Source of the DNA: Dechloromonas sp. A34
GTDB lineage: Bacteria; Pseudomonadota; Gammaproteobacteria; Burkholderiales; Rhodocyclaceae
Length of the DNA stretch: 64,000 nucleotides
Reading direction: 5' to 3'
NCBI RefSeq assembly: GCF_026261605.1
Contig: NZ_CP102486.1
Span: 248,001-312,000, forward strand
The notes under the pieces are model-generated. The model had not been told where the DNA came from and made no database searches. It was given only the letters and a program-made list of their open reading frames with translations. The translations under genes were made by a program, and so were the position numbers. Positions within the stretch are counted from its first letter, which is position 1. Each line of letters starts with the position of its first letter. Shown piece after piece: positions 1 through 64,000 of this stretch.

Positions 1-8
1 AGAAAGTC

Positions 9-437
9 ATGGACATTGAAATGATCGCCTCGCTCGGCCTGGGCAGCGCCGATGAACTCGCCAATCGGGCGCTCGCCGCCGCCAGCGAGGCCGGCGTCAA
101 GATCTGCGTCGCCGTCGTCGACCGCGCCGGCTACCCGCTAGTCTTCAAGCGCCACCCGGGGGCGCCCTTCCACTCGATCGACATCGCGCTCGACAAGGCC
201 TACACCGTGGTCAGCTTCGGCCCCGCCACCGCCAAATGGGACGCCCGCCTGGCCAAAGGCTCGGAAATGCTGCGCCACGGCCTGATGCAGCGCGAGCGCT
301 TCGTCGGATTCGGCGGCGGCTTGCCGGTCAAGCACGAGGGCGTGCTGGTCGGGGCGATTGGCGTTTCCGGGGGGAGCGAGGCGCAGGATGTGGCGTTTGC
401 TGAGGCGGCGCTGGCGGGGTTGGGTGCTGGCGGGTGA
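9..437 (+). CDS. GlcG/HbpS-family (DUF336) protein
   Basis: The 142-aa product matches the GlcG/HbpS family: small alpha/beta proteins, some of which bind haem and some of which sit in glycolate or diol operons. Family marks seen are the N-terminal helix with ANRAL and AASEAG, the VAVVDRAGYPLV strand pair, the ALDKAYT helix, and the glycine-rich GFGGGLPVK followed by VGAIGVSGG. No signal peptide is visible, so it is probably cytoplasmic. The start has AGAAAG five bases upstream, but the upstream context lies outside the window. The ligand cannot be told from sequence, and nothing next to it suggests a pathway. Confidence 0.8.
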   Translation: MDIEMIASLGLGSADELANRALAAASEAGVKICVAVVDRAGYPLVFKRHPGAPFHSIDIALDKAYTVVSFGPATAKWDARLAKGSEMLRHGLMQRERFVGFGGGLPVKHEGVLVGAIGVSGGSEAQDVAFAEAALAGLGAGG

Positions 438-1117
438 TTTGTCAGGCCTTTGGGAAGTGTCAGTCCCTAGCGTAGGATCCGTCTACCCCGTACACGCTTT
501 TCTCCTCGACGACAGCCCGCCACGCAGCGAGTGCGGGAAGCTCTAGGGCTTGGTCTGCAAGGCGTTTGTTTGCATGCTTCTTTAGTTCCTTCAATGAGCA
601 ATAGGCTTCTATCTTTGAACGGTCGTCAGGAAGCGAATAACGCTGGCCCTTAGTGGAGTCGAAACTGTGACTAAGTATGGCAAGTGAGAAGTCATCGAGC
701 GAAGGGTTCGCGAACTTCATGGCTGCAAATACCTTCGAACACTCACTGGGCGCCACACTGCTCAGTCTCCAAAGAATCAAGCCTGGGTTGCATGTCGTTA
801 ATAATCGGCCTGCTTTGGCGGCTTCCAGGATGTTTTTTGCTAGCTTGTCCGCGAGCCTCGCTTGGGCCTCGGGGGGCAGCGCAGCATTTCATCTTGCTTC
901 TTATCGAATAGATAGCTGTCCGAGAATAGCTCTATGGCAACCGTGAGGTTGTTGGGATCGAGAACGATCTTCTCGGCCAGATTCGCCTCTTGGCCGGTAG
1001 CAGCGGCCTTGACGATCAGTCGAATGGCTCTTACTGCCACATCCTCGACCGGCAACCGGAAAAACCCGGAACGGTCTTTCGACCTCGCCGGAAACGGCTC
1101 TATATCAGCCAAACGTG

Positions 1118-1125
1118 CGATGTCC
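1118..1125. repeat. IS66 target-site duplication, left copy
   Basis: CGATGTCC lies directly outside the left end of the IS66-family element and is repeated exactly at 3504-3511. Eight bases is the usual duplication length for IS66. Confidence 0.93.
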
Positions 1126-1147
1126 GTAAGCGCCCGGCGAACTCAGG

Positions 1148-2722
1148 TCAGTCGGTGATTTGAGGTTGCCAGCGGTGCGGCAGCAGGTCGCCGACGCGGC
1201 TTGCCGGTTGGGTCGGCAGGCGGGTCAGGACATCCTTCAGGTAAGCCAAAGGCTCGTGACCATTGAGCTTGGCGGATTGGATCAGGCTCATGATCGCGGC
1301 GGCGCGTTTGCCGGCGCGCAAGCTGCCGGCAAATAACCAGTTCTTGCGGCCGAGCGCGATCGGCCGGATCTGATTCTCGATCCAGTTGTTATCGATCGGC
1401 ACCTGGCCATCCGTTAGGTAATGCGTCAGCGCCACCCAGCGTTTCAGGCTGTAGTCGATCGCCCTGGCGGTCCCCGAGCCATTGGGTACCACCTGTCGTT
1501 GCCGGGTCAACCAGGCATGCAATTCATCGGCAATCGGTCGGGCTTTCGCCTCCCGAATTCGTCGTCGCTCATCGATGTCGAATCCGGCAGCTTCCTGCTC
1601 GACCCCATAGAGTTTGCCGAAACAATCCAGTGCCTCGCCGGCGATCAGGCTCTGCTTCTGGCTGTGTAGCTCGAAGAACTTGCGCCGGGCATGCGCCATG
1701 CAGCCGGCTTCAGTCAACCCATTGGCCAGCAGTGCCTTGTAGCCTGAGTAATCATCGCAAATCAGTGTGCCGCGCCAGTCACCCAGGAATTCCTGGGCGT
1801 GCCTGCCGGCACGGCTTTCAGCAAAGTCATAGATCACCGCCTTGGTCGGCTCGAAGGCGCCGATGCTGTAGGACCAGAGGTAGGCTCGATGCGTCTTGCC
1901 AGCCCCCGGATCAAGCATGGCCACCGGCGTTTCATCGGCATGCAGCACCCGATGCCCGAGCATCTCATCCTTCAGGGCATCGACCAGGGGCTGGAGTGCC
2001 ACACCGCATTTCCCTACCCACTGGGCGAGTGTCGATTGCGGAATGGCCAGTCCGGCCCGACCGAAGATCGCTTCCTGACGATAGAGCGGCAGATGGTCGA
2101 GGTATTTGGCAACCAGCACCTGCGCGAGCAAGCCGGTCGTCGGAATACCCTTGTCGATAACGTGCGCCGGAACAGGCGCCTGGATCAGCGTTTCGCACTG
2201 CCCGCAGACCCACTTGCCACGAATGTGGCGCTCGACGCTGAAGACGCCTGGCGTGTAATCGAGCTTCTCGGCCACATCCTCGCCGATGCGCTTCATCGTG
2301 CAGCCGCAAGGGCAGACCGTGGATTCAGGCTCATGATGAATGTCGGCACGCGGCAGACTCGCCGGCAGCGGCTGGCGTTTGGCCTGGCCTTTCGCCTTCG
2401 GTGGCGTCGGCGACAGTTGTGCGAGTTCTTCTTCCATCGCCGCCAGATCGGCATCGATGGTTTCCTCGAATAGTTGCGCCTGCTCGACCGGCCAGTGCTC
2501 GGTCTTGACCCCGAAGCGCCAGCGCTTGTGCATCGCCAGTTCATGCGTGAGTTTGTCGATCTTGGCTTGGCGCCAGTCCAACTCGCGGTCTTTCTCGACC
2601 AGCAGGCGACGCAGTTCGTCAGCGCTGAGTTGGTCGAGGTGGGTTGGCAAGGACATGGCCGGCATGATGCCGTCCGCCGCCCGATCTGACCATCGTGGAC
2701 TTCCCCAATGGTGGACCGTCAA
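1148..2722 (-). CDS. tnpC: IS66 family transposase TnpC
   Basis: This 524-aa DDE transposase carries out IS66 transposition. Visible parts are an N-terminal leucine-rich coiled segment (about residues 28-65), a Cys-rich zinc-binding stretch (CPCGCTMKRIG, then VCGQCE), and the DDE catalytic residues in HADETPVAML, ICDDYSGYK and the late NWIENQIRP. The C-terminal GRKNWLFAGS motif is typical of the family. Its ATG overlaps the tnpB stop by four bases (ATGA), implying coupled translation. MSLPTHLDQL, 22 codons in, is an alternative start that matches many homologues better. Confidence 0.95.
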   Translation of the reverse strand: MTVHHWGSPRWSDRAADGIMPAMSLPTHLDQLSADELRRLLVEKDRELDWRQAKIDKLTHELAMHKRWRFGVKTEHWPVEQAQLFEETIDADLAAMEEELAQLSPTPPKAKGQAKRQPLPASLPRADIHHEPESTVCPCGCTMKRIGEDVAEKLDYTPGVFSVERHIRGKWVCGQCETLIQAPVPAHVIDKGIPTTGLLAQVLVAKYLDHLPLYRQEAIFGRAGLAIPQSTLAQWVGKCGVALQPLVDALKDEMLGHRVLHADETPVAMLDPGAGKTHRAYLWSYSIGAFEPTKAVIYDFAESRAGRHAQEFLGDWRGTLICDDYSGYKALLANGLTEAGCMAHARRKFFELHSQKQSLIAGEALDCFGKLYGVEQEAAGFDIDERRRIREAKARPIADELHAWLTRQRQVVPNGSGTARAIDYSLKRWVALTHYLTDGQVPIDNNWIENQIRPIALGRKNWLFAGSLRAGKRAAAIMSLIQSAKLNGHEPLAYLKDVLTRLPTQPASRVGDLLPHRWQPQITD

Positions 2723-3048
2723 ACAATCCGGATCACACCGCCGTCAGCCAGTCGTTCCCATGGCAGACCGAGGACGAGTGCATCAAACTGCGGCCGGCTG
2801 AGCTCGACGCTGCTGTTGCCGTGCCGCCAGCAGAATCGCCCCTGATTGAGCCGACGGTTCGCTAGCCAGATACCGTATCCATCATGGACCAGCACTTTCA
2901 TCCGGTTGGCTCGGCGATTGGCAAACAGATAGGCATGGTGGGGTCGGGCTTCGCCAAACATCGAGACGACCCGGGCCAGGATCGTCTCGGTCCCCGCCCG
3001 CATATCCAGCGGCGTGGTCGATAACCACAGGGCATCGACCCGAATCAC
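2719..3048 (-). CDS. tnpB: IS66 Orf2-like accessory protein TnpB
   Basis: TnpB is the small accessory protein of IS66 elements, needed for efficient transposition in studied members. The core reads IRVDALWLSTTPLDMRAG, then FANRRANRMKVLVHDGYGIWL, a diagnostic IS66 Orf2 pattern. I place the start at GTG 3048, which overlaps the tnpA stop as GTGA and yields 109 aa beginning M-IRVDALW as in relatives. An ATG at 3102 would add 18 residues that match nothing. The gene ends inside the tnpC start codon. Confidence 0.9.
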   Translation of the reverse strand: MIRVDALWLSTTPLDMRAGTETILARVVSMFGEARPHHAYLFANRRANRMKVLVHDGYGIWLANRRLNQGRFCWRHGNSSVELSRPQFDALVLGLPWERLADGGVIRIV

Positions 3049-3419
3049 CGTAGCCAATCTCGCAACCAGGCGGCGCAATCGCTCGCCGCCTGTCCAGGCC
3101 ATTCAATCTTCACCGCCGTGTTGCCACGCCGAACTTCGATCCGAATGTCGGGGATACTTGAGACGATGGGTGGCATCGGTACCGGCACAAAGGCGGGTTC
3201 TGTGCCGCGCGCCGGTGAAATCGACCGTGCCGGCAGGCTGCGGCTCGGTGGCTCAATGCCCCGTTCCCGCATCCAGCGACGGACCTGATTCGCATTGACG
3301 CTATTGGCCAACGCAATGCCGGCAACTGAAGCGCCGGCCTCACAACAGGCAGCAATCACTGCCTGCTTGAACTCCTCGGGGTGAGTCCGCCTGCGGCGGC
3401 TCGGCTTCTTAACTTCCAT
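3045..3419 (-). CDS. tnpA: IS66 accessory protein TnpA (transposase/orfA family, helix-turn-helix)
   Basis: The 124-aa first ORF of the element has an N-terminal helix-turn-helix of the transposase-8/IS66 OrfA type: RRRTHPEEFKQAVIAAC, then GASVAGIALANSVNANQVRRW. It probably binds the element ends. The C-terminal half (RIEVRRGNTAVKIEWP) is the usual IS66 TnpA tail. It is first in the tnpABC operon and overlaps tnpB by four bases. Confidence 0.92.
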   Translation of the reverse strand: MEVKKPSRRRRTHPEEFKQAVIAACCEAGASVAGIALANSVNANQVRRWMRERGIEPPSRSLPARSISPARGTEPAFVPVPMPPIVSSIPDIRIEVRRGNTAVKIEWPGQAASDCAAWLRDWLR

Positions 3420-3503
3420 CGATCGTGTCCACCATCTTTTTTAGTGGACACTATCTTCACGGTCTAAGCCGTCAATTCACAGATGAGTTCGCCGGGCGCT
3501 TAC

Positions 3504-3511
3504 CGATGTCC
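3504..3511. repeat. IS66 target-site duplication, right copy
   Basis: CGATGTCC directly follows the right inverted repeat of the IS66-family element and matches 1118-1125 exactly. Keeping one copy and removing the element restores the KAP reading frame. Confidence 0.93.
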
Positions 3512-4698
3512 AGGCAGAGCCTCTCAATATCATCAACACCCCTAGCAGCTATGGCCTCGGCAACGTCACCGATACATTCCAAAAATTCGAGGCAGTTTTG
3601 CTGTGTTAGCGCGCTAACAATTTGGCTTCTCTGGTCAGCGTGAATCAGGTAACGGCGAGCCATGACGAAGCTAACGTCGGCACCGCTGACATGAAGCTGA
3701 AGCGCAACAAGCAGTCGCGCTGGCGCCGCGATATGCCCCTCGACATCGAGCACACGTCCCATCGTAAATTCATCATCTGCCCGTGCCGTGAGAGGAAACA
3801 GGCGATGTACCAACCTGCGAACGGCACTCGGTTTGCTGCACTGGTCAAATGCCACATCGCGATCTGTTGCTCCCTCCTTGATAAGGTCCTCGCTCTTCTT
3901 AAAGAGAGCACGATCTGCAGGTAGTAATCCCACAAACCATCGAGGCTCCATACGCATGAGTTCGTAGACGCTTGGTGCTTTTACCATTAGCGCTGCGAAC
4001 CCAATGATGTCTGCCAACACCACCTCTCCGCGCAGCATGGGTTCGATGACTGCGACGGTGTTAAAGACTCGCGCGAAGTCTCGTGGCTGCTCCAGTAGTT
4101 CGCGTAGACCAGAGAAGTACAACTCCCCTAACCGGTCCTGGGAATTGGCAAAGTAGGGCCTGTCTGCGTCGAGATGCAGTCGTGCGAGAGCGTCGTTGAT
4201 GAGGGCGCCACGAGCTTCCAGACTGATAGCGGGCAGTGGAAGCCGTAGCTGGACGACCTTGTCCAGGTACGTCGTTGAGCGTGGCACATTGACCGCCTTC
4301 AATGCGTCGCTCACGTACTCCGGGTCCCAGGCCAGGACGTAGCCCACATTCGGTAAGTCGCCAACCGCTTTGACGATACGGACCATCTCGAACACTTCGG
4401 ACGGGAATAGACGGTCGATGTCATCAATGAAGACGATAACCGGTCGCCCGAAGCGTCGCAGTGCCTCCTCAACCTTTTTCTTCCTGACCTCGATATCAGG
4501 TGTTTTATAGCTAGCTACCGAGTCGACCGTTTCACCAGTAGACTCAATGACGGTCTTAACCAGCGATGCCCAGGGTTCTGCGCCCGGGACCAACTTGATG
4601 AAGTCGAAAATCTTGGCGTAGGCCTTGAGCTCGCGGGCGACCTTCTTACCGTTGGTAGCATGGTCGGCAAGCTTTACCTCGGAGGCAATCTTCGAGAG

Positions 4699-4702
4699 GA
4701 AG
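4699..4702. repeat. IS3 target-site duplication, left copy
   Basis: GAAG precedes the left inverted repeat and recurs at 6021-6024 just after the right one. Keeping one copy restores the KAP frame. Confidence 0.8.
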
Positions 4703-4741
4703 TGAATCGCCCCGGTTTCCGTGGAGGCCGGTTGGTTTAAG

Positions 4742-5848
4742 TCAGGCCACGATGGCGGCCTGATCGGCGAGTTGCCTGTAGTAGTTTGCCTCAGCTTCTG
4801 CGGGGGGGATATAGCCAATCGGTTCAAGCAGCCTGTGGTGGTTAAACCAAGACACCCATTCCAGAGTTGCCAGCTCCACGGATTCCCTGGTTTTCCAAGG
4901 GGCGCGCCGGTGGATCATCTCCGCCTTGTACAAGCCATTAATCGTCTCGGCTAGCGCGTTGTCGTAGCTGTCGCCCTTGCTGCCGACTGATGGCTCAATC
5001 CCGGCTTCGGCCAGTCGCTCGCTGTAGCGGATCGAGACGTACTGCGAGCCCCTGTCCGAGTGGTGGATCAAGGCCTCGTCGGGACTCGGCTGACGGGCGT
5101 ACAGCGCCTGTTCCAGCGCATCGAGCACGAAGTCCGTATGCATGGAACTGCTCACTCGCCAACCCACGATACGGCGGGCAAAAACGTCGATGACAAAAGC
5201 CACATATAACCAGCCTTGCCAGGTCGAGACATAGGTGAAGTCCGAGACCCACAACTGATTGGGACGGTCGGCCTTGAACTGTCGATTGACCCGATCCAGC
5301 GGGCAAGCCGCTTTGCTGTCGCTGATCGTGGTGCGCACCACCTTGCCGCGCATGACTCCGCGCAAACCTTGACGCCGCATGAGTCGCTCGACCGTACAAC
5401 GGGCCACCGCGATGCCTTCGCGGTTCAGTTGCCGCCAGACCTTGTCGGCACCATAGACCTGCAGGTTGGCCTGCCAGACGCGCTTGATCTCGGGCACTAA
5501 CACCTCGTCACGCCGCACTCTCTGACTGCGCTGTTCAGGATTGCGCCGCCGAGCGACATGACGCCGGTAGCCCGACGGGGCAATCTGCAATTGCCTGCAG
5601 ATCGGCTCGACCCCGAAGGCAGCACGATGCTCGTCGACGAAAGACCTCAAGACTTGAATCGGCGGTCGAGCTCCGCCTGGGCGAAAAACGCGCTGGCAAG
5701 CTTGAGGATCTCGTTGGCTTTGCGCAGCTCTTTGACCTCGCGCTCCAGTTCCTTGACACGCTTCTGGTCCGCCGTGGTCGGCCCTTCGCGCTGGCCGGCA
5801 TCTCGTTCGTGCTGACGCACCCAGGTCAGCAGCGTCTGCGGCGTGCAA
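4742..5848 (-). CDS. IS3 family transposase OrfB (rve integrase core)
   Basis: OrfB carries the DDE integrase catalytic core: the first D in VSDFTYV, the second in HHSDRGSQY and the glutamate in [14 protein letters not shown], with the 35-residue D-E spacing of IS3. Upstream are the HTH_21 region ([19 protein letters not shown]) and [13 protein letters not shown]. The frame is open from 5848 and overlaps orfA for 202 nt in the -1 frame, so the active transposase is expected to be an OrfAB fusion made by ribosomal slippage. A T run in the overlap (TTTTTC) is one possible slip site, but I could not fix it. Confidence 0.92.
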
Positions 5849-5970
5849 CCGATCTTGACCGCAATGGATTCAACGGCTGACCACAGCGACGGATGATCGG
5901 CACGGCTTTCGGCAACCATGCGCACGGCGCGCTCACGAAATTCGGGGGAGAACTTAACTGACTTCTTCAT
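5647..5970 (-). CDS. IS3 family transposase OrfA (helix-turn-helix)
   Basis: This 107-aa protein binds the element ends. It has the IS3 OrfA helix-turn-helix ([31 protein letters not shown]) followed by a leucine-zipper-like coil ([21 protein letters not shown]) used for dimerisation. It ends with [13 protein letters not shown], the usual point just before the switch into OrfB. Its start is 50 bp inside the right inverted-repeat end. Confidence 0.93.
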
Positions 5971-6020
5971 GGCTCTATCTTCTCAAGAGTTAGAGCCTCC
6001 ACCAAACCCGGGGCGATTCA

Positions 6021-6024
6021 GAAG
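6021..6024. repeat. IS3 target-site duplication, right copy
   Basis: GAAG immediately follows the right end of the IS3-family element, matching 4699-4702. Confidence 0.8.
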
Positions 6025-6526
6025 TGACGCAGCAGCGCGTCGCGGTCACCGACAAGCCAGGGGTTGAAGTGCACAATAACTGGCGCGGGGTTCTTGGTTC
6101 GAAGCAGCGCCTCCATCATGGCCAGTGTTGACGTCTTACCGCTTCCCCAAGCGCCTTCGACTGATATGACAAACCCGGCCATTGAGCTCACTCGTCCCAA
6201 GGCATTGACCGCAGCCTGCGCGTAACCTTGGCGCCCAAGCTTATCAGCTATGAGTGCATCTTTCGGGCTTAGTGGCCGGTCGAAGCCGAGCTCCACGTTC
6301 TGGTCGTTCGAATTCTCCATGTTCTTCTTCTCTGTTCGATTGGGTAGCTGTTGGACCCATATCCTAGTCGATTGTACGCACGCGGCATCAGGACCAGAGG
6401 CCGCCTATGACCCGACAGTTGTCTGTTATGTGGCGAAAGGTTGCGATAGCTGACCGGACCACTTTGGCGCATATTCGGGAGATGCTTACTTTACGGATCG
6501 GGCAATAGCCAACGAGGGAGGGGAAG

Positions 6527-6970
6527 ATGGACGAATTCATGCAAGCCGCCATGGCGGAGGCCCTGGCCGGGTTGGGCGAGGGCGGCATTCCGATCGGGTC
6601 GGTCCTCGTGCATCGCGGCGTCATTCTCGGTCGCGGCCACAATCGGCGCGTGCAGCAGGGCAGCGCGATCCGGCACGGCGAAATGGATGCCCTGGAAAAC
6701 GCCGGTCGGCAGCCGGCCGATGTCTATCGGGAGTCCGTCCTCTATACGACCTTGTCGCCCTGTGCGATGTGCAGCGGGGCGATTCTGCTTTATGGTATTC
6801 CCCGGGTGGTCGTTGGCGAAAACCGGACCTTTCTGGGCGAGGAGGATTTGCTGCGCTCCCGGGGCGTGCAGGTGGAGGTCCTCCAGGACTCGACCTGCAT
6901 GGCCATGATGCAGGGCTTCATCGCCAGCAATCCGAGACTCTGGAATGAGGATATTGGCGAAACCGACTGA
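6527..6970 (+). CDS. cytosine deaminase-like nucleoside deaminase (yeast FCY1 type)
   Basis: The 147-aa protein belongs to the zinc-dependent CMP/dCMP deaminase fold. HGEMDALENAG supplies the zinc His and the proton-shuttling Glu, and SPCAMCSG supplies the two zinc Cys. The overall match is to the yeast cytosine deaminase FCY1: GGIPIGSVLVHRG, RGHNRRVQQGSA, LYTTLSPCAMC, YGIPRVVVGEN and the C-terminal WNEDIGE, whose Trp and Asp contact the base in the yeast enzyme. It probably converts cytosine to uracil for pyrimidine salvage, but related bacterial enzymes act on other bases. A strong GAGGGAGGGG precedes the ATG. It stands alone, convergent with the next gene. Confidence 0.85.
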   Translation: MDEFMQAAMAEALAGLGEGGIPIGSVLVHRGVILGRGHNRRVQQGSAIRHGEMDALENAGRQPADVYRESVLYTTLSPCAMCSGAILLYGIPRVVVGENRTFLGEEDLLRSRGVQVEVLQDSTCMAMMQGFIASNPRLWNEDIGETD

Positions 6971-6999
6971 GCGGGTGCCGAGAACGTCGGGCTCGCCGT

Positions 7000-7566
7000 T
7001 CAGCGAATCAGCAGCCGCTTGAACCAGCGCGTTTCCGGCGCGATCTCCGAACGGTCCACCGGTCCGTAGGGCGGCGTCGAAGGGTCGGCGGGTGGGGCGC
7101 CGATCTGGGCCAGATCGACGGCCTCCGGTGTGCCGACCAAACCTTGGTCGGTTAGTTGCAGGCGGTAATAGAGGCCATTCCAGAGTATGGCGCCGAATTC
7201 CTTCTGCGCCTTGAATAGGAACAACAGCGAGTGTTCGAGCCAGCGCAGGTCGGCCGCGCTGACCGTACGCGGATTCGCGTAAGGGTAGGGCACATGGCAC
7301 TGGATTTCGCTCTGCCCCTCGAGACACTTGAATTCCTTCATCGACAGGAAATAGTCCTTGAAGACCTGGTGATCGAGCTTGATCTCGAACTGAGTCAGCT
7401 CACCCGCCGGCTTGAAGACTATCGTCCCCAGACGAAGCGGACTGCCTTCGCGGGGTTCGATGAGCAGCGTTTTTTCGCCGCGCATTTCCCAGGCCAGTGC
7501 CGGCCATGCGAACAGCAGCGGCAGGGCAAGCAGTCCGCAGGCAATCTTTCCGGCCAGTGTCTTCAT
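7000..7566 (-). CDS. exported protein of unknown function
   Basis: I do not recognise this 188-aa protein. It begins with a clear signal peptide (MKTLAGKIACGLLALP, then hydrophobic residues and AWPALA before the cut), so it should be periplasmic. The mature part is mixed beta with one Cys pair (FKCLEG, IQCHVPYP) and a Pro-rich segment (ADPSTPPYGPVD) near the C-terminus. The start at 7566 is preferred over an upstream one at 7602 because it gives the signal peptide and has AGAGGGA 8 nt upstream. Confidence 0.7.
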   Translation of the reverse strand: MKTLAGKIACGLLALPLLFAWPALAWEMRGEKTLLIEPREGSPLRLGTIVFKPAGELTQFEIKLDHQVFKDYFLSMKEFKCLEGQSEIQCHVPYPYANPRTVSAADLRWLEHSLLFLFKAQKEFGAILWNGLYYRLQLTDQGLVGTPEAVDLAQIGAPPADPSTPPYGPVDRSEIAPETRWFKRLLIR

Positions 7567-7684
7567 TGCATTCCCTCTCTTCGTCGTCGCGCTGATTGGC
7601 AACCGGCCATTCGCCGCTGGCTTGCCTTTCCGGGTTCGCCCACTAACATGAATATACGTTGTTTATTTGTGTGCTGTAGCGCTC

Positions 7685-7706
7685 CCGGTGCCGTCTCCGG
7701 CACCGG
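7685..7706. repeat. perfect inverted repeat upstream of the EAL-domain gene
   Basis: CCGGTGCCG, a TCTC loop, and CGGCACCGG form a perfect 9-bp stem in the 189-bp gap between two divergent genes, 50 nt before the ATG of the EAL gene. There is no T run on either side, so it is not a plain terminator. It could be an operator or an RNA hairpin in the leader. Confidence 0.5.
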
Positions 7707-7755
7707 AAAACAGAGAAAGCGGTAAGCCAATCTGAAAGGCTCGTGTGGAGGGGCA

Positions 7756-9621
7756 ATGAGCTACGCCGAACGGGCGCTTAAAACCTTGAGCGCGGGAAAT
7801 CGCACTCTGTTGCGGGCAGTGGACGAACCCAGCCTGCTGCAGGACATGTGTCGCGTCATTGTCGAACTCGGCGGCTATCGCATGGCCTGGGTCGGCCGGG
7901 TTGAGCAGGATGCCGAAAAAACCATCCGGCCGCTTGCCCATTACGGCTTTGAGACCGGTTTCCTGGAGATGGGGCATTTCACCTGGGCCGGCGACGGCGA
8001 CGACCACGGTCCGACCGCCCAGGCTGTGCGCACCGGCAAGCCTGCCATCGTTCAGGACATCGCGAGCTTGACCAGCCAGACCTTGCCGGTTCCCCTTAAC
8101 GAGCCCCTGAAGCGCGGCTATGCCTCGGTCGCCGCCTTCCCGCTGATCATCGACGGCCAGGCGATCGGCAACCTGAGCATTTTCGCCGCCGAGCCGGATG
8201 CCTTCGACGAACGGGACACCCAACTGCTCGGTGAAATGGCAGACGACCTCGCCTTCGGCATCGCCACCCTGCAAATTCGCGAGCGCCATCGCGAGGCCGA
8301 GGCAACCATCCGCCGCATGGCCTATTTCGATGCCCTGACCGGGCTCCCGAACCGCACCGCGCTGCAGGAAAAGCTGGATACGGCAATCGATCAGGCGCGC
8401 CAGCTGCATCACCCGCTGGCCGTGCTGCTGGTCAAGGTCGGGCGTTTCCAGGAAATCAGCGACACCCTGGGCTACCAGGAGGGCAACGCCTTGCTGCTGG
8501 AAATGGCGACGCGGCTGCAAGGCATCTTGCCGACGCAATTTATTGCCCGGGTCGGCGAGGACGAGTTCGCCTTCATTCTGGCCGGTGTCAGTGCCGAAGC
8601 CGCCACCCAGACGGCCCGCCAGATTACCCGCAACATTTGCCAGCCGGTCAATCTGGCCGGGCTCGACATCGATGCCCACGCGCATGTCGGCATGGCGCTG
8701 TTTCCCGGCCATGGCGGCACGGCGGACGAATTGATGCGGCGGGCCAAGATCGCTGCCACCCAGGCCCGGCAGAACGTCGGCAATTACGCCATCTACAAAG
8801 GCGCGGCCGATCAGGAATCGCGGCGGCGGCTCGCACTGATGAGCGATCTGCGGCGAGCGATCGACAGCAACGAATTGCAGCTCTATTGCCAGCCCAAGGT
8901 GGGCATCGCCTCCGGCGCCATCTGCGGTGCCGAGGCGCTGGTGCGCTGGTTTCACCCCGAACATGGCGCCGTCGCCACCAGCCAGTTCGTCGCCCTGGCG
9001 GAGCGGGCCGGCCTGATGATGCCGCTTACCCGCTGGGTACTCGAAACCGCCTTCCGGCAAAGCCATAGCTGGCATGAAATGGGCATCGATTGTCCGCTGG
9101 CGGTCAATCTCTCGGCCCAGGACTTGCGCGACCCGCAACTGATCGAGCGCATCGCCGGCCTGTTCGCCACCTGGGCCGTGCCGCCCCGGCTGATCCAGTT
9201 CGAATTGACCGAAAGCGCCCTGATGGAAGATCCGGCCGGGGCGCTGGACACCATGTTCCGCCTGAAGGATCTCGGGGTCGAACTGTCGATCGACGATTTC
9301 GGTACCGGCTATTCCAGCCTGAGCTATCTGCAAAAACTGCCGGTCGATTCGTTGAAGATTGATCAGTCCTTCGTCGGCAGCATGCTGAGCAACAGCGGCT
9401 CGGCGGTCATCGTGCGCTCGACCATCGAACTGGGCCACAACCTGGGGCTCGGGGTGGTCGCCGAAGGCGTCGAAACCGAGGATCTGTGGAACAGCCTGCA
9501 GCAACTGGGCTGCGATACGGCGCAGGGCTACTTCGTCAGCCACCCGGTGCCGGCCGAAGGTCTTCCGGCCTGGCTCGGCAATTCGCCCTGGCGTGGCGGG
9601 GCGCTGGCAGCGACTGGGTAA
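7756..9621 (+). CDS. GAF-GGDEF-EAL protein, probable cyclic-di-GMP phosphodiesterase
   Basis: The 621-aa protein has a GAF sensor domain (about residues 20-170), a GGDEF domain (about 185-345) and an EAL domain (about 360-615), with no signal peptide or membrane segment. The cyclase signature reads GEDEF (near residue 266) instead of GGDEF, so diguanylate cyclase activity is probably lost. The EAL domain looks active: EALVRW, FELTES, DDFGTGYSS, KIDQSFV and AEGVET keep the metal and catalytic residues. It should break down cyclic-di-GMP in response to an unknown GAF ligand. GGAGGGG precedes the start. Confidence 0.88.
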   Translation: MSYAERALKTLSAGNRTLLRAVDEPSLLQDMCRVIVELGGYRMAWVGRVEQDAEKTIRPLAHYGFETGFLEMGHFTWAGDGDDHGPTAQAVRTGKPAIVQDIASLTSQTLPVPLNEPLKRGYASVAAFPLIIDGQAIGNLSIFAAEPDAFDERDTQLLGEMADDLAFGIATLQIRERHREAEATIRRMAYFDALTGLPNRTALQEKLDTAIDQARQLHHPLAVLLVKVGRFQEISDTLGYQEGNALLLEMATRLQGILPTQFIARVGEDEFAFILAGVSAEAATQTARQITRNICQPVNLAGLDIDAHAHVGMALFPGHGGTADELMRRAKIAATQARQNVGNYAIYKGAADQESRRRLALMSDLRRAIDSNELQLYCQPKVGIASGAICGAEALVRWFHPEHGAVATSQFVALAERAGLMMPLTRWVLETAFRQSHSWHEMGIDCPLAVNLSAQDLRDPQLIERIAGLFATWAVPPRLIQFELTESALMEDPAGALDTMFRLKDLGVELSIDDFGTGYSSLSYLQKLPVDSLKIDQSFVGSMLSNSGSAVIVRSTIELGHNLGLGVVAEGVETEDLWNSLQQLGCDTAQGYFVSHPVPAEGLPAWLGNSPWRGGALAATG

Positions 9622-9655
9622 ACAAGATTTGAACCAAAGGCCGATCAGCCGCCGC

Positions 9656-10558
9656 TCAAGCGAGTTCCCAGGCCGGATTCTGGCCGAAGCGGGCGACCAG
9701 GAAATCGAGCAGGGTGCGCAGTGAAGCCGGCACGTGGCGGCGGGTCAGGTAGACACCCCAGATGGTGAGTTCCGGCGGCTGCCAGTCGGGCAGCAGATGG
9801 ACCAGTTGGCCGCTGCGGATCAGCGGCCCGGCGAGGTAGGTGGGTTGCAGGGCGATGCCGGTGCCGGCCAGGGCGGCCTGGGTCAGGACGGTGGCTTCGT
9901 TGGCGCTGAGATTGCCGGCAATCGGCACGGCGATGTCTTCGCCGGCCCGGCTGAAGCGCCATTCGCCCTTGCCGAAGTTGGAGTAGGTCAGGCAGTTGTG
10001 GCGGGCAAGATCGGCCGGTGTCTGCGGCGAGCCATGGCGGGCGAGGTAGTCGGGCGCGGCGCAGATTACCGAACGACAGGGAGCGATGCGCCGGGCGACC
10101 AGGTTCGGGTCGAGCTCGCCGGAGATGCGGATGGCTAGATCGACGCGATCCTCGATCAGGTTGATGGCGCGGTCGAGCATCAGCATGTCGACCGAAACGG
10201 CGGGGTATTGCCGCAGGTAGTCGCTGACCGCTGCGGCCAGGTGGGCGACCCCGAAGGACATGCTGGTCGTGATGCGCAGTTGCCCTTTCGGCGCCTGGTC
10301 GCGCTGGCCGGAACGGTCCTGCATTTCGGCCGACAGATCGAGCATTTGCCGGCATTGGGCGAGACAGGATTCGCCGGCCTCGGTCAGCGAGATGCGTCGC
10401 GTCGAGCGTTGCAGCAGGCGCCCGCCCAGCCATTTTTCCAGTTGCGTGACGTAGCGCGTGACCATGACCCGGGTCATGCCCAGGTGGTCGGCGGCGGCCG
10501 TGAAGCTGCCCCGTTGCGCGACTTCGCTGAAGACTTGCATTGCGGTCAGGCGGTCCAT
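9656..10558 (-). CDS. LysR family transcriptional regulator
   Basis: The N-terminal winged helix-turn-helix is clear (MQVFSEVAQRGSFTAAADHL, then VTRYVTQLEKWLGGRLLQRS), followed by the LysR substrate-binding domain. Length (300 aa) is normal. I prefer the ATG at 10558 (MDRLTAMQVF), typical of the family; an upstream ATG at 10588 adds ten residues. It is transcribed divergently from the metallo-hydrolase gene at 10660, the standard LysR arrangement, so it probably controls that gene and the DsbA-like gene after it. The inducer is unknown. Confidence 0.88.
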   Translation of the reverse strand: MDRLTAMQVFSEVAQRGSFTAAADHLGMTRVMVTRYVTQLEKWLGGRLLQRSTRRISLTEAGESCLAQCRQMLDLSAEMQDRSGQRDQAPKGQLRITTSMSFGVAHLAAAVSDYLRQYPAVSVDMLMLDRAINLIEDRVDLAIRISGELDPNLVARRIAPCRSVICAAPDYLARHGSPQTPADLARHNCLTYSNFGKGEWRFSRAGEDIAVPIAGNLSANEATVLTQAALAGTGIALQPTYLAGPLIRSGQLVHLLPDWQPPELTIWGVYLTRRHVPASLRTLLDFLVARFGQNPAWELA

Positions 10559-10659
10559 ATGAACATTTCGTGAAACAAAGATGCTCATATTTGTCTATTT
10601 ATCCGAGCTTATCAAGCGCCTAAAGTTCGCAGCACTTCACCACCACTCAGGAGATACCC

Positions 10660-11537
10660 ATGAAGACGCTACGTAATTTTGCCGCCGGTTCGCTGCTGGC
10701 GATCGCCACGCTCGGTAGCGCCCTGGCTGATGAAACGCCGGCACTGGCCCTCAAGGTCTATAACGCCGACGGCAACAGCTTTCACGTTAATTCGGTGCTG
10801 GTCACCGGCAAGCAGGACGCCATGCTGATCGACGCGCAATTTACGCGGGCCGATGCCCACCGCCTGGTCGCCGACATCCTGGCCAGCGGCAAGACCCTGA
10901 AAACCGTCTATGTCAGCCATGGTGACCCGGATTACTACTTCGGCCTGGAAGTCATCAAGGCCGAGTTTCCAGACGTGAAGATCGTCGCCAGCGCGCCGAC
11001 CATCGCCTGGATCAAGAACACGGTGCAGAAGAAGGTGGCCTTCTGGGGGCCGAAGCTGGGCGCCAACGCGCCGCGCACGCCGATCATCCCGGACGCGCTG
11101 CCCGCGGAAGGCCTGACGCTCGAAGGGCAGAAGCTCGAAGTGCTCGGGCTGGATGGCGCGCTGCCGGGCCGCAGCTTCGTCTGGATACCGTCGATCAAGG
11201 CCGTGGTCGGGGCGTGAACGTCTTTGGCGGGTTGCATTTGTGGACGGCCGATACGCAATCCGTTGCCCAGCGGGCGGAGTGGCTCAAGATTCTCGAGCGG
11301 ATCGAGGCCCTGCAGCCGGCCACGGTCGTTCCCGGCCACGCCAGCGCAGCGGACAAGGGCGGTCTCGACGCCGTGCGTTACAGCAAGACCTACCTGCAGC
11401 GCTACGAAACCGAACTGGCACGGGCGGCAAACGCAGCCGAACTGATCGCGACGATGAAGCGCTTGTACCCCGAAACCGGCCTCGGCATCGCGCTGGACAT
11501 TGGCGCCAAGGTCAACAAGGGCGAGATGAAGTGGTAG
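10660..11537 (+). CDS. exported metallo-beta-lactamase-fold hydrolase (apparent frameshift)
   Basis: A signal peptide (MKTLRNFAAGSLLAIATLG, cut after SALA) leads a metallo-beta-lactamase fold with DAQFTRADAHRL, the metal-site strand YVSHGDPDYYFGLEVI and, in the second part, VVPGHAS. The frame ends early at 11217, and the rest (VNVFGGLHLWTADTQS to the end) continues in another frame from 11213. One extra G in the G4 run at 11209-11212 restores a 292-aa protein reading VVGGVNVFGG. The HGDPDYYFG site departs from the canonical HxHxDH, so the substrate is unclear. Close relatives are annotated only as MBL-fold hydrolases. It precedes a DsbA-like gene by 16 bp. Confidence 0.75.
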
Positions 11538-11553
11538 CGGCGGAGAATTGAAC

Positions 11554-12198
11554 ATGGTTTTGCATTACATCTACGATCCTTTCTGCGGCTGGTGCTACGC
11601 CGCCGCGCCGTTGGTTAGTGCGGCGCGCCAGGTGCTGGCCGTGCAGGCGCACGGCGGCGGCATGATGGCCGGGCGCCAGCGGCAAACGGTATCGCCGCAG
11701 TTGCGCGACTACGTCATGCCGCACGACCGCCGCATCGCCGAGCTGACCGGCCAGCCCTTCGGTGAGGCCTACTTCAACGGGCTGCTGCTGGACCGCGAGG
11801 CGGTCCTCGACTCGGCGCCGCCGATCGCCGCGATGCTGGCGGCCGAGCTCCTGGGCGGTCGGGGGCTGGATCTGCTGGGTCGCCTGCAGACGGCGCATTA
11901 CGTCGAAGGGCGGCGGATCGCGGAAACGCCGGCGCTGATTGAGCTGGCCGGGACGATAGACCTGGAGCCGGCGGCTTTCGCGACGGCGCTTGAGGAGATG
12001 CAAGGCGAAGTGACGCTGGCGCATATCGAGGAAAGCCGGCGCCTGCTCGCCGAGGCCGGCGGCAGCGGCTTTCCGACCTTCGTGCTCGAGCAGGCGGGGT
12101 ACCATGCGGTGCTCGACAGCTCGGTCTATCTCGGCCGCCCCGAAGCCTGGCAGGCGTTTCTGGAAGATTCGATCAGGCCGGGAGGGCGGGAGAAATGA
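11554..12198 (+). CDS. DsbA family protein (thioredoxin-fold oxidoreductase)
   Basis: The 214-aa protein has the DsbA/FrnE thioredoxin fold, with YDPFCGWCYA giving a CGWC active site close to the N-terminus and a cis-Pro region at GSGFPTFVLE. No signal peptide is present, so it is cytoplasmic, as in FrnE/2-hydroxychromene isomerase-like members. ATG 11554 has GGAG 8 nt upstream; a TTG at 11548 is possible but less likely. It follows the MBL-fold gene closely and is probably in its operon. Confidence 0.85.
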   Translation: MVLHYIYDPFCGWCYAAAPLVSAARQVLAVQAHGGGMMAGRQRQTVSPQLRDYVMPHDRRIAELTGQPFGEAYFNGLLLDREAVLDSAPPIAAMLAAELLGGRGLDLLGRLQTAHYVEGRRIAETPALIELAGTIDLEPAAFATALEEMQGEVTLAHIEESRRLLAEAGGSGFPTFVLEQAGYHAVLDSSVYLGRPEAWQAFLEDSIRPGGREK

Positions 12199-12206
12199 AA
12201 TATTCC

Positions 12207-12234
12207 TTCCGTTGCCTTCGTTTTTCGATAAAAT
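12207..12234 (+). promoter_or_regulatory. putative sigma70 promoter of the tRNA-Leu-Glu-Asp cluster
   Basis: TTCCGT (12207-12212), 16-bp spacer, TAAAAT (12229-12234), followed by a GC-rich discriminator as in stable RNA promoters. The expected start is about 12 bp before the tRNA-Leu. Confidence 0.45.
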
Positions 12235-12252
12235 GCGCGGCCTTTCGAGTCT

Positions 12253-12337
<85 letters not shown>

Positions 12338-12360
12338 GACGCGAAAGCACATTCAGACGG

Positions 12361-12436
12361 GTTCCCATCGTCTAGAGGCCTAGGACACCGCCCTTTCACG
12401 GCGGTAACCGGGGTTCGAATCCCCGTGGGAACGCCA
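12361..12436 (+). tRNA. tRNA-Glu (TTC)
   Basis: A 76-nt tRNA with acceptor GTTCCCA pairing TGGGAAC, CCA encoded, anticodon loop CTTTCAC giving TTC, and T arm GGGGTTCGAATCCCC. It is 23 bp after tRNA-Leu, probably co-transcribed. Confidence 0.95.
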
Positions 12437-12463
12437 GCCTTCTGACGGCTGGCCAGCAAAACT

Positions 12464-12540
12464 GGAGTGGTAGTTCAGTTGGTTAGAATACCGGCCTGTC
12501 ACGCCGGGGGTCGCGGGTTCGAGTCCCGTCCACTCCGCCA
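12464..12540 (+). tRNA. tRNA-Asp (GTC)
   Basis: A 77-nt tRNA with acceptor GGAGTGG pairing CCACTCC, CCA encoded, and anticodon loop CTGTCAC giving GTC. Last of the three-tRNA cluster. Confidence 0.95.
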
Positions 12541-12643
12541 ACACTTAAGGCGCTTGCCGCCGCCCTTTGGGCACACACTTACACCCTGCAGGCTGTGACC
12601 GCGCATTTCAGCCAGCGCGCCAGGCCGGCCAGTTATCCGGCGG

Positions 12644-13084
12644 TCAGTCGAGCGCCTGGCGCAACTGCCTGGCGTAGGCGTCGAGCAATTCGCGTGGCGG
12701 ATTCTTGCGCGGCCAGGAGAGCGCGATGCCGTCGTTGCCGTGTCGCGGCACCACGTGCAGGTGGAAATGGAAGACGGTCTGGTCTCCTTCCTTGCCGTTG
12801 GCTTGCAGGAGGGTAATGCCCGGCGGGTCGAATGCCGCCTGGACCGCCCGGGCGACGCGTTGCGCCGTGCGCATGACGGCGGCCGCTTCCTCGGGGCTCA
12901 GGTCGAGCAGCGTTGCCGCGTGGCGCTTGAGGGCGACCAGCGTATGCCCCGGGTTCAACTGGCCGAGGTCCATGAAGGCCAGCGTCAGTTCATCCTCATA
13001 GACCCTGGCGGCGGGAATCTCGCCGGCGATCAGGCGGCAGAAGACGCAGGAATCGGATGTTGTGGGATCGACGGAAAGGGGCAT
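12644..13084 (-). CDS. HIT family protein
   Basis: The 146-aa histidine-triad nucleotide hydrolase shows the motif HFHLHVVPRH (His-x-His-x-His), the N-terminal CVFCRLIAGEIPA with a likely zinc CxxC, and the NPGHTLVALKRH strand. These proteins hydrolyse AMP derivatives such as diadenosine polyphosphates or adenosine phosphoramidates. I take ATG 13084, with AGGAGAT 9 nt upstream, rather than one 11 codons earlier. Confidence 0.9.
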   Translation of the reverse strand: MPLSVDPTTSDSCVFCRLIAGEIPAARVYEDELTLAFMDLGQLNPGHTLVALKRHAATLLDLSPEEAAAVMRTAQRVARAVQAAFDPPGITLLQANGKEGDQTVFHFHLHVVPRHGNDGIALSWPRKNPPRELLDAYARQLRQALD

Positions 13085-13276
13085 GGCGAATATCTCCTTG
13101 GCGAAAGACTCGGACAACGGTGGCTGTCGGCCGATTGGCCCACATATTAGCCGTTCGCCTCCGGTTTCGCGGCTGCCGCCCTCGAGCGGCGAAAACCAGC
13201 CTCAAGCCTGACGTCCGGCGGCGCATTTCGGTAACATCGTGCCCTTATCCTTTTCGTTTCAGCCCGAGGAACCGAC

Positions 13277-14458
13277 ATGCAATACCGCGACGCCAGCACC
13301 GACTCCCTGATGTTCATCACCCCCCGCCCGGATATCGTCTTCGAGCGCGGCGAGGGTTCCTGGCTCTACGATCATTCGGGCCGCAAATACCTCGATTTCA
13401 TCCAGGGCTGGGCGGTCAACTGCCTCGGCCACTGCCCGCCGGAAATCGCCCAGGCGCTGGCTAGCCAGGCTGCCAAGCTGATCAACCCGAGCCCGGCCTT
13501 CTACAACGGCCCGATGGTCGAACTGGCCGGCCTGCTCACCGCAAACTCGGTGTTCGACCGCGTCTTCTTCGCCAATACCGGCGCCGAGGCCAACGAAGGG
13601 GCGATCAAGCTCGCCCGCAAGTGGGGCCGGCTGCACAAGGACGGCGCCTACGAAATCATCACTTTCGGCCATTCCTTCCACGGCCGCACGCTGGCCACCA
13701 TGTCGGCCTCCGGCAAGGCCGGCTGGGACACCATCTACGCGCCGCAGGTGCAGGGCTTCCCGAAGGCGACCTACAACGACATCGCCTCGGTCGAGGCGCT
13801 GATCGGGCCGAAGACCGTTGGCGTGATGCTCGAACCGGTGCAGGGCGAGGGCGGGGTGATCACCGCCGATATCGAATTCCTCAAGGCCCTGCGCGAACTG
13901 ACCGCGGCGCACGGCCTGCTGCTCATCGTCGATGAAGTGCAGACCGGCATGGGCCGCACCGGCAAGCTGTTCGCCTACGAACACGCCGCCATCACCCCGG
14001 ATATCATGACGCTGGCCAAGGGCATCGGCGGCGGCGTGCCGCTCGCCGCGCTGTTGGCCCGCGAGGCCATCTGCTGCTTCGAACCGGGCGACCAGGGCGG
14101 CACCTACAACGGCAATCCGCTGATGACGGCGGTCGGCCTCGCGGTCTTGCAGCGTCTGCTCTCGCCGGGCTTCCTGGCCGGGGTCGCAGCCCGCGGACAG
14201 TACCTGTCGCAACGGCTGCGCGAACTGTCGGCCAAGCACGGCCTGAAGGGCGAGCGCGGTTCCGGCCTGCTGCGCGCCCTGATCCTCGACGACGAACGCG
14301 GTCCGGACCTCGTGCGCCGGGCGCTGGAAGCCCAGCCCCACGGCCTGCTGCTCAATTCGCCGCGCCCCAACCTGCTGCGCTTCATGCCGGCGCTGAACGT
14401 CAGCGAAGGCGAGATCGACCTGATGATCGAGCAACTCGACGGCCTGCTGCGGAAATGA
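13277..14458 (+). CDS. argD: acetylornithine/class III aminotransferase (ArgD-like)
   Basis: The 393-aa PLP enzyme of class III aminotransferases shows [15 protein letters not shown] (phosphate binding), [35 protein letters not shown], the Schiff-base lysine in TLAKGIGGG, and GTYNGNPL. Length and motifs fit ArgD, which makes acetylornithine from glutamate semialdehyde in arginine synthesis and can also serve as the succinyl-DAP aminotransferase for lysine. A related diamine or GABA role cannot be excluded. CCGAGGA precedes the ATG. Confidence 0.85.
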
Positions 14459-14580
14459 CGGCCGCCCGGATTCCCGGCAAGTGTCCGGTCGATGACAGTC
14501 GACCACGCCGACTTGCTGCTATCTTCTGACGGTATATCCCGCCGGCCAGCCCGGCGCGGAACAAAAATCCAGGAGACAAG

Positions 14581-16533
<1,953 letters not shown>

Positions 16534-16589
16534 CACGGCTGAAAAATCCGCGAACCCGGCTACCATCAGGGTAGAGGGGGAACGGAACG

Positions 16590-17807
16590 ATGAGCTACCA
16601 GGTCCAGGACGTCGCCAGCGGCAAGCCGATCAAGCTGTGGACCGACGGCGTGCCGGTCGAGGCCGAGGCCCGCCAGCAGTTGATGAACACCGCCCGGATG
16701 CCCTTCATTTTCCGGCATCTGGCGGTGATGCCGGATGTTCATCTCGGCAAGGGTTCGACCATCGGCAGCGTGATTCCGACGCAAGGGGCGATCATTCCGG
16801 CCGCCGTCGGGGTCGATATCGGCTGCGGCATGATGGCTGCCCGCACGACGCTGACCGCGGCCGACCTCCCCGACCACCTGCGCGGCCTGCGCAGCGCCAT
16901 CGAGCGTGCGGTACCGCATGGCCGGACCACGCCGCGCCACGGGCGCGACCAGGGTAGTTGGGAAAATCCGCCGGCCGCCGTCGACGCGATCTGGGCCGGC
17001 CTGCTGCCGGGCTTCCGGCGCATCACCGAGAAATACCCGCGCCTGCTGAAGACCAACAACCACAAGCATCTAGGGACGCTGGGCACCGGCAACCATTTCA
17101 TCGAAGTCTGCCTCGACGAGGCCGATCGCGTCTGGTTCATGCTGCATTCCGGGTCGCGCGGGGTGGGTAACGCCATCGGCAACCTGTTCATCGAACTGGC
17201 CCAGGCGGACCTCCGGAAACACATCGCCAACCTGCCCGACAAGGATCTCGCCTATTTCGAGGAAGGCAGCGCGCACTTTGCCGACTACATCGAGGCCGTC
17301 GGCTGGGCTCAGGATTACGCCCGCCGCAACCGCGACATGATGATGGCCAACGTCGTGGCCGCCGCCCGTTCGGTGATCGCCAAGCCGTTCACGACCGATG
17401 TCGAGGCGGTCAATTGCCACCACAACTACGTGCAGCGCGAAACCCACTTCGGGGCCGAGGTGCTGGTCACCCGCAAGGGCGCCGTGTCGGCACGCCGGGG
17501 CGAACTGGGCATCATTCCCGGCTCGATGGGGGCCAGGAGCTACATCGTGCGTGGCCTGGGCAACGAGGAGGCTTTCTGTTCATGCAGCCACGGAGCAGGG
17601 CGGGCGATGAGCCGCAACGAGGCCAGGCGCCGCTTCACGGTCGCCGACCAGATCAGGGCCACGGCCCACGTCGAGTGCCGCAAGGATAGCGAAGTGATCG
17701 ACGAAATCCCGATGGCTTACAAGGACATCGATGCCGTGATGCGGGCGCAGAGCGACCTGGTGGAAGTGGTGCACACCCTCCGTCAGGTGGTCTGCGTGAA
17801 AGGTTGA
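16590..17807 (+). CDS. rtcB: RtcB family RNA-splicing ligase
   Basis: The 405-aa protein joins RNA ends with 2',3'-cyclic phosphate or 3'-phosphate to 5'-OH using GTP and manganese. Seen are MPDVHLGKGSTIGSVIPT, GVDIGCGMMAA (metal Asp and Cys), GTGNHFIEV (metal His), LHSGSRGVGN, HHNYVQRETH, and the guanylylated-His segment SHGAGRAMSR. It has the shorter length of the bacterial RtcB1-like branch. No archease or RtcA gene is next to it, and no sigma54 regulator RtcR is in the window. Confidence 0.92.
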   Translation: MSYQVQDVASGKPIKLWTDGVPVEAEARQQLMNTARMPFIFRHLAVMPDVHLGKGSTIGSVIPTQGAIIPAAVGVDIGCGMMAARTTLTAADLPDHLRGLRSAIERAVPHGRTTPRHGRDQGSWENPPAAVDAIWAGLLPGFRRITEKYPRLLKTNNHKHLGTLGTGNHFIEVCLDEADRVWFMLHSGSRGVGNAIGNLFIELAQADLRKHIANLPDKDLAYFEEGSAHFADYIEAVGWAQDYARRNRDMMMANVVAAARSVIAKPFTTDVEAVNCHHNYVQRETHFGAEVLVTRKGAVSARRGELGIIPGSMGARSYIVRGLGNEEAFCSCSHGAGRAMSRNEARRRFTVADQIRATAHVECRKDSEVIDEIPMAYKDIDAVMRAQSDLVEVVHTLRQVVCVKG

Positions 17808-17897
17808 GCCAGCAATATCCGCAGCCTGGCAACGCCGGAAGGCGGCGATAGGGGAAGCTCGGCAGTCATGCGACGGGCCGCTTGTCTGGATGGACGA

Positions 17898-19004
17898 CTA
17901 GCGGAGAAAGCCGAAGCGACTCAGTCCAGGCACCTTGCGCACCATTTCCAGGCCTTTGCCGAACAGCCAGGCGAAGGCCGTGGTGATGCGCCGGCTGGCT
18001 TCCGGGCTTTCGATCCAGCGGTAGAAGTAGTTCGCGGCGACGATGCTGGCGGCCAATGCCAGAATCAGGCCAAGGAGGGCGCTGGCCGGCGACGACAGCT
18101 CAAGCTGGGCATAGAGACCGTTGGCGAGCAGCAGAACCGGGAAGTGCACGAGGAAGAGCGAGTAGGAAATCTGGCCGAGGAAAGCCAGCGCTCGGGCATT
18201 CGGCCATTGCTCTAGGAAGCCGGCCCGGCGACCGAAGCCGAGCAACAGGGCGACGCCCAGGGCGAGCACGATGCGCAGCCGGAAATCGACGATCAGCGCG
18301 GCAATCGCCACGGTGGCGATGACGCCCAGCCAGGAAGACATTTGGCGGCGCTCGGAGGCCCACCAGGCGGCAGCGCCGAGTCCGTAGGAGCCGAAGAAGT
18401 AGAGCGCCCAGTTGTCCCAGCTGGCATCGCGATTGAACCAGAACAGCGAGGCGCTGGCCACGGCGAGGACCAGCGCCGGGGCGACGCGCTTGATCTGGCC
18501 GCCCCAGAGCAGTAGGGCCATCAGCGCGAACAGTTGGAAATCGATGGCGATGTACCAGACGCCGGCCGACAGCGAATCGAAACCGAGCAGGCTTTGCAGC
18601 AGCAGGGCGTGGGCCAGCCACTGTTTGAAGGTGGCGCGGTCGGGAATCGCCTCGTCGTCCATCCAGTGGTCGGCAACGGCGGCAGCGGCGATGGCGAGGC
18701 CGATCGCCGCCAGGTAGGGCACGACGAGGCGCAGGTAGCGTTTCCAGATCAGCGGCAGCGGCGAGACGGTGAGGGCCTGGCCGTGGCCGGACAATGCGCG
18801 GGCAGCGAGGAAGCCGGCGATCACCAGAAAGACCTGGACAGCCATCCGGCCATAGCCGTAGAACCAGTCGACGATGCCCGGGAAGGCTTCACGGGTAGCC
18901 TCGGCCAGCGGACCGTAGGACGAGAAATGGTTGAGCAGGACGAGCAAGGCCGCAATCGCCTTGAGGGCGTCGATCAGCGGCATGCGGTTGGCGGGTTGAC
19001 TCAT
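17898..19004 (-). CDS. acyltransferase 3 family membrane protein
   Basis: The 368-aa polytopic membrane protein has about ten hydrophobic helices and the family N-terminus MPLIDALKAIAALLVLLNHF, with the conserved His of the catalytic region. Acyltransferase-3 proteins transfer acetyl or other acyl groups to surface sugars (OafA, NodX types). The start ATG 19004 (MSQPANRMPL) is preferred over a TTG at 19040. Its neighbours give no hint of the acceptor. Confidence 0.85.
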   Translation of the reverse strand: MSQPANRMPLIDALKAIAALLVLLNHFSSYGPLAEATREAFPGIVDWFYGYGRMAVQVFLVIAGFLAARALSGHGQALTVSPLPLIWKRYLRLVVPYLAAIGLAIAAAAVADHWMDDEAIPDRATFKQWLAHALLLQSLLGFDSLSAGVWYIAIDFQLFALMALLLWGGQIKRVAPALVLAVASASLFWFNRDASWDNWALYFFGSYGLGAAAWWASERRQMSSWLGVIATVAIAALIVDFRLRIVLALGVALLLGFGRRAGFLEQWPNARALAFLGQISYSLFLVHFPVLLLANGLYAQLELSSPASALLGLILALAASIVAANYFYRWIESPEASRRITTAFAWLFGKGLEMVRKVPGLSRFGFLR

Positions 19005-19071
19005 ATCAATAATTTTACACCGTATGCTGCGGTGCACCAATGTAATTCAGGCTTGATTCGTAAAGGGTTAT

Positions 19072-20364
19072 CTATACAAAACGCGCGACGAAGCAATCGG
19101 TGTACCGCGCCGGCAAATCAACCCAGACCCGGTGGCCGCTGCCGGGGGCGACGCTGACCGCCTCGCCGGCCTGGTTTTCCATGCGGCTCAGCGTCCAGCT
19201 ATGGTTGCCGGACGGGTGCACGCATTCCAGGCGGTCGCCGATCGAGAAGCGGTTCTTGACCACGATTTCCATCAGGCCGCGGGCTTCGTCGAAGCAAACC
19301 GCATCGCCGACATAGAGGCTGCGGTCGGATTCGGAATGGCCGCGCAGGTAGTTCTGGTAGTCGGCGTCGTGGTGGCGCTGGTAGAAACCGTCGGTGTAGC
19401 CGCGGTTGGCCAGGCCGTCGAGCTCGCCCAGCAGCTTCGGGTCGAGCGGCCGGCCGGCGACGGCATCGTCGATCGCCTGGCGGTAGGCCTGGGCGGTGCG
19501 GGCGACGTAGTAGGGGCTCTTGGTGCGGCCCTCGATCTTCAGCGAATCGACGCCGATCTCGACCAGGCGCTGGACGTGCTCGATGGCGCGCAGGTCCTTG
19601 GAATTCATGATGTAGGTGCCGTGCTCGTCTTCCTCGATCGGCATCAGCTCGCCCGGGCGCTGCCTTTCCTCGAGCAGGATTTCCTGGTCGGGGTGGGTGT
19701 AGAACGATACCGGCTGCGTCGTTGCCACGCCGGGGTTGTCCGAGGTCGAGACCTTGTAGTCCCAGCGGCAGGAGTTGGTGCAGCTGCCCTGGTTCGGGTC
19801 GCGGTGATTGAAGTAGCCGGAGAGCAGGCAGCGGCCCGAGTAAGCGATGCACAGCGCGCCGTGTACGAAGACTTCGAGTTCGATGTCCGGGCACTGCTGG
19901 CGGATTTCGGCGACCTCGTCGAGCGACAGTTCGCGCGACAGGATGATGCGAGTGAGCCCTAACTTCTTCCAGAAACGCACGGCCGCCCAGTTGACGGTAT
20001 TCGACTGCACCGAGAGATGCACCGCCTGCTCGGGCCAGGTCTCGCGCACCATGTCGATCAGGCCGGGATCGGACATGATCAGCGCGTCCGGCTTCAGCTC
20101 GATGACCGGCGCCATGTCGGCGAGGTAGGTGGTCAGCTTGGCGTTGTGCGGGAAGATGTTGCTGACCACGAAAAACTGCTTGCCGCGGGCATGCGCTTCG
20201 TCGATGCCTTCCTTGAGCCGGGCGATGGTGCCGAACTCGTTGTTGCGGACGCGCAGGCTGTAGCGGGGCTGCCCAGCGTAGATCGCATCGGCGCCAAAAT
20301 CGAAGGCGGTGCGCATCATTTCGAGCGAGCCGGCCGGGGCGAGAAGTTCGGGCGCCTTGCGCAT
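19072..20364 (-). CDS. trhP: U32 family protein, tRNA 5-hydroxyuridine synthase TrhP (YegQ)
   Basis: The 430-aa protein follows E. coli YegQ/TrhP closely: ELLAPAGSLEMMRTAFDFGA, YAGQPRYSLRVRNNEF, HLSVQSNTVNWA, EVFVHGALCIAYSGRCLLS, NQGSCTNSCRWDY and TKSPYYVARTAQAYRQAIDD. The cysteines in the last blocks bind an iron-sulfur cluster. TrhP makes 5-hydroxyuridine at the tRNA wobble base using prephenate, although the family is named as a peptidase. The start ATG 20364 lies 37 bp from the divergent rng start. Confidence 0.92.
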   Translation of the reverse strand: MRKAPELLAPAGSLEMMRTAFDFGADAIYAGQPRYSLRVRNNEFGTIARLKEGIDEAHARGKQFFVVSNIFPHNAKLTTYLADMAPVIELKPDALIMSDPGLIDMVRETWPEQAVHLSVQSNTVNWAAVRFWKKLGLTRIILSRELSLDEVAEIRQQCPDIELEVFVHGALCIAYSGRCLLSGYFNHRDPNQGSCTNSCRWDYKVSTSDNPGVATTQPVSFYTHPDQEILLEERQRPGELMPIEEDEHGTYIMNSKDLRAIEHVQRLVEIGVDSLKIEGRTKSPYYVARTAQAYRQAIDDAVAGRPLDPKLLGELDGLANRGYTDGFYQRHHDADYQNYLRGHSESDRSLYVGDAVCFDEARGLMEIVVKNRFSIGDRLECVHPSGNHSWTLSRMENQAGEAVSVAPGSGHRVWVDLPARYTDCFVARFV

Positions 20365-20401
20365 AGTAGAATCCAGCAAAAAACCGCGAATTGTAGAGCG
20401 T

Positions 20402-21853
20402 ATGAGCGAAGAAATACTGATCAATTTCACGCCGCAGGAAACCCGCGTTGCCGTTATGCAACAAGGAGTTGTCCAGGAATTGCATATCGAGCGCACCTCG
20501 AGTCGCGGCCTGGTCGGCAACGTTTATCTCGGTCGCATTTGCCGCATTCTGCCCGGCATGCAGTCGGCATTCGTCGATGTCGGCCTCGACCGCACCGCCT
20601 TCCTGCATGTCGCGGACATCTGGCAACCCCGCGAGACGGCCACCGACCGGCCGATCGAGAAGATCCTGGCGGAAGGGCAGAGCATCGTCGTCCAGGTTGT
20701 GAAAGACCCGATCGGCACCAAGGGGGCGCGGCTGTCGACGCAGATCTCGATTGCCGGCCGCATGCTGGTCTACCTGCCGCAGGAAAAGCACATCGGCATC
20801 TCGCAGCGCATCGAGTCGGAAGCCGAGCGCGAAGTGCTGCGCGAAAAGATCACCCGCCTGGTGCCGGAGGACGAGAAGGGAGGCTTCATCGTCCGCACCA
20901 TGGCCGAGAACGCCAGCGACGAGGAATTCGCCACCGACATCGCCTACCTGCGCAAGACCTGGGCCGACATCCGCGACAAGGCCCGGACCTCGGGGCCGCC
21001 GACCGTGCTCTACCAGGAGCTCTCGCTCGGCCAGCGCGTGCTGCGCGACTTCGTCAATCCGGACACCGCGCGCATCGTCATCGACTCCCGTGAGAACTTC
21101 CAGAAGCTCAATGCCTTTGCCGATGAATACACGCCGGCGGTGCTGCCGCTGCTCGACCACTACACCGGGCAGCGCCCGCTGTTCGACCTGCACGGGGTCG
21201 AGGAAGAAATCCAGAAGGCGCTGGCCCGCCGCGTCGACCTCAAATCCGGCGGCTACCTGATCATCGACCAGACCGAGGCGATGACCACCATCGACGTCAA
21301 TACCGGCGGCTTCGTCGGCGTCCGCAACTTCGACGACACCATCTTCAAGACCAATCTCGAAGCGGCGGTCACCATCGCCCGCCAGCTGCGGTTGCGCAAC
21401 CTCGGCGGCATCATCATTGTCGATTTCATCGACATGGAGAACGAGGAACACAAGAAGGCCGTGCTCGACGAGTTCAACAAGGCGCTGGCCCGCGACCACA
21501 CGCGGCTGACGGTCAACGGCTTCACCGCCCTCGGCCTGGTCGAGATGACGAGGAAGCGCACCCGCGAATCGCTCGCCCACGTGCTGTGCATGCCCTGTCC
21601 GACCTGCGGCGGGCGCGGCGAAGTCAAGACGGCGCGCACCGTCGCCTACGAAATCCTCCGCGAACTGCTGCGCGAGGCGCGCCAGTTCAATGCCCGCGAA
21701 TACCGCATCCTGGCCGGCCCGGCCGTCGTCGATCTCTTCCTCGACGAGGAATCGCAAGCCCTGGCCATGCTCTCCGACTTCATCGGCAAGGCGGTTTCGC
21801 TGCAGTCCGAGCCGAGCTATTCACCCGAGCAGTACGACATCGTGTTGATGTGA
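20402..21853 (+). CDS. rng: ribonuclease G
   Basis: The 483-aa endoribonuclease matures the 5' end of 16S rRNA and acts in mRNA decay. It has the S1 domain (residues about 37-120), the RNase H-like and DNase I-like subdomains with DINTGGFVG and IIIVDFIDME (metal Asp), and the zinc-link CPTCGGRGEVKT. The short C-terminus without the RNase E scaffold separates it from Rne. MSEEILINFTPQETRVAV is the usual RNase G start. Confidence 0.95.
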   Translation: MSEEILINFTPQETRVAVMQQGVVQELHIERTSSRGLVGNVYLGRICRILPGMQSAFVDVGLDRTAFLHVADIWQPRETATDRPIEKILAEGQSIVVQVVKDPIGTKGARLSTQISIAGRMLVYLPQEKHIGISQRIESEAEREVLREKITRLVPEDEKGGFIVRTMAENASDEEFATDIAYLRKTWADIRDKARTSGPPTVLYQELSLGQRVLRDFVNPDTARIVIDSRENFQKLNAFADEYTPAVLPLLDHYTGQRPLFDLHGVEEEIQKALARRVDLKSGGYLIIDQTEAMTTIDVNTGGFVGVRNFDDTIFKTNLEAAVTIARQLRLRNLGGIIIVDFIDMENEEHKKAVLDEFNKALARDHTRLTVNGFTALGLVEMTRKRTRESLAHVLCMPCPTCGGRGEVKTARTVAYEILRELLREARQFNAREYRILAGPAVVDLFLDEESQALAMLSDFIGKAVSLQSEPSYSPEQYDIVLM

Positions 21854-21874
21854 CGAGCATGCAGGAGAAGCGCC

Positions 21875-22750
21875 ATGAACCCCAATCCGGAATTCGACAG
21901 CCTCGTGCCGGGGCAAACCTATGACCGCCGGAGTTTCATCGTGACCACGCTGGGTGCCGGCTTTGCCCTGGCCACGCAGCCGGTGATGGCGCAGACCGCG
22001 ATCAAGACCGACGATGCCGGCCTGGTCGCCGGCGAAATCAAGGTCCCGGTCAGCGACGGCGAGCTGGTCGCCTACCGCGCCTTGCCCAAGGGCGCGGCCA
22101 AGCCGCCGGTGGTGCTGGTGGTCTCCGAGATATTTGGCGTTCATGAATACATCAAGGACACCTGTCGCCGCCTCGCCAAGCTCGGTTACTGCGCCATCGC
22201 TCCCGAGCTTTTCGCCCGCCAGGGCGACCCGCGCACGATCGAAAGCATTCCCGACATTCTCAGCAAGATCGTCTACAAGACGCCCGATGCGCAGGTGATG
22301 AGCGACTTCGATGCCTGTGTCGCCTGGGCGGCCAGCCAGGGCGCCGACAGCCAGCGCCTGGCGATTACCGGCTTCTGCTGGGGCGGCCGGATTGCCTGGC
22401 TGTACAGTGCGCACAACCCGCAACTGAAGGCAGCCGTGGCCTGGTATGGCCGGCTGGTCGGTGTCGCGAGCGAGATCACGCCAAAGCATCCCGCCGACCT
22501 GGTCGGGCAGATCATGGCGCCGGTGCTCGGGCTTTACGGCGGCCTGGATGCCGGCATTCCGCTCGAAACCGTCGAGGCCATGGAAAAAGCCTTGGCGCAG
22601 GGCAGTGCGGCGGCAAGGCTTTCGGAAATTCATGTTTATGACAACGCCCCGCACGCCTTCCATGCCGACTATCGCCCCAGCTACCGCAAGGCAGAAGCCG
22701 AGGATGGCTGGCAGCGCATGCTGGCCTGGTTCAAGAAGAGTGGTGTCTGA
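21875..22750 (+). CDS. dienelactone hydrolase family protein, probably Tat-exported
   Basis: The 291-aa alpha/beta hydrolase has the DLH nucleophile GFCWGG (Cys), the acid in YGGLDAGIP and the His in PHAFHADY. The N-terminus has a twin-arginine signal (DRRSFIVTTLGAGFALA, then QPVMA), so the enzyme should be folded before export to the periplasm. Dienelactone hydrolases open lactones in chloroaromatic breakdown, but many family members have other ester substrates, and there are no ring-cleavage genes nearby. The gene follows rng by 21 bp. Confidence 0.88.
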   Translation: MNPNPEFDSLVPGQTYDRRSFIVTTLGAGFALATQPVMAQTAIKTDDAGLVAGEIKVPVSDGELVAYRALPKGAAKPPVVLVVSEIFGVHEYIKDTCRRLAKLGYCAIAPELFARQGDPRTIESIPDILSKIVYKTPDAQVMSDFDACVAWAASQGADSQRLAITGFCWGGRIAWLYSAHNPQLKAAVAWYGRLVGVASEITPKHPADLVGQIMAPVLGLYGGLDAGIPLETVEAMEKALAQGSAAARLSEIHVYDNAPHAFHADYRPSYRKAEAEDGWQRMLAWFKKSGV

Positions 22751-22821
22751 AATCCTGATTTTGCGGCAGCGCAGCCGGCCTTCGTGCTACGCTTCGCGCC
22801 TTGACCGACCTGTGCACCATC

Positions 22822-23259
22822 ATGACCACTGCTGAATCCACTCCCGCCAAGCCGACCGATGCCCGCGTCCTGCTCAAGGACCTGCAAGCCCGCTTCGATG
22901 TCTTCCGCAACCACAGTCCGCTGGCTATCGGCATCGACAAACAGGTCTTTGCCCAAATGCCGGAGCTGGAAAAGAAGGCGCTGCGCATAGCCATGCGCAG
23001 CCATACCATTTCCACCCGCTATCTGAAGGAAATGGAAAAAGGCACGGTGCGCCTGAACCTCGACGGCACGCCGGCCGGCGAGGTCACCGACGAGAACCGT
23101 CAGCACGCCGCGGAACTGCTGCGCGAACGCTTCAAGAAGCAGGTCGAGCAGCGAAAGGCCGCCGAAGCCACGGTCAAGGCCGCCGAAGCCGCAGCCAAGG
23201 CCGAACAGCAGCGCGCCGCGAAGCTCAATCAGCTGGCCGAAAAGTTCGCTCGCCGCTAG
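22822..23259 (+). CDS. ProQ/FinO-domain RNA-binding protein
   Basis: The 145-aa protein has a FinO/ProQ domain (residues about 15-95: LLKDLQARFDVFRNHSPLAIGIDKQ, then HTISTRYLKEMEKG and RLNLDG) and a long charged helix with Ala/Lys/Glu repeats at the C-terminus. Such proteins are sRNA and mRNA chaperones. It may be one of the small ProQ types common in betaproteobacteria. I take ATG 22822; a TTG at 22801 is in frame. A hairpin terminator follows. Confidence 0.88.
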   Translation: MTTAESTPAKPTDARVLLKDLQARFDVFRNHSPLAIGIDKQVFAQMPELEKKALRIAMRSHTISTRYLKEMEKGTVRLNLDGTPAGEVTDENRQHAAELLRERFKKQVEQRKAAEATVKAAEAAAKAEQQRAAKLNQLAEKFARR

Positions 23260-23297
23260 GCGGATTGCGGACGGCGTCCGGCGCCGAACGGAAGGCC

Positions 23298-23325
23298 AAA
23301 GGCCAGTCGATTCGACTGGCCTTTT
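23298..23325 (+). terminator. rho-independent terminator after the ProQ gene
   Basis: AAAGGCCAGTCG, loop ATT, CGACTGGCCTTTTT: a perfect 12-bp stem with a T run, 38 nt after the stop codon. Confidence 0.9.
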
Positions 23326-23526
23326 TGCTTTTCCGGAGGGCCTTTCTGCGCCCCCTTCTGTTGTCACGCCGTCTGGATGCAAGGGGTAAATTGACAACGA
23401 TTATGAAAACAATATCCTCTGGCCAATCCCAGCTGGATAAACAATTTACTTCCTGCTGCTGGTTGAATTGAAGCCAGCAGCACGCAAGCAAATGGATAAC
23501 TAGAACGTATAAAAAGGGGGAGGAAA

Positions 23527-24998
23527 ATGCGCAACAATCAACCTGTTACTTCGGTCGAGACGCCATTACCCGACAATCTGTTCATCTACTCGACCACCGA
23601 CCTGAAGGGCGTCATCTCCTCGCTCAATGACGCCTTTGTCGAAATCAGCGGCTTTTCCCGCGAGGAGCTCGTCGGCAAACCGCATAACGTCGCCCGCCAC
23701 CCGAATATGCCCGAGGCTGCCTTTGAGGACCTGTGGCGCGACCTGAAAGCCGGTCGGCCGTGATGCGGACTGGTCAAAAACCGGTGCAAGGATGGCGGTT
23801 ACTACTGGGTCGAAGCCAATGCTTCGCCAATTCGCGAAAACGGCAAGATCGTCGGCTATGGCTCCGCCCGCAACCAGCTCTCCCTGGTTCTCGGCGTCAC
23901 GGCCGGTAGCGCCTTGGTCGCCGCGCCGAACCTGGCGATTCCCGGTCTGCTTTGGGGCAGCGCCGGCCTGTTGCTGGCTGCTCTCGCCATCCTGCTGCTG
24001 ATCTGGCTGCCGCGCCTCTTCAAGGACCTGCAGGGGGGGGCGCCGAGGTGAACGGCATGCAACGCGATGGCGACTTCTCTGCGCATGTTTCTGTAAAGGG
24101 CCAGGGGCTGCTCTCCGAGGTCGCGCAGGGCATCATCGCCCTGGCCATCGACGTCGAAACAGTACTCCATGAAACCCAGACCGGCGCTCGGCGCGTCGCG
24201 GATGGTGCCAGCAGCCTGCGACAGGCCATGCAGCACGTGAGCGAGGCGCAAAGTAGCCTGTGCAATTCATCGACCGCTGCCGCCGTAACGCTGGAGCAAA
24301 TCACCGTTGCCATCAACGAGGCGGCGATGAATGCCAGCGAAGGTGTCGACGCGTCGGAGGAAAATCAACGCACATCCGCCGCCGCCGAGGATGCCGTCGC
24401 CGAGATCGGCCAGATCGCTGAACGCGTCCGTTCTGCCGGCGATGCGGTGTCGCCCCTAAGTCGGCGCTCGCAGGAGATCGGCAGCATGGCCGGCGTGATC
24501 AAGGATATTGCCGACCAGACCAACCTGCTGGCGCTCAATGCCGCCATCGAGGCCGCCCGCGCCGGCGAGCAGGGCCGCGGGGTTGCAGTGGTCGCCGACG
24601 AAGTTCGCAAACTGGCCGAGCGCACGGCCAAGGCGACGATGGAAATCGATGCCACGATCCAGGCCATTCAGGACGAGATTGGCAGTGCCGTCGGCACCAT
24701 GCAGGAAAGCTGCTGCCTGATGGGCGATGGAGTGCATCGCGTGCAATCGGTGCGCGACGCATTGTCGCTGATCCAGACTACGTCGCAACGCGCCCTGGAA
24801 AGAGCCCAGGCCATCGCCGACGCCTCGAAGGAGCAGGGTGTTGCTGCCAACGACATTGCCCGCAATGTCGAACACATTGCCCAGGCGATCGACACGCAGT
24901 CCGGCGACATCGTCGCCATCGAACAGCTGACGGCCGATTTCCAGAAAACCTCGGAGACCCTCCGCCGCAAACTGACTCACTTCCGCCTCAACGGATGA
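23527..24998 (+). pseudogene. PAS-domain methyl-accepting chemotaxis protein (Aer-like), degraded
   Basis: The N-terminus is an Aer-type PAS domain (FIYSTTDLKGVISSLNDAF, SREELVGKPHNVARHPNMP). TGA at 23761 stops it where homologues read W in GRPWMGLVKNR; the same frame then goes on as GLVKNRCKDGGYYWVEANASP. After the PAS domain the linker normally found before the membrane segments is missing, and two hydrophobic helices follow (23876-24008). A second break lies in the G8 run at 24033-24040, where one more G joins the MCP signalling domain ([21 protein letters not shown] hairpin tip). Two breaks plus a missing linker suggest real decay. It would have sensed redox or oxygen through the PAS domain. 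Confidence 0.85.
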
Positions 24999-25030
24999 TT
25001 GAAGCGGACCGTTGCCCCCGCCGCAAAAAC

Positions 25031-25062
25031 AAAAAATGACCAGCGGCAGTTAAGCCGTTGGT
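25031..25062 (-). terminator. rho-independent terminator after tRNA-fMet
   Basis: On the minus strand ACCAACGGC, loop TTAACT, GCCGCTGGT, then CATTTTTT. A 9-bp stem with one G-U pair, 17 nt past the tRNA. Confidence 0.8.
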
Positions 25063-25078
25063 CCTTCGCTGTGTTTCG

Positions 25079-25154
25079 TGGTTGCGGGGGCAGGACTTGA
25101 ACCTGCGACCTTCGGGTTATGAGCCCGACGAGCTGCCAACTGCTCCACCCCGCG
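25079..25154 (-). tRNA. initiator tRNA-Met (CAT)
   Basis: A 76-nt tRNA starting CGCGGGGTGGAGCAG and ending CCCCCGCAACCA. The unpaired C1-A72 and the three G-C pairs GGGCTCATAACCC around the CAT anticodon mark it as the initiator. Confidence 0.95.
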
Positions 25155-25212
25155 TCCGTGAGGCTTACTGATCGTCATCCGCGCTTGTGCGCAAGGCTGA
25201 CGACCTTAAGGC

Positions 25213-25239
25213 AAAAAGCCTCGGCAAGTCGCCGAGGCT
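25213..25239 (-). terminator. rho-independent terminator after the tRNA-Lys pair
   Basis: On the minus strand AGCCTCGGC, loop GACTT, GCCGAGGCT, then TTTT. It separates the tRNA-Lys transcript from tRNA-fMet, which therefore needs its own promoter. Confidence 0.88.
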
Positions 25240-25254
25240 AGGTGCTTTTGAATC

Positions 25255-25330
25255 TGGTGGGGCGCGACAGATTCGAACTGTCGACCTACGGATTAAGAGT
25301 CCGCTGCTCTACCAACTGAGCTAGCGCCCC
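25255..25330 (-). tRNA. tRNA-Lys (CTT)
   Basis: A 76-nt tRNA starting GGGGCGCTAGCTCAG and ending TCGCGCCCCACCA. The anticodon loop CTCTTAA gives CTT. Confidence 0.95.
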
Positions 25331-25351
25331 AGATTTTCCCCATTGGCGACT

Positions 25352-25427
25352 TGGTGGGTCGGGCGAGATTCGAACTCGCGACCAACGGATTAAAAGTCCG
25401 CTGCTCTACCGACTGAGCTACCGACCC
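25352..25427 (-). tRNA. tRNA-Lys (TTT)
   Basis: A 76-nt tRNA starting GGGTCGGTAGCTCAG and ending CCCGACCCACCA. The anticodon loop CTTTTAA gives TTT. First of the two Lys tRNAs in the minus-strand transcript. Confidence 0.95.
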
Positions 25428-25442
25428 GCCTTGGGAGCGCGA

Positions 25443-25471
25443 ATTATATAGATCGACCTATTTGGCGTCAA
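25443..25471 (-). promoter_or_regulatory. sigma70 promoter of the tRNA-Lys operon
   Basis: On the minus strand TTGACG (25471-25466), 17-bp spacer, TATAAT (25448-25443). Near-consensus and about 16 bp from the tRNA-Lys(TTT) 5' end. Confidence 0.88.
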
Positions 25472-25644
25472 CGAAATTGCCGATCTTGAAGCATAGTTTT
25501 TTGCGAATTAGCCAACGCCGGCCGATTTTCATGGCTCGGCGCCGTGCGCTTGATGGATTCTTCAGGAAAGTCGGACTCTGACAACGAAATGACCCGGCCC
25601 GGAGCACGGTCTGCTACATTTCCCGTCTCAAGGAGGTAACGAAC

Positions 25645-25830
25645 ATGAACGATTTGCTACTTTGGTTGGGACGCGGCGTTGGACTCGGTGGCGCGCTGGT
25701 ATGTTTGCTGAGCGCCATTGCGCGCCTCAGGGGCGATTACTTCGTCGCTGGATTCCAGGTCGGGACGCTGCTCCAGGCGGGAATCGCGCTGATGACCTTC
25801 GCCTGCCTCTGTCTGCTTGCCCGCCGCTAG
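25645..25830 (+). CDS. small membrane protein of unknown function
   Basis: A 61-aa protein with two hydrophobic helices (about residues 10-25 and 38-57) joined by a short loop containing RLRGDYF, and an Arg-Arg C-terminus. A perfect AAGGAGGT lies 8 nt upstream of the ATG and a strong terminator follows the stop, so it is a real single-gene unit. I do not recognise the family. The 217-bp gap before it (25428-25644) holds the tRNA-Lys promoter and nothing else I can name. Confidence 0.72.
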   Translation: MNDLLLWLGRGVGLGGALVCLLSAIARLRGDYFVAGFQVGTLLQAGIALMTFACLCLLARR

Positions 25831-25865
25831 GTCAGGATCGAGGCGAAACGAAGCCACGTAAAAGG

Positions 25866-25893
25866 AAAAAGCCATCCCGCGGGATGGCTTTTT
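25866..25893. terminator. bidirectional rho-independent terminator
   Basis: AAAAAGCCATCCC, loop GC, GGGATGGCTTTTT. A-run and T-run on both sides allow it to end the small membrane-protein gene on the plus strand and metF on the minus strand. Confidence 0.9.
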
Positions 25894-25906
25894 TGCTTTT
25901 ACGGGG

Positions 25907-26731
25907 TCAGCCGAGTCGTTTGCAGATTTCCGTGGTCAACGCCGACTGGTTCATGCTGTAGAAGTGCAGGCCGGGAGCGCCGCCCTTGAGCAGGCGCTCG
26001 CACAATTCGGTGACGACATCGAGGCCGAAGGCGCGGATCGAGTCGGCGTCGTCGCCGAAGCTCTCGAATTTCTTGCGCATCCAGCGCGGGATTTCGGCGC
26101 CGCAGGCATCCGAGAAGCGGGCCAGCTTGGTGAAGCCGACGATGGGCATGATGCCGGGGACGATCGGCAGGTCGGCGCCGCGTGCCCGGGCTTCTTCGAC
26201 GAAGCTGAAGTAGGCGTCGGCGTTGTAGAAATACTGGGTGATGGCCGAATTGGCGCCGGCCTTGACCTTGCGCACGAAGGCGTCGAGGTCATCCTTCGGG
26301 CTGCGCGCCTGCGGGTGCCATTCCGGGTAGGCGGCGACTTCGAGACTGAACCAGTCGCCGGTTTCGGCCCGGATGAATTCGACCAGTTCGTTGGCGTAGC
26401 GGAATTCGCCGGTCTCCGCCATACCCGAGGGCAGGTCGCCGCGCAGGGCGACGATGCGGCGGATGCCGGCGGCCTTGTACTCGCTCAGGATCTCGCGGAT
26501 GCTGGCGCGTGTCGAGCCGATGCAGGACAGATGCGGAGCGGCCGCGAAGCCTTCGGCGGCGATTTCCTTGACCACCGAGAAGGTGCGTTCGCGGGTCGAG
26601 CCGCCGGCGCCGAAGGTGACTGAAAAGAAGCTAGGCTTCAGGGGCGCCAGTTCAGTGCGGACGATGCGCAGCTTGTCGACACCTTCCGGGGTCTGGGGCG
26701 GGAAAAATTCGATGGAGATTTCGGGTTTCAT
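25907..26731 (-). CDS. metF: methylenetetrahydrofolate reductase
   Basis: The 274-aa FAD enzyme reduces 5,10-methylene-THF to 5-methyl-THF, the methyl donor for methionine synthesis. Seen: SIEFFPPQTPEG (catalytic Glu), SVTFGAGGSTRERT, LRGDLP, ITQYFYNADAY and PGIMPI. Its ATG overlaps the tlyA stop by four bases (ATGA). It is last in the riboswitch-led ahcY operon. An ORF extending to 26827 exists, but homologues begin at MKPEISIEFFPP. Confidence 0.95.
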   Translation of the reverse strand: MKPEISIEFFPPQTPEGVDKLRIVRTELAPLKPSFFSVTFGAGGSTRERTFSVVKEIAAEGFAAAPHLSCIGSTRASIREILSEYKAAGIRRIVALRGDLPSGMAETGEFRYANELVEFIRAETGDWFSLEVAAYPEWHPQARSPKDDLDAFVRKVKAGANSAITQYFYNADAYFSFVEEARARGADLPIVPGIMPIVGFTKLARFSDACGAEIPRWMRKKFESFGDDADSIRAFGLDVVTELCERLLKGGAPGLHFYSMNQSALTTEICKRLG

Positions 26732-27549
26732 TTGTTTAACCAGATGAAGAATTCGCGGTTGCCGTCGCCGCCGGTGATTGGGCTGTCGAGCCAGGCGCGG
26801 ACGGTCAGGCGGAGGCCGGCAGCGCAATTGCGCAGCTTGGTTTCGACGTCCTTGTAGAGTGCTGGGTCGCGCACGATGCCACCCTTGCCGAGATTGCCCG
26901 GGCCGACTTCGAACTGCGGTTTGACGAGCAGCAGCAGGTCGCCATCGTCGGCGAGCAGCGCCGGCAACTGGGGCAGGACCAGGGTCATCGAGATAAAGGA
27001 AACATCGCCGACGATCAGGTCGAAGCCGCCGGCCGGGAAGGCAGAGCCGAGATCGGCGGCGGTCAGGGCGCGACAGTTGATGCCTTCGATGGCGGTAACC
27101 GCCGAATCATGGCGCAGTTGCGAGTGCAACTGGTCGTGGCCGACATCGACGCCGACCACATGTCGGGCGCCGGCCTGCAACAGGCAGTCGGAGAAGCCGC
27201 CGGTCGACTGGCCGACATCGAGGCAATGCTTGCCGGCAACCTTGAGACCGGTCTGGGCCAAAGCGCCGGCCAGTTTCAGGCCGCCACGCGAAACGTAATG
27301 GGCGTCGGGGTCAGCGGCCACGACCAAGGGTGTGGCGTCGGGCAATTCCAGTGCCGGCTTGTTGATCGGCCCGCCCGCCCAGCTGACGCGCCCGGACTTG
27401 ATCATCCATTGTGCTGCGGTACGGGAAGGCGCGAGCTTCTGGGCCACGAGCAGGGCATCCGCCCGCAGCATCCCGTTCGGCCGCTCATGGGCCACCTGTG
27501 GCGCCGGGCGCGGCTTTTTCTGCCGCGCGTGGAAGGAATTCATGCTCAT
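26728..27549 (-). CDS. tlyA: TlyA family rRNA (cytidine-2'-O)-methyltransferase
   Basis: The 273-aa protein has an S4 RNA-binding domain (residues about 27-85: MLRADALLVAQKLAPSR, YVSRGGLKLAGAL) and a FtsJ-like SAM methylase domain (LDVGQSTGGFSDCLLQAGA, FDLIVGDVSFIS, LVKPQFEVG). TlyA methylates ribose in 16S and 23S rRNA in mycobacteria; the haemolysin name is historical. Being SAM-dependent it makes SAH, which suits its place in an SAH-controlled operon. The start may instead be the ATG two codons on. Confidence 0.88.
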   Translation of the reverse strand: MSMNSFHARQKKPRPAPQVAHERPNGMLRADALLVAQKLAPSRTAAQWMIKSGRVSWAGGPINKPALELPDATPLVVAADPDAHYVSRGGLKLAGALAQTGLKVAGKHCLDVGQSTGGFSDCLLQAGARHVVGVDVGHDQLHSQLRHDSAVTAIEGINCRALTAADLGSAFPAGGFDLIVGDVSFISMTLVLPQLPALLADDGDLLLLVKPQFEVGPGNLGKGGIVRDPALYKDVETKLRNCAAGLRLTVRAWLDSPITGGDGNREFFIWLNK

Positions 27550-27561
27550 CGGTTGCCAGGT

Positions 27562-27909
27562 TTAGCTCTTGCGCAGCAGGAGCGCGCTCAACAGCCAGGA
27601 AATCAGGCTGTAAGCGATCGAGCCGAGCAGCGCCGACCAGAAGCCGCCGACGTGGAAGCCATCGATCAGCATGCCGGCCAACTGGAAGAGCAGGGCGTTG
27701 ATGACGAAGATGAAGAGGCCCAGGGTCAGCAGCGTCACCGGCAGGGTGAGCAGCAGCAGCAAGGGCCTGAGCAGCGTGTTGATCAGGCCGAGTACGACGG
27801 CGACCAGCAACGCGGTGCCGAACCCGGCCACCTGGATCGACGGTACGACATAAGGCAAGGCCAGCAGGGCCAGCGCATTGACGATCCAGAGGGCGAGCAG
27901 GTTCAGCAT
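27562..27909 (-). CDS. phage holin family (PF04020-like) four-helix membrane protein
   Basis: The 115-aa protein has four hydrophobic helices with the family pattern VLGLINTLLRPLLLLLTLPVTLLTLGLF and a DGFHVGGFWSALLGS loop. The family is named after phage holins, but it is widespread on chromosomes and its role is unknown. It sits between ahcY and tlyA with gaps of 9 and 12 bp, clearly inside the SAM-cycle operon. Confidence 0.85.
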   Translation of the reverse strand: MLNLLALWIVNALALLALPYVVPSIQVAGFGTALLVAVVLGLINTLLRPLLLLLTLPVTLLTLGLFIFVINALLFQLAGMLIDGFHVGGFWSALLGSIAYSLISWLLSALLLRKS

Positions 27910-27918
27910 GGTGGTTGC

Positions 27919-29331
<1,413 letters not shown>

Positions 29332-29400
29332 AGTAAGCTCCTGATGAACTGTGGCCGGGAGGGGATGCTCACCCGGCATCCCGTGCCCGGCACGGATTAA

Positions 29401-29458
29401 ATGGGTGAGCGCAGTTGCAAACCGAGCCTGGGAGATTCCTCCTGCAGCGCTCCTCGGT
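29401..29458 (-). promoter_or_regulatory. SAH riboswitch
   Basis: The minus strand 70-128 nt before the ahcY start reads CCGAGGAGCGCTGC, then CCCAGGCTCGG, then TGCGCTCACCC. These are the conserved blocks of the S-adenosylhomocysteine riboswitch: P1 pairing GAGCGC with GCGCTC, and the AGGCTCG block pairing back to CGAGG. In known cases SAH binding turns expression on, so accumulation of SAH would induce ahcY and the rest of the operon. I identify it from consensus blocks, not a covariance model. Confidence 0.9.
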
Positions 29459-29467
29459 AGGCGGCGG

Positions 29468-29473
29468 ATTATA
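29468..29473 (-). promoter_or_regulatory. -10 element of the ahcY operon
   Basis: A perfect TATAAT on the minus strand, about 10 bp before the first riboswitch helix. No good -35 box is visible at 16-18 bp. Confidence 0.6.
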
Positions 29474-29521
29474 AACCGCTTTCCGTTTTTGGGCGATTGT
29501 GTCCCCGGAGCAGCAGGCGAC

Positions 29522-29546
29522 AAAAAAGGGAGCCGCGTGGGCTCCC
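29522..29546 (-). terminator. rho-independent terminator after metK
   Basis: On the minus strand GGGAGCC, loop CACGC, GGCTCCC, then TTTTTT, starting 22 nt past the metK stop. It separates metK from the ahcY promoter. Confidence 0.9.
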
Positions 29547-29567
29547 TTGTCTGCGGCGGACGGCGTT

Positions 29568-30731
29568 TTACAGGCCGGCGTCGGAGCGCAGCAGCGTCGC
29601 GCGGTCGGTCGCTTCCCAGGTGAATTCCGGCTCATCGCGGCCGAAATGGCCGTAGGCGGCGGTCTTCTGGTAGATCGGGCGGAGCAGGTCGAGCATGTTG
29701 ACGATGCCCTTCGGGCGCAGGTCGAAGTGCTTGCGGACCAGCGCGGTCAGCGTTTCGTTGCTGACCTTGCCGGTGCCGTAGGTCTCGACCATGATCGAGG
29801 TCGGCTCGGCGACGCCGATGGCGTAGGAAACCTGGACCAGACAGCGCGAGGCGAGGCCAGCGGCGACGATGTTCTTGGCGACGTAGCGGGTGGCGTAGGC
29901 GGCAGAACGGTCGACCTTGGACGGGTCCTTGCCGGAGAAGGCGCCACCGCCGTGCGGGGCGGCCCCGCCGTAGGTGTCGACGATGATCTTGCGGCCGGTC
30001 AGGCCGCAGTCGCCCTGCGGGCCGCCGACGACGAAGCGGCCGGTCGGGTTGACCAGATACTTGATGTCGCCCTTGATCAGTTCCTTGGGCAGCACCGGCT
30101 TGATGATCTGCTCGATGGTCGCTTCGCGCAGGTCTTCCAGGCTGATGTCCGGCGAGTGCTGGGTGGACAGCACGACGGTGTCGATCGAGTCCGGCTTGCC
30201 ATCGACGTAGCGGATGGTGACCTGGGACTTGGCGTCCGGGCGCGCCCAGGGCAGGCGGCCATCCTTGCGCAGCATGGCCTGGCGCTCGACCAGACGATGC
30301 GACAGGTAAATCGGCAACGGCATCAGGGACGGGGTTTCGTCGCAGGCGTAGCCGAACATCAGGCCCTGGTCGCCGGCGCCTTGGCCGAGGTTGTCGTCGT
30401 AGGCGGCATTGACGCCCTGGGCGATGTCCGGGCTCTGCTTGTCGTAGGCGACGAGCACGGCACAACCCTTGTAGTCGATGCCGTAGTCGGTGTTGTCGTA
30501 GCCGATGCGCTTGATGGTGTCGCGGGCGACCTGGATGTAATCGACGTTGGCGTTAGTGGTGATTTCACCGGCCAGGACGACCAGGCCGGTATTGCACAGG
30601 GTTTCGGCGGCGACGCGCGAATGTTTGTCCTGGGACAGGATGGCATCGAGGATGGCATCGGAAATCTGGTCTGCAACCTTGTCCGGATGGCCTTCGCCAA
30701 CCGATTCGGAGGTGAAGAAATACTCACTCAT
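29568..30731 (-). CDS. metK: S-adenosylmethionine synthetase
   Basis: The 387-aa enzyme makes SAM from ATP and methionine. Seen: [32 protein letters not shown] (P-loop-like), the flexible loop region [26 protein letters not shown] and [19 protein letters not shown]. The ATG 30731 has GGAG 7 nt upstream. It forms its own unit, with a terminator after it and a possible hairpin in its leader. Confidence 0.96.
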
Positions 30732-30743
30732 TTGAAGCTCCAA

Positions 30744-30778
30744 TGGTCCTTTGATCCGGCGTTACCGGCTTCGGACCA
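30744..30778 (-). promoter_or_regulatory. possible structured leader of metK
   Basis: The minus strand forms an outer stem TGGTCC/GGACCA around an inner CCGG-TAACG-CCGG stem, with the 3' arm directly before the GGAG of metK. It matches no SAM riboswitch class I know. It may be a translation-control hairpin or chance. Confidence 0.3.
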
Positions 30779-30822
30779 CGAGCGGGTGACGCTTTAGCAG
30801 AATTTGTGAATCGCCCCGCAAG

Positions 30823-30851
30823 TTGTCTGTTTAACTCGGCGATCCCATAAT
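30823..30851 (+). promoter_or_regulatory. putative sigma70 promoter of the acyltransferase operon
   Basis: TTGTCT (30823-30828), 17-bp spacer, CATAAT (30846-30851). The predicted start is near 30858, about 30 nt before the chosen ATG. Confidence 0.55.
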
Positions 30852-30890
30852 ATTAAACTTTTCACGGTGGGTATCAACCCCCGGGGCCTC

Positions 30891-31733
30891 ATGGTTTTTC
30901 TCTTTCGACTTCTCAGCAAGCTGCCTTTGTGGCTGGTACACGTGATCGGCGGCTGGCTTGGCCGGCTGACCTATCTGCTTTCCCCAACCTATCGCCGACA
31001 TGTGCGCGACAACATGGCGCAGGCCGGTATCGATCCGTCCCTGCGAGGCGCAGCCGTAGCCGAAGCCGGCAAGCAGATGGTCGAGCTGGCGCGCATCTGG
31101 CTGCGCACGCTGGAGGAAACCAATGCCCAGGTGGTCGAAGTCCGCGGCTGGGAGCATGTCGAAGCCGCCCAGCGGGCAGGCAAAGGCATTGTTTTTCTGA
31201 CCCCGCATCTCGGCTGCTTTGAGATTACGGCCCAGTACTATTCGGCTTTTGGTGACGTCACCGTGCTTTACCGTCCACCGAAACAGGCGTCGATTCAGCA
31301 GATGATTCTCGACGGCCGCAAGCGCGAGCGCCTGCACTTGGCTCCGGCCGATCTCTCGGGCGTCCGTTCCTTGATCAAGGCGCTGAAAAAAGGCCAGGCG
31401 GTCGGCATGCTGCCCGATCAGGCGCCCAAGGTCGGCGAGGGTGTCTGGCTCGATTTCTTCGGCAAGCCGGCCTATACCATGACCCTGGCTGCGCGGCTGA
31501 CCGAAACCGGCGCCACGACCCTGATGGCCTGGGGCGAGCGTCTGCCGGACGGGCGGGGCTATCGGCTACATTTCCGGCCGCCGGTCAGGGCGCTGGCCGG
31601 CCCGACGGTCGACCGCGCCCAGCAGATCAATGCGGAAATCGAAACCCTGGTCCGTGAATGTCCGACCCAATATCTCTGGGGCTACAACCGCTACAAGCAA
31701 CCGGGCGGCGCCGATGCGCCGCCGGTGGAGTGA
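30891..31733 (+). CDS. lipid A biosynthesis lauroyl/myristoyl acyltransferase (LpxL/HtrB family)
   Basis: The 280-aa inner-membrane acyltransferase adds a secondary acyl chain to Kdo-lipid A. It has an N-terminal hydrophobic helix (FRLLSKLPLWLVHVIGGWLG), the catalytic HX4E motif in TPHLGCFE, MLPDQAP, and the late QYLWGYNRYK. I take ATG 30891; a GTG at 30867 in the same frame is possible. It is followed 6 bp later by a second member of the family. Confidence 0.88.
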   Translation: MVFLFRLLSKLPLWLVHVIGGWLGRLTYLLSPTYRRHVRDNMAQAGIDPSLRGAAVAEAGKQMVELARIWLRTLEETNAQVVEVRGWEHVEAAQRAGKGIVFLTPHLGCFEITAQYYSAFGDVTVLYRPPKQASIQQMILDGRKRERLHLAPADLSGVRSLIKALKKGQAVGMLPDQAPKVGEGVWLDFFGKPAYTMTLAARLTETGATTLMAWGERLPDGRGYRLHFRPPVRALAGPTVDRAQQINAEIETLVRECPTQYLWGYNRYKQPGGADAPPVE

Positions 31734-31739
31734 TTTGTC

Positions 31740-32614
31740 TTGAAACTATTCTTTACCTACATCCTGGTCGGCTTCCTCTGGCTCTTGCACTGGCTGCCCT
31801 TGCCCGTCCTGCGGGCGATTGGCGGGGCCTGGGCAGCCTGTTGTATGCGCTTGGCCGCGAGCGCCGCAAGGTGGCACTGACCAACCTGCGATTGTGTTTT
31901 CCGGAAAAGACGGAAGGCGAACGCGAGGAACTGGCGCGCCGTCATTTCATCGCCTTCAGCCGCGCCGTGCTCGATCGGACGCTCGGCTGGTGGGCGTCGA
32001 AAGAACGCCTCAAGCGCATCATCCGGATTCACGGTGCCGAGCATCTGAATGACCCCGAGGGCAAGCCGATCATTCTGCTGTCGCCGCATTTTGTCGGGCT
32101 GGATGCCGGCGCGACGCGCATTTCGATGTATGTCGTTGGTTGCAGCGTGTACTCCAACCAGAAGAATCCGGTTTTCAACAAGTTGCTTTATGATGGCCGC
32201 AAACGATTCAATGACACGGTGCTCTTTTCCCGGCAGGAGGGGATGCGCGGCATCATCAAGGCCATGAAGGCCGGACATCAGTTCTACTATCTGCCAGACA
32301 TGGATTTCGGGCCTACCGATTCGATCTTCGTGCCCTTTTTCGGTGTCCAGGCGGCGACCATTCCCGGCGTTTCCCGGATCGTGCGCCTGACTGGCGCCAA
32401 GGTGGTGGCCTGCATTACCCGCCAGGTGGCCGATGGCTACGAGGTCGAAGTCATGCCGCCCTGGGAGAATTTTCCGGGCGAGAGCGTCGAGGCCGATACG
32501 GAGTACGTCAATCGCTTTATTGAAAGCCAGGTGCTGCGTATGCCGGAGCAGTATTTCTGGTTGCACAAACGTTTCAAGACCCGGCCACCCGGAGAACAAA
32601 GGTTTTACCAATGA
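31740..32614 (+). CDS. second LpxL-type acyltransferase (apparent frameshift near the start)
   Basis: From TTG 31740 the frame gives a membrane helix (KLFFTYILVGFLWLLHWLPL) and RAIGGA, then goes out of phase. The rest (LGSLLYALGRERRKVALTNL onward) is in the next frame. One extra C in GGGGCCTGGG at about 31828 joins them into a 292-aa protein. The catalytic site SPHFVGLD gives HX4D, and LPDMDFGPTDSIFVPFFG and QYFWLHKRFKTRPPGE are typical of LpxL/LpxM. It probably adds the other secondary acyl chain of lipid A. The stop overlaps the next ATG (ATGA). Confidence 0.82.
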
Positions 32615-33114
32615 ACAGCCTGAAAATCGAAATTCGCCCCGTGACGCCGCCCGATGTGCCGGCGATCTCCGCCCTGGCCCGCGAAATCTGGCAGGCCACC
32701 TATCCGGGCATCATCACCCAGGAACAGATCGACTTCATGCTCGAGCAGCGCTACGGTCATGAGCGCCTGTACGACGATCTGGAAGATGCCGACAAGTGGC
32801 TCGATCAGGCCTTCCACGGCGGACGTCGGGTCGGCTTCGCCTTCAGCGAAATCTACAAGGGTGAGTTCAAGCTCGACAAACTCTATATCCACCCCGATGT
32901 CCAACGCCAAGGTGTCGGCGGTCAGTTGATCGAGCATGTCGCTGCCCGTGCCCGGAAGCTCGGCTATCCCTGCGTGGTCCTGGCGGTGAACAAGCGCAAC
33001 GAAAAGGCCATCGGCTCCTACAAGAAATACGGTTTCGTCGTCCGCGAAGCGATCGTGGACGACATCGGCCACGGCTTCGTGATGGACGATTTCGTGATGG
33101 AGAAAAAACTTTAG
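32611..33114 (+). CDS. GNAT family N-acetyltransferase
   Basis: The 167-aa protein shows the GNAT fold with the acetyl-CoA loop VQRQGVGGQLIEH, the strand KLDKLYIHPD before it, and VLAVNKRNEKAIGSYKKYGF near the end. The substrate is unknown. It overlaps the acyltransferase gene by four bases, so it is translated in the same operon. Confidence 0.88.
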   Translation: MNSLKIEIRPVTPPDVPAISALAREIWQATYPGIITQEQIDFMLEQRYGHERLYDDLEDADKWLDQAFHGGRRVGFAFSEIYKGEFKLDKLYIHPDVQRQGVGGQLIEHVAARARKLGYPCVVLAVNKRNEKAIGSYKKYGFVVREAIVDDIGHGFVMDDFVMEKKL

Positions 33115-33118
33115 GAAT

Positions 33119-33147
33119 TTGAGACAAGCCACTGTCTCTGCTATCCT
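33119..33147 (+). promoter_or_regulatory. putative sigma70 promoter of dapF-xerC
   Basis: TTGAGA (33119-33124), 17-bp spacer, TATCCT (33142-33147). A GAGACA/TGTCTC inverted repeat (33121-33138) lies across the spacer and could be an operator or a weak terminator of the previous gene. Confidence 0.5.
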
Positions 33148-33173
33148 TTTTTAATTACCCAGCGGAGCAGCGT

Positions 33174-34003
33174 GTGAACCTGAAATTCTCGAAAATGCAT
33201 GGCCTGGGCAACGATTTCGTTGTCCTCGACGGCATTCGCCAGCACGTTTCGCTGACCCCGGAACAGCTGCGCTACTTGGGTGACCGCCATTTTGGCGTCG
33301 GCTGCGACCAGATTCTGCTGGTCGAAAAGCCGACCCAGTCCGGTGTCGATTTCCGTTATCGCATCTTCAATGCCGATGGCAGCGAGGTCGAGCAGTGTGG
33401 CAACGGCGCCCGCTGTTTCGTGCGTTTCGTGCATGAGGCCGGGCTGACGGAGAAGCGTGAGATCCGGGTCGAGACAAAGTCCGGCATCATCACGCCGCGC
33501 CTCGAGGCCAACGGCAGCGTTACGGTCGACATGGGGGTTCCCCGTTTTCAGCCGAACGAGATTCCCTTTCTGCACGACGACGATGTCGTGATCTACAACC
33601 TCGATGTCGCCGACGAAACGCTCGCCATCAGCGTCGTCTCGATGGGCAACCCGCATGCTGTGCAGGTCGTCGACTGTGTCGACGGCGCGCCGGTCGCCGA
33701 GCACGGGCCGCTGATCGAAAACCACGAACGCTTTCCGCAACGGGTCAACGCCGGCTTCATGCAGGTCGTCGATCGCCACGCCATCAAGTTGCGGGTCTAT
33801 GAGCGCGGCGCCGGCGAGACGCTGGCCTGCGGCACGGGGCATGCGCCGCCGTGGTCACCGGCATCCGGCGTGGTCTACTCGATTCACCGGTGCGGGTCAC
33901 GACCCGGGGCGGCGACCTGACCATCGTCTGGGGCGGCGCCGAGCGTCCGGTATTGATGACTGGCCCGGCGGCAACCGTATTTACTGGAGAAGTTGAACTA
34001 TGA
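33174..34003 (+). CDS. dapF: diaminopimelate epimerase (apparent frameshift near the end)
   Basis: DapF turns LL-DAP into meso-DAP for lysine and peptidoglycan. Both catalytic cysteines are present: [16 protein letters not shown] and, at the break, ETLACGTG. The frame as given runs on to a stop at 33920 in nonsense. One extra G in the G4 run at 33836-33839 restores GTGACAAVV and the normal C-terminus to a TGA at 34001, which overlaps the next ATG (ATGA). The restored length is 276 aa, normal for the family. The start is GTG with AGCGGAGC upstream. The enzyme is usually essential, so a sequencing error is likely. Confidence 0.9.
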
Positions 34004-34671
34004 GCGCCCTGTTCCCCGAAGATGTCGCGGACTACCTGAAAAACAACCCCGGCTTCTTCGAGCAGTATGCCGACCTGATGGCGCAGATCTTCCTGCCGCA
34101 TCCACATGGCGGGCGGGCAGTGTCGCTGGCCGAGCGCCAGATGCTGACCCTGCGCGAGAAGAACCGGACGACCGAAAGCAAGCTGGCCGAACTGATTGCC
34201 TTCGGCGAAGAAAACGACGCGATCAGCGAAAAGGTGCATCGCCTGTCGGTCGCTCTGATCGCCGCCGAAACCTTTCAGGCGGTGATCCATCTGCTCAATT
34301 TTCATCTGCGCGACGATTTTTCCGTACCGCATGTCGCGCTGCGCCTTTGGCATAAGCCGGATGAGGTCGAGGGCCTGCCCGAATTCGCGGCGGTCAGCGA
34401 GGAATTGCAGGTTTTCGCCGAAACCCTGGCCCGGCCGTATTGCGGCTCGACCGCCGGCTTCGGCACGGCGTCCTGGTTTGGCGAGTATTCCGGCCATATC
34501 CGTTCGCAGGCTCTGATCGCGCTGCGCAACGGCGGTGGCACAATCGGCATGATCGCCCTGGGCAGCGAAGAGGCGCAGCGCTTCTACGCCGACATGGGTA
34601 CGCTCTACCTCGAACGTCTCGGCGAAATGGTTTCCGCCGCGCTCGCCCGGGTCACCAAGAGCGTGCTGTGA
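34000..34671 (+). CDS. DUF484 family protein
   Basis: The 223-aa protein matches DUF484 (YigA-like): N-terminal [20 protein letters not shown] and [24 protein letters not shown], then a coiled segment and a GAF-like domain (residues about 80-215). The function is unknown. The dapF-DUF484-xerC order is conserved in proteobacteria. It overlaps both neighbours by four bases. Confidence 0.9.
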
Positions 34672-35561
34672 TCCCCGGCGACGCCGTTGCTGCCTATCTG
34701 GCCGAACTGGCCGAGCAGCGCCGGCAGTCGCCGCATACGGTCAGCAATTACCGGCGCGACCTTCGGCGCCTGCTGACCCTGGCCGGCGAGATTCCGCTGG
34801 CCGAGTTGCAGGTTCATCACATCCGCCGCTACGTCGCGCAACTGCATGGCCAGGGGCTGTCGGGCCGTTCGCTGGCCCGCCTGTTGTCAGCCTGGCGTGG
34901 CTTTTTCAAGTGGCTGGGGCGGGGTGACGCGGTACGGGCCAATCCCTGCGAAGGCGTGCGTTCGCCGAAGCCGCCCAAGCATTTGCCGAATGCCCTGTCG
35001 GTCGATGAAGCGGCGCGTCTGCTCGAACCCGACGACGAGTCCGATCCGGTCCTGGCGGCGCGTGATAGCGCGATGTTCGAATTGTTCTACTCGTCCGGTC
35101 TGCGCCTCGCCGAACTCGCCGCACTGAACTGCGACGCGCTCGATACGGCTCTGCACGAAGGCGAAATTCGTGTCCTCGGCAAACGCAGCAAGGCGCGGCT
35201 GGTGCCGGTCGGCAGCAAGGCCCGCGAAGCCCTGGCCGCCTGGGCAGCGGTGCGCACGTCGCTGGCAACCGAAGGCGAGCCGGGGTTGTTCGTCGGCCAG
35301 CGTGGCGGGCGGATCAGCCACCGGATGATCCAGCTTCGGCTGGCCCGTCGTGCCGTGCAGCTTGGTCTGCCGCGCCATGTCCATCCGCACATGCTGCGCC
35401 ACTCGTTCGCCTCACATATCCTGCAGTCTTCCGGCGATTTGCGGGCGGTCCAGGAAATGCTCGGCCACGCCAGCATTGCCTCGACCCAGGTCTATACCCA
35501 TCTCGACTTCCAGCATCTGGCCAAGGTCTACGACGCCGCCCACCCGCGGGCCAAGCGCTAA
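34668..35561 (+). CDS. xerC: tyrosine recombinase XerC
   Basis: The 297-aa recombinase works with XerD at dif to resolve chromosome dimers. The N-terminal SAM-like core-binding domain (SPHTVSNYRRDLRRLL) and catalytic domain are complete: Arg in SSGLRLAEL, Lys in LGKRSKAR, HxxR in HMLRHSFASH, His in LGHASIAS and the Tyr nucleophile in TQVYTHLD. Start GTG 34668 overlaps the DUF484 stop (GTGA). Confidence 0.95.
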   Translation: MIPGDAVAAYLAELAEQRRQSPHTVSNYRRDLRRLLTLAGEIPLAELQVHHIRRYVAQLHGQGLSGRSLARLLSAWRGFFKWLGRGDAVRANPCEGVRSPKPPKHLPNALSVDEAARLLEPDDESDPVLAARDSAMFELFYSSGLRLAELAALNCDALDTALHEGEIRVLGKRSKARLVPVGSKAREALAAWAAVRTSLATEGEPGLFVGQRGGRISHRMIQLRLARRAVQLGLPRHVHPHMLRHSFASHILQSSGDLRAVQEMLGHASIASTQVYTHLDFQHLAKVYDAAHPRAKR

Positions 35562-35652
35562 TTCGCTGAAACGGCGGGCTTCAATTGACGTTTCGGCCGC
35601 CAGCCTCTATGATTCAACGTTTTGAAAATTCGCCGAAATCAAGGAGTTAGTC

Positions 35653-35805
35653 ATGGCTATCAACCGCACCCGCCGTTCTTCCCTGGAACGCCGCAGCATT
35701 TCCAAGTCGGCCAAGCGTCTGTTCAAGGGCGACGGCAAGACCGCATTCAAGGTCATCTACGCTGCCGAATGCCACGCTCGCAACCGCAAGGCCCTGGGCG
35801 CCTAA
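35653..35805 (+). CDS. small basic protein of unknown function (50 aa)
   Basis: A 50-aa ORF starts MAINRTRRSSLERRS and ends HARNRKALGA. It is rich in Arg and Lys with one Cys and no membrane segment. An ideal AAGGAG lies 7 nt before the ATG and a strong hairpin terminator follows the stop by 20 nt, so it looks like a complete short gene. Codon use is the strongly biased kind of a well-expressed gene (CGC, AAG, CTG, GGC). I do not recognise the family. The charge suggests RNA or ribosome binding, which is only a guess. Confidence 0.7.
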   Translation: MAINRTRRSSLERRSISKSAKRLFKGDGKTAFKVIYAAECHARNRKALGA

Positions 35806-35825
35806 GCGGATTCAAGCTTTTTAGG

Positions 35826-35864
35826 GCCCCGGTTACTGCAAGGTAACCGGGGCTTCTTGCTTTT
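35826..35864 (+). terminator. rho-independent terminator after the 50-aa gene
   Basis: GCCCCGGTTAC, loop TGCAAG, GTAACCGGGGC: a perfect 11-bp stem, followed by TTCTTGCTTTT. Confidence 0.85.
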
Positions 35865-35878
35865 GAGGTTTAGAAACT

Positions 35879-37072
35879 ATGGCTCAGCTGGTACTCATGC
35901 CGGGTAAGGAACGTTCCGCCTTCAAGCAGCACCATCCGTGGGTGTTTGCCGGTTCCGTGGGGCGTCTGGAGGGCCGCGCGCGGCCGGGCGACACGGTCGA
36001 GGTGCTGGCCGACAATCTGCGGCCGTTGGGCCGTGCGGCCTACAGCCCGAAATCGCAGATCCGCGCCCGTTTCTGGACTTTCGATGCCGATGAATCGGTC
36101 GACGACGCCTTCTTCAAGCGCCGCGTCGCCGCTGCCGTCGCTCGTCGCCAGGCCTTGCCCGCCTTGCGTGGTCAGCAGGGGCTGCGCCTGATCCATGCCG
36201 AGTCGGATGGCCTGCCGGGTGTCATCGCCGACCAGTATGGCGATACCGTGGTCATCCAGCTCACCTCGGCCGGGGCCGACAAGTGGCGCAATGCCATCGT
36301 CGCCGGCCTGGTCAAGGCGACCGGCTGCTCCCGCATCTACGAGCGCTCGGACTCCGATGTTCGCGGCCTGGAAGGCCTGGAGCCGACCACTGGCTGGGTC
36401 CATGGCGAGGCGCCGACGACGGCGCTGGCAATCAGCGAAAACGGCGTACGGATGGCGGTGGATATCGTCGGCGGGCACAAGACCGGCTTCTATCTCGACC
36501 AGCGCGACAACCGCGCCCTGCTCGGCCAGCTGGCGGCCGGCAAGGAAGTCCTGAACTGTTTCTGCTACACCGGCGGCTTCTCGCTGCAGGCGCTGGCCGG
36601 CGGCGCGACCAGCGTGCTCTCGATCGATTCCTCCGGTCCGGCGCTGGAACAGGCTAAGGCCAATCTGGCACTCAATCCGCAATTGCCAGCCGAGCGGGCT
36701 CACTGGCAGGAAGCCGATGTTTTCCAAGCCTTGCGCGATTTTCGCAAGGATGGGCGACTGTTCGACCTGATCGTCCTCGATCCGCCCAAGTTCGCGCCGT
36801 CCGCCGCCCATGCCGAACGTGCGGCGCGGGCCTACAAGGACATCAACGTGCTCGGTTGCCGCTTGCTGAAGCCGGGCGGCCTGCTGATGACCTACTCGTG
36901 CTCGGGCGGTATAGGGCTCGAACTGTTCCAGAAGATCGTCGCCGGCGCCGCGCACGATGCCGGGCGTGAGGCGCGCATCGTCGGCCGGCTGGCCGGAGCG
37001 GCCGATCATCCGGTCGCGCTGAACTTTCCGGAAGGCGAATACCTCAAAGGCTTGCTCGTCCAGGTCGACTAA
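35879..37072 (+). CDS. rlmI: 23S rRNA (cytosine-C5)-methyltransferase RlmI-type
   Basis: The 397-aa class I SAM methylase has an N-terminal PUA domain (KQHHPWVFAGSV), the RlmI-specific EGRARPGD region, SAM motif LNCFCYTGGFSLQA, LDPPKF (catalytic motif IV) and YSCSGGI (Cys). RlmI methylates C1962 of 23S rRNA in E. coli. It is followed 9 bp later by a metal-transport-like operon, probably read through. Confidence 0.9.
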   Translation: MAQLVLMPGKERSAFKQHHPWVFAGSVGRLEGRARPGDTVEVLADNLRPLGRAAYSPKSQIRARFWTFDADESVDDAFFKRRVAAAVARRQALPALRGQQGLRLIHAESDGLPGVIADQYGDTVVIQLTSAGADKWRNAIVAGLVKATGCSRIYERSDSDVRGLEGLEPTTGWVHGEAPTTALAISENGVRMAVDIVGGHKTGFYLDQRDNRALLGQLAAGKEVLNCFCYTGGFSLQALAGGATSVLSIDSSGPALEQAKANLALNPQLPAERAHWQEADVFQALRDFRKDGRLFDLIVLDPPKFAPSAAHAERAARAYKDINVLGCRLLKPGGLLMTYSCSGGIGLELFQKIVAGAAHDAGREARIVGRLAGAADHPVALNFPEGEYLKGLLVQVD

Positions 37073-37081
37073 ACCTTCCCA

Positions 37082-37378
37082 GTGAATCCGCTGCGTCAGT
37101 TCCTTCTCGTTGCCGTTCTCCTCTTCGCCCAGCTGGCGGCGGGGGCGCATGCCGTCGAGCATACCGCCGGCAAGGATGGGGTGCTGCCGACGCACGCTTG
37201 CGAGCTTTGCCTGGCCACCCACAATCTGGGCTCGGCCTTGCCGTCGCTGGCCGCCTTGCCCCGGTGGTGGCCGCTGCCCTCGTACCGGAAACGCTGGACA
37301 GCCATCCGCGCAGCGCCTTTCCTCCGCCCGCCGCCTGCCAGCGCGGTCCGCCGGCTGCCTGAAAACGTCTTGATTTGA
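37082..37378 (+). CDS. small exported protein with an HxCxxC motif
   Basis: The 98-aa protein starts at GTG 37082 and has a signal peptide (PLRQFLLVAVLLFAQLAAGA). The mature part has HAVEHTAGKDG and then HACELCLATHNLGSALPS, whose His/Cys pattern could bind metal (DUF2946-like). A basic C-terminal tail follows. Its place at the head of an outer-membrane protein plus ABC metal transporter set suggests a role in metal uptake, which is inference. Confidence 0.6.
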   Translation: MNPLRQFLLVAVLLFAQLAAGAHAVEHTAGKDGVLPTHACELCLATHNLGSALPSLAALPRWWPLPSYRKRWTAIRAAPFLRPPPASAVRRLPENVLI

Positions 37379-37434
37379 TCGTCGACCCTGCATCTTGCAG
37401 CCGGTCGAGTTGATTCCGTTTTCAGGAGAATTCC

Positions 37435-38829
37435 ATGATGTACAAGCCATTTGTCATGGCTGCTCTGCTTGCCGCCTCGTGCGGCGCGCAGGCCGCCGAT
37501 GCCGCCGATCTGGCCGCCATCCGCAGCCAGATCAACGAAATGAAGCAAAGCTACGAACAACGCATTGCCGCCCTGGAGGAAAAGCTGGCGCAGGCCGAAG
37601 CCGCGGCCGGTCGGGCCGAGACGGTGGCCGGCAAGGCTGAGCTGGTGGCCAACGACGCCAGCCTCAAGGTCCGCCAGCCGCAGACCTCAGCCGCCGCCTT
37701 CAATCCGGAAATCTCGTTGATCCTTTCCGGCAGCTACACCAATCTGACGAAGGATCCGCGCGAGCGTCGTCTGCAGGGCTTCATTCCGTCCAACGGTGAG
37801 CTGATGCCGGAAGGCCGCAGCTTCAATCTGGGCGAATCGGAACTGGCGATTACCGCCAATATCGATCCGCTATTCCGCGGCGCTCTGCGCCTGGCTCTGG
37901 CGCCGGACAACACACTTGGGGTCGAGGAGGCGAGCATCCAGACCCTGGGTCTGGGTGAAGGCTTCAACCTGAAGGCGGGGCGTTTCCGCTCGGGCATCGG
38001 CTATCTGAACGAGCTGCATCCCCATGAATGGGACTTCTCCGATGCTCCGCTTCCTTACCAGGCCTTCTTCGGCAACGCTCTGGGGATGGATGGCGTGCAG
38101 GTACGCTGGCTGGCGCCGACGCCGGTATTCCTGGAATTCGGAGCGGAAACGGCGCGGGCGATGAGTTTCCCGGCGACCGACGAGGCGAAAAACAAGAATG
38201 GCCTGATGTCGGCTGCCGCATTCGTCCACCTCGGTGGCGATGTCGGGGTGTCGAATAGCTGGCGCGGCGGCATTTCCTACTTTGCTTCGCAACCGAAAGA
38301 TCGCAGCTACGACGATCCGCTGAACGGAGTCAGCAACAGTTTCAGTGGCCGCAGCCGAACCTGGATTGCCGATCTCTTGTGGAAGTGGGCGCCCAACGGC
38401 AACAGCAAAGTCACCAACCTGAAACTGCAGGGTGAATACTTCCGGCGCACCGAGACCGGCGATCTCGTCTACGACACCGCCAGCACGGCGCAACAGGGCG
38501 CCTATCGCAATGCCCAGTCAGGCTTCTATGCTCAGGCGGTTTACCAGTTCATGCCGAACTGGCGCATCGGTTATCGCTACGACCGCCTGAGTTCGGGGGC
38601 GGCCGATATCGAACTGCTCAATAACGGCAGCTTGACGGCGGCCGATCTGCCGCTGCTGGCGCACTACGCGCCGAGCCGAAATACGCTGATGGTGGATTGG
38701 AGCCCCAGCGAATTCTCGCGTCTGCGGCTGCAGTACGCCCAGGACAAGAGCCGTCCCGAGGCGACCGACAATCAGCTCTGGCTGCAATACGTCGTCAGCA
38801 TGGGCGCGCACGGTGGACACAAATTCTAA
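37435..38829 (+). CDS. outer-membrane beta-barrel (porin-like) protein
   Basis: The 464-aa protein has a signal peptide (cut after CGAQA), a coiled coil (residues about 22-70: IRSQINEMKQSYEQRIAALE) and a long region of alternating strands ending in an aromatic C-terminus (HGGHKF), all typical of porins with an N-terminal coiled coil. There is no TonB box or plug domain visible, so it is a porin-type rather than TonB-dependent channel. Upstream of a ZnuABC-like system, it may let the metal across the outer membrane. AGGAG lies before the ATG; the next codon is also ATG. Confidence 0.75.
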   Translation: MMYKPFVMAALLAASCGAQAADAADLAAIRSQINEMKQSYEQRIAALEEKLAQAEAAAGRAETVAGKAELVANDASLKVRQPQTSAAAFNPEISLILSGSYTNLTKDPRERRLQGFIPSNGELMPEGRSFNLGESELAITANIDPLFRGALRLALAPDNTLGVEEASIQTLGLGEGFNLKAGRFRSGIGYLNELHPHEWDFSDAPLPYQAFFGNALGMDGVQVRWLAPTPVFLEFGAETARAMSFPATDEAKNKNGLMSAAAFVHLGGDVGVSNSWRGGISYFASQPKDRSYDDPLNGVSNSFSGRSRTWIADLLWKWAPNGNSKVTNLKLQGEYFRRTETGDLVYDTASTAQQGAYRNAQSGFYAQAVYQFMPNWRIGYRYDRLSSGAADIELLNNGSLTAADLPLLAHYAPSRNTLMVDWSPSEFSRLRLQYAQDKSRPEATDNQLWLQYVVSMGAHGGHKF

Positions 38830-38839
38830 GGAGTCAGCG

Positions 38840-39745
38840 ATGAAGACCATTTCCGTCCGCTTCAGCCTTGCCTTGCTGAGCCTGATTTCCTTGCCGGCCT
38901 GCGCCGCTCTCAACGTCTTTGCCACCGTCCCCGAGTGGGGCGCGCTGGCCAGGGAAATCGGTGGCGAGCAGGTCCGCGTTTATACGGCGACCACTGCCTT
39001 TCAGGATCCGCACCGCATCGAGGCCAAGCCATCGTTGCTGGCCCAGGCCCGGCAGGCGAACCTGGTGGTCGCTGCCGGCGCCGATCTGGAGGTCGGCTGG
39101 TTGCCGCTGGTCTTGCGCGACTCGGGCAATTCGGCCATCCAGGCCGGGCGGCCGGGTTATTTCGAGGCCGCTAGTTTCGTAAACCGGCTTGAGGTGCCGA
39201 GCGTGCTCGACCGGTCGCATGGCGATGTGCATGCGGCGGGCAACCCGCACATCCATCTCGATCCGCGCAATGTGCTGAAAGTCGGCGAGGCGCTCAGTTC
39301 CCGCATGGCTGAACTGGATGTCGCCAATGCCGCCGTCTACAAGGCGGGGTTCCGGGCCTTCGCCGGCAAGTGGCAGACGGCGATGGCGCGCTGGGAGAGG
39401 GAAGCGGCGCCGCTGCGCGGCATGCCGGTGGTGGTCCATCATTCCTCCTTTTTGTACCTGGCGCACTGGCTGGGTCTCAAGGAGGTCAGTACGCTCGAGC
39501 CGAAGCCCGGCGTCGAACCAAGCAGTGGCCATTTGAGGGGCTTGCTGGCGCTCCAACAAACGACGCCGGCCAGGATGGTCTTGCGTACTGCTTACAACCA
39601 GGACGGACCGAGCCAGTGGCTGGCCGGCAAGTCCGGCATTCCGGCCGTGCTGCTGCCCTACACGGTGGGTGGCACACCGGAAGCCAAAGACCTGTTCGGC
39701 CTGTTTGACGACACCGTGCAGCGTCTGTTGAAAGCCGCGCGGTGA
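38840..39745 (+). CDS. metal ABC transporter substrate-binding protein (ZnuA/cluster A-I family)
   Basis: The 301-aa periplasmic binding protein has a signal peptide (MKTISVRFSLALLSLIS to ACA) and the metal ligands of the ZnuA/MntC family: DPHRIEAKPS, NPHIHLDPRN, VVHHSSFLYLAHWLG and a late acidic site. The His-rich loop of classical ZnuA is short. Zinc is the most likely ligand, then manganese. AAGGAG precedes the ATG. Its TGA overlaps the GTG of the ATPase gene. Confidence 0.85.
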   Translation: MKTISVRFSLALLSLISLPACAALNVFATVPEWGALAREIGGEQVRVYTATTAFQDPHRIEAKPSLLAQARQANLVVAAGADLEVGWLPLVLRDSGNSAIQAGRPGYFEAASFVNRLEVPSVLDRSHGDVHAAGNPHIHLDPRNVLKVGEALSSRMAELDVANAAVYKAGFRAFAGKWQTAMARWEREAAPLRGMPVVVHHSSFLYLAHWLGLKEVSTLEPKPGVEPSSGHLRGLLALQQTTPARMVLRTAYNQDGPSQWLAGKSGIPAVLLPYTVGGTPEAKDLFGLFDDTVQRLLKAAR

Positions 39746-40320
39746 ACACCTTGCTTGAACTCGAACAGCTGGTTGCCGGGTGGCAGCAGCCGGCTACCCT
39801 GCCCCTAGACCTGGTCCTGGGGGCCGGCGAGATCGTTGGGCTGACCGGCCCCAACGGGGTCGGGAAGAGCACCTTGCTCGCCGCCGTCGCCGGGCGGGCC
39901 CGGGTCTTTTCCGGGAGGCTGCGTCAACGCCCTGGCTTACGTCTCGCCCTGCAGACGCAGGATGTGCCGCCGGTTGACGGCCTGCCGCTCTCCGGCCGCG
40001 AGTTGCTGACGCTGACTGGCGCTAGCGCCGACGGCCTGCCGCCCTGGCTCGCCGAGCGCATCGACCTGCGCCTGGACCGCCTGTCCGGCGGCCAGCGCCA
40101 CTATCTGACGCTGTGGGCCGTTCTCCAAGCGCCGGCTGACCTCGTGCTGCTCGACGAGCCGACCAATAATCTCGATGCCGCCGGTGTCGCCCATCTGACC
40201 GCCCACTTGCGCGAGCGCGCCGAGGCCGGGGCGGGCATGCTCGTGGTCAGCCACGATGCCGCCTTCGTCGAGGCCGTTTGCGATCGAGTACTGGTGCTAG
40301 GGGGCCGCGATGTGGAATGA
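39742..40320 (+). CDS. metal ABC transporter ATP-binding protein
   Basis: The 192-aa ATPase shows Walker A GPNGVGKST, a Q-loop near LQTQDV, signature LSGGQRHY, Walker B LVLLDEPTNNLD and H-loop VVSHD. It is shorter than the usual 230-260 aa for this family, with trimmed N- and C-terminal parts. Start GTG 39742 overlaps the binding-protein stop. It powers uptake with the permease that follows. Confidence 0.87.
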   Translation: MNTLLELEQLVAGWQQPATLPLDLVLGAGEIVGLTGPNGVGKSTLLAAVAGRARVFSGRLRQRPGLRLALQTQDVPPVDGLPLSGRELLTLTGASADGLPPWLAERIDLRLDRLSGGQRHYLTLWAVLQAPADLVLLDEPTNNLDAAGVAHLTAHLRERAEAGAGMLVVSHDAAFVEAVCDRVLVLGGRDVE

Positions 40321-41074
40321 GGTCTTCCTGATTCCCTTCCTGACCGGATTGGGACTCGCCATTCTCTTGCCCGTGCTCGGTTGTTATCTGCGCTTGCGCG
40401 ACGAGTGGCTGGCGGCGCTGGCTTACTCGCACATCGCCGCCGCGGGAGCGCTGCTCGCCTTGGTTGGCGGCGCAATGCCGGCGCTCGGGGGAGTCCTCGC
40501 GGCGGGTCTGGCTGGCGCCGGGAAGCGGCTGTTTGCCCGTCGCCTGGCAGGCGGGGCGAGTTATGCCCTGTTATTGCTCGGGGGCTGGGCGGTGGCCGTC
40601 TTGCTGGCGGCCAACCATCCGCTGGCCGAGCGACTCGGTCATGCCTTGTTCGATGGCCAACTCTATTTTTCGGGCAGCGAGCAACTGTGGCTGGTGGCGG
40701 GCGGCGGGGCGGTGGCGCTTCTTCTCTTGCGAACAATTTCCCGACATCTGCTGCTGGCCAATGTCTATCCGGATTTTTTCCGGATTCGCGGCATCCGCAC
40801 CTGGCCGACCCAGACCGGCTTTGACGTGCTGGCTGCTCTGGTGCTGGCACTGGCGACGATGAGCATGGGGGTCATGGGGGCGTTCGCCCTGGTTTTCATT
40901 CCGCCCTGGCTGGCGTTTCGCCGGGCGTCCAACTGGCAGGCGGGCCTGCGCGTCTCGTTGCTGGTCGGCATCATCGCCTACGTTGCGGCGTTCCTGCTGG
41001 CACTTGGCCTGGACCAGCCGTTTGGCCCGGTGCTGGCGCTTGTCCTGATTGTCATAGGCTTGGTCATTGCGTGA
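40310..41074 (+). CDS. metal ABC transporter permease (ABC-3 family)
   Basis: The 254-aa inner-membrane protein has about eight helices and the ABC-3 pattern (YSHIAAAGALLAL, MGVMGAFALVFIPPWLAF). It forms the channel of the ZnuABC-like importer. It overlaps the ATPase gene by 11 bp. No Zur-type palindrome was found upstream of the operon. Confidence 0.87.
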   Translation: MWNEVFLIPFLTGLGLAILLPVLGCYLRLRDEWLAALAYSHIAAAGALLALVGGAMPALGGVLAAGLAGAGKRLFARRLAGGASYALLLLGGWAVAVLLAANHPLAERLGHALFDGQLYFSGSEQLWLVAGGGAVALLLLRTISRHLLLANVYPDFFRIRGIRTWPTQTGFDVLAALVLALATMSMGVMGAFALVFIPPWLAFRRASNWQAGLRVSLLVGIIAYVAAFLLALGLDQPFGPVLALVLIVIGLVIA

Positions 41075-41119
41075 CGCTGGCGGCCGTGCTAAAACATTGC
41101 TTCGGTACGCGGAGAACTC

Positions 41120-42391
41120 ATGGTTTTTTCCTTCTTCAAAAAACAAGTGCAGAAAATGCCGGAGCGGCCGGTGGCACGACCACGCCCGCCCACGCCGGAG
41201 GTGCGTCCGCAAAACCTTCCGACTGAGGAGCCGGAGCCGCTGCCCGAACCGCTGCCCGATCTCGAATTTACCGTCGGCAACCGACCGTTACCGGTTCCAA
41301 ACAAGGCGGAGGCGGCGCTTTCGACCGAGCCGAATCCCGCCCTTGATGATCTCGATTTCACCGTTGAGGATTTTGATCGCGATTTCATCGAATCCAGCGT
41401 CATGGGCATTGACGTCGAGCATGGCGGTGACCCGCTGCAGGGCGATATCGAGCACGTTGTCGTCCTCTTTGCGAATGGTCAGGATGCGGCGGCCCGCTCC
41501 CTGCTCGAAACCCTGGTTCGCGCCTATCCGGGCAGCGAGGGCAAGCGTTTCTGGCTATTGCTGTTCGATCTGCTGCAGTCCTTGGGTGAGCGGGCTGCCT
41601 TCGAGAAGCTGGGGATGGACTACGCAGAGGCCTGTGAAACCTCCCCGCCGCCCTGGCGCCAGGAAGAGGCGGCTGTGGTCAGCAAAGTCGGCGGCGGCCG
41701 ACAATTTATCCTGCAAGGGGTACTGACCGCCGAAGGAGCGCAGCCGGTGGCGGAGCTCGGCAAGCTGATCGCCCAGAAGGTTCCGGTTATCGTCGATTGT
41801 GGCAAGCTGGTTGGCTGCGATGACGACGTGGCTGGCGAACTGGCCGACTTGCTCACCCGGGCGCGGCATACCGGTGCGGCGGTGACATTGGTTGGCGTCG
41901 AGGGATTTCTCGGCCGCCTCAATGAGCGACTGGTGGCCGGCGAAGCAACCCGGGCCACGACCTGGTTATTGCTGCTTGAACTGCTGCAGCGCCATGGAAC
42001 CCAGGAAGCCTTCGAGGAACGTGCGGTCGACTATGCCGTGACTTTCGAATTATCACCGCCGTCGTGGGAAGCAGTGCCAGCGGCTCGTATCGCCTTGCCG
42101 GCGGTAAGCACAGGCCCGAGCGATGACGCTTACTACTTTTCCGGCGAGTTGAAGAACTGTCGTTTTGACGAACTGTTGAAAGTATTCGAGGCGGTCGAGA
42201 TTCCCGTTCTTGATTTTGCCGGGGTTCGCCGAATGGATTTCTTCTCGGCCGGACAACTGGTCAACCGCATTGCGCCTTTCAAGGCCAAGGGCCGCGATAT
42301 CCTAATCCGCAGTCCGAGTCATCTGGTCGCCGAACTGATGGCCGTCGTCGGCCTCAACAAACAGGCGCGCATCATAGTTCCCAAGTCTTAA
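41120..42391 (+). CDS. STAS-domain protein with internal duplication
   Basis: The 423-aa cytoplasmic protein has a Pro/Glu-rich N-terminus with two DLEFTV/DLDFTV motifs, then two copies of a helical plus STAS-like unit. The helical repeats read WLLLFDLLQSLGERAAFEKL (145-164) and WLLLLELLQRHGTQEAFEER (282-301), each ending in SPPPW or SPPSW, followed by STAS-like beta regions (about 184-270 and 323-420; VPVIVDCGKLVG and IPVLDFAGVRRM). STAS proteins are partner switches. It lies 15 bp before hslV. A role with HslVU is not established. Confidence 0.75.
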   Translation: MVFSFFKKQVQKMPERPVARPRPPTPEVRPQNLPTEEPEPLPEPLPDLEFTVGNRPLPVPNKAEAALSTEPNPALDDLDFTVEDFDRDFIESSVMGIDVEHGGDPLQGDIEHVVVLFANGQDAAARSLLETLVRAYPGSEGKRFWLLLFDLLQSLGERAAFEKLGMDYAEACETSPPPWRQEEAAVVSKVGGGRQFILQGVLTAEGAQPVAELGKLIAQKVPVIVDCGKLVGCDDDVAGELADLLTRARHTGAAVTLVGVEGFLGRLNERLVAGEATRATTWLLLLELLQRHGTQEAFEERAVDYAVTFELSPPSWEAVPAARIALPAVSTGPSDDAYYFSGELKNCRFDELLKVFEAVEIPVLDFAGVRRMDFFSAGQLVNRIAPFKAKGRDILIRSPSHLVAELMAVVGLNKQARIIVPKS

Positions 42392-42406
42392 GGATCAGGA
42401 AAAAAC

Positions 42407-42943
42407 ATGGAGCAATATCACGGCACGACGATTCTGTCGGTGCGACGGGGTAACTCGGTCGCCATGGCGGGGGACGGTCAGGTTACGTTGGGCAATATCG
42501 TCATCAAGGCCACTGCGAAGAAGGTCCGGCGGCTTTACCAAGGCCGCATCCTGGCCGGCTTTGCCGGCGGTACGGCCGATGCCTTTACGCTGTTCGAACG
42601 CTTCGAGGCCAAGCTCGACAAGCACCAGGGCAACCTCTTGCGCTCGGCCGTCGAACTGGCCAAGGACTGGCGGACCGACCGCGCCTTGCGCCGGCTGGAG
42701 GCCATGCTTTCGGTCGCCGACAAGGAGGTCTCGCTGATCATCACCGGTAACGGCGACGTGCTCGAGCCGGAGCAGGGCATCGTCGCCATCGGTTCCGGCG
42801 GATCCTATGCCCAGAGTGCGGCGCGGGCGTTGCTTGAGAACACCGATCTGTCGCCGCGCGACATCGTCACCAAGTCGCTGGAAATTGCCGGCGACATCTG
42901 CATCTATACCAACCGTAACTTTACGATCGAGGTCCTGGAATGA
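42407..42943 (+). CDS. hslV: ATP-dependent protease subunit HslV
   Basis: The 178-aa peptidase forms the double hexameric core of the HslUV protease. The catalytic Thr follows a short propeptide ([15 protein letters not shown]), and [28 protein letters not shown] and [14 protein letters not shown] are diagnostic. Its stop overlaps hslU by four bases. Confidence 0.97.
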
Positions 42944-44286
42944 GTGGCGGCGCAACCATGACCCCGCAGGAAATCGTCTCCGAGCTGGACAAGCACATCG
43001 TCGGCCAGACCAACGCCAAGCGATCGGTCGCTATCGCCCTGCGCAACCGCTGGCGGCGGGCACAGGTCGCCGAGCCGCTGCGCCAGGAAATTACCCCGAA
43101 AAACATCCTGATGATCGGTCCGACCGGCGTCGGGAAGACTGAAATCGCCCGCCGTCTGGCCCGTCTGGCCGATGCGCCCTTCATCAAGATCGAGGCGACC
43201 AAGTTCACCGAGGTCGGTTACGTCGGACGTGATGTCGAAACCATCATCCGCGACCTGGTCGAGATCGCCATCAAGGCCAACCGCGAACGGGCCATGAAGC
43301 AGATGCGGGCCCGGGCCGAGGATGCCGCCGAGGACCGCATTCTCGACGTGTTGCTGCCGCCGGCGCGTAATCCCGGCTTCTTCGCCGAGAATGCCGGGCA
43401 AACCGAAGATGGGGCGACACGCCAGAAATTCCGCAAGAAGCTGCGCGAAGGCGAACTGGACGACAAGGAAATTGATGTCGAATTGGCCGCGCCGAACATG
43501 CAGGCCGAGATTTTCGCCCCGCCGGGCATGGAAGAGCTGACCCAGCAGATCCAGGGCATGTTCCAGAACATGGGCGGCGGGCGCAAGAAGTCGCGCAAGC
43601 TGAAGGTCAAGGAGGCACTGAAACTGCTGACAGACGAGGAGGCCGGCAAGCTGGTCAATGACGAGGAAGTGAAGCTGGAAGCAGTCAAGGCGGTCGAGCA
43701 GAACGGCATCGTCTTCCTCGACGAACTGGACAAGATCGCCAGCCGCTCCGAGATGCAGGGCGCCGACGTCTCGCGCCAGGGCGTCCAGCGCGATCTGCTG
43801 CCGCTGGTCGAGGGCACGACCGTGTCGACCAAGTACGGCATGATCAAGACCGATCACATCCTGTTCATTGCCTCGGGGGCTTTTCACCTGTCCAAGCCGT
43901 CCGATCTGATCCCGGAATTGCAGGGGCGATTCCCGATCCGCGTCGAACTGGATTCGCTGTCGGTCGCCGATTTCGAGTGCATCCTGACCCAGACCGATGC
44001 CTGCCTGACCCGCCAGTATCAGGCCTTGCTGGAAACTGAAGGCGTGCAGATCGAGTTCGCCGATGAGGGCATCAAGCGGCTGGCCGAGATCGCCTTCCAG
44101 GTCAATGAGAAAACCGAGAACATCGGGGCCCGGCGCTTGCACACGGTCATGGAAAAGCTGCTCGAGGAAATTTCCTTCGGCGCCGGCAAGAGCGGTCCGG
44201 AGAATATCCTGATCGACGCTGCCTACGTCAATTCCCGCCTCGGCGAACTGGCAGCCGACGAAGACCTGTCGCGTTACGTGCTTTGA
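42940..44286 (+). CDS. hslU: HslU ATPase (HslUV protease)
   Basis: The 448-aa AAA+ unfoldase has [17 protein letters not shown], Walker [10 protein letters not shown], the GYVGRDVE pore motif, the I-domain, Walker B FLDELDKI and the C-terminal sensor-2 and LSRYVL tail that opens HslV. ATG 42940 overlaps hslV; an ATG six codons later is the alternative. Confidence 0.97.
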
Positions 44287-45170
44287 CCGACAGTAGTTTG
44301 ACCTTCCGGCTCGTCGCGATTCTTTTTCCGATTTTCGGGATCGTCGCTGCCGGTTATTTCTATGCTCGCCATCACAAGCCGGAAATGGCGGTCGCCAACC
44401 GGCTGAACATGGATGTCTTCGTGCCGGCCTTGGTTTTCGCCGCGATGGCCGGCAAGTCCTTCGACCTCGCGGCCTATGCGCCGCTGGCCTTGGGCGGTTT
44501 TTTGGTGCTCGCCACCTGTGGCCTGCTCGCCTGGCCGATTGCCCGGCTGCTTGGCGTGCAGCCGAAAACCCTGGTGCCGCCGATGCTGTTCAACAACTCG
44601 GGCAACATCGGACTGCCGCTGGCCGTACTCGCTTGGGGCGAAGAGGCACTGGCGGCCGCGGTCATCCTGTTCATGGTCGAGAACACGCTGCATTTTTCCT
44701 TCGGTGCCCGCCTGCTCGACCCGAAGACGCGGATCCTGACGCTGTGGCGCATCCCGGTGGTTGCTGCGGCTATAGTCGGCCTGGCGGTTGCCGTGCTGAA
44801 AATCCCCGTCTGGCAGCCGGCGGTGATCGCCATCAAGATGCTGGGCGACGTCTCGGTGCCCTTGCTGCTCTTCTCGCTCGGCGTGCGGATGACGGATGTC
44901 AGCTTCGGCGAATGGAAACTGGCGGTGGGCAGCGCCCTGCTGCGACCGCTGGCCGGGATGGCCATCGCCTACGGAGTGATCCTGCTGCTCGGCCTGTCCG
45001 GCCGCGATGCGGCCATGTTGCTAGTCTTCGGCGCGCTGCCGCCGGCCGTGCTCAACTTCCTGTTCGCCGAGCGCTACAAGCAGGAGCCGGAGCGGGTAGC
45101 GTCAATCGTGCTGATCGGCAACCTGGCCGCCCTGGTTTTCCTGCCGCTGGCCTTGGCGATGGTCCTATGA
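44283..45170 (+). CDS. AEC family transporter
   Basis: The 295-aa membrane protein has ten predicted helices in the auxin efflux carrier pattern, with [16 protein letters not shown] and LGGxL-type mid regions and [19 protein letters not shown] near the end. Substrates in this family include malonate and other organic acids. It appears to start at TTG 44283, overlapping the hslU stop; a later TTG at 44298 is possible. Confidence 0.85.
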
Positions 45171-45533
45171 GCCGCCGAAACGGTTGATCTGTCGCCGGTC
45201 GCGCTTGGTCGGGCGACCATGCAGATCGGCCGCCGGATCGACGACCAGTTGGTGGGTTTCGCGCTGTACTTCGCGGGCGGCGACACTTGCTGCGCTTTCC
45301 TCGTAGAGCAGCCGCGCCTCGGAGGCCGGCCCGCGTTTTTCGGATAGCCCTCTGACCGTCACTTCCCAGCGTGTTTCGCCATTGGCAATGTCCAGGCGAT
45401 CATCGACCTTGACCTCGCGCGCCGCTTTGACGCGGCAGCCGTTGTGCTGAACCTTGCCGCCATTGATCGCATCGCAGGCCAGGGTGCGCGTCTTGAAGAA
45501 ACGCGCCGCCCACAGCCATTTGTCGAGGCGCAT
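45165..45533 (-). CDS. hslR: RNA-binding S4 domain heat-shock protein Hsp15-type
   Basis: The 122-aa protein has an N-terminal S4 domain (MRLDKWLWAARFFKTRTLA, VQHNGCRVKAAREV) and a basic C-terminal tail (HGRPTKRDRRQINRF), as in Hsp15. Hsp15 rescues 50S subunits carrying a stalled nascent chain. It overlaps the AEC gene end to end by six bases. Confidence 0.9.
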   Translation of the reverse strand: MRLDKWLWAARFFKTRTLACDAINGGKVQHNGCRVKAAREVKVDDRLDIANGETRWEVTVRGLSEKRGPASEARLLYEESAASVAAREVQRETHQLVVDPAADLHGRPTKRDRRQINRFGGS

Positions 45534-45540
45534 CGCGGCC

Positions 45541-46803
45541 CTACTGAGGCAACAGGCTTTCGCCGGCGTAGAGTTGCTCGACGGTTTCGCGCTGACGGAT
45601 GACGAAGACCTGGTCGCCGTCGACCATCACCTCGACCGCGCGCGGCCGGGTGTTGTAGTTGGAACTCATCGCCATGCCATAGGCGCCGGCCGACATCACG
45701 GCCAGCAGGTCGCCGGGTTCGATGTCCAGGGGGCGGGCCTGTCCGAGAAAATCGCCGGTCTCGCAGACCGGGCCGACGACGTCATAAGTGTGGGGTTCGC
45801 CCTGGCGCGGCACGACGGGCAGGATGTCGTGCCAGGCTTCGTAAAGCGCCGGGCGCATCAGGTCGTTCATGGCGGCGTCGATGATGGCAAAACTCTTGCC
45901 TTCACCCGGCTTCAGGAATTCGACGCGGGTCAGCAGCAGGCCGGCATTGCCGACCAGGCGACGACCGGGTTCGAGCACCACTTTCAGTCCGCGCCCGAGC
46001 AGTTTGTCGAGCAGCGGTGTCAGGTAGGAGGCGACGGTCGGCTGTTCCTGGTCATCGCGATACTTGATGCCGAGACCGCCGCCGAGGTCGAGGTGATGAA
46101 TCGCGATGCCTTCGCCGCTCAACTGGTCGAGCAGGACCAGAATACGTTCCAGGGCCTCGACGAAGGGGGCGGGGTCGAGCAATTGCGAGCCGATATGGCA
46201 GTCGATGCCGGCGACCTCAATGTTCGGCAAGGCGGCAGCGCGGCGGTAGAGCGCCAGAGCGTCGTCGTAGGCGACGCCGAACTTGGCCTCCTTGAGACCG
46301 GTCGAGATGTACGGGTGCGTCTTCGGGTCGACGTTGGGATTGACGCGCAGGCTGACCGGCGCCTTCTTGCCGCACTGGCCGGCCACGTCGTTGAGGCGTT
46401 CGAGTTCGGGGGCGGATTCGACGTTGAAGCAGAAAATGCCGGCGTCCAGCGCCTGTTTCATTTCGGCCGCGGTCTTGCCGACGCCGGAGAAGACGACTTT
46501 TTGCGGATCGGCGCCGGCAGCCAGGACGCGCTGCAACTCACCGCCGGACACAATGTCGAAACCTGCTCCGAGGCGGGCGAAGACATTCAGAATGGCCAAA
46601 TTGGAATTGGCTTTGACGGCGTAGCAGACCAGCGCATCCTTACCCGCCGGATGGCTGCCGAGGACGTCCTGGAATTCGTGCAGGGAAGATTCCAGCGCGG
46701 CGCGCGAATAAACATAGGCCGGCGTGCCGAATTGTGCGGCAATGCCGGGCAGGGCAAAGCCTTCGGCGTACAGGACGCCGTCTTTCAAGGTAAATGAGCT
46801 CAT
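45541..46803 (-). CDS. lysA: diaminopimelate decarboxylase
   Basis: The 420-aa PLP enzyme converts meso-DAP to lysine. Seen: the PLP lysine in YAVKANSN, HIGSQLLDPAPF, LGGGLGI, EPGRRLVGNAG, and the substrate Cys/Glu loop VGPVCETGDF. Its ATG overlaps the lptM stop (ATGA). Confidence 0.96.
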   Translation of the reverse strand: MSSFTLKDGVLYAEGFALPGIAAQFGTPAYVYSRAALESSLHEFQDVLGSHPAGKDALVCYAVKANSNLAILNVFARLGAGFDIVSGGELQRVLAAGADPQKVVFSGVGKTAAEMKQALDAGIFCFNVESAPELERLNDVAGQCGKKAPVSLRVNPNVDPKTHPYISTGLKEAKFGVAYDDALALYRRAAALPNIEVAGIDCHIGSQLLDPAPFVEALERILVLLDQLSGEGIAIHHLDLGGGLGIKYRDDQEQPTVASYLTPLLDKLLGRGLKVVLEPGRRLVGNAGLLLTRVEFLKPGEGKSFAIIDAAMNDLMRPALYEAWHDILPVVPRQGEPHTYDVVGPVCETGDFLGQARPLDIEPGDLLAVMSAGAYGMAMSSNYNTRPRAVEVMVDGDQVFVIRQRETVEQLYAGESLLPQ

Positions 46804-46982
46804 TGGGGGCTAGATTTGAGGTCCGTGCTAACATCGCCGGCACTTGGCCGCGGCGCAGGCTTGGCCGCTTTCGGACTGCCGAGCAGGGGTTCCGGCGCAG
46901 CGCCAGGTGGCAACTCAAGCGGGCCTTTCATGCCACAGGCGGCAAGGCTGAAACTTAGCAAAACTGCGGCAATTCTGGACAT
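46800..46982 (-). CDS. lptM: LptM (YifL-like) outer-membrane lipoprotein
   Basis: The 60-aa lipoprotein starts MSRIAAVLLSFSLAACGMKG: lipobox LAAC followed by GxKGPL, the signature of LptM, which helps the LptD-LptE translocon mature. A Pro-rich tail follows. The gene sits before lysA as in many proteobacteria and is divergent from cyaY. Confidence 0.88.
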   Translation of the reverse strand: MSRIAAVLLSFSLAACGMKGPLELPPGAAPEPLLGSPKAAKPAPRPSAGDVSTDLKSSPQ

Positions 46983-47024
46983 TGGCGACGGGTTTGTCAG
47001 CAAAGAGCGGGATGTTAGCACACG

Positions 47025-47342
47025 ATGGATGACAAGGAATTCAACGGCTTGGCCGATGCCGCGCTGGCCAGGATCGAAGCGGCGTTGGAGGCCAGCGAGG
47101 CCGATATCGATTTTGAACTGGCCGCCGGCGGCGTTCTGGAAATCGAGTTCGCCGATCGCAGCAAAATTATCGTCAACCGCCATGGCATCGCCCATGAAAT
47201 ATGGGTCGCCGCCCGTGCCGGCGGCTTCCACTTCCGCTGGGATGGCAGCGGCTGGCGGGATACTCGCGACGGCACAGAACTGATGGAGAAGTTGTCAAGT
47301 CTCGCCAGTCAGCAGGCCGGAGAGTCTATCTCCTTGGTCTGA
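47025..47342 (+). CDS. cyaY: frataxin homologue CyaY
   Basis: The 105-aa protein starts MDDKEFNGLADAALARIE and has the acidic iron-binding first helix and strand (ADIDFELAAGGVLEIEF), then HEIWVAARAGGFHF and GTELMEKLSSL. CyaY modulates iron-sulfur cluster assembly by IscS. It is divergent from lptM-lysA and its stop abuts the mrcA stop (TGATCA). Confidence 0.93.
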   Translation: MDDKEFNGLADAALARIEAALEASEADIDFELAAGGVLEIEFADRSKIIVNRHGIAHEIWVAARAGGFHFRWDGSGWRDTRDGTELMEKLSSLASQQAGESISLV

Positions 47343-49651
47343 TCAGTCGCTGGGCGGGCTGCTCAGGTCAGGTTTTGGCTCTGGTATCGCCGCCTCATCT
47401 TCTGGCGGTCGCTCCTTTTCGGCATTCTCGGCGTAGATATAGCTACGCTCACGCCCCTCGCCGATGCTGATCAAGCCCTCAGGGGGCGTCGGTAGCTGCA
47501 CAGGAACGTCCTTGAGTGCGCGGTTCATATAACCGATCCAGATCGGCAAGGCGGCGGCCCCTCCAGTTTCCTTGTCACCCAGCTTCCGGGGCTGATCAAA
47601 GCCGACCCAGGCGCATCCGGCAACCGTCATCTGATAACCGCAAAACCAGGCATCGACGTATTCGTTGGTCGTGCCGGTCTTGCCGGCAAGATCGTGGCGC
47701 TTCAAGATCGCTGAGGCCTTCGCGGCGGTCCCGTAAATGGTTACGTCGCGCAGCATGGCATCCATCATGAAAGCGTTGCGGGGGTCGATAGCGCGGATCG
47801 ACTCTTCTCCGGCCTGAACTTCAGCCGATTGGGCTAGAACCTGATTTCTCTCGTCCCGGATCTCATGCACGATGTAGGGGTTGATCTTGTAGCCGCCATT
47901 GGCAAAAACGGCGTAGGCGGTCACCATCTGCCACGGCGTCACCGAGCCGGCGCCTAGGGCCATGGTGAGATAGGGCTGATGCTTTGCGGCATCGAAACCG
48001 AAACGGCCGGCGTAGTCCTGGGCGTAGTGGGTTCCGATCGATTGCAGGATGCGGATCGAGACCATGTTTTTCGACTTGGCGAGGGCCGTACGCATCTTCA
48101 TCGGGCCCTCGTACTTGCCGTCGTAATTGTGCGGCTCCCAGGCTTGGGCGCCGGTCTGGCTGGCCGGAATGACGATCGGCTCGTCGGCGATCACGCTGTT
48201 CGGGCTGAATCCTTTTTCCAGCGAAGCAGAGTAGATGAAGGGTTTGAAGCTTGAGCCAGGCTGGCGCCAAGCCTGAGTGACATGGTTGAACTTGTTGCGA
48301 TTGAAGTCAAAGCCGCCGACCAAGGCGCGAATTGCTCCATCGGTCGGTGAAACTGCGACGAAGGCTGATTCGACTTCCGGTAGTTGGCTGATCTGCCAGT
48401 TCCCTTTGTCGTCCTTGAGCAAGCGGATGATGGCGCCGCGTTTCAGGCGTTTGTTGGGGGGGCCTTGTCGTCAAGCATTCGGGCGGCGAACTTGATGGCG
48501 TCCCCACTCAGCGTGACGACTTCCCCACCTTTCCGGTAAGCCTTGATTTGCTTTGAGTCGGCAGTAAGGACCAGTGCCGGAATCAGGTCTCCGGCATCGG
48601 AAATGTCCTGCAGGGATTCGTCGATGACCTCATCCTGATCGGATTTAAAGTCGGTCATGTCGAGGTACGACTCAGCACCGCGATAGCCATGCCGACGGTC
48701 ATAATCCATGACGCCCTTGCGCAGGCTGTTATACGCGGCCTCCTGCTCAGTCTTGATCAGGGTGGTGTAAACCTTCAGGCCACGAGAGTAGACATCATCC
48801 GGGAAACGCTCGGCCGTTATCTGACGCGCCATTTCAGCCGCAAATTCAGCACGCACCGCAAATTCGGCCAACTCGCGTTTGACGACAAGCGGTTCTTTTA
48901 GTGCGGCTTGATGCTGTGCCTCTGTGATATATCCCAACTCGTGCATCCGCCGCAGCACGTACTGTTGGCGCAATCTGGCCCGTTTGGGATTGACAATCGG
49001 GTTATAGGCCGAAGGTGCCTTGGGTAATCCTGCCAGCATCGCTACTTCGGCAATCGACATCTCTTTCAGCGGCTTGCCGAAGTAAATCTGGGCAGCTGCG
49101 CCAAAGCCATAGGCCCGTTGCCCGAGAAAAATCTGGTTTATATAGAGCTCAAGAATCTGGTCCTTCGACAGGTTGCTTTCAATCTTGAAAGAAAGCAGGG
49201 CTTCATATAGTTTGCGCGTGTAAGTCTTTTCGCCAGTCAGGAAAAAATTTCGTGCTACCTGCTGGGTGATCGTTGAGGCTCCTTGTCGTTTGCCTCCTCC
49301 GAGCACATTGGCTCCGGCCGCGCGCAGTATGCCGAGGTAGTCGATACCACCGTGCTGATAAAAGCGGTCATCTTCTGCGGCCAGAATGGCCTGTTTCATG
49401 ATCTCGGGAACATCGCCAATGGCGACCACTGCACGACGCTCTTCTCCGAACTCGCCTATCAGGTGACCGTCAGCGGTGTAGACTCGCAAGGGAATCTTGG
49501 GTCGGTAGTCGGTCAAGACTTCCAGCGAGGGCAGGTTGGGGTAGGTCAGAACGAGTACGATAAGGGTAATCGCCAGAACGATACCTACCAAACCAAGCAG
49601 AGCGACAAGCGGGTACAGGGCGACGCGAAGCGCTAAAGGCAGTGGGGACAA
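47343..49651 (-). CDS. mrcA: penicillin-binding protein 1A (apparent frameshift)
   Basis: The bifunctional peptidoglycan synthase has a cytoplasmic/TM start (LVALLGLVGIVLAITLIVLV), the glycosyltransferase domain with EDDRFYQHGGID and GASTITQQVARNF, an OB-like insert, and the transpeptidase with SSFK (PGSSFKPFIY) and KTGTT. The frame breaks at a run of seven G on the plus strand (48456-48462): as given it ends LDDKAPPTNA; one more base gives LDDKAPPNKRLKRGAIIRLL and joins the two ORFs into about 770 aa, the normal length. The first codon is TTG at 49651. Divergent from pilM, the usual arrangement. Confidence 0.92.
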
Positions 49652-49810
49652 AATGATTAAGGGACTTAATTGGAGTTGTGCCGATTATACGCTGAGGCCA
49701 ATCGCTGCCGTGAAAGTGCTTTACATGCCTAGAGCTTGTTGCTAGCATCTGAAGTAAATTATTGGTTGTTTTGCTAACCTCGTATTCCGTAAAGACTTTT
49801 TGGGGGTCTG

Positions 49811-50896
49811 GTGGGCTTCGATATCTCCGCGTTGTTAAATCCCAAGGCGCGTTCCTTGCTCGGTTTGGACATTAGTTCCTCCGCAGTCAAGATGGTCGAA
49901 TTGACCGCCAATGGGAAGGACGGCTACCGTGTCGAGCGCTACACCATCGAGGTGTTGCCCAAAGATGCGGTTTCCGATGGCAATATTGCCAATCTGGAGG
50001 GGGTGGTCGATTGCGTCAGGCGGGCCTGGAAGCGCTTGGGCACGTCGACCCGCAATGTCGCAATGGCCTTGCCCGGCTCGGCAGTAATTACCAAGAAAAT
50101 CATCGTTCCAGCAGGGTTGCGCGATGAAGAACTGGAGGCTCAGGTTGAATCGGAAGCCAATCAGTACATTCCATTTTCTATTGATGAAGTCAATCTGGAC
50201 TTTCAGGTAATTGGCCCGGCTCCTTCTGTGCCGGATGAACTGGAAGTTCTGATCGCCGCCTCGAAGAAAGAGCGTGTTGAGGATCGGGTTGCGGTAGCTG
50301 ATGCGGCCGGACTCAAGGCGGTGGTCGTGGATGTCGAGTCCTTGGCTGCCTTGTCGGCGTTTGAGTTGATTGAGCGGCAGTTGCCGGAGTCAGGTAAGAA
50401 TCAGGTGGTTGCCCTGATAGATTCCGGGGCCAATGTCATGAACCTCACTGTCTTGCGTAACGGTCAACAGGTCTATTCTCGCGAGCAGGCATTTGGCGGC
50501 GGGCAATTGACTCAGGATATTTCCCGGCATTACGGCATGAGTTACGAGGATGCCGAGGCGGCCAAGCGTGCCGGAAACCTGCCTGAGGGTTATGAGGCCG
50601 AGTTGCTCAATCCCTTCATGGAAAATCTGGCTCTCGAAGTGTCGCGCGCTTTGCAGTTCTTCTTCACATCGACACAATACAATCAGGTTGACCACATCGT
50701 GCTGGCCGGCGGATGTGCAGTTATCCCCGGGATTGACGAAATAGTCGCCACCCGGACTCAGGTCAATACGCTGATTGCTAACCCGTTTGCCAATATGGTT
50801 CTCTCCGACCGCGTCAAGGCGAAGAGTCTGCTGGCCGACTCCTCCTCGTTGATGGTGGCCTGCGGCCTAGCTTTGCGGAGGTTCGATCCATCATGA
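49811..50896 (+). CDS. pilM: type IV pilus assembly protein PilM
   Basis: The 361-aa actin-like ATPase of the inner alignment complex has LLGLDISSSAVKMVEL (phosphate 1), ALIDSGANVMNLTV (phosphate 2) and VLAGGCAVIPGI (adenosine). It binds the PilN N-terminus in the cytoplasm. GTG start 49811. The 159-bp gap before it to mrcA should hold both promoters; I see no clear boxes. Confidence 0.95.
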   Translation: MGFDISALLNPKARSLLGLDISSSAVKMVELTANGKDGYRVERYTIEVLPKDAVSDGNIANLEGVVDCVRRAWKRLGTSTRNVAMALPGSAVITKKIIVPAGLRDEELEAQVESEANQYIPFSIDEVNLDFQVIGPAPSVPDELEVLIAASKKERVEDRVAVADAAGLKAVVVDVESLAALSAFELIERQLPESGKNQVVALIDSGANVMNLTVLRNGQQVYSREQAFGGGQLTQDISRHYGMSYEDAEAAKRAGNLPEGYEAELLNPFMENLALEVSRALQFFFTSTQYNQVDHIVLAGGCAVIPGIDEIVATRTQVNTLIANPFANMVLSDRVKAKSLLADSSSLMVACGLALRRFDPS

Positions 50897-51462
50897 TTCG
50901 CATCAACCTCCTGCCGCATCGCGAAGAGGCGAAGAAGGCCAAGCGCGAGCAGTTTTTTGTACTCGTAGGCTTGGTGGCCATACTTGGAGCGCTCATCGTT
51001 TTTGCCGGGTATACGCTGATTTCGACGGCAATCGACAATCAGGTCGGTAAGAACGATTTCCTTAAGAAAGAGATTGCAGTTCTTGATAAAGAACTGGATC
51101 AAATCAAGCGTCTTAAGGAACAGACGCAGGCACTTCTCTCACGCAAACAAGTCATTGAGAATCTTCAGAGAGATCGGGGTGAAACGGTTTATCTATTGAG
51201 CGAACTTGTCAAACAGGTGCCCGAAGGGATCTACCTGAAGTCTCTCAAGCAGGATGGTTTGAAGGTAAATATCAGTGGTTACGCGCAGTCGAATGCCCGT
51301 GTCTCAGCGCTGATGAGAAATCTTGAAGCTTCTCCGTGGCTGGAAAGTCCGCAGCTGATTGAGACCAAGGCTGGTGTGCTTAATGGTCGTCGAATCAACG
51401 AGTTTGGGATGAATTTCACCCTGACTCGAGTCAAGCCGGAAGAAGCAAAGGGGGCAAAATGA
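50893..51462 (+). CDS. pilN: type IV pilus assembly protein PilN
   Basis: The 189-aa bitopic protein begins with the PilM-binding motif MIRINLLPHREEAKK, then one TM helix (about 22-43), a coiled coil and the periplasmic domain. It overlaps pilM and pilO by four bases each. Confidence 0.95.
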   Translation: MIRINLLPHREEAKKAKREQFFVLVGLVAILGALIVFAGYTLISTAIDNQVGKNDFLKKEIAVLDKELDQIKRLKEQTQALLSRKQVIENLQRDRGETVYLLSELVKQVPEGIYLKSLKQDGLKVNISGYAQSNARVSALMRNLEASPWLESPQLIETKAGVLNGRRINEFGMNFTLTRVKPEEAKGAK

Positions 51463-52136
51463 ACGCAAAAGCCATTTCTCTGCCCACCTCGATGCCAAAG
51501 GTAGATTTTCAGGCTATCGCCAATGATTTCAGGTTCATGAACCCGAATGATCCGGGTGCCTGGCCTTTGATTCCAAAAGTTACTGTACTCGCAGGTTTGT
51601 TGCTGGTCATCTTGCTGGCCGGTTGGTGGTTTCTCTGGAGTGATCAGCTGATCGAGCTGGAAACCAAACAACACGAAGAGGAAACCCTCAAGCAGCAATA
51701 TCTGGAAAAAAAACGTCAAGCCGTCAATCTTGACCTCTATATCCAGCAATTGGCTGAGATCGATCGCTCTTTTGGGGCACTATTAAAGCAACTTCCGAAC
51801 AAATCGGAAATTGAGGCTTTGCTTATTGAAGTAAATCAAGCTGGCTTGGGGCGTGGATTGCAGTTTGAATTGTTCCGTCCTGGTCAAGAACAGATCAAAG
51901 ACTTTTATGCTGAATTGCCGATCGCTGTAAAGATTAACGGGTCGTACCACGATTTTGGCGCATTCGCAGCCGACATTGCGAAATTGCCGCGAATTGTGAC
52001 CCTTAACAATATCTCGATCGCGCCAGCAAAGGATGGGGGGCTATTGTCCCTTGATGCCACGACCAAAACTTTCCGTTATTTGGATGAAGAGGAAATCGCC
52101 AGGCAGAAGAAGCCGGCACAAGGAGCGAAGAAGTGA
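51459..52136 (+). CDS. pilO: type IV pilus assembly protein PilO
   Basis: The 225-aa inner-membrane protein has a TM helix (about 42-62: VLAGLLLVILLAGWWFLW), a coiled coil and a ferredoxin-like periplasmic domain (GRGLQFELFRPGQEQ, NGSYHDFGAFAADIAKLPRI). It pairs with PilN and contacts PilP. Confidence 0.95.
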   Translation: MNAKAISLPTSMPKVDFQAIANDFRFMNPNDPGAWPLIPKVTVLAGLLLVILLAGWWFLWSDQLIELETKQHEEETLKQQYLEKKRQAVNLDLYIQQLAEIDRSFGALLKQLPNKSEIEALLIEVNQAGLGRGLQFELFRPGQEQIKDFYAELPIAVKINGSYHDFGAFAADIAKLPRIVTLNNISIAPAKDGGLLSLDATTKTFRYLDEEEIARQKKPAQGAKK

Positions 52137-52678
52137 AGCGAATATTTCTTATCGCCTTGTGTGGTGCTCTCGGAGGTTGTTCCGGCGGGGACCACGAAGA
52201 TCTAAGGCAGTGGATGGCGGACAATACGAAGGACATGCGAGGAAGTGTCCCCAAGCTGCCCGAGGTGCTGCCCTATCAGCCTGTTCCATACGACGTGGAG
52301 GGGGTTCTGGATCCGTTTAAACCAAATAAGATTGAGCCCGAATCCAAGTACAAGCAGGCAGCAGGAAAGGGCGGAGCTTTTCAGCCCGATTTTGAAGCTC
52401 GTGAATTGCGCAATAGTTTGCTTGAGAAATATCCCATTGAGTCGCTCAAGATGATCGGATACCTGAATGTCAATAATCGACCGATGGCCGTGATTCAGGT
52501 GGATGACAAGGTCAAGCAGATCAAGGTGGGTGATTATATCGGCCTCGATTTCGGGATGGTGACGCAGATTTCCGACAAGGAAATTGAACTGCGCGAATTG
52601 ATTCAGGATTCTGCCGGTGACTGGAGTGAGCGCAAGAGTTCGCTTTACCTGCAGAGCAAGGAGGGAAGCAAGAAATGA
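52133..52678 (+). CDS. pilP: type IV pilus assembly lipoprotein PilP
   Basis: The 181-aa lipoprotein has signal MKRIFLIALCGALGGCSGG (lipobox Cys), an unstructured N-terminal arm (LDPFKPNK), and a small beta domain (MIGYLNVNNRPMAVIQVDDK) that binds PilQ N0. Four-base overlaps with both neighbours. Confidence 0.94.
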   Translation: MKRIFLIALCGALGGCSGGDHEDLRQWMADNTKDMRGSVPKLPEVLPYQPVPYDVEGVLDPFKPNKIEPESKYKQAAGKGGAFQPDFEARELRNSLLEKYPIESLKMIGYLNVNNRPMAVIQVDDKVKQIKVGDYIGLDFGMVTQISDKEIELRELIQDSAGDWSERKSSLYLQSKEGSKK

Positions 52679-54792
52679 AATTTATCAACTATGCACTGCT
52701 TGCAGCTTCGGCCTGCCTTGCCTTGATCTCGCCGGTAAGCGCTCAAGACGCTGCCACTAATACCATAGAGGCAATCAATGTCGCCAAGCAGGGTAACGAC
52801 ATTGCCGTCAAGATTGACCTCAAGTCGCCTCTGACTGTGCCTCCGGCTGGATTCAGCGTGGCCAATCCTGCAAAAATTGCCCTCGATTTTCCTCTGACCA
52901 CTAATGGGTTGGGGAAAAATAGCCAGGGCATTAACGAAGGTGATCTTCGTAGTCTGAATATTGTGCAAGCGGGAGAGCGTACTCGCTTGGTACTAAATCT
53001 CGTGCGCAATATGAACTACACAACGCGTCTGGATGGAAAGTCGATTTACGTAACCCTATCGCCGATCGCGCGGGTCGGCGATAGCGTGCAACGCGTTACT
53101 CGATTTGCCGATGAACGTGTCTTTGGCAGTAAACATGCGTTGCAAGACGTTCAGTTTCGTCGCGGTAAGGATGGCGAAGGGCGAATTATTGTTGATCTCA
53201 GCGATGCCGGAGCAGGCATCGATATCCGGCAACAAGGGGCAAACCTGATCGTTGATTTCATTAAGACCTCAGTTCCTGAACATCTACGCCGCAAACTTGA
53301 TGTTACCGATTTTGCTACACCGGTTACCAGCGTCGAAACGCGGGCTCAGGGCGACAATGTACGCATGATAATTTCTCCCAAAGGCCAATGGGAGCACAAC
53401 GCTTATCAGAGTGACTCTCAGTTTGTCGTCGAGGTTAAACGCATTGTCGAAGATCCGAATAAGTTGGTTCAGGGTACGAAGGTTGGTTATCAGGGGCCGC
53501 GCGTCAGCATTAATTACCAGAATGGCGATGTCCGTGCCTTGTTGCGACTGATGGCTGAAGAGTTGGGGCTGAATGCGGTGATTAGTGAAACAGTCACCGG
53601 AACTACCACCCTAGTGCTTAAGGATGTTCCGGCTGATCAGGTCATCGACATCATTTTTCAGCAAAAGGGCCTGGATATGCGCAAAAAGGGCAATATCATC
53701 ATGATTGCCCCGCGCGACGAAATTGCGACCCGTGAAAAGCTGGAATTTGAATCCAAGCAGCAGATCAGTGATCTGGAGCCAATAAAACTCGAACAATTTG
53801 TTCTGAATTATCAAAAGGCGACCGATGTGGCGCGTCTTCTTGCCGGATTGGCTCCAGCAGGGGGGGGGGTCGCAGGACCCGCACAGCGAATTTTGAGTAA
53901 ACGTGGTAGTGCGGTCGCAGATCCCCAGTCCAATATCCTTTTTGTCAATGACATTCCTTCTAAACTAGATGAGATTCGTTTATTTATCAGCGCAATTGAT
54001 ATTGGAGCGCGTCAGGTCCAGATTGAAGCGCGGATCGTTGAGGCTAATGACAGCTTCAAGCGTGATTTGGGAGTAAAGCTGAATTTTATTAATTCAAAAC
54101 CTATCCAGGCGGGCGGGAGTGGGATTTTCGGTGTGGGGGGGACCATGACGCCACAGATTGGCACTACGCCCGCCACCTTGGTTCAAAACTCTAACATTGG
54201 AGTTAACCTGCCAATATCGCAAACAACCGGTGGAACGTTGGCATTTTCCTTATTTAATTCATCAATCACGCGAATTCTAAACCTTGAGCTAGCTGCGCTC
54301 GAATCGGATGGGGTGGGGAAGATTATTTCTAGTCCCAGAGTGGTCACGGCAAATAATGTCAAGGCCAAAATTGAAGATGGTACCGAAGTTCCCTATGTAA
54401 CCCCGCAGGCGTTGGGGGCACCAGCCACCGTCACCTTCAAATCGGCGAAATTGAGTCTGGAGGTCACTCCCCAAATTACACCAGAGGGGGCTGTAAAAAT
54501 GCTGCTGGTGGTCAAAAAGGAGGAGCCGGATTTTACCAATGTCGTGCAAGGAAACCCTCCGTTAAAAAGCTCGATAGTGGAAACTACTGTTGTGGTCGAG
54601 AATGGTGGCACGGTAGTAATTGGTGGGGTTTTTATCTCCAGTAACCAGGGTACGATTAATAAAGTCCCGCTGCTCGGGGACATACCGTTCTTAGGCTGGT
54701 TGTTTAAGTTCAAAGAAGATGTTAATAATCGTCGAGAATTGCTGGTGTTCATTTCTCCATCTGTGATTTCAGACAAGATGCGCCTCAACTGA
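52675..54792 (+). CDS. pilQ: type IV pilus secretin PilQ
   Basis: The 705-aa outer-membrane secretin has a signal peptide (to VSAQ), two AMIN domains (about 25-110 and 140-240, peptidoglycan binding), STN/N0 (NGDVRALLRLMAEELGLNAV), N1 and the secretin pore (RQVQIEARIVEANDSFKRDL, VIGGVFISSNQG). A ten-G run at 53860-53869 stays in frame as AGGGV. A terminator follows. Confidence 0.96.
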   Translation: MKFINYALLAASACLALISPVSAQDAATNTIEAINVAKQGNDIAVKIDLKSPLTVPPAGFSVANPAKIALDFPLTTNGLGKNSQGINEGDLRSLNIVQAGERTRLVLNLVRNMNYTTRLDGKSIYVTLSPIARVGDSVQRVTRFADERVFGSKHALQDVQFRRGKDGEGRIIVDLSDAGAGIDIRQQGANLIVDFIKTSVPEHLRRKLDVTDFATPVTSVETRAQGDNVRMIISPKGQWEHNAYQSDSQFVVEVKRIVEDPNKLVQGTKVGYQGPRVSINYQNGDVRALLRLMAEELGLNAVISETVTGTTTLVLKDVPADQVIDIIFQQKGLDMRKKGNIIMIAPRDEIATREKLEFESKQQISDLEPIKLEQFVLNYQKATDVARLLAGLAPAGGGVAGPAQRILSKRGSAVADPQSNILFVNDIPSKLDEIRLFISAIDIGARQVQIEARIVEANDSFKRDLGVKLNFINSKPIQAGGSGIFGVGGTMTPQIGTTPATLVQNSNIGVNLPISQTTGGTLAFSLFNSSITRILNLELAALESDGVGKIISSPRVVTANNVKAKIEDGTEVPYVTPQALGAPATVTFKSAKLSLEVTPQITPEGAVKMLLVVKKEEPDFTNVVQGNPPLKSSIVETTVVVENGGTVVIGGVFISSNQGTINKVPLLGDIPFLGWLFKFKEDVNNRRELLVFISPSVISDKMRLN

Positions 54793-54817
54793 CTTTCAGC
54801 TGACTTCTTTTGATTAG

Positions 54818-54843
54818 AAAAGCCGGCTTAGCCGGCTTTTTTT
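54818..54843 (+). terminator. rho-independent terminator after pilQ
   Basis: AAAAGCCGGC, loop TTA, GCCGGCTTTT plus three more T. It sits between pilQ and aroK. Confidence 0.92.
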
Positions 54844-54875
54844 GCGGTTGGCTGGGACTCGGATAGAATCCGGTC

Positions 54876-55400
54876 GTGGAAAATCGTCGAAATATCTATC
54901 TGGTCGGCCTGATGGGGGCCGGTAAAACCACCGTGGGGCGTCAGTTGGCGAAGCGTTTGGGGCGGACTTTTTATGATTCCGACCATGAAATCGTTGCGCG
55001 AACCGGAGTGCCCATTCCGACGATTTTCGAGATCGAAGGAGAGGATGGGTTCCGGCGACGCGAAGCGCAGGCGATCACGGAACTCTCGAGTGAGGAAAAT
55101 ATCGTCTTGGCAACCGGCGGAGGCGTTGTTCTGAACCCAGAAAATCGCCGTCGCTTGCATGATACGGGTTGGGTGGTCTATCTGAATGTGCCGCCGGCGC
55201 TACTGTATGAGCGAACTCGTCATGACAGAAATCGCCCGCTACTTCAGGTTGCCGATCCATTGGCTCGACTGGAAGAGCTTTATGCCATCCGTGATCCCCT
55301 CTATCGGGAAACCGCACATTTTGTGGTTAACGGAACCCACCTCGTTGCCTCCGGAATCGTACAGAATCTACTGCGCGAATTTAACCAATTGGGCCAATGA
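54876..55400 (+). CDS. aroK: shikimate kinase
   Basis: The 174-aa enzyme phosphorylates shikimate. Seen: Walker [18 protein letters not shown] (Mg and shikimate Asp), FRRREAQ, and [13 protein letters not shown]. The start is GTG 54876 shortly after the pilQ terminator. It overlaps aroB by four bases. Confidence 0.95.
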
Positions 55401-56497
55401 TGACTCAGACATTGAATGTGGAGCTCGGCGAGCGCTCCTATCCGATTCATATCGGCTGTGGATTGTTGGCGGAAGTCGACTTGCTTGTTTCGCACCTGAA
55501 ACAGAAAAAAGCCGTGGTGGTAACCAATGCCACGGTCGCTCCGCTCTATCTCGACGCCCTGCGAGCGACGTTGGAAAAAGGCGGCGTAACGACAATTCCG
55601 GTGATTCTGCCGGATGGCGAACAGTACAAGACATGGGAAACGCTCAATCTGATCTTCGATGCCCTCCTTACTGCTCATTGTGAGCGGAGTACGACCCTGA
55701 TTGCCCTGGGTGGAGGAGTCATTGGTGATATGGGCGGGTTTGCTGCTGCCTGTTATCAACGTGGGATGCCTTTCATCCAGGTCCCGACGACCCTGTTGTC
55801 ATTGGTTGACTCTTCTGTTGGTGGCAAGACGGCAATAAACCACCCGCTGGGCAAGAACATGATTGGGGCTTTTTATCAGCCCAAGTTGGTACTGGCTGAC
55901 ATCTCGACACTCGATACCTTGCCTGATCGCGAATTGAAGGCAGGTCTGGCGGAGGTGATCAAGTATGGGTTGATCCGCGATCCCGACTTCTTTGCCTGGC
56001 TGGAGGTCAACCTCGAGCGCCTTCTGGAGCGCGACAAGGAGGCATTGGCCTATGCTGTGCATCGCTCCTGTGCCAACAAGGCGGAAGTGGTTGCAGCAGA
56101 TGAGCGCGAAAGTGGCGAACGTGCGCTGCTGAATCTGGGTCATACCTTCGGCCATGCAATTGAGACCGGCTTGGGGTATGGGATATGGTTGCATGGAGAA
56201 GCGGTGGCTGCCGGCACGTTAATAGCGGCGGAACTGTCGTCGAAGATGGGTTGGTTGGCACCTGATGCGGTGTTGCGGATCGAGAACTTATTTGTTCGGG
56301 CTGGTCTACCCGTGCACGGGGTAGCTTTGGGTTCGGTTCGCTATCTCGATCTAATGCGTCACGACAAGAAGGTGCTGGACGGCCGGATGCGATTGGTCTT
56401 GTTACGGTCGATTGGCGAGGCCGTAATGTCGGATGAGGCGAGCGAGCCCCAGATACTGGCGGCTATCGAAGCGCGATGCACCCCGACGGGGAGGTAG
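55397..56497 (+). CDS. aroB: 3-dehydroquinate synthase
   Basis: The 366-aa NAD- and zinc-dependent enzyme makes the first ring of the shikimate pathway. Seen: [59 protein letters not shown] and the zinc His in GHTFGHAIE. The aroK-aroB pair follows pilQ as in many gamma- and betaproteobacteria. Confidence 0.96.
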
Positions 56498-56672
56498 TGA
56501 GGGGTACTGCGCCGCGCTGCTGCGTTGCAGCATCTTGAATTGACAGCGTTTTGCCGGTATATTTGATGGTTGCCTCAAAATTTCCTACAGGCCGGCACAG
56601 AAATTATGTTGCTCGGCTTTTTTCATCATTGGTCACTATTCACTGGCCAAGTTATTTGAAGGAATGCGTGTG

Positions 56673-61305
<4,633 letters not shown>

Positions 61306-61306
<1 letters not shown>

Positions 61307-62772
61307 TGGGCAAGCCGACTGGATTCATGGAATTCGAACGCCTTTCCGAGGCGTACGACCCGGTCGAACAGCGTCTGAAGCATTACAAGGAATTCGTTCA
61401 TACCCTGAACGACGAGGATGCCAAGACCCAGGGCGCACGCTGCATGGATTGCGGCATTCCGTTCTGCAACAACGGCTGCCCGGTGAACAACATCATTCCC
61501 GACTGGAATGACCTGGTTTACCGCGGCAACTGGAAGCAGGCGCTGGAAGTCCTGCATTCCACCAACAACTTCCCCGACTTCACCGGTCGCATCTGCCCGG
61601 CACCCTGCGAAGCCGCCTGTACGCTGACCATCAACGCCGCGCCGGTGGGTATCAAGTCGATCGAGCACTTCATCATCGACAAGGGCTGGGAGTCGGGCTG
61701 GGTCGTGCCGCAGCCGCCGAAGAGCAAGACCGGCAAGAAGATCGCCGTCGTCGGTTCCGGCCCGGCCGGCCTGGCCGCCGCCCAGCAACTGGCGCGTGTC
61801 GGCCATGCCGTGACTGTGTTCGAAAAGAGCGACCGTCTCGGCGGCCTGCTCGCCTACGGCATCCCCGACTTCAAGCTGGAAAAGACCGTTGTCGACCGCC
61901 GTATTGCCCAGATGGAAGCCGAAGGCGTTACCTTCAAGACCAAGGTCGTGGTCGGCAGCAAGGATCTGCCAGCCGGCATCAACAACGATGCGGCAGAAGT
62001 CGTCTCGGCTGATCAGTTGAAGAAGGATTTCGATGCGGTGATCCTCGCCGCCGGTGCCGAAGTGCCGCGCGATCTGCCGGTGCCGGGCCGTGAGTTGAAG
62101 GGTATCTACGCCGCGCTGGAATTCCTGATTCCGCAGAACAAGGAAGTCCAGCAGGGCAAGGCCAATCCGATCAACGTCAAGGGCAAGCATGTCATCGTCA
62201 TCGGTGGCGGTGATACCGGCTCCGACTGCGTCGGTACCTCCAACCGTCATGGTGCCGCCTCGATCACTCAGTTCGAGCTGATGCCGATGCCGCCGGAAGA
62301 GGAAAACAAGGCGCTGACCTGGCCCTACTGGCCGTACAAGCTGCGCACTTCTTCGTCGCACGATGAAGGTTGTTCCCGCGATTTCGCGGTGGCGACCAAG
62401 AAGTTCATCGACGACGGCAAGGGCAACGTCAAGGCGCTGCAGGCCGTTCGCGTCGAGTGGAAGGACGGCAAGATGGTCGAAGTCGCCGGTTCGGAATTCG
62501 AACTGCCGTGCGACAACGCCTTCCTGGCCATGGGCTTCACCAATCCGGTGAGCAGCCTGCTCGAAGCCTTCGGCGTCGCCAAGGACAACCGTGGCAACGC
62601 CAAGGCGACGACCGATGGTGACGGCTGCTATGCCACCAATGTCGCCAAGGTCTTTGCCGCCGGCGACGTCCGTCGTGGTCAGTCGCTGGTCGTCTGGGCG
62701 ATCCGTGAAGGTCGTCAGGCGGCGCGCGAGGTCGATCAGTTCCTGATGGGCGCGACCACGCTGCCGCGCTAA
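61306..62772 (+). CDS. gltD: glutamate synthase small subunit
   Basis: The 488-aa NADPH-oxidising subunit feeds electrons to GltB. N-terminal iron-sulfur cysteines are in [17 protein letters not shown] and [11 protein letters not shown]; the FAD site is [15 protein letters not shown] and the NADPH site [14 protein letters not shown]. Its start overlaps the gltB stop (TAATG). Confidence 0.96.
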
Positions 62773-62792
62773 ACCGTACCGCACCCCAAAAG

Positions 62793-62826
62793 AGCCCCGC
62801 CGGTCATGAAGCCGGCGGGGCTTTTT
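62793..62826 (+). terminator. rho-independent terminator after gltD
   Basis: AGCCCCGCCGG, 8-base loop, CCGGCGGGGCT and a T run. An 11-bp perfect stem. Confidence 0.92.
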
Positions 62827-62936
62827 GCTTTCTGGAGAATATGCCCCTAGATTTCAGATTGACCGAACCTGGCTGGTTCGAAGCAGTCAAAGAGGCGTAA
62901 GACAGGCTTCTCTGGCAGGCTGAAAGGAGTCGCATC

Positions 62937-64000
62937 ATGCGCAGGCTCATCTCCCTCAACCCGACGGTGCGTTGCATCGGGGTGGCCAGTTGTCTGGGCG
63001 CGCCAGTTGTCGGCTGCGAAGGCGGTCCCGAAAGCCTCAAGCGCGCAGCGCTGTCGTCGGTCATTCGCCATAACGGACTCGAAGCCTACTGGCCGGATAT
63101 GCTGATTCCCGAGCCGTCGGCCACGGCACTGAATTACTTGTTGAACCGCGTGGCCGATGCGACAGCTGCTGCCCTTGCGGCGGGTGATCGGCCGCTGGTC
63201 ATCGGCGGTGACCACAGCATGGCTGCCGGAACCTGGCGCGGCATCGGTCGCGCCCTCGGCGCGGCACCGGGACTGATCTGGATCGATGCCCACCTCGATG
63301 CCCATACCCCGGCCAGCAGTCCGTCCGGGAACGCTCACGGCATGCCCCTGGCAGCCTTGTTTGGAATGGGCGATCCGCTGATGACCGATATCCCGGGGCC
63401 GATCCTCGATCCGGCACGGACTGTGGTGATCGGTATCCGCAGCTACGAAACGGCGGAACGCGAACGTCTGGTGGCACTGGGTGTGCGCCTGTATGAGATG
63501 GCCGAAATTAACGAGCGTGGCCTGCCCGAGGTGTTTGCCGAAGCCCGCGCCGTGGTCGCCAACGGACCGTGGGGCATCAGCCTTGACCTTGATGCGATCG
63601 ATCCCGGGCATGCGCCGGGCGTGTCGACCCCGGTCGCCGGTGGCCTGATGCCGGAGGCCCTGGAGCAGGTCTTGCGCGGCGCCCTGCGCGAGCGCAACTG
63701 CGTCGGCCTGGAAATCGCCGAATACAACCCGCTGGCCGATCCCGACGGCCGGACGGCGAGACTGGTTCTCGGCCTGATCGACTCCGCCGCCGCCCCTGAT
63801 GGCGCTACCTTGCGGCGCTGGGAGGCCGGCTTCGGCGCCAACAACTATGCGCCGCTGCCGGTCGTCCTCAAGGAAGGGCGCGGTTGCTGGCTGACCGATG
63901 TCGACGGCAAGCGCTATCTCGACCTGATGTCGGCCTATTCGGCGACCAGTTTCGGCCATGCCCATCCCCGCCTGCTGGCCGCCATGAACATACAGGCGGG
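62937..64000 (+). CDS. arginase fused to ornithine aminotransferase (5' part; runs off the window)
   Basis: One frame stays open from ATG 62937 (AAGGAG 7 nt upstream) to the window end, 354 codons. Residues 1 to about 285 are a complete ureohydrolase: manganese ligands His93 (GGDHS), Asp117/His119/Asp121 (IDAHLDAH) and Asp217/Asp219 (SLDLDAIDP), plus SPSGNAHGMPL, typical of arginase. Without stop or ribosome site it continues as FGANNYAPLPVVLKEGRG and YLDLMSAYSATSFGHAHPRL, the start of ornithine aminotransferase (RocD). The fused enzyme would turn arginine into urea and glutamate semialdehyde, next to gltBD. Arginase is favoured over agmatinase because of the fusion partner. The 110 bp before it hold no riboswitch I recognise. 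Confidence 0.85.
   Translation, partial: MRRLISLNPTVRCIGVASCLGAPVVGCEGGPESLKRAALSSVIRHNGLEAYWPDMLIPEPSATALNYLLNRVADATAAALAAGDRPLVIGGDHSMAAGTWRGIGRALGAAPGLIWIDAHLDAHTPASSPSGNAHGMPLAALFGMGDPLMTDIPGPILDPARTVVIGIRSYETAERERLVALGVRLYEMAEINERGLPEVFAEARAVVANGPWGISLDLDAIDPGHAPGVSTPVAGGLMPEALEQVLRGALRERNCVGLEIAEYNPLADPDGRTARLVLGLIDSAAAPDGATLRRWEAGFGANNYAPLPVVLKEGRGCWLTDVDGKRYLDLMSAYSATSFGHAHPRLLAAMNIQA

Follow-up and report, generated by a model that had tools for sequence, protein, structure and literature searches.

An in-frame fusion of arginase and ornithine aminotransferase genes in Dechloromonas sp. A34 and related Rhodocyclaceae

The 3' end of the window studied here (the whole analysed stretch of 64,000 nucleotides, positions 248001-312000 of the one contig, 4,757,803 bases, of the Dechloromonas sp. 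A34 genome) raises the question whether arginase and ornithine aminotransferase (OAT), which a preliminary description of this DNA had read in one frame, are indeed encoded as a single protein. In the list of open reading frames, the frame at 62937..63998 (+) stays open to the window edge. The whole-genome sequence gave the complete gene, G000:C1:310937-313027 including the stop codon, as a single uninterrupted frame of 696 amino acids, whose first 354 codons, beginning with ATG, occupy 62937..64000 (+) and whose end lies 1027 bases past the window. Pfam assigned two domains and no other, Arginase at residues 14-283 (PF00491, 197 bits; 62976..63785, +) and Aminotran_3 at residues 301-685 (PF00202, 412 bits), the latter also recognised by TIGR01885, starting within the window (63837..64000, +) and continuing beyond it; no stop codon separates the two. 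The one-frame reading therefore holds for the full chain, and the aminotransferase completes past the window, with its domain extending to residue 685 and including the Schiff-base lysine, K540.

The C-terminal half scored above the cut-off of the RocD model TIGR01885 (486.9 versus 378.4 bits) and below that of a second OAT model, NF003145 (515.8 versus 656). The N-terminal half failed the cut-off of the rocF model TIGR01229 (158.5 versus 227.6 bits), which nevertheless ranked first among the five NCBIfam models matching it. As had been described, all six manganese ligands are present in the query: H93, D117, H119, D121, D217 and D219, placed by alignment to 1cev with a ligand numbering that we assume. 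Together with H134 and E262, which we take to be His141 and Glu277 of human arginase, they are kept in 105 of the 105 loci counted as fused, a count that enters some genomes twice, by handle and by name, and includes the doubtful locus L087. Residue 123 is a histidine at the position of human arginase Asn130, presumably a contact to the substrate carboxylate, in 104 of these 105 loci and in 61 of 64 unfused relatives. On the aminotransferase side, Y304, Y334, R429, E483, D511, K540 and R662 were listed as invariant in an alignment of 100 fusion proteins; by alignment they match Y55, Y85, R180, E235, D263, K292 and R413 of human OAT, again in a numbering that we assume, and alignments to OATs indicated that, besides K540, the tyrosine and arginine residues selecting ornithine are kept. 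Judged from these alignments, the metal ligands and most of the predicted catalytic residues are kept.

An AlphaFold model of the whole protein (pLDDT 90.7, pTM 0.85) has an arginase fold in its first half, for which all 50 fold matches listed were arginases, and a second half whose best 14 fold matches were OATs. When the arginase half was compared with the PDB by sequence, the best 36 matches were arginases, followed by 3-guanidinopropionase, with agmatinase and guanidinobutyrase lower. In the model, the last arginase helix (residues 272-285) leads through a short turn into the N-terminal aminotransferase helix (residues 289-299), with about 3 residues between the two, and residues 289-299 align with human OAT, starting at human residue 36-37. 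The junction (residues 281-299; 63777..63833, +) is short, as first described, but the roughly ten residues that had been taken for a linker are, according to the model, this aminotransferase helix itself.

A base missing from the assembly or the reads, by which two genes would appear as one, had been named as something that would refute the join, and the adjacent gene for the large subunit of glutamate synthase, lying in two overlapping frames, makes local indels possible. The join recurs, however, in many independent assemblies, isolates among them, and pN/pS over residues 280-303, calculated for the query against own-genus relatives, was 0.19-0.36 in 8 of 8 comparisons, resembling that of the flanking domains. 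The junction is under coding constraint. A missing base is ruled out by the identical join in independent genomes together with this constraint, and we regard an artefact as extremely unlikely; because independent genomes share the layout, the arginase-OAT fusion is confirmed as genuine and not a product of chance or assembly error. The junction also contains an in-frame TTG (Leu292), from which a second, shorter aminotransferase could be made besides the full chain. This codon lacks a Shine-Dalgarno sequence, and more generally a Shine-Dalgarno sequence of at least 4 bases before an in-frame ATG, GTG or TTG near the OAT start was absent in 102 of 105 fused loci, whereas of 37 loci with separate frames, among them L024 and L026 with the aminotransferase first, 22 have a comparable one. 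This comparison leaves an internal start unsupported, and a second product is very unlikely. The distance between an EIAEY-type and a GANNY-type motif on either side of the junction was 42 residues in 48 of the 63 loci yielding a value and 44-45 residues in five (L087 among them), the remaining ten being misplaced pattern hits, including that in the query, for which inspection by eye gave 42.

Directly 5' of the fusion gene lies a gltD-like gene (glutamate synthase small subunit; 61306..62772, +), a name taken from the preliminary description and not from a family scan. Between the two, a terminator-like hairpin was recognised by eye (62793..62826, +), with a G+C-rich stem of 11 bp, an 8-base loop and a T run. 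A scan gave a shorter form of it (L008:1809-1825), where about an equal number of sites is expected by chance, and 10 of the 12 own-genus rows in the upstream alignment contain one that resembles it. As had been noted, gltBD precedes the gene, but since the hairpin and its T run separate it from gltD it is probably a transcription unit of its own. The Shine-Dalgarno-like GAAAGGAG (62922..62929, +) 5' of the start codon is identical in 8 of 12 aligned own-genus upstream rows, the query included. One strict sigma-54 promoter pattern had no match in the 12 own-genus upstream stretches, L008:1600-4200 gave no sigma-70-like site, and no RNA family reached its gathering threshold in L008, the stretch that holds the fusion gene. 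The glutamate synthase large subunit (56664-61306) is divided into overlapping frames of 1339 and 208 amino acids and is a single frame of 1546-1586 amino acids in eight same-genus relatives, so either the genome carries a frameshift here or the assembly contains an indel.

Within the family, 42 of 150 sampled genomes, from 23 of 68 genera and with the query genome counted, gave a match across the junction at E <= 1e-100. Forty of these are free of internal stops, two carry one stop each, and two of the 42 are cut by contig ends. Two-gene homologues in close relatives had been named as an observation that would refute the fusion; when these were looked for, the outcome favoured the fusion, all 42 family matches crossing the junction. 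In the genus sample, 16 of 76 genomes (query counted) had a full-length match and one more a partial match with a stop; given this patchiness, with 60 of the 76 genomes lacking a full-length match, the gene is dispensable. The partial match, at L054 (G314), covers residues 224-487 with an internal stop and is possibly a decayed copy. The order sample yielded full-length single-alignment matches in 9 of 300 genomes, again counting the query. Among the 369 genomes of the class sample no reliable fusion was found besides the query: eight other genomes match both halves, seven of which contain stops and have the halves in two separate frames, the eighth being L087, and 10 further genomes match the aminotransferase half alone. 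L087, considered as an independent second fusion in another family, was rejected on account of ambiguous letters at its junction. In the phylum sample (398 genomes) two reached E 1e-160, namely the query and one matching the aminotransferase half only.

The best 80 of 533 loci in named genomes comprise 53 fused genes, 4 split pairs and 23 arginases whose fetched flanks lack an aminotransferase, some of the latter loci being cut by contig ends. Fused genes occur in named isolates of Dechloromonas, Azoarcus, Thauera, Zoogloea and Aromatoleum, with Dechloromonas denitrificans, D. agitata, Azoarcus indigens, Zoogloea dura, Thauera butanivorans, T. phenolivorans, Aromatoleum toluclasticum and A. 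evansii among the carriers, and in metagenome-assembled genomes (MAGs) of Sterolibacterium, Sulfuritalea and Candidatus Accumulibacter. The fused gene is also found on a MAG contig under the title Bordetella parapertussis (L249), which is probably a wrong label. The search for two-domain proteins that had been proposed was carried out with two fusions as queries, and in each case 120 of the 120 matches listed (the best 120 of 278 and of 285) contained both domains; single arginases fell outside the length limit by design, and the 8000 candidates with most shared words were scored. Source names in these searches include Pelomicrobium methylotrophicum and Candidatus Methylocalor cossyra, the latter, as we assume, a gammaproteobacterial methanotroph. 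The source names among the matches listed refer to an aminotransferase every time, the majority of rows being nameless.

The origin of the fusion can be approached through the unfused relatives. In 26 of 29 class-sample loci with a related arginase, these being the ones with a fetched locus, the aminotransferase gene adjoins with the arginase first, mostly at gaps of -35 to +30 bases and once at 176; the few large overlaps stem from the choice of start. At L094 a clean stop, an AGGAGG site and then a start lie between the two genes. Two separate genes, arginase first, were likewise found on five alphaproteobacterial plasmids (5 of 20 matching plasmid records examined): arginase and aminotransferase are neighbouring frames on two Azospirillum plasmids and one Shinella plasmid, and rocF and rocD are annotated on plasmids of Skermanella mucosa and Rhizobium sp. 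NLR16a. The split pairs seen belong to more distant lineages. The earlier statement that RocF and RocD are normally separate is right insofar as they are separate genes elsewhere, but in other Proteobacteria these are often already neighbours with the arginase first, and the fusion is therefore a modest step from a known operon.

In a first concatenated tree (83 rows, L087 kept) the fused label needs 3 changes. A second one with 80 rows, from which 26 had been dropped (L087, L089 as a near copy of L088, and 24 other fused own-family rows by thinning) and to which 23 proteins from the searches had been added, needs 2, and a tree uniting all 50 fused rows was 6.6 log units better than the free-search tree, with p-AU 0.62. 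From these concatenated trees, a single fusion of an arginase-aminotransferase operon appears favoured but is not proven. The arginase-only tree is poorly resolved and needs 7 changes for the fused label; the stand-alone arginases L192, L193, L209, L243 and L228 sit among fused ones in it, which speaks for exchange or for a later loss of the aminotransferase half, and against a single history that is perfectly clean.

On the 3' side, prkA/yeaG, yeaH and spoVR (L008:4108-8896, beyond the window) begin 79 bases after the fusion gene, and in other genera they are again found behind it, frequently with an aldehyde dehydrogenase gene between. Among 41 fusion loci, with neighbour families named from one scanned representative each, the fetched stretch contains a PrkA/YeaG gene in 22, a sodium:solute symporter in 12 and a gltD homologue in 10, all 10 from the own genus, and an aldehyde dehydrogenase lies <=60 bases downstream in nine; at least one of PrkA/YeaG, symporter and aldehyde dehydrogenase occurs in 35. 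The corresponding numbers for the 53 fused named loci, whose genomes overlap with this set, are PrkA 18, dehydrogenase 15 and symporter 14. One representative of the downstream dehydrogenase was nearest to L-piperidine-6-carboxylate dehydrogenase (713 bits versus a cut-off of 730), an enzyme of lysine rather than ornithine breakdown. In three Sterolibacterium MAGs (L192, L193 and L209), where the fetched flanks contain no aminotransferase, a stand-alone arginase of the fused clade is followed after 25-28 bases by a sodium symporter gene, and this direct succession hints that the symporter carries arginine or ornithine. In Escherichia coli the yeaGH promoter is bound by NtrC, and cells require yeaG to adapt to nitrogen starvation (PMC4664914); for Azoarcus olearius, diazotrophic growth induces prkA-yeaH, in passages that mention neither arginase nor arginine (PMC8467165).

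The query genome also encodes a urease, and a 1247-residue frame in it contains a proline dehydrogenase domain and may by its length be read as PutA-like. Four other class-III aminotransferases were found in it, two of acetylornithine type, BioA and HemL, and no second OAT is among these four. A second, stand-alone arginase-family gene (L009:4736-5713; G000:C1 about 2394735-2395712), 44% identical to the fused one, overlaps the end of a DnaJ-like gene (J-domain motif seen by eye), and in the arginase tree its sister is a similar arginase, likewise encoded alone, of Azonexus sp. R2A61 (L222). Cyanophycin synthetase is present as well; two tandem synthetase-like genes, one above and one below the curated cut-off, lie at G000:C1:1384030-1388823, and such a tandem pair is common in the family. 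Co-occurrence did not support cyanophycin as the arginine source, the synthetase occurring in 24 of 42 family genomes with the fusion versus 56 of 108 without it (Fisher p 0.59, 150 genomes).

From the domains, residues and gene order, the protein is very probably a bifunctional enzyme converting arginine to urea and glutamate semialdehyde, derived from a rocF-rocD-like pair, and the compact route proposed at the outset is plausible for one chain in which both predicted active sites are conserved. An ancestral arginase-aminotransferase gene pair would have fused in frame. At a two-manganese site the N-terminal half would hydrolyse L-arginine, releasing urea and ornithine, and the C-terminal half would use pyridoxal phosphate to transfer the delta-amino group of ornithine to 2-oxoglutarate, yielding glutamate and glutamate 5-semialdehyde. 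In the query genome the PutA-like protein and urease would then complete the degradation as far as glutamate and ammonia; in several relatives the oxidation would fall to the aldehyde dehydrogenase encoded right behind the fusion. The enzyme probably serves to salvage both the carbon and the nitrogen of arginine, above all when nitrogen is limiting.

Two observations run counter to arginine as the substrate, the rocF score under the cut-off (158.5 versus 227.6) and the histidine at the Asn130 position, and because of them the substrate could be shifted. Another guanidino substrate for the arginase half, or a homoarginine/lysine-type pair of reactions, would agree with both and with the piperidine-6-carboxylate-dehydrogenase-like neighbour. 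Against this, both the curated model and the residues clearly mark the second half as an OAT, and arginases made up all 50 fold matches listed for the first half and its best 36 PDB sequence matches, with 3-guanidinopropionase, agmatinase and guanidinobutyrase lower; we therefore consider a shifted substrate unlikely. As for the advantage of the join, channelling of ornithine between the two sites is a reasonable hypothesis. It is nevertheless rather probable that the bifunctional enzyme works without it, the join merely fixing 1:1 production and co-localisation while ornithine leaves into the cytoplasm after the first step, just as it would with two separate genes. Adjacent and partly overlapping split genes in other genomes of the class, the short junction of the model and the three Sterolibacterium MAGs that keep a stand-alone arginase among fused ones, next to a symporter gene, are in line with this, but the near-fixed junction length (42 residues in 48 of 63 loci) points to a constraint on how the domains are arranged. 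A doubtful further idea is that the chain assembles into one large particle with a symmetry common to arginase trimers and aminotransferase dimers, so that ornithine would move between adjacent active sites and be kept from the biosynthetic pool. If true, arginine would be broken down while the ornithine for arginine and polyamine synthesis stays separate, and operon fusion would have made an insulated catabolic route.

Compared with known systems, the rocF-rocD operon (arginase and ornithine--oxo-acid transaminase) has the enzymes and the order of the fusion but separate genes instead of one chain, and other genomes of the own class carry a closer version of the pair. The Bacillus and Thermus arginases (2cev, 2ef4) are about 33-34% identical to the arginase half, which differs from them in ending in an OAT and in having His for Asn at what we take to be the carboxylate contact. 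RocD of Bacillus anthracis and human OAT are without the arginase half. AgrE of Anabaena, an arginine dihydrolase / ornithine cyclodeaminase with PutA downstream, is likewise a single bifunctional protein leading from arginine through ornithine to the next product (PMC8262935), but it forms proline and ammonia, without urea or an aminotransferase, and its domain types are absent from the fusion, in which Pfam found only PF00491 and PF00202. In the BIO3-BIO1 protein of plants and fungi (dethiobiotin synthetase / DAPA aminotransferase) an aminotransferase is also joined to a pathway neighbour, and a title cited in this source names evidence for substrate channelling (PMC9309667), but the pathway is that of biotin and the partner is different. 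We found no description of an arginase-OAT fusion in the open-access literature searched, in agreement with what had been said of its novelty, and no biochemical data for any fusion member. The fusion is a conserved form, apparently undescribed so far, of the known rocF-rocD operon.

As the source names shown mention the aminotransferase alone, metabolic models of wastewater and soil bacteria may miss the arginase step, the bacteria concerned being Dechloromonas, Azoarcus, Thauera, Zoogloea and a Candidatus Accumulibacter MAG. Moreover, the locus offers a well-sampled case of an operon turned into a single protein, and because the split state persists in related lineages, the questions of fusion, channelling and assembly are directly testable.
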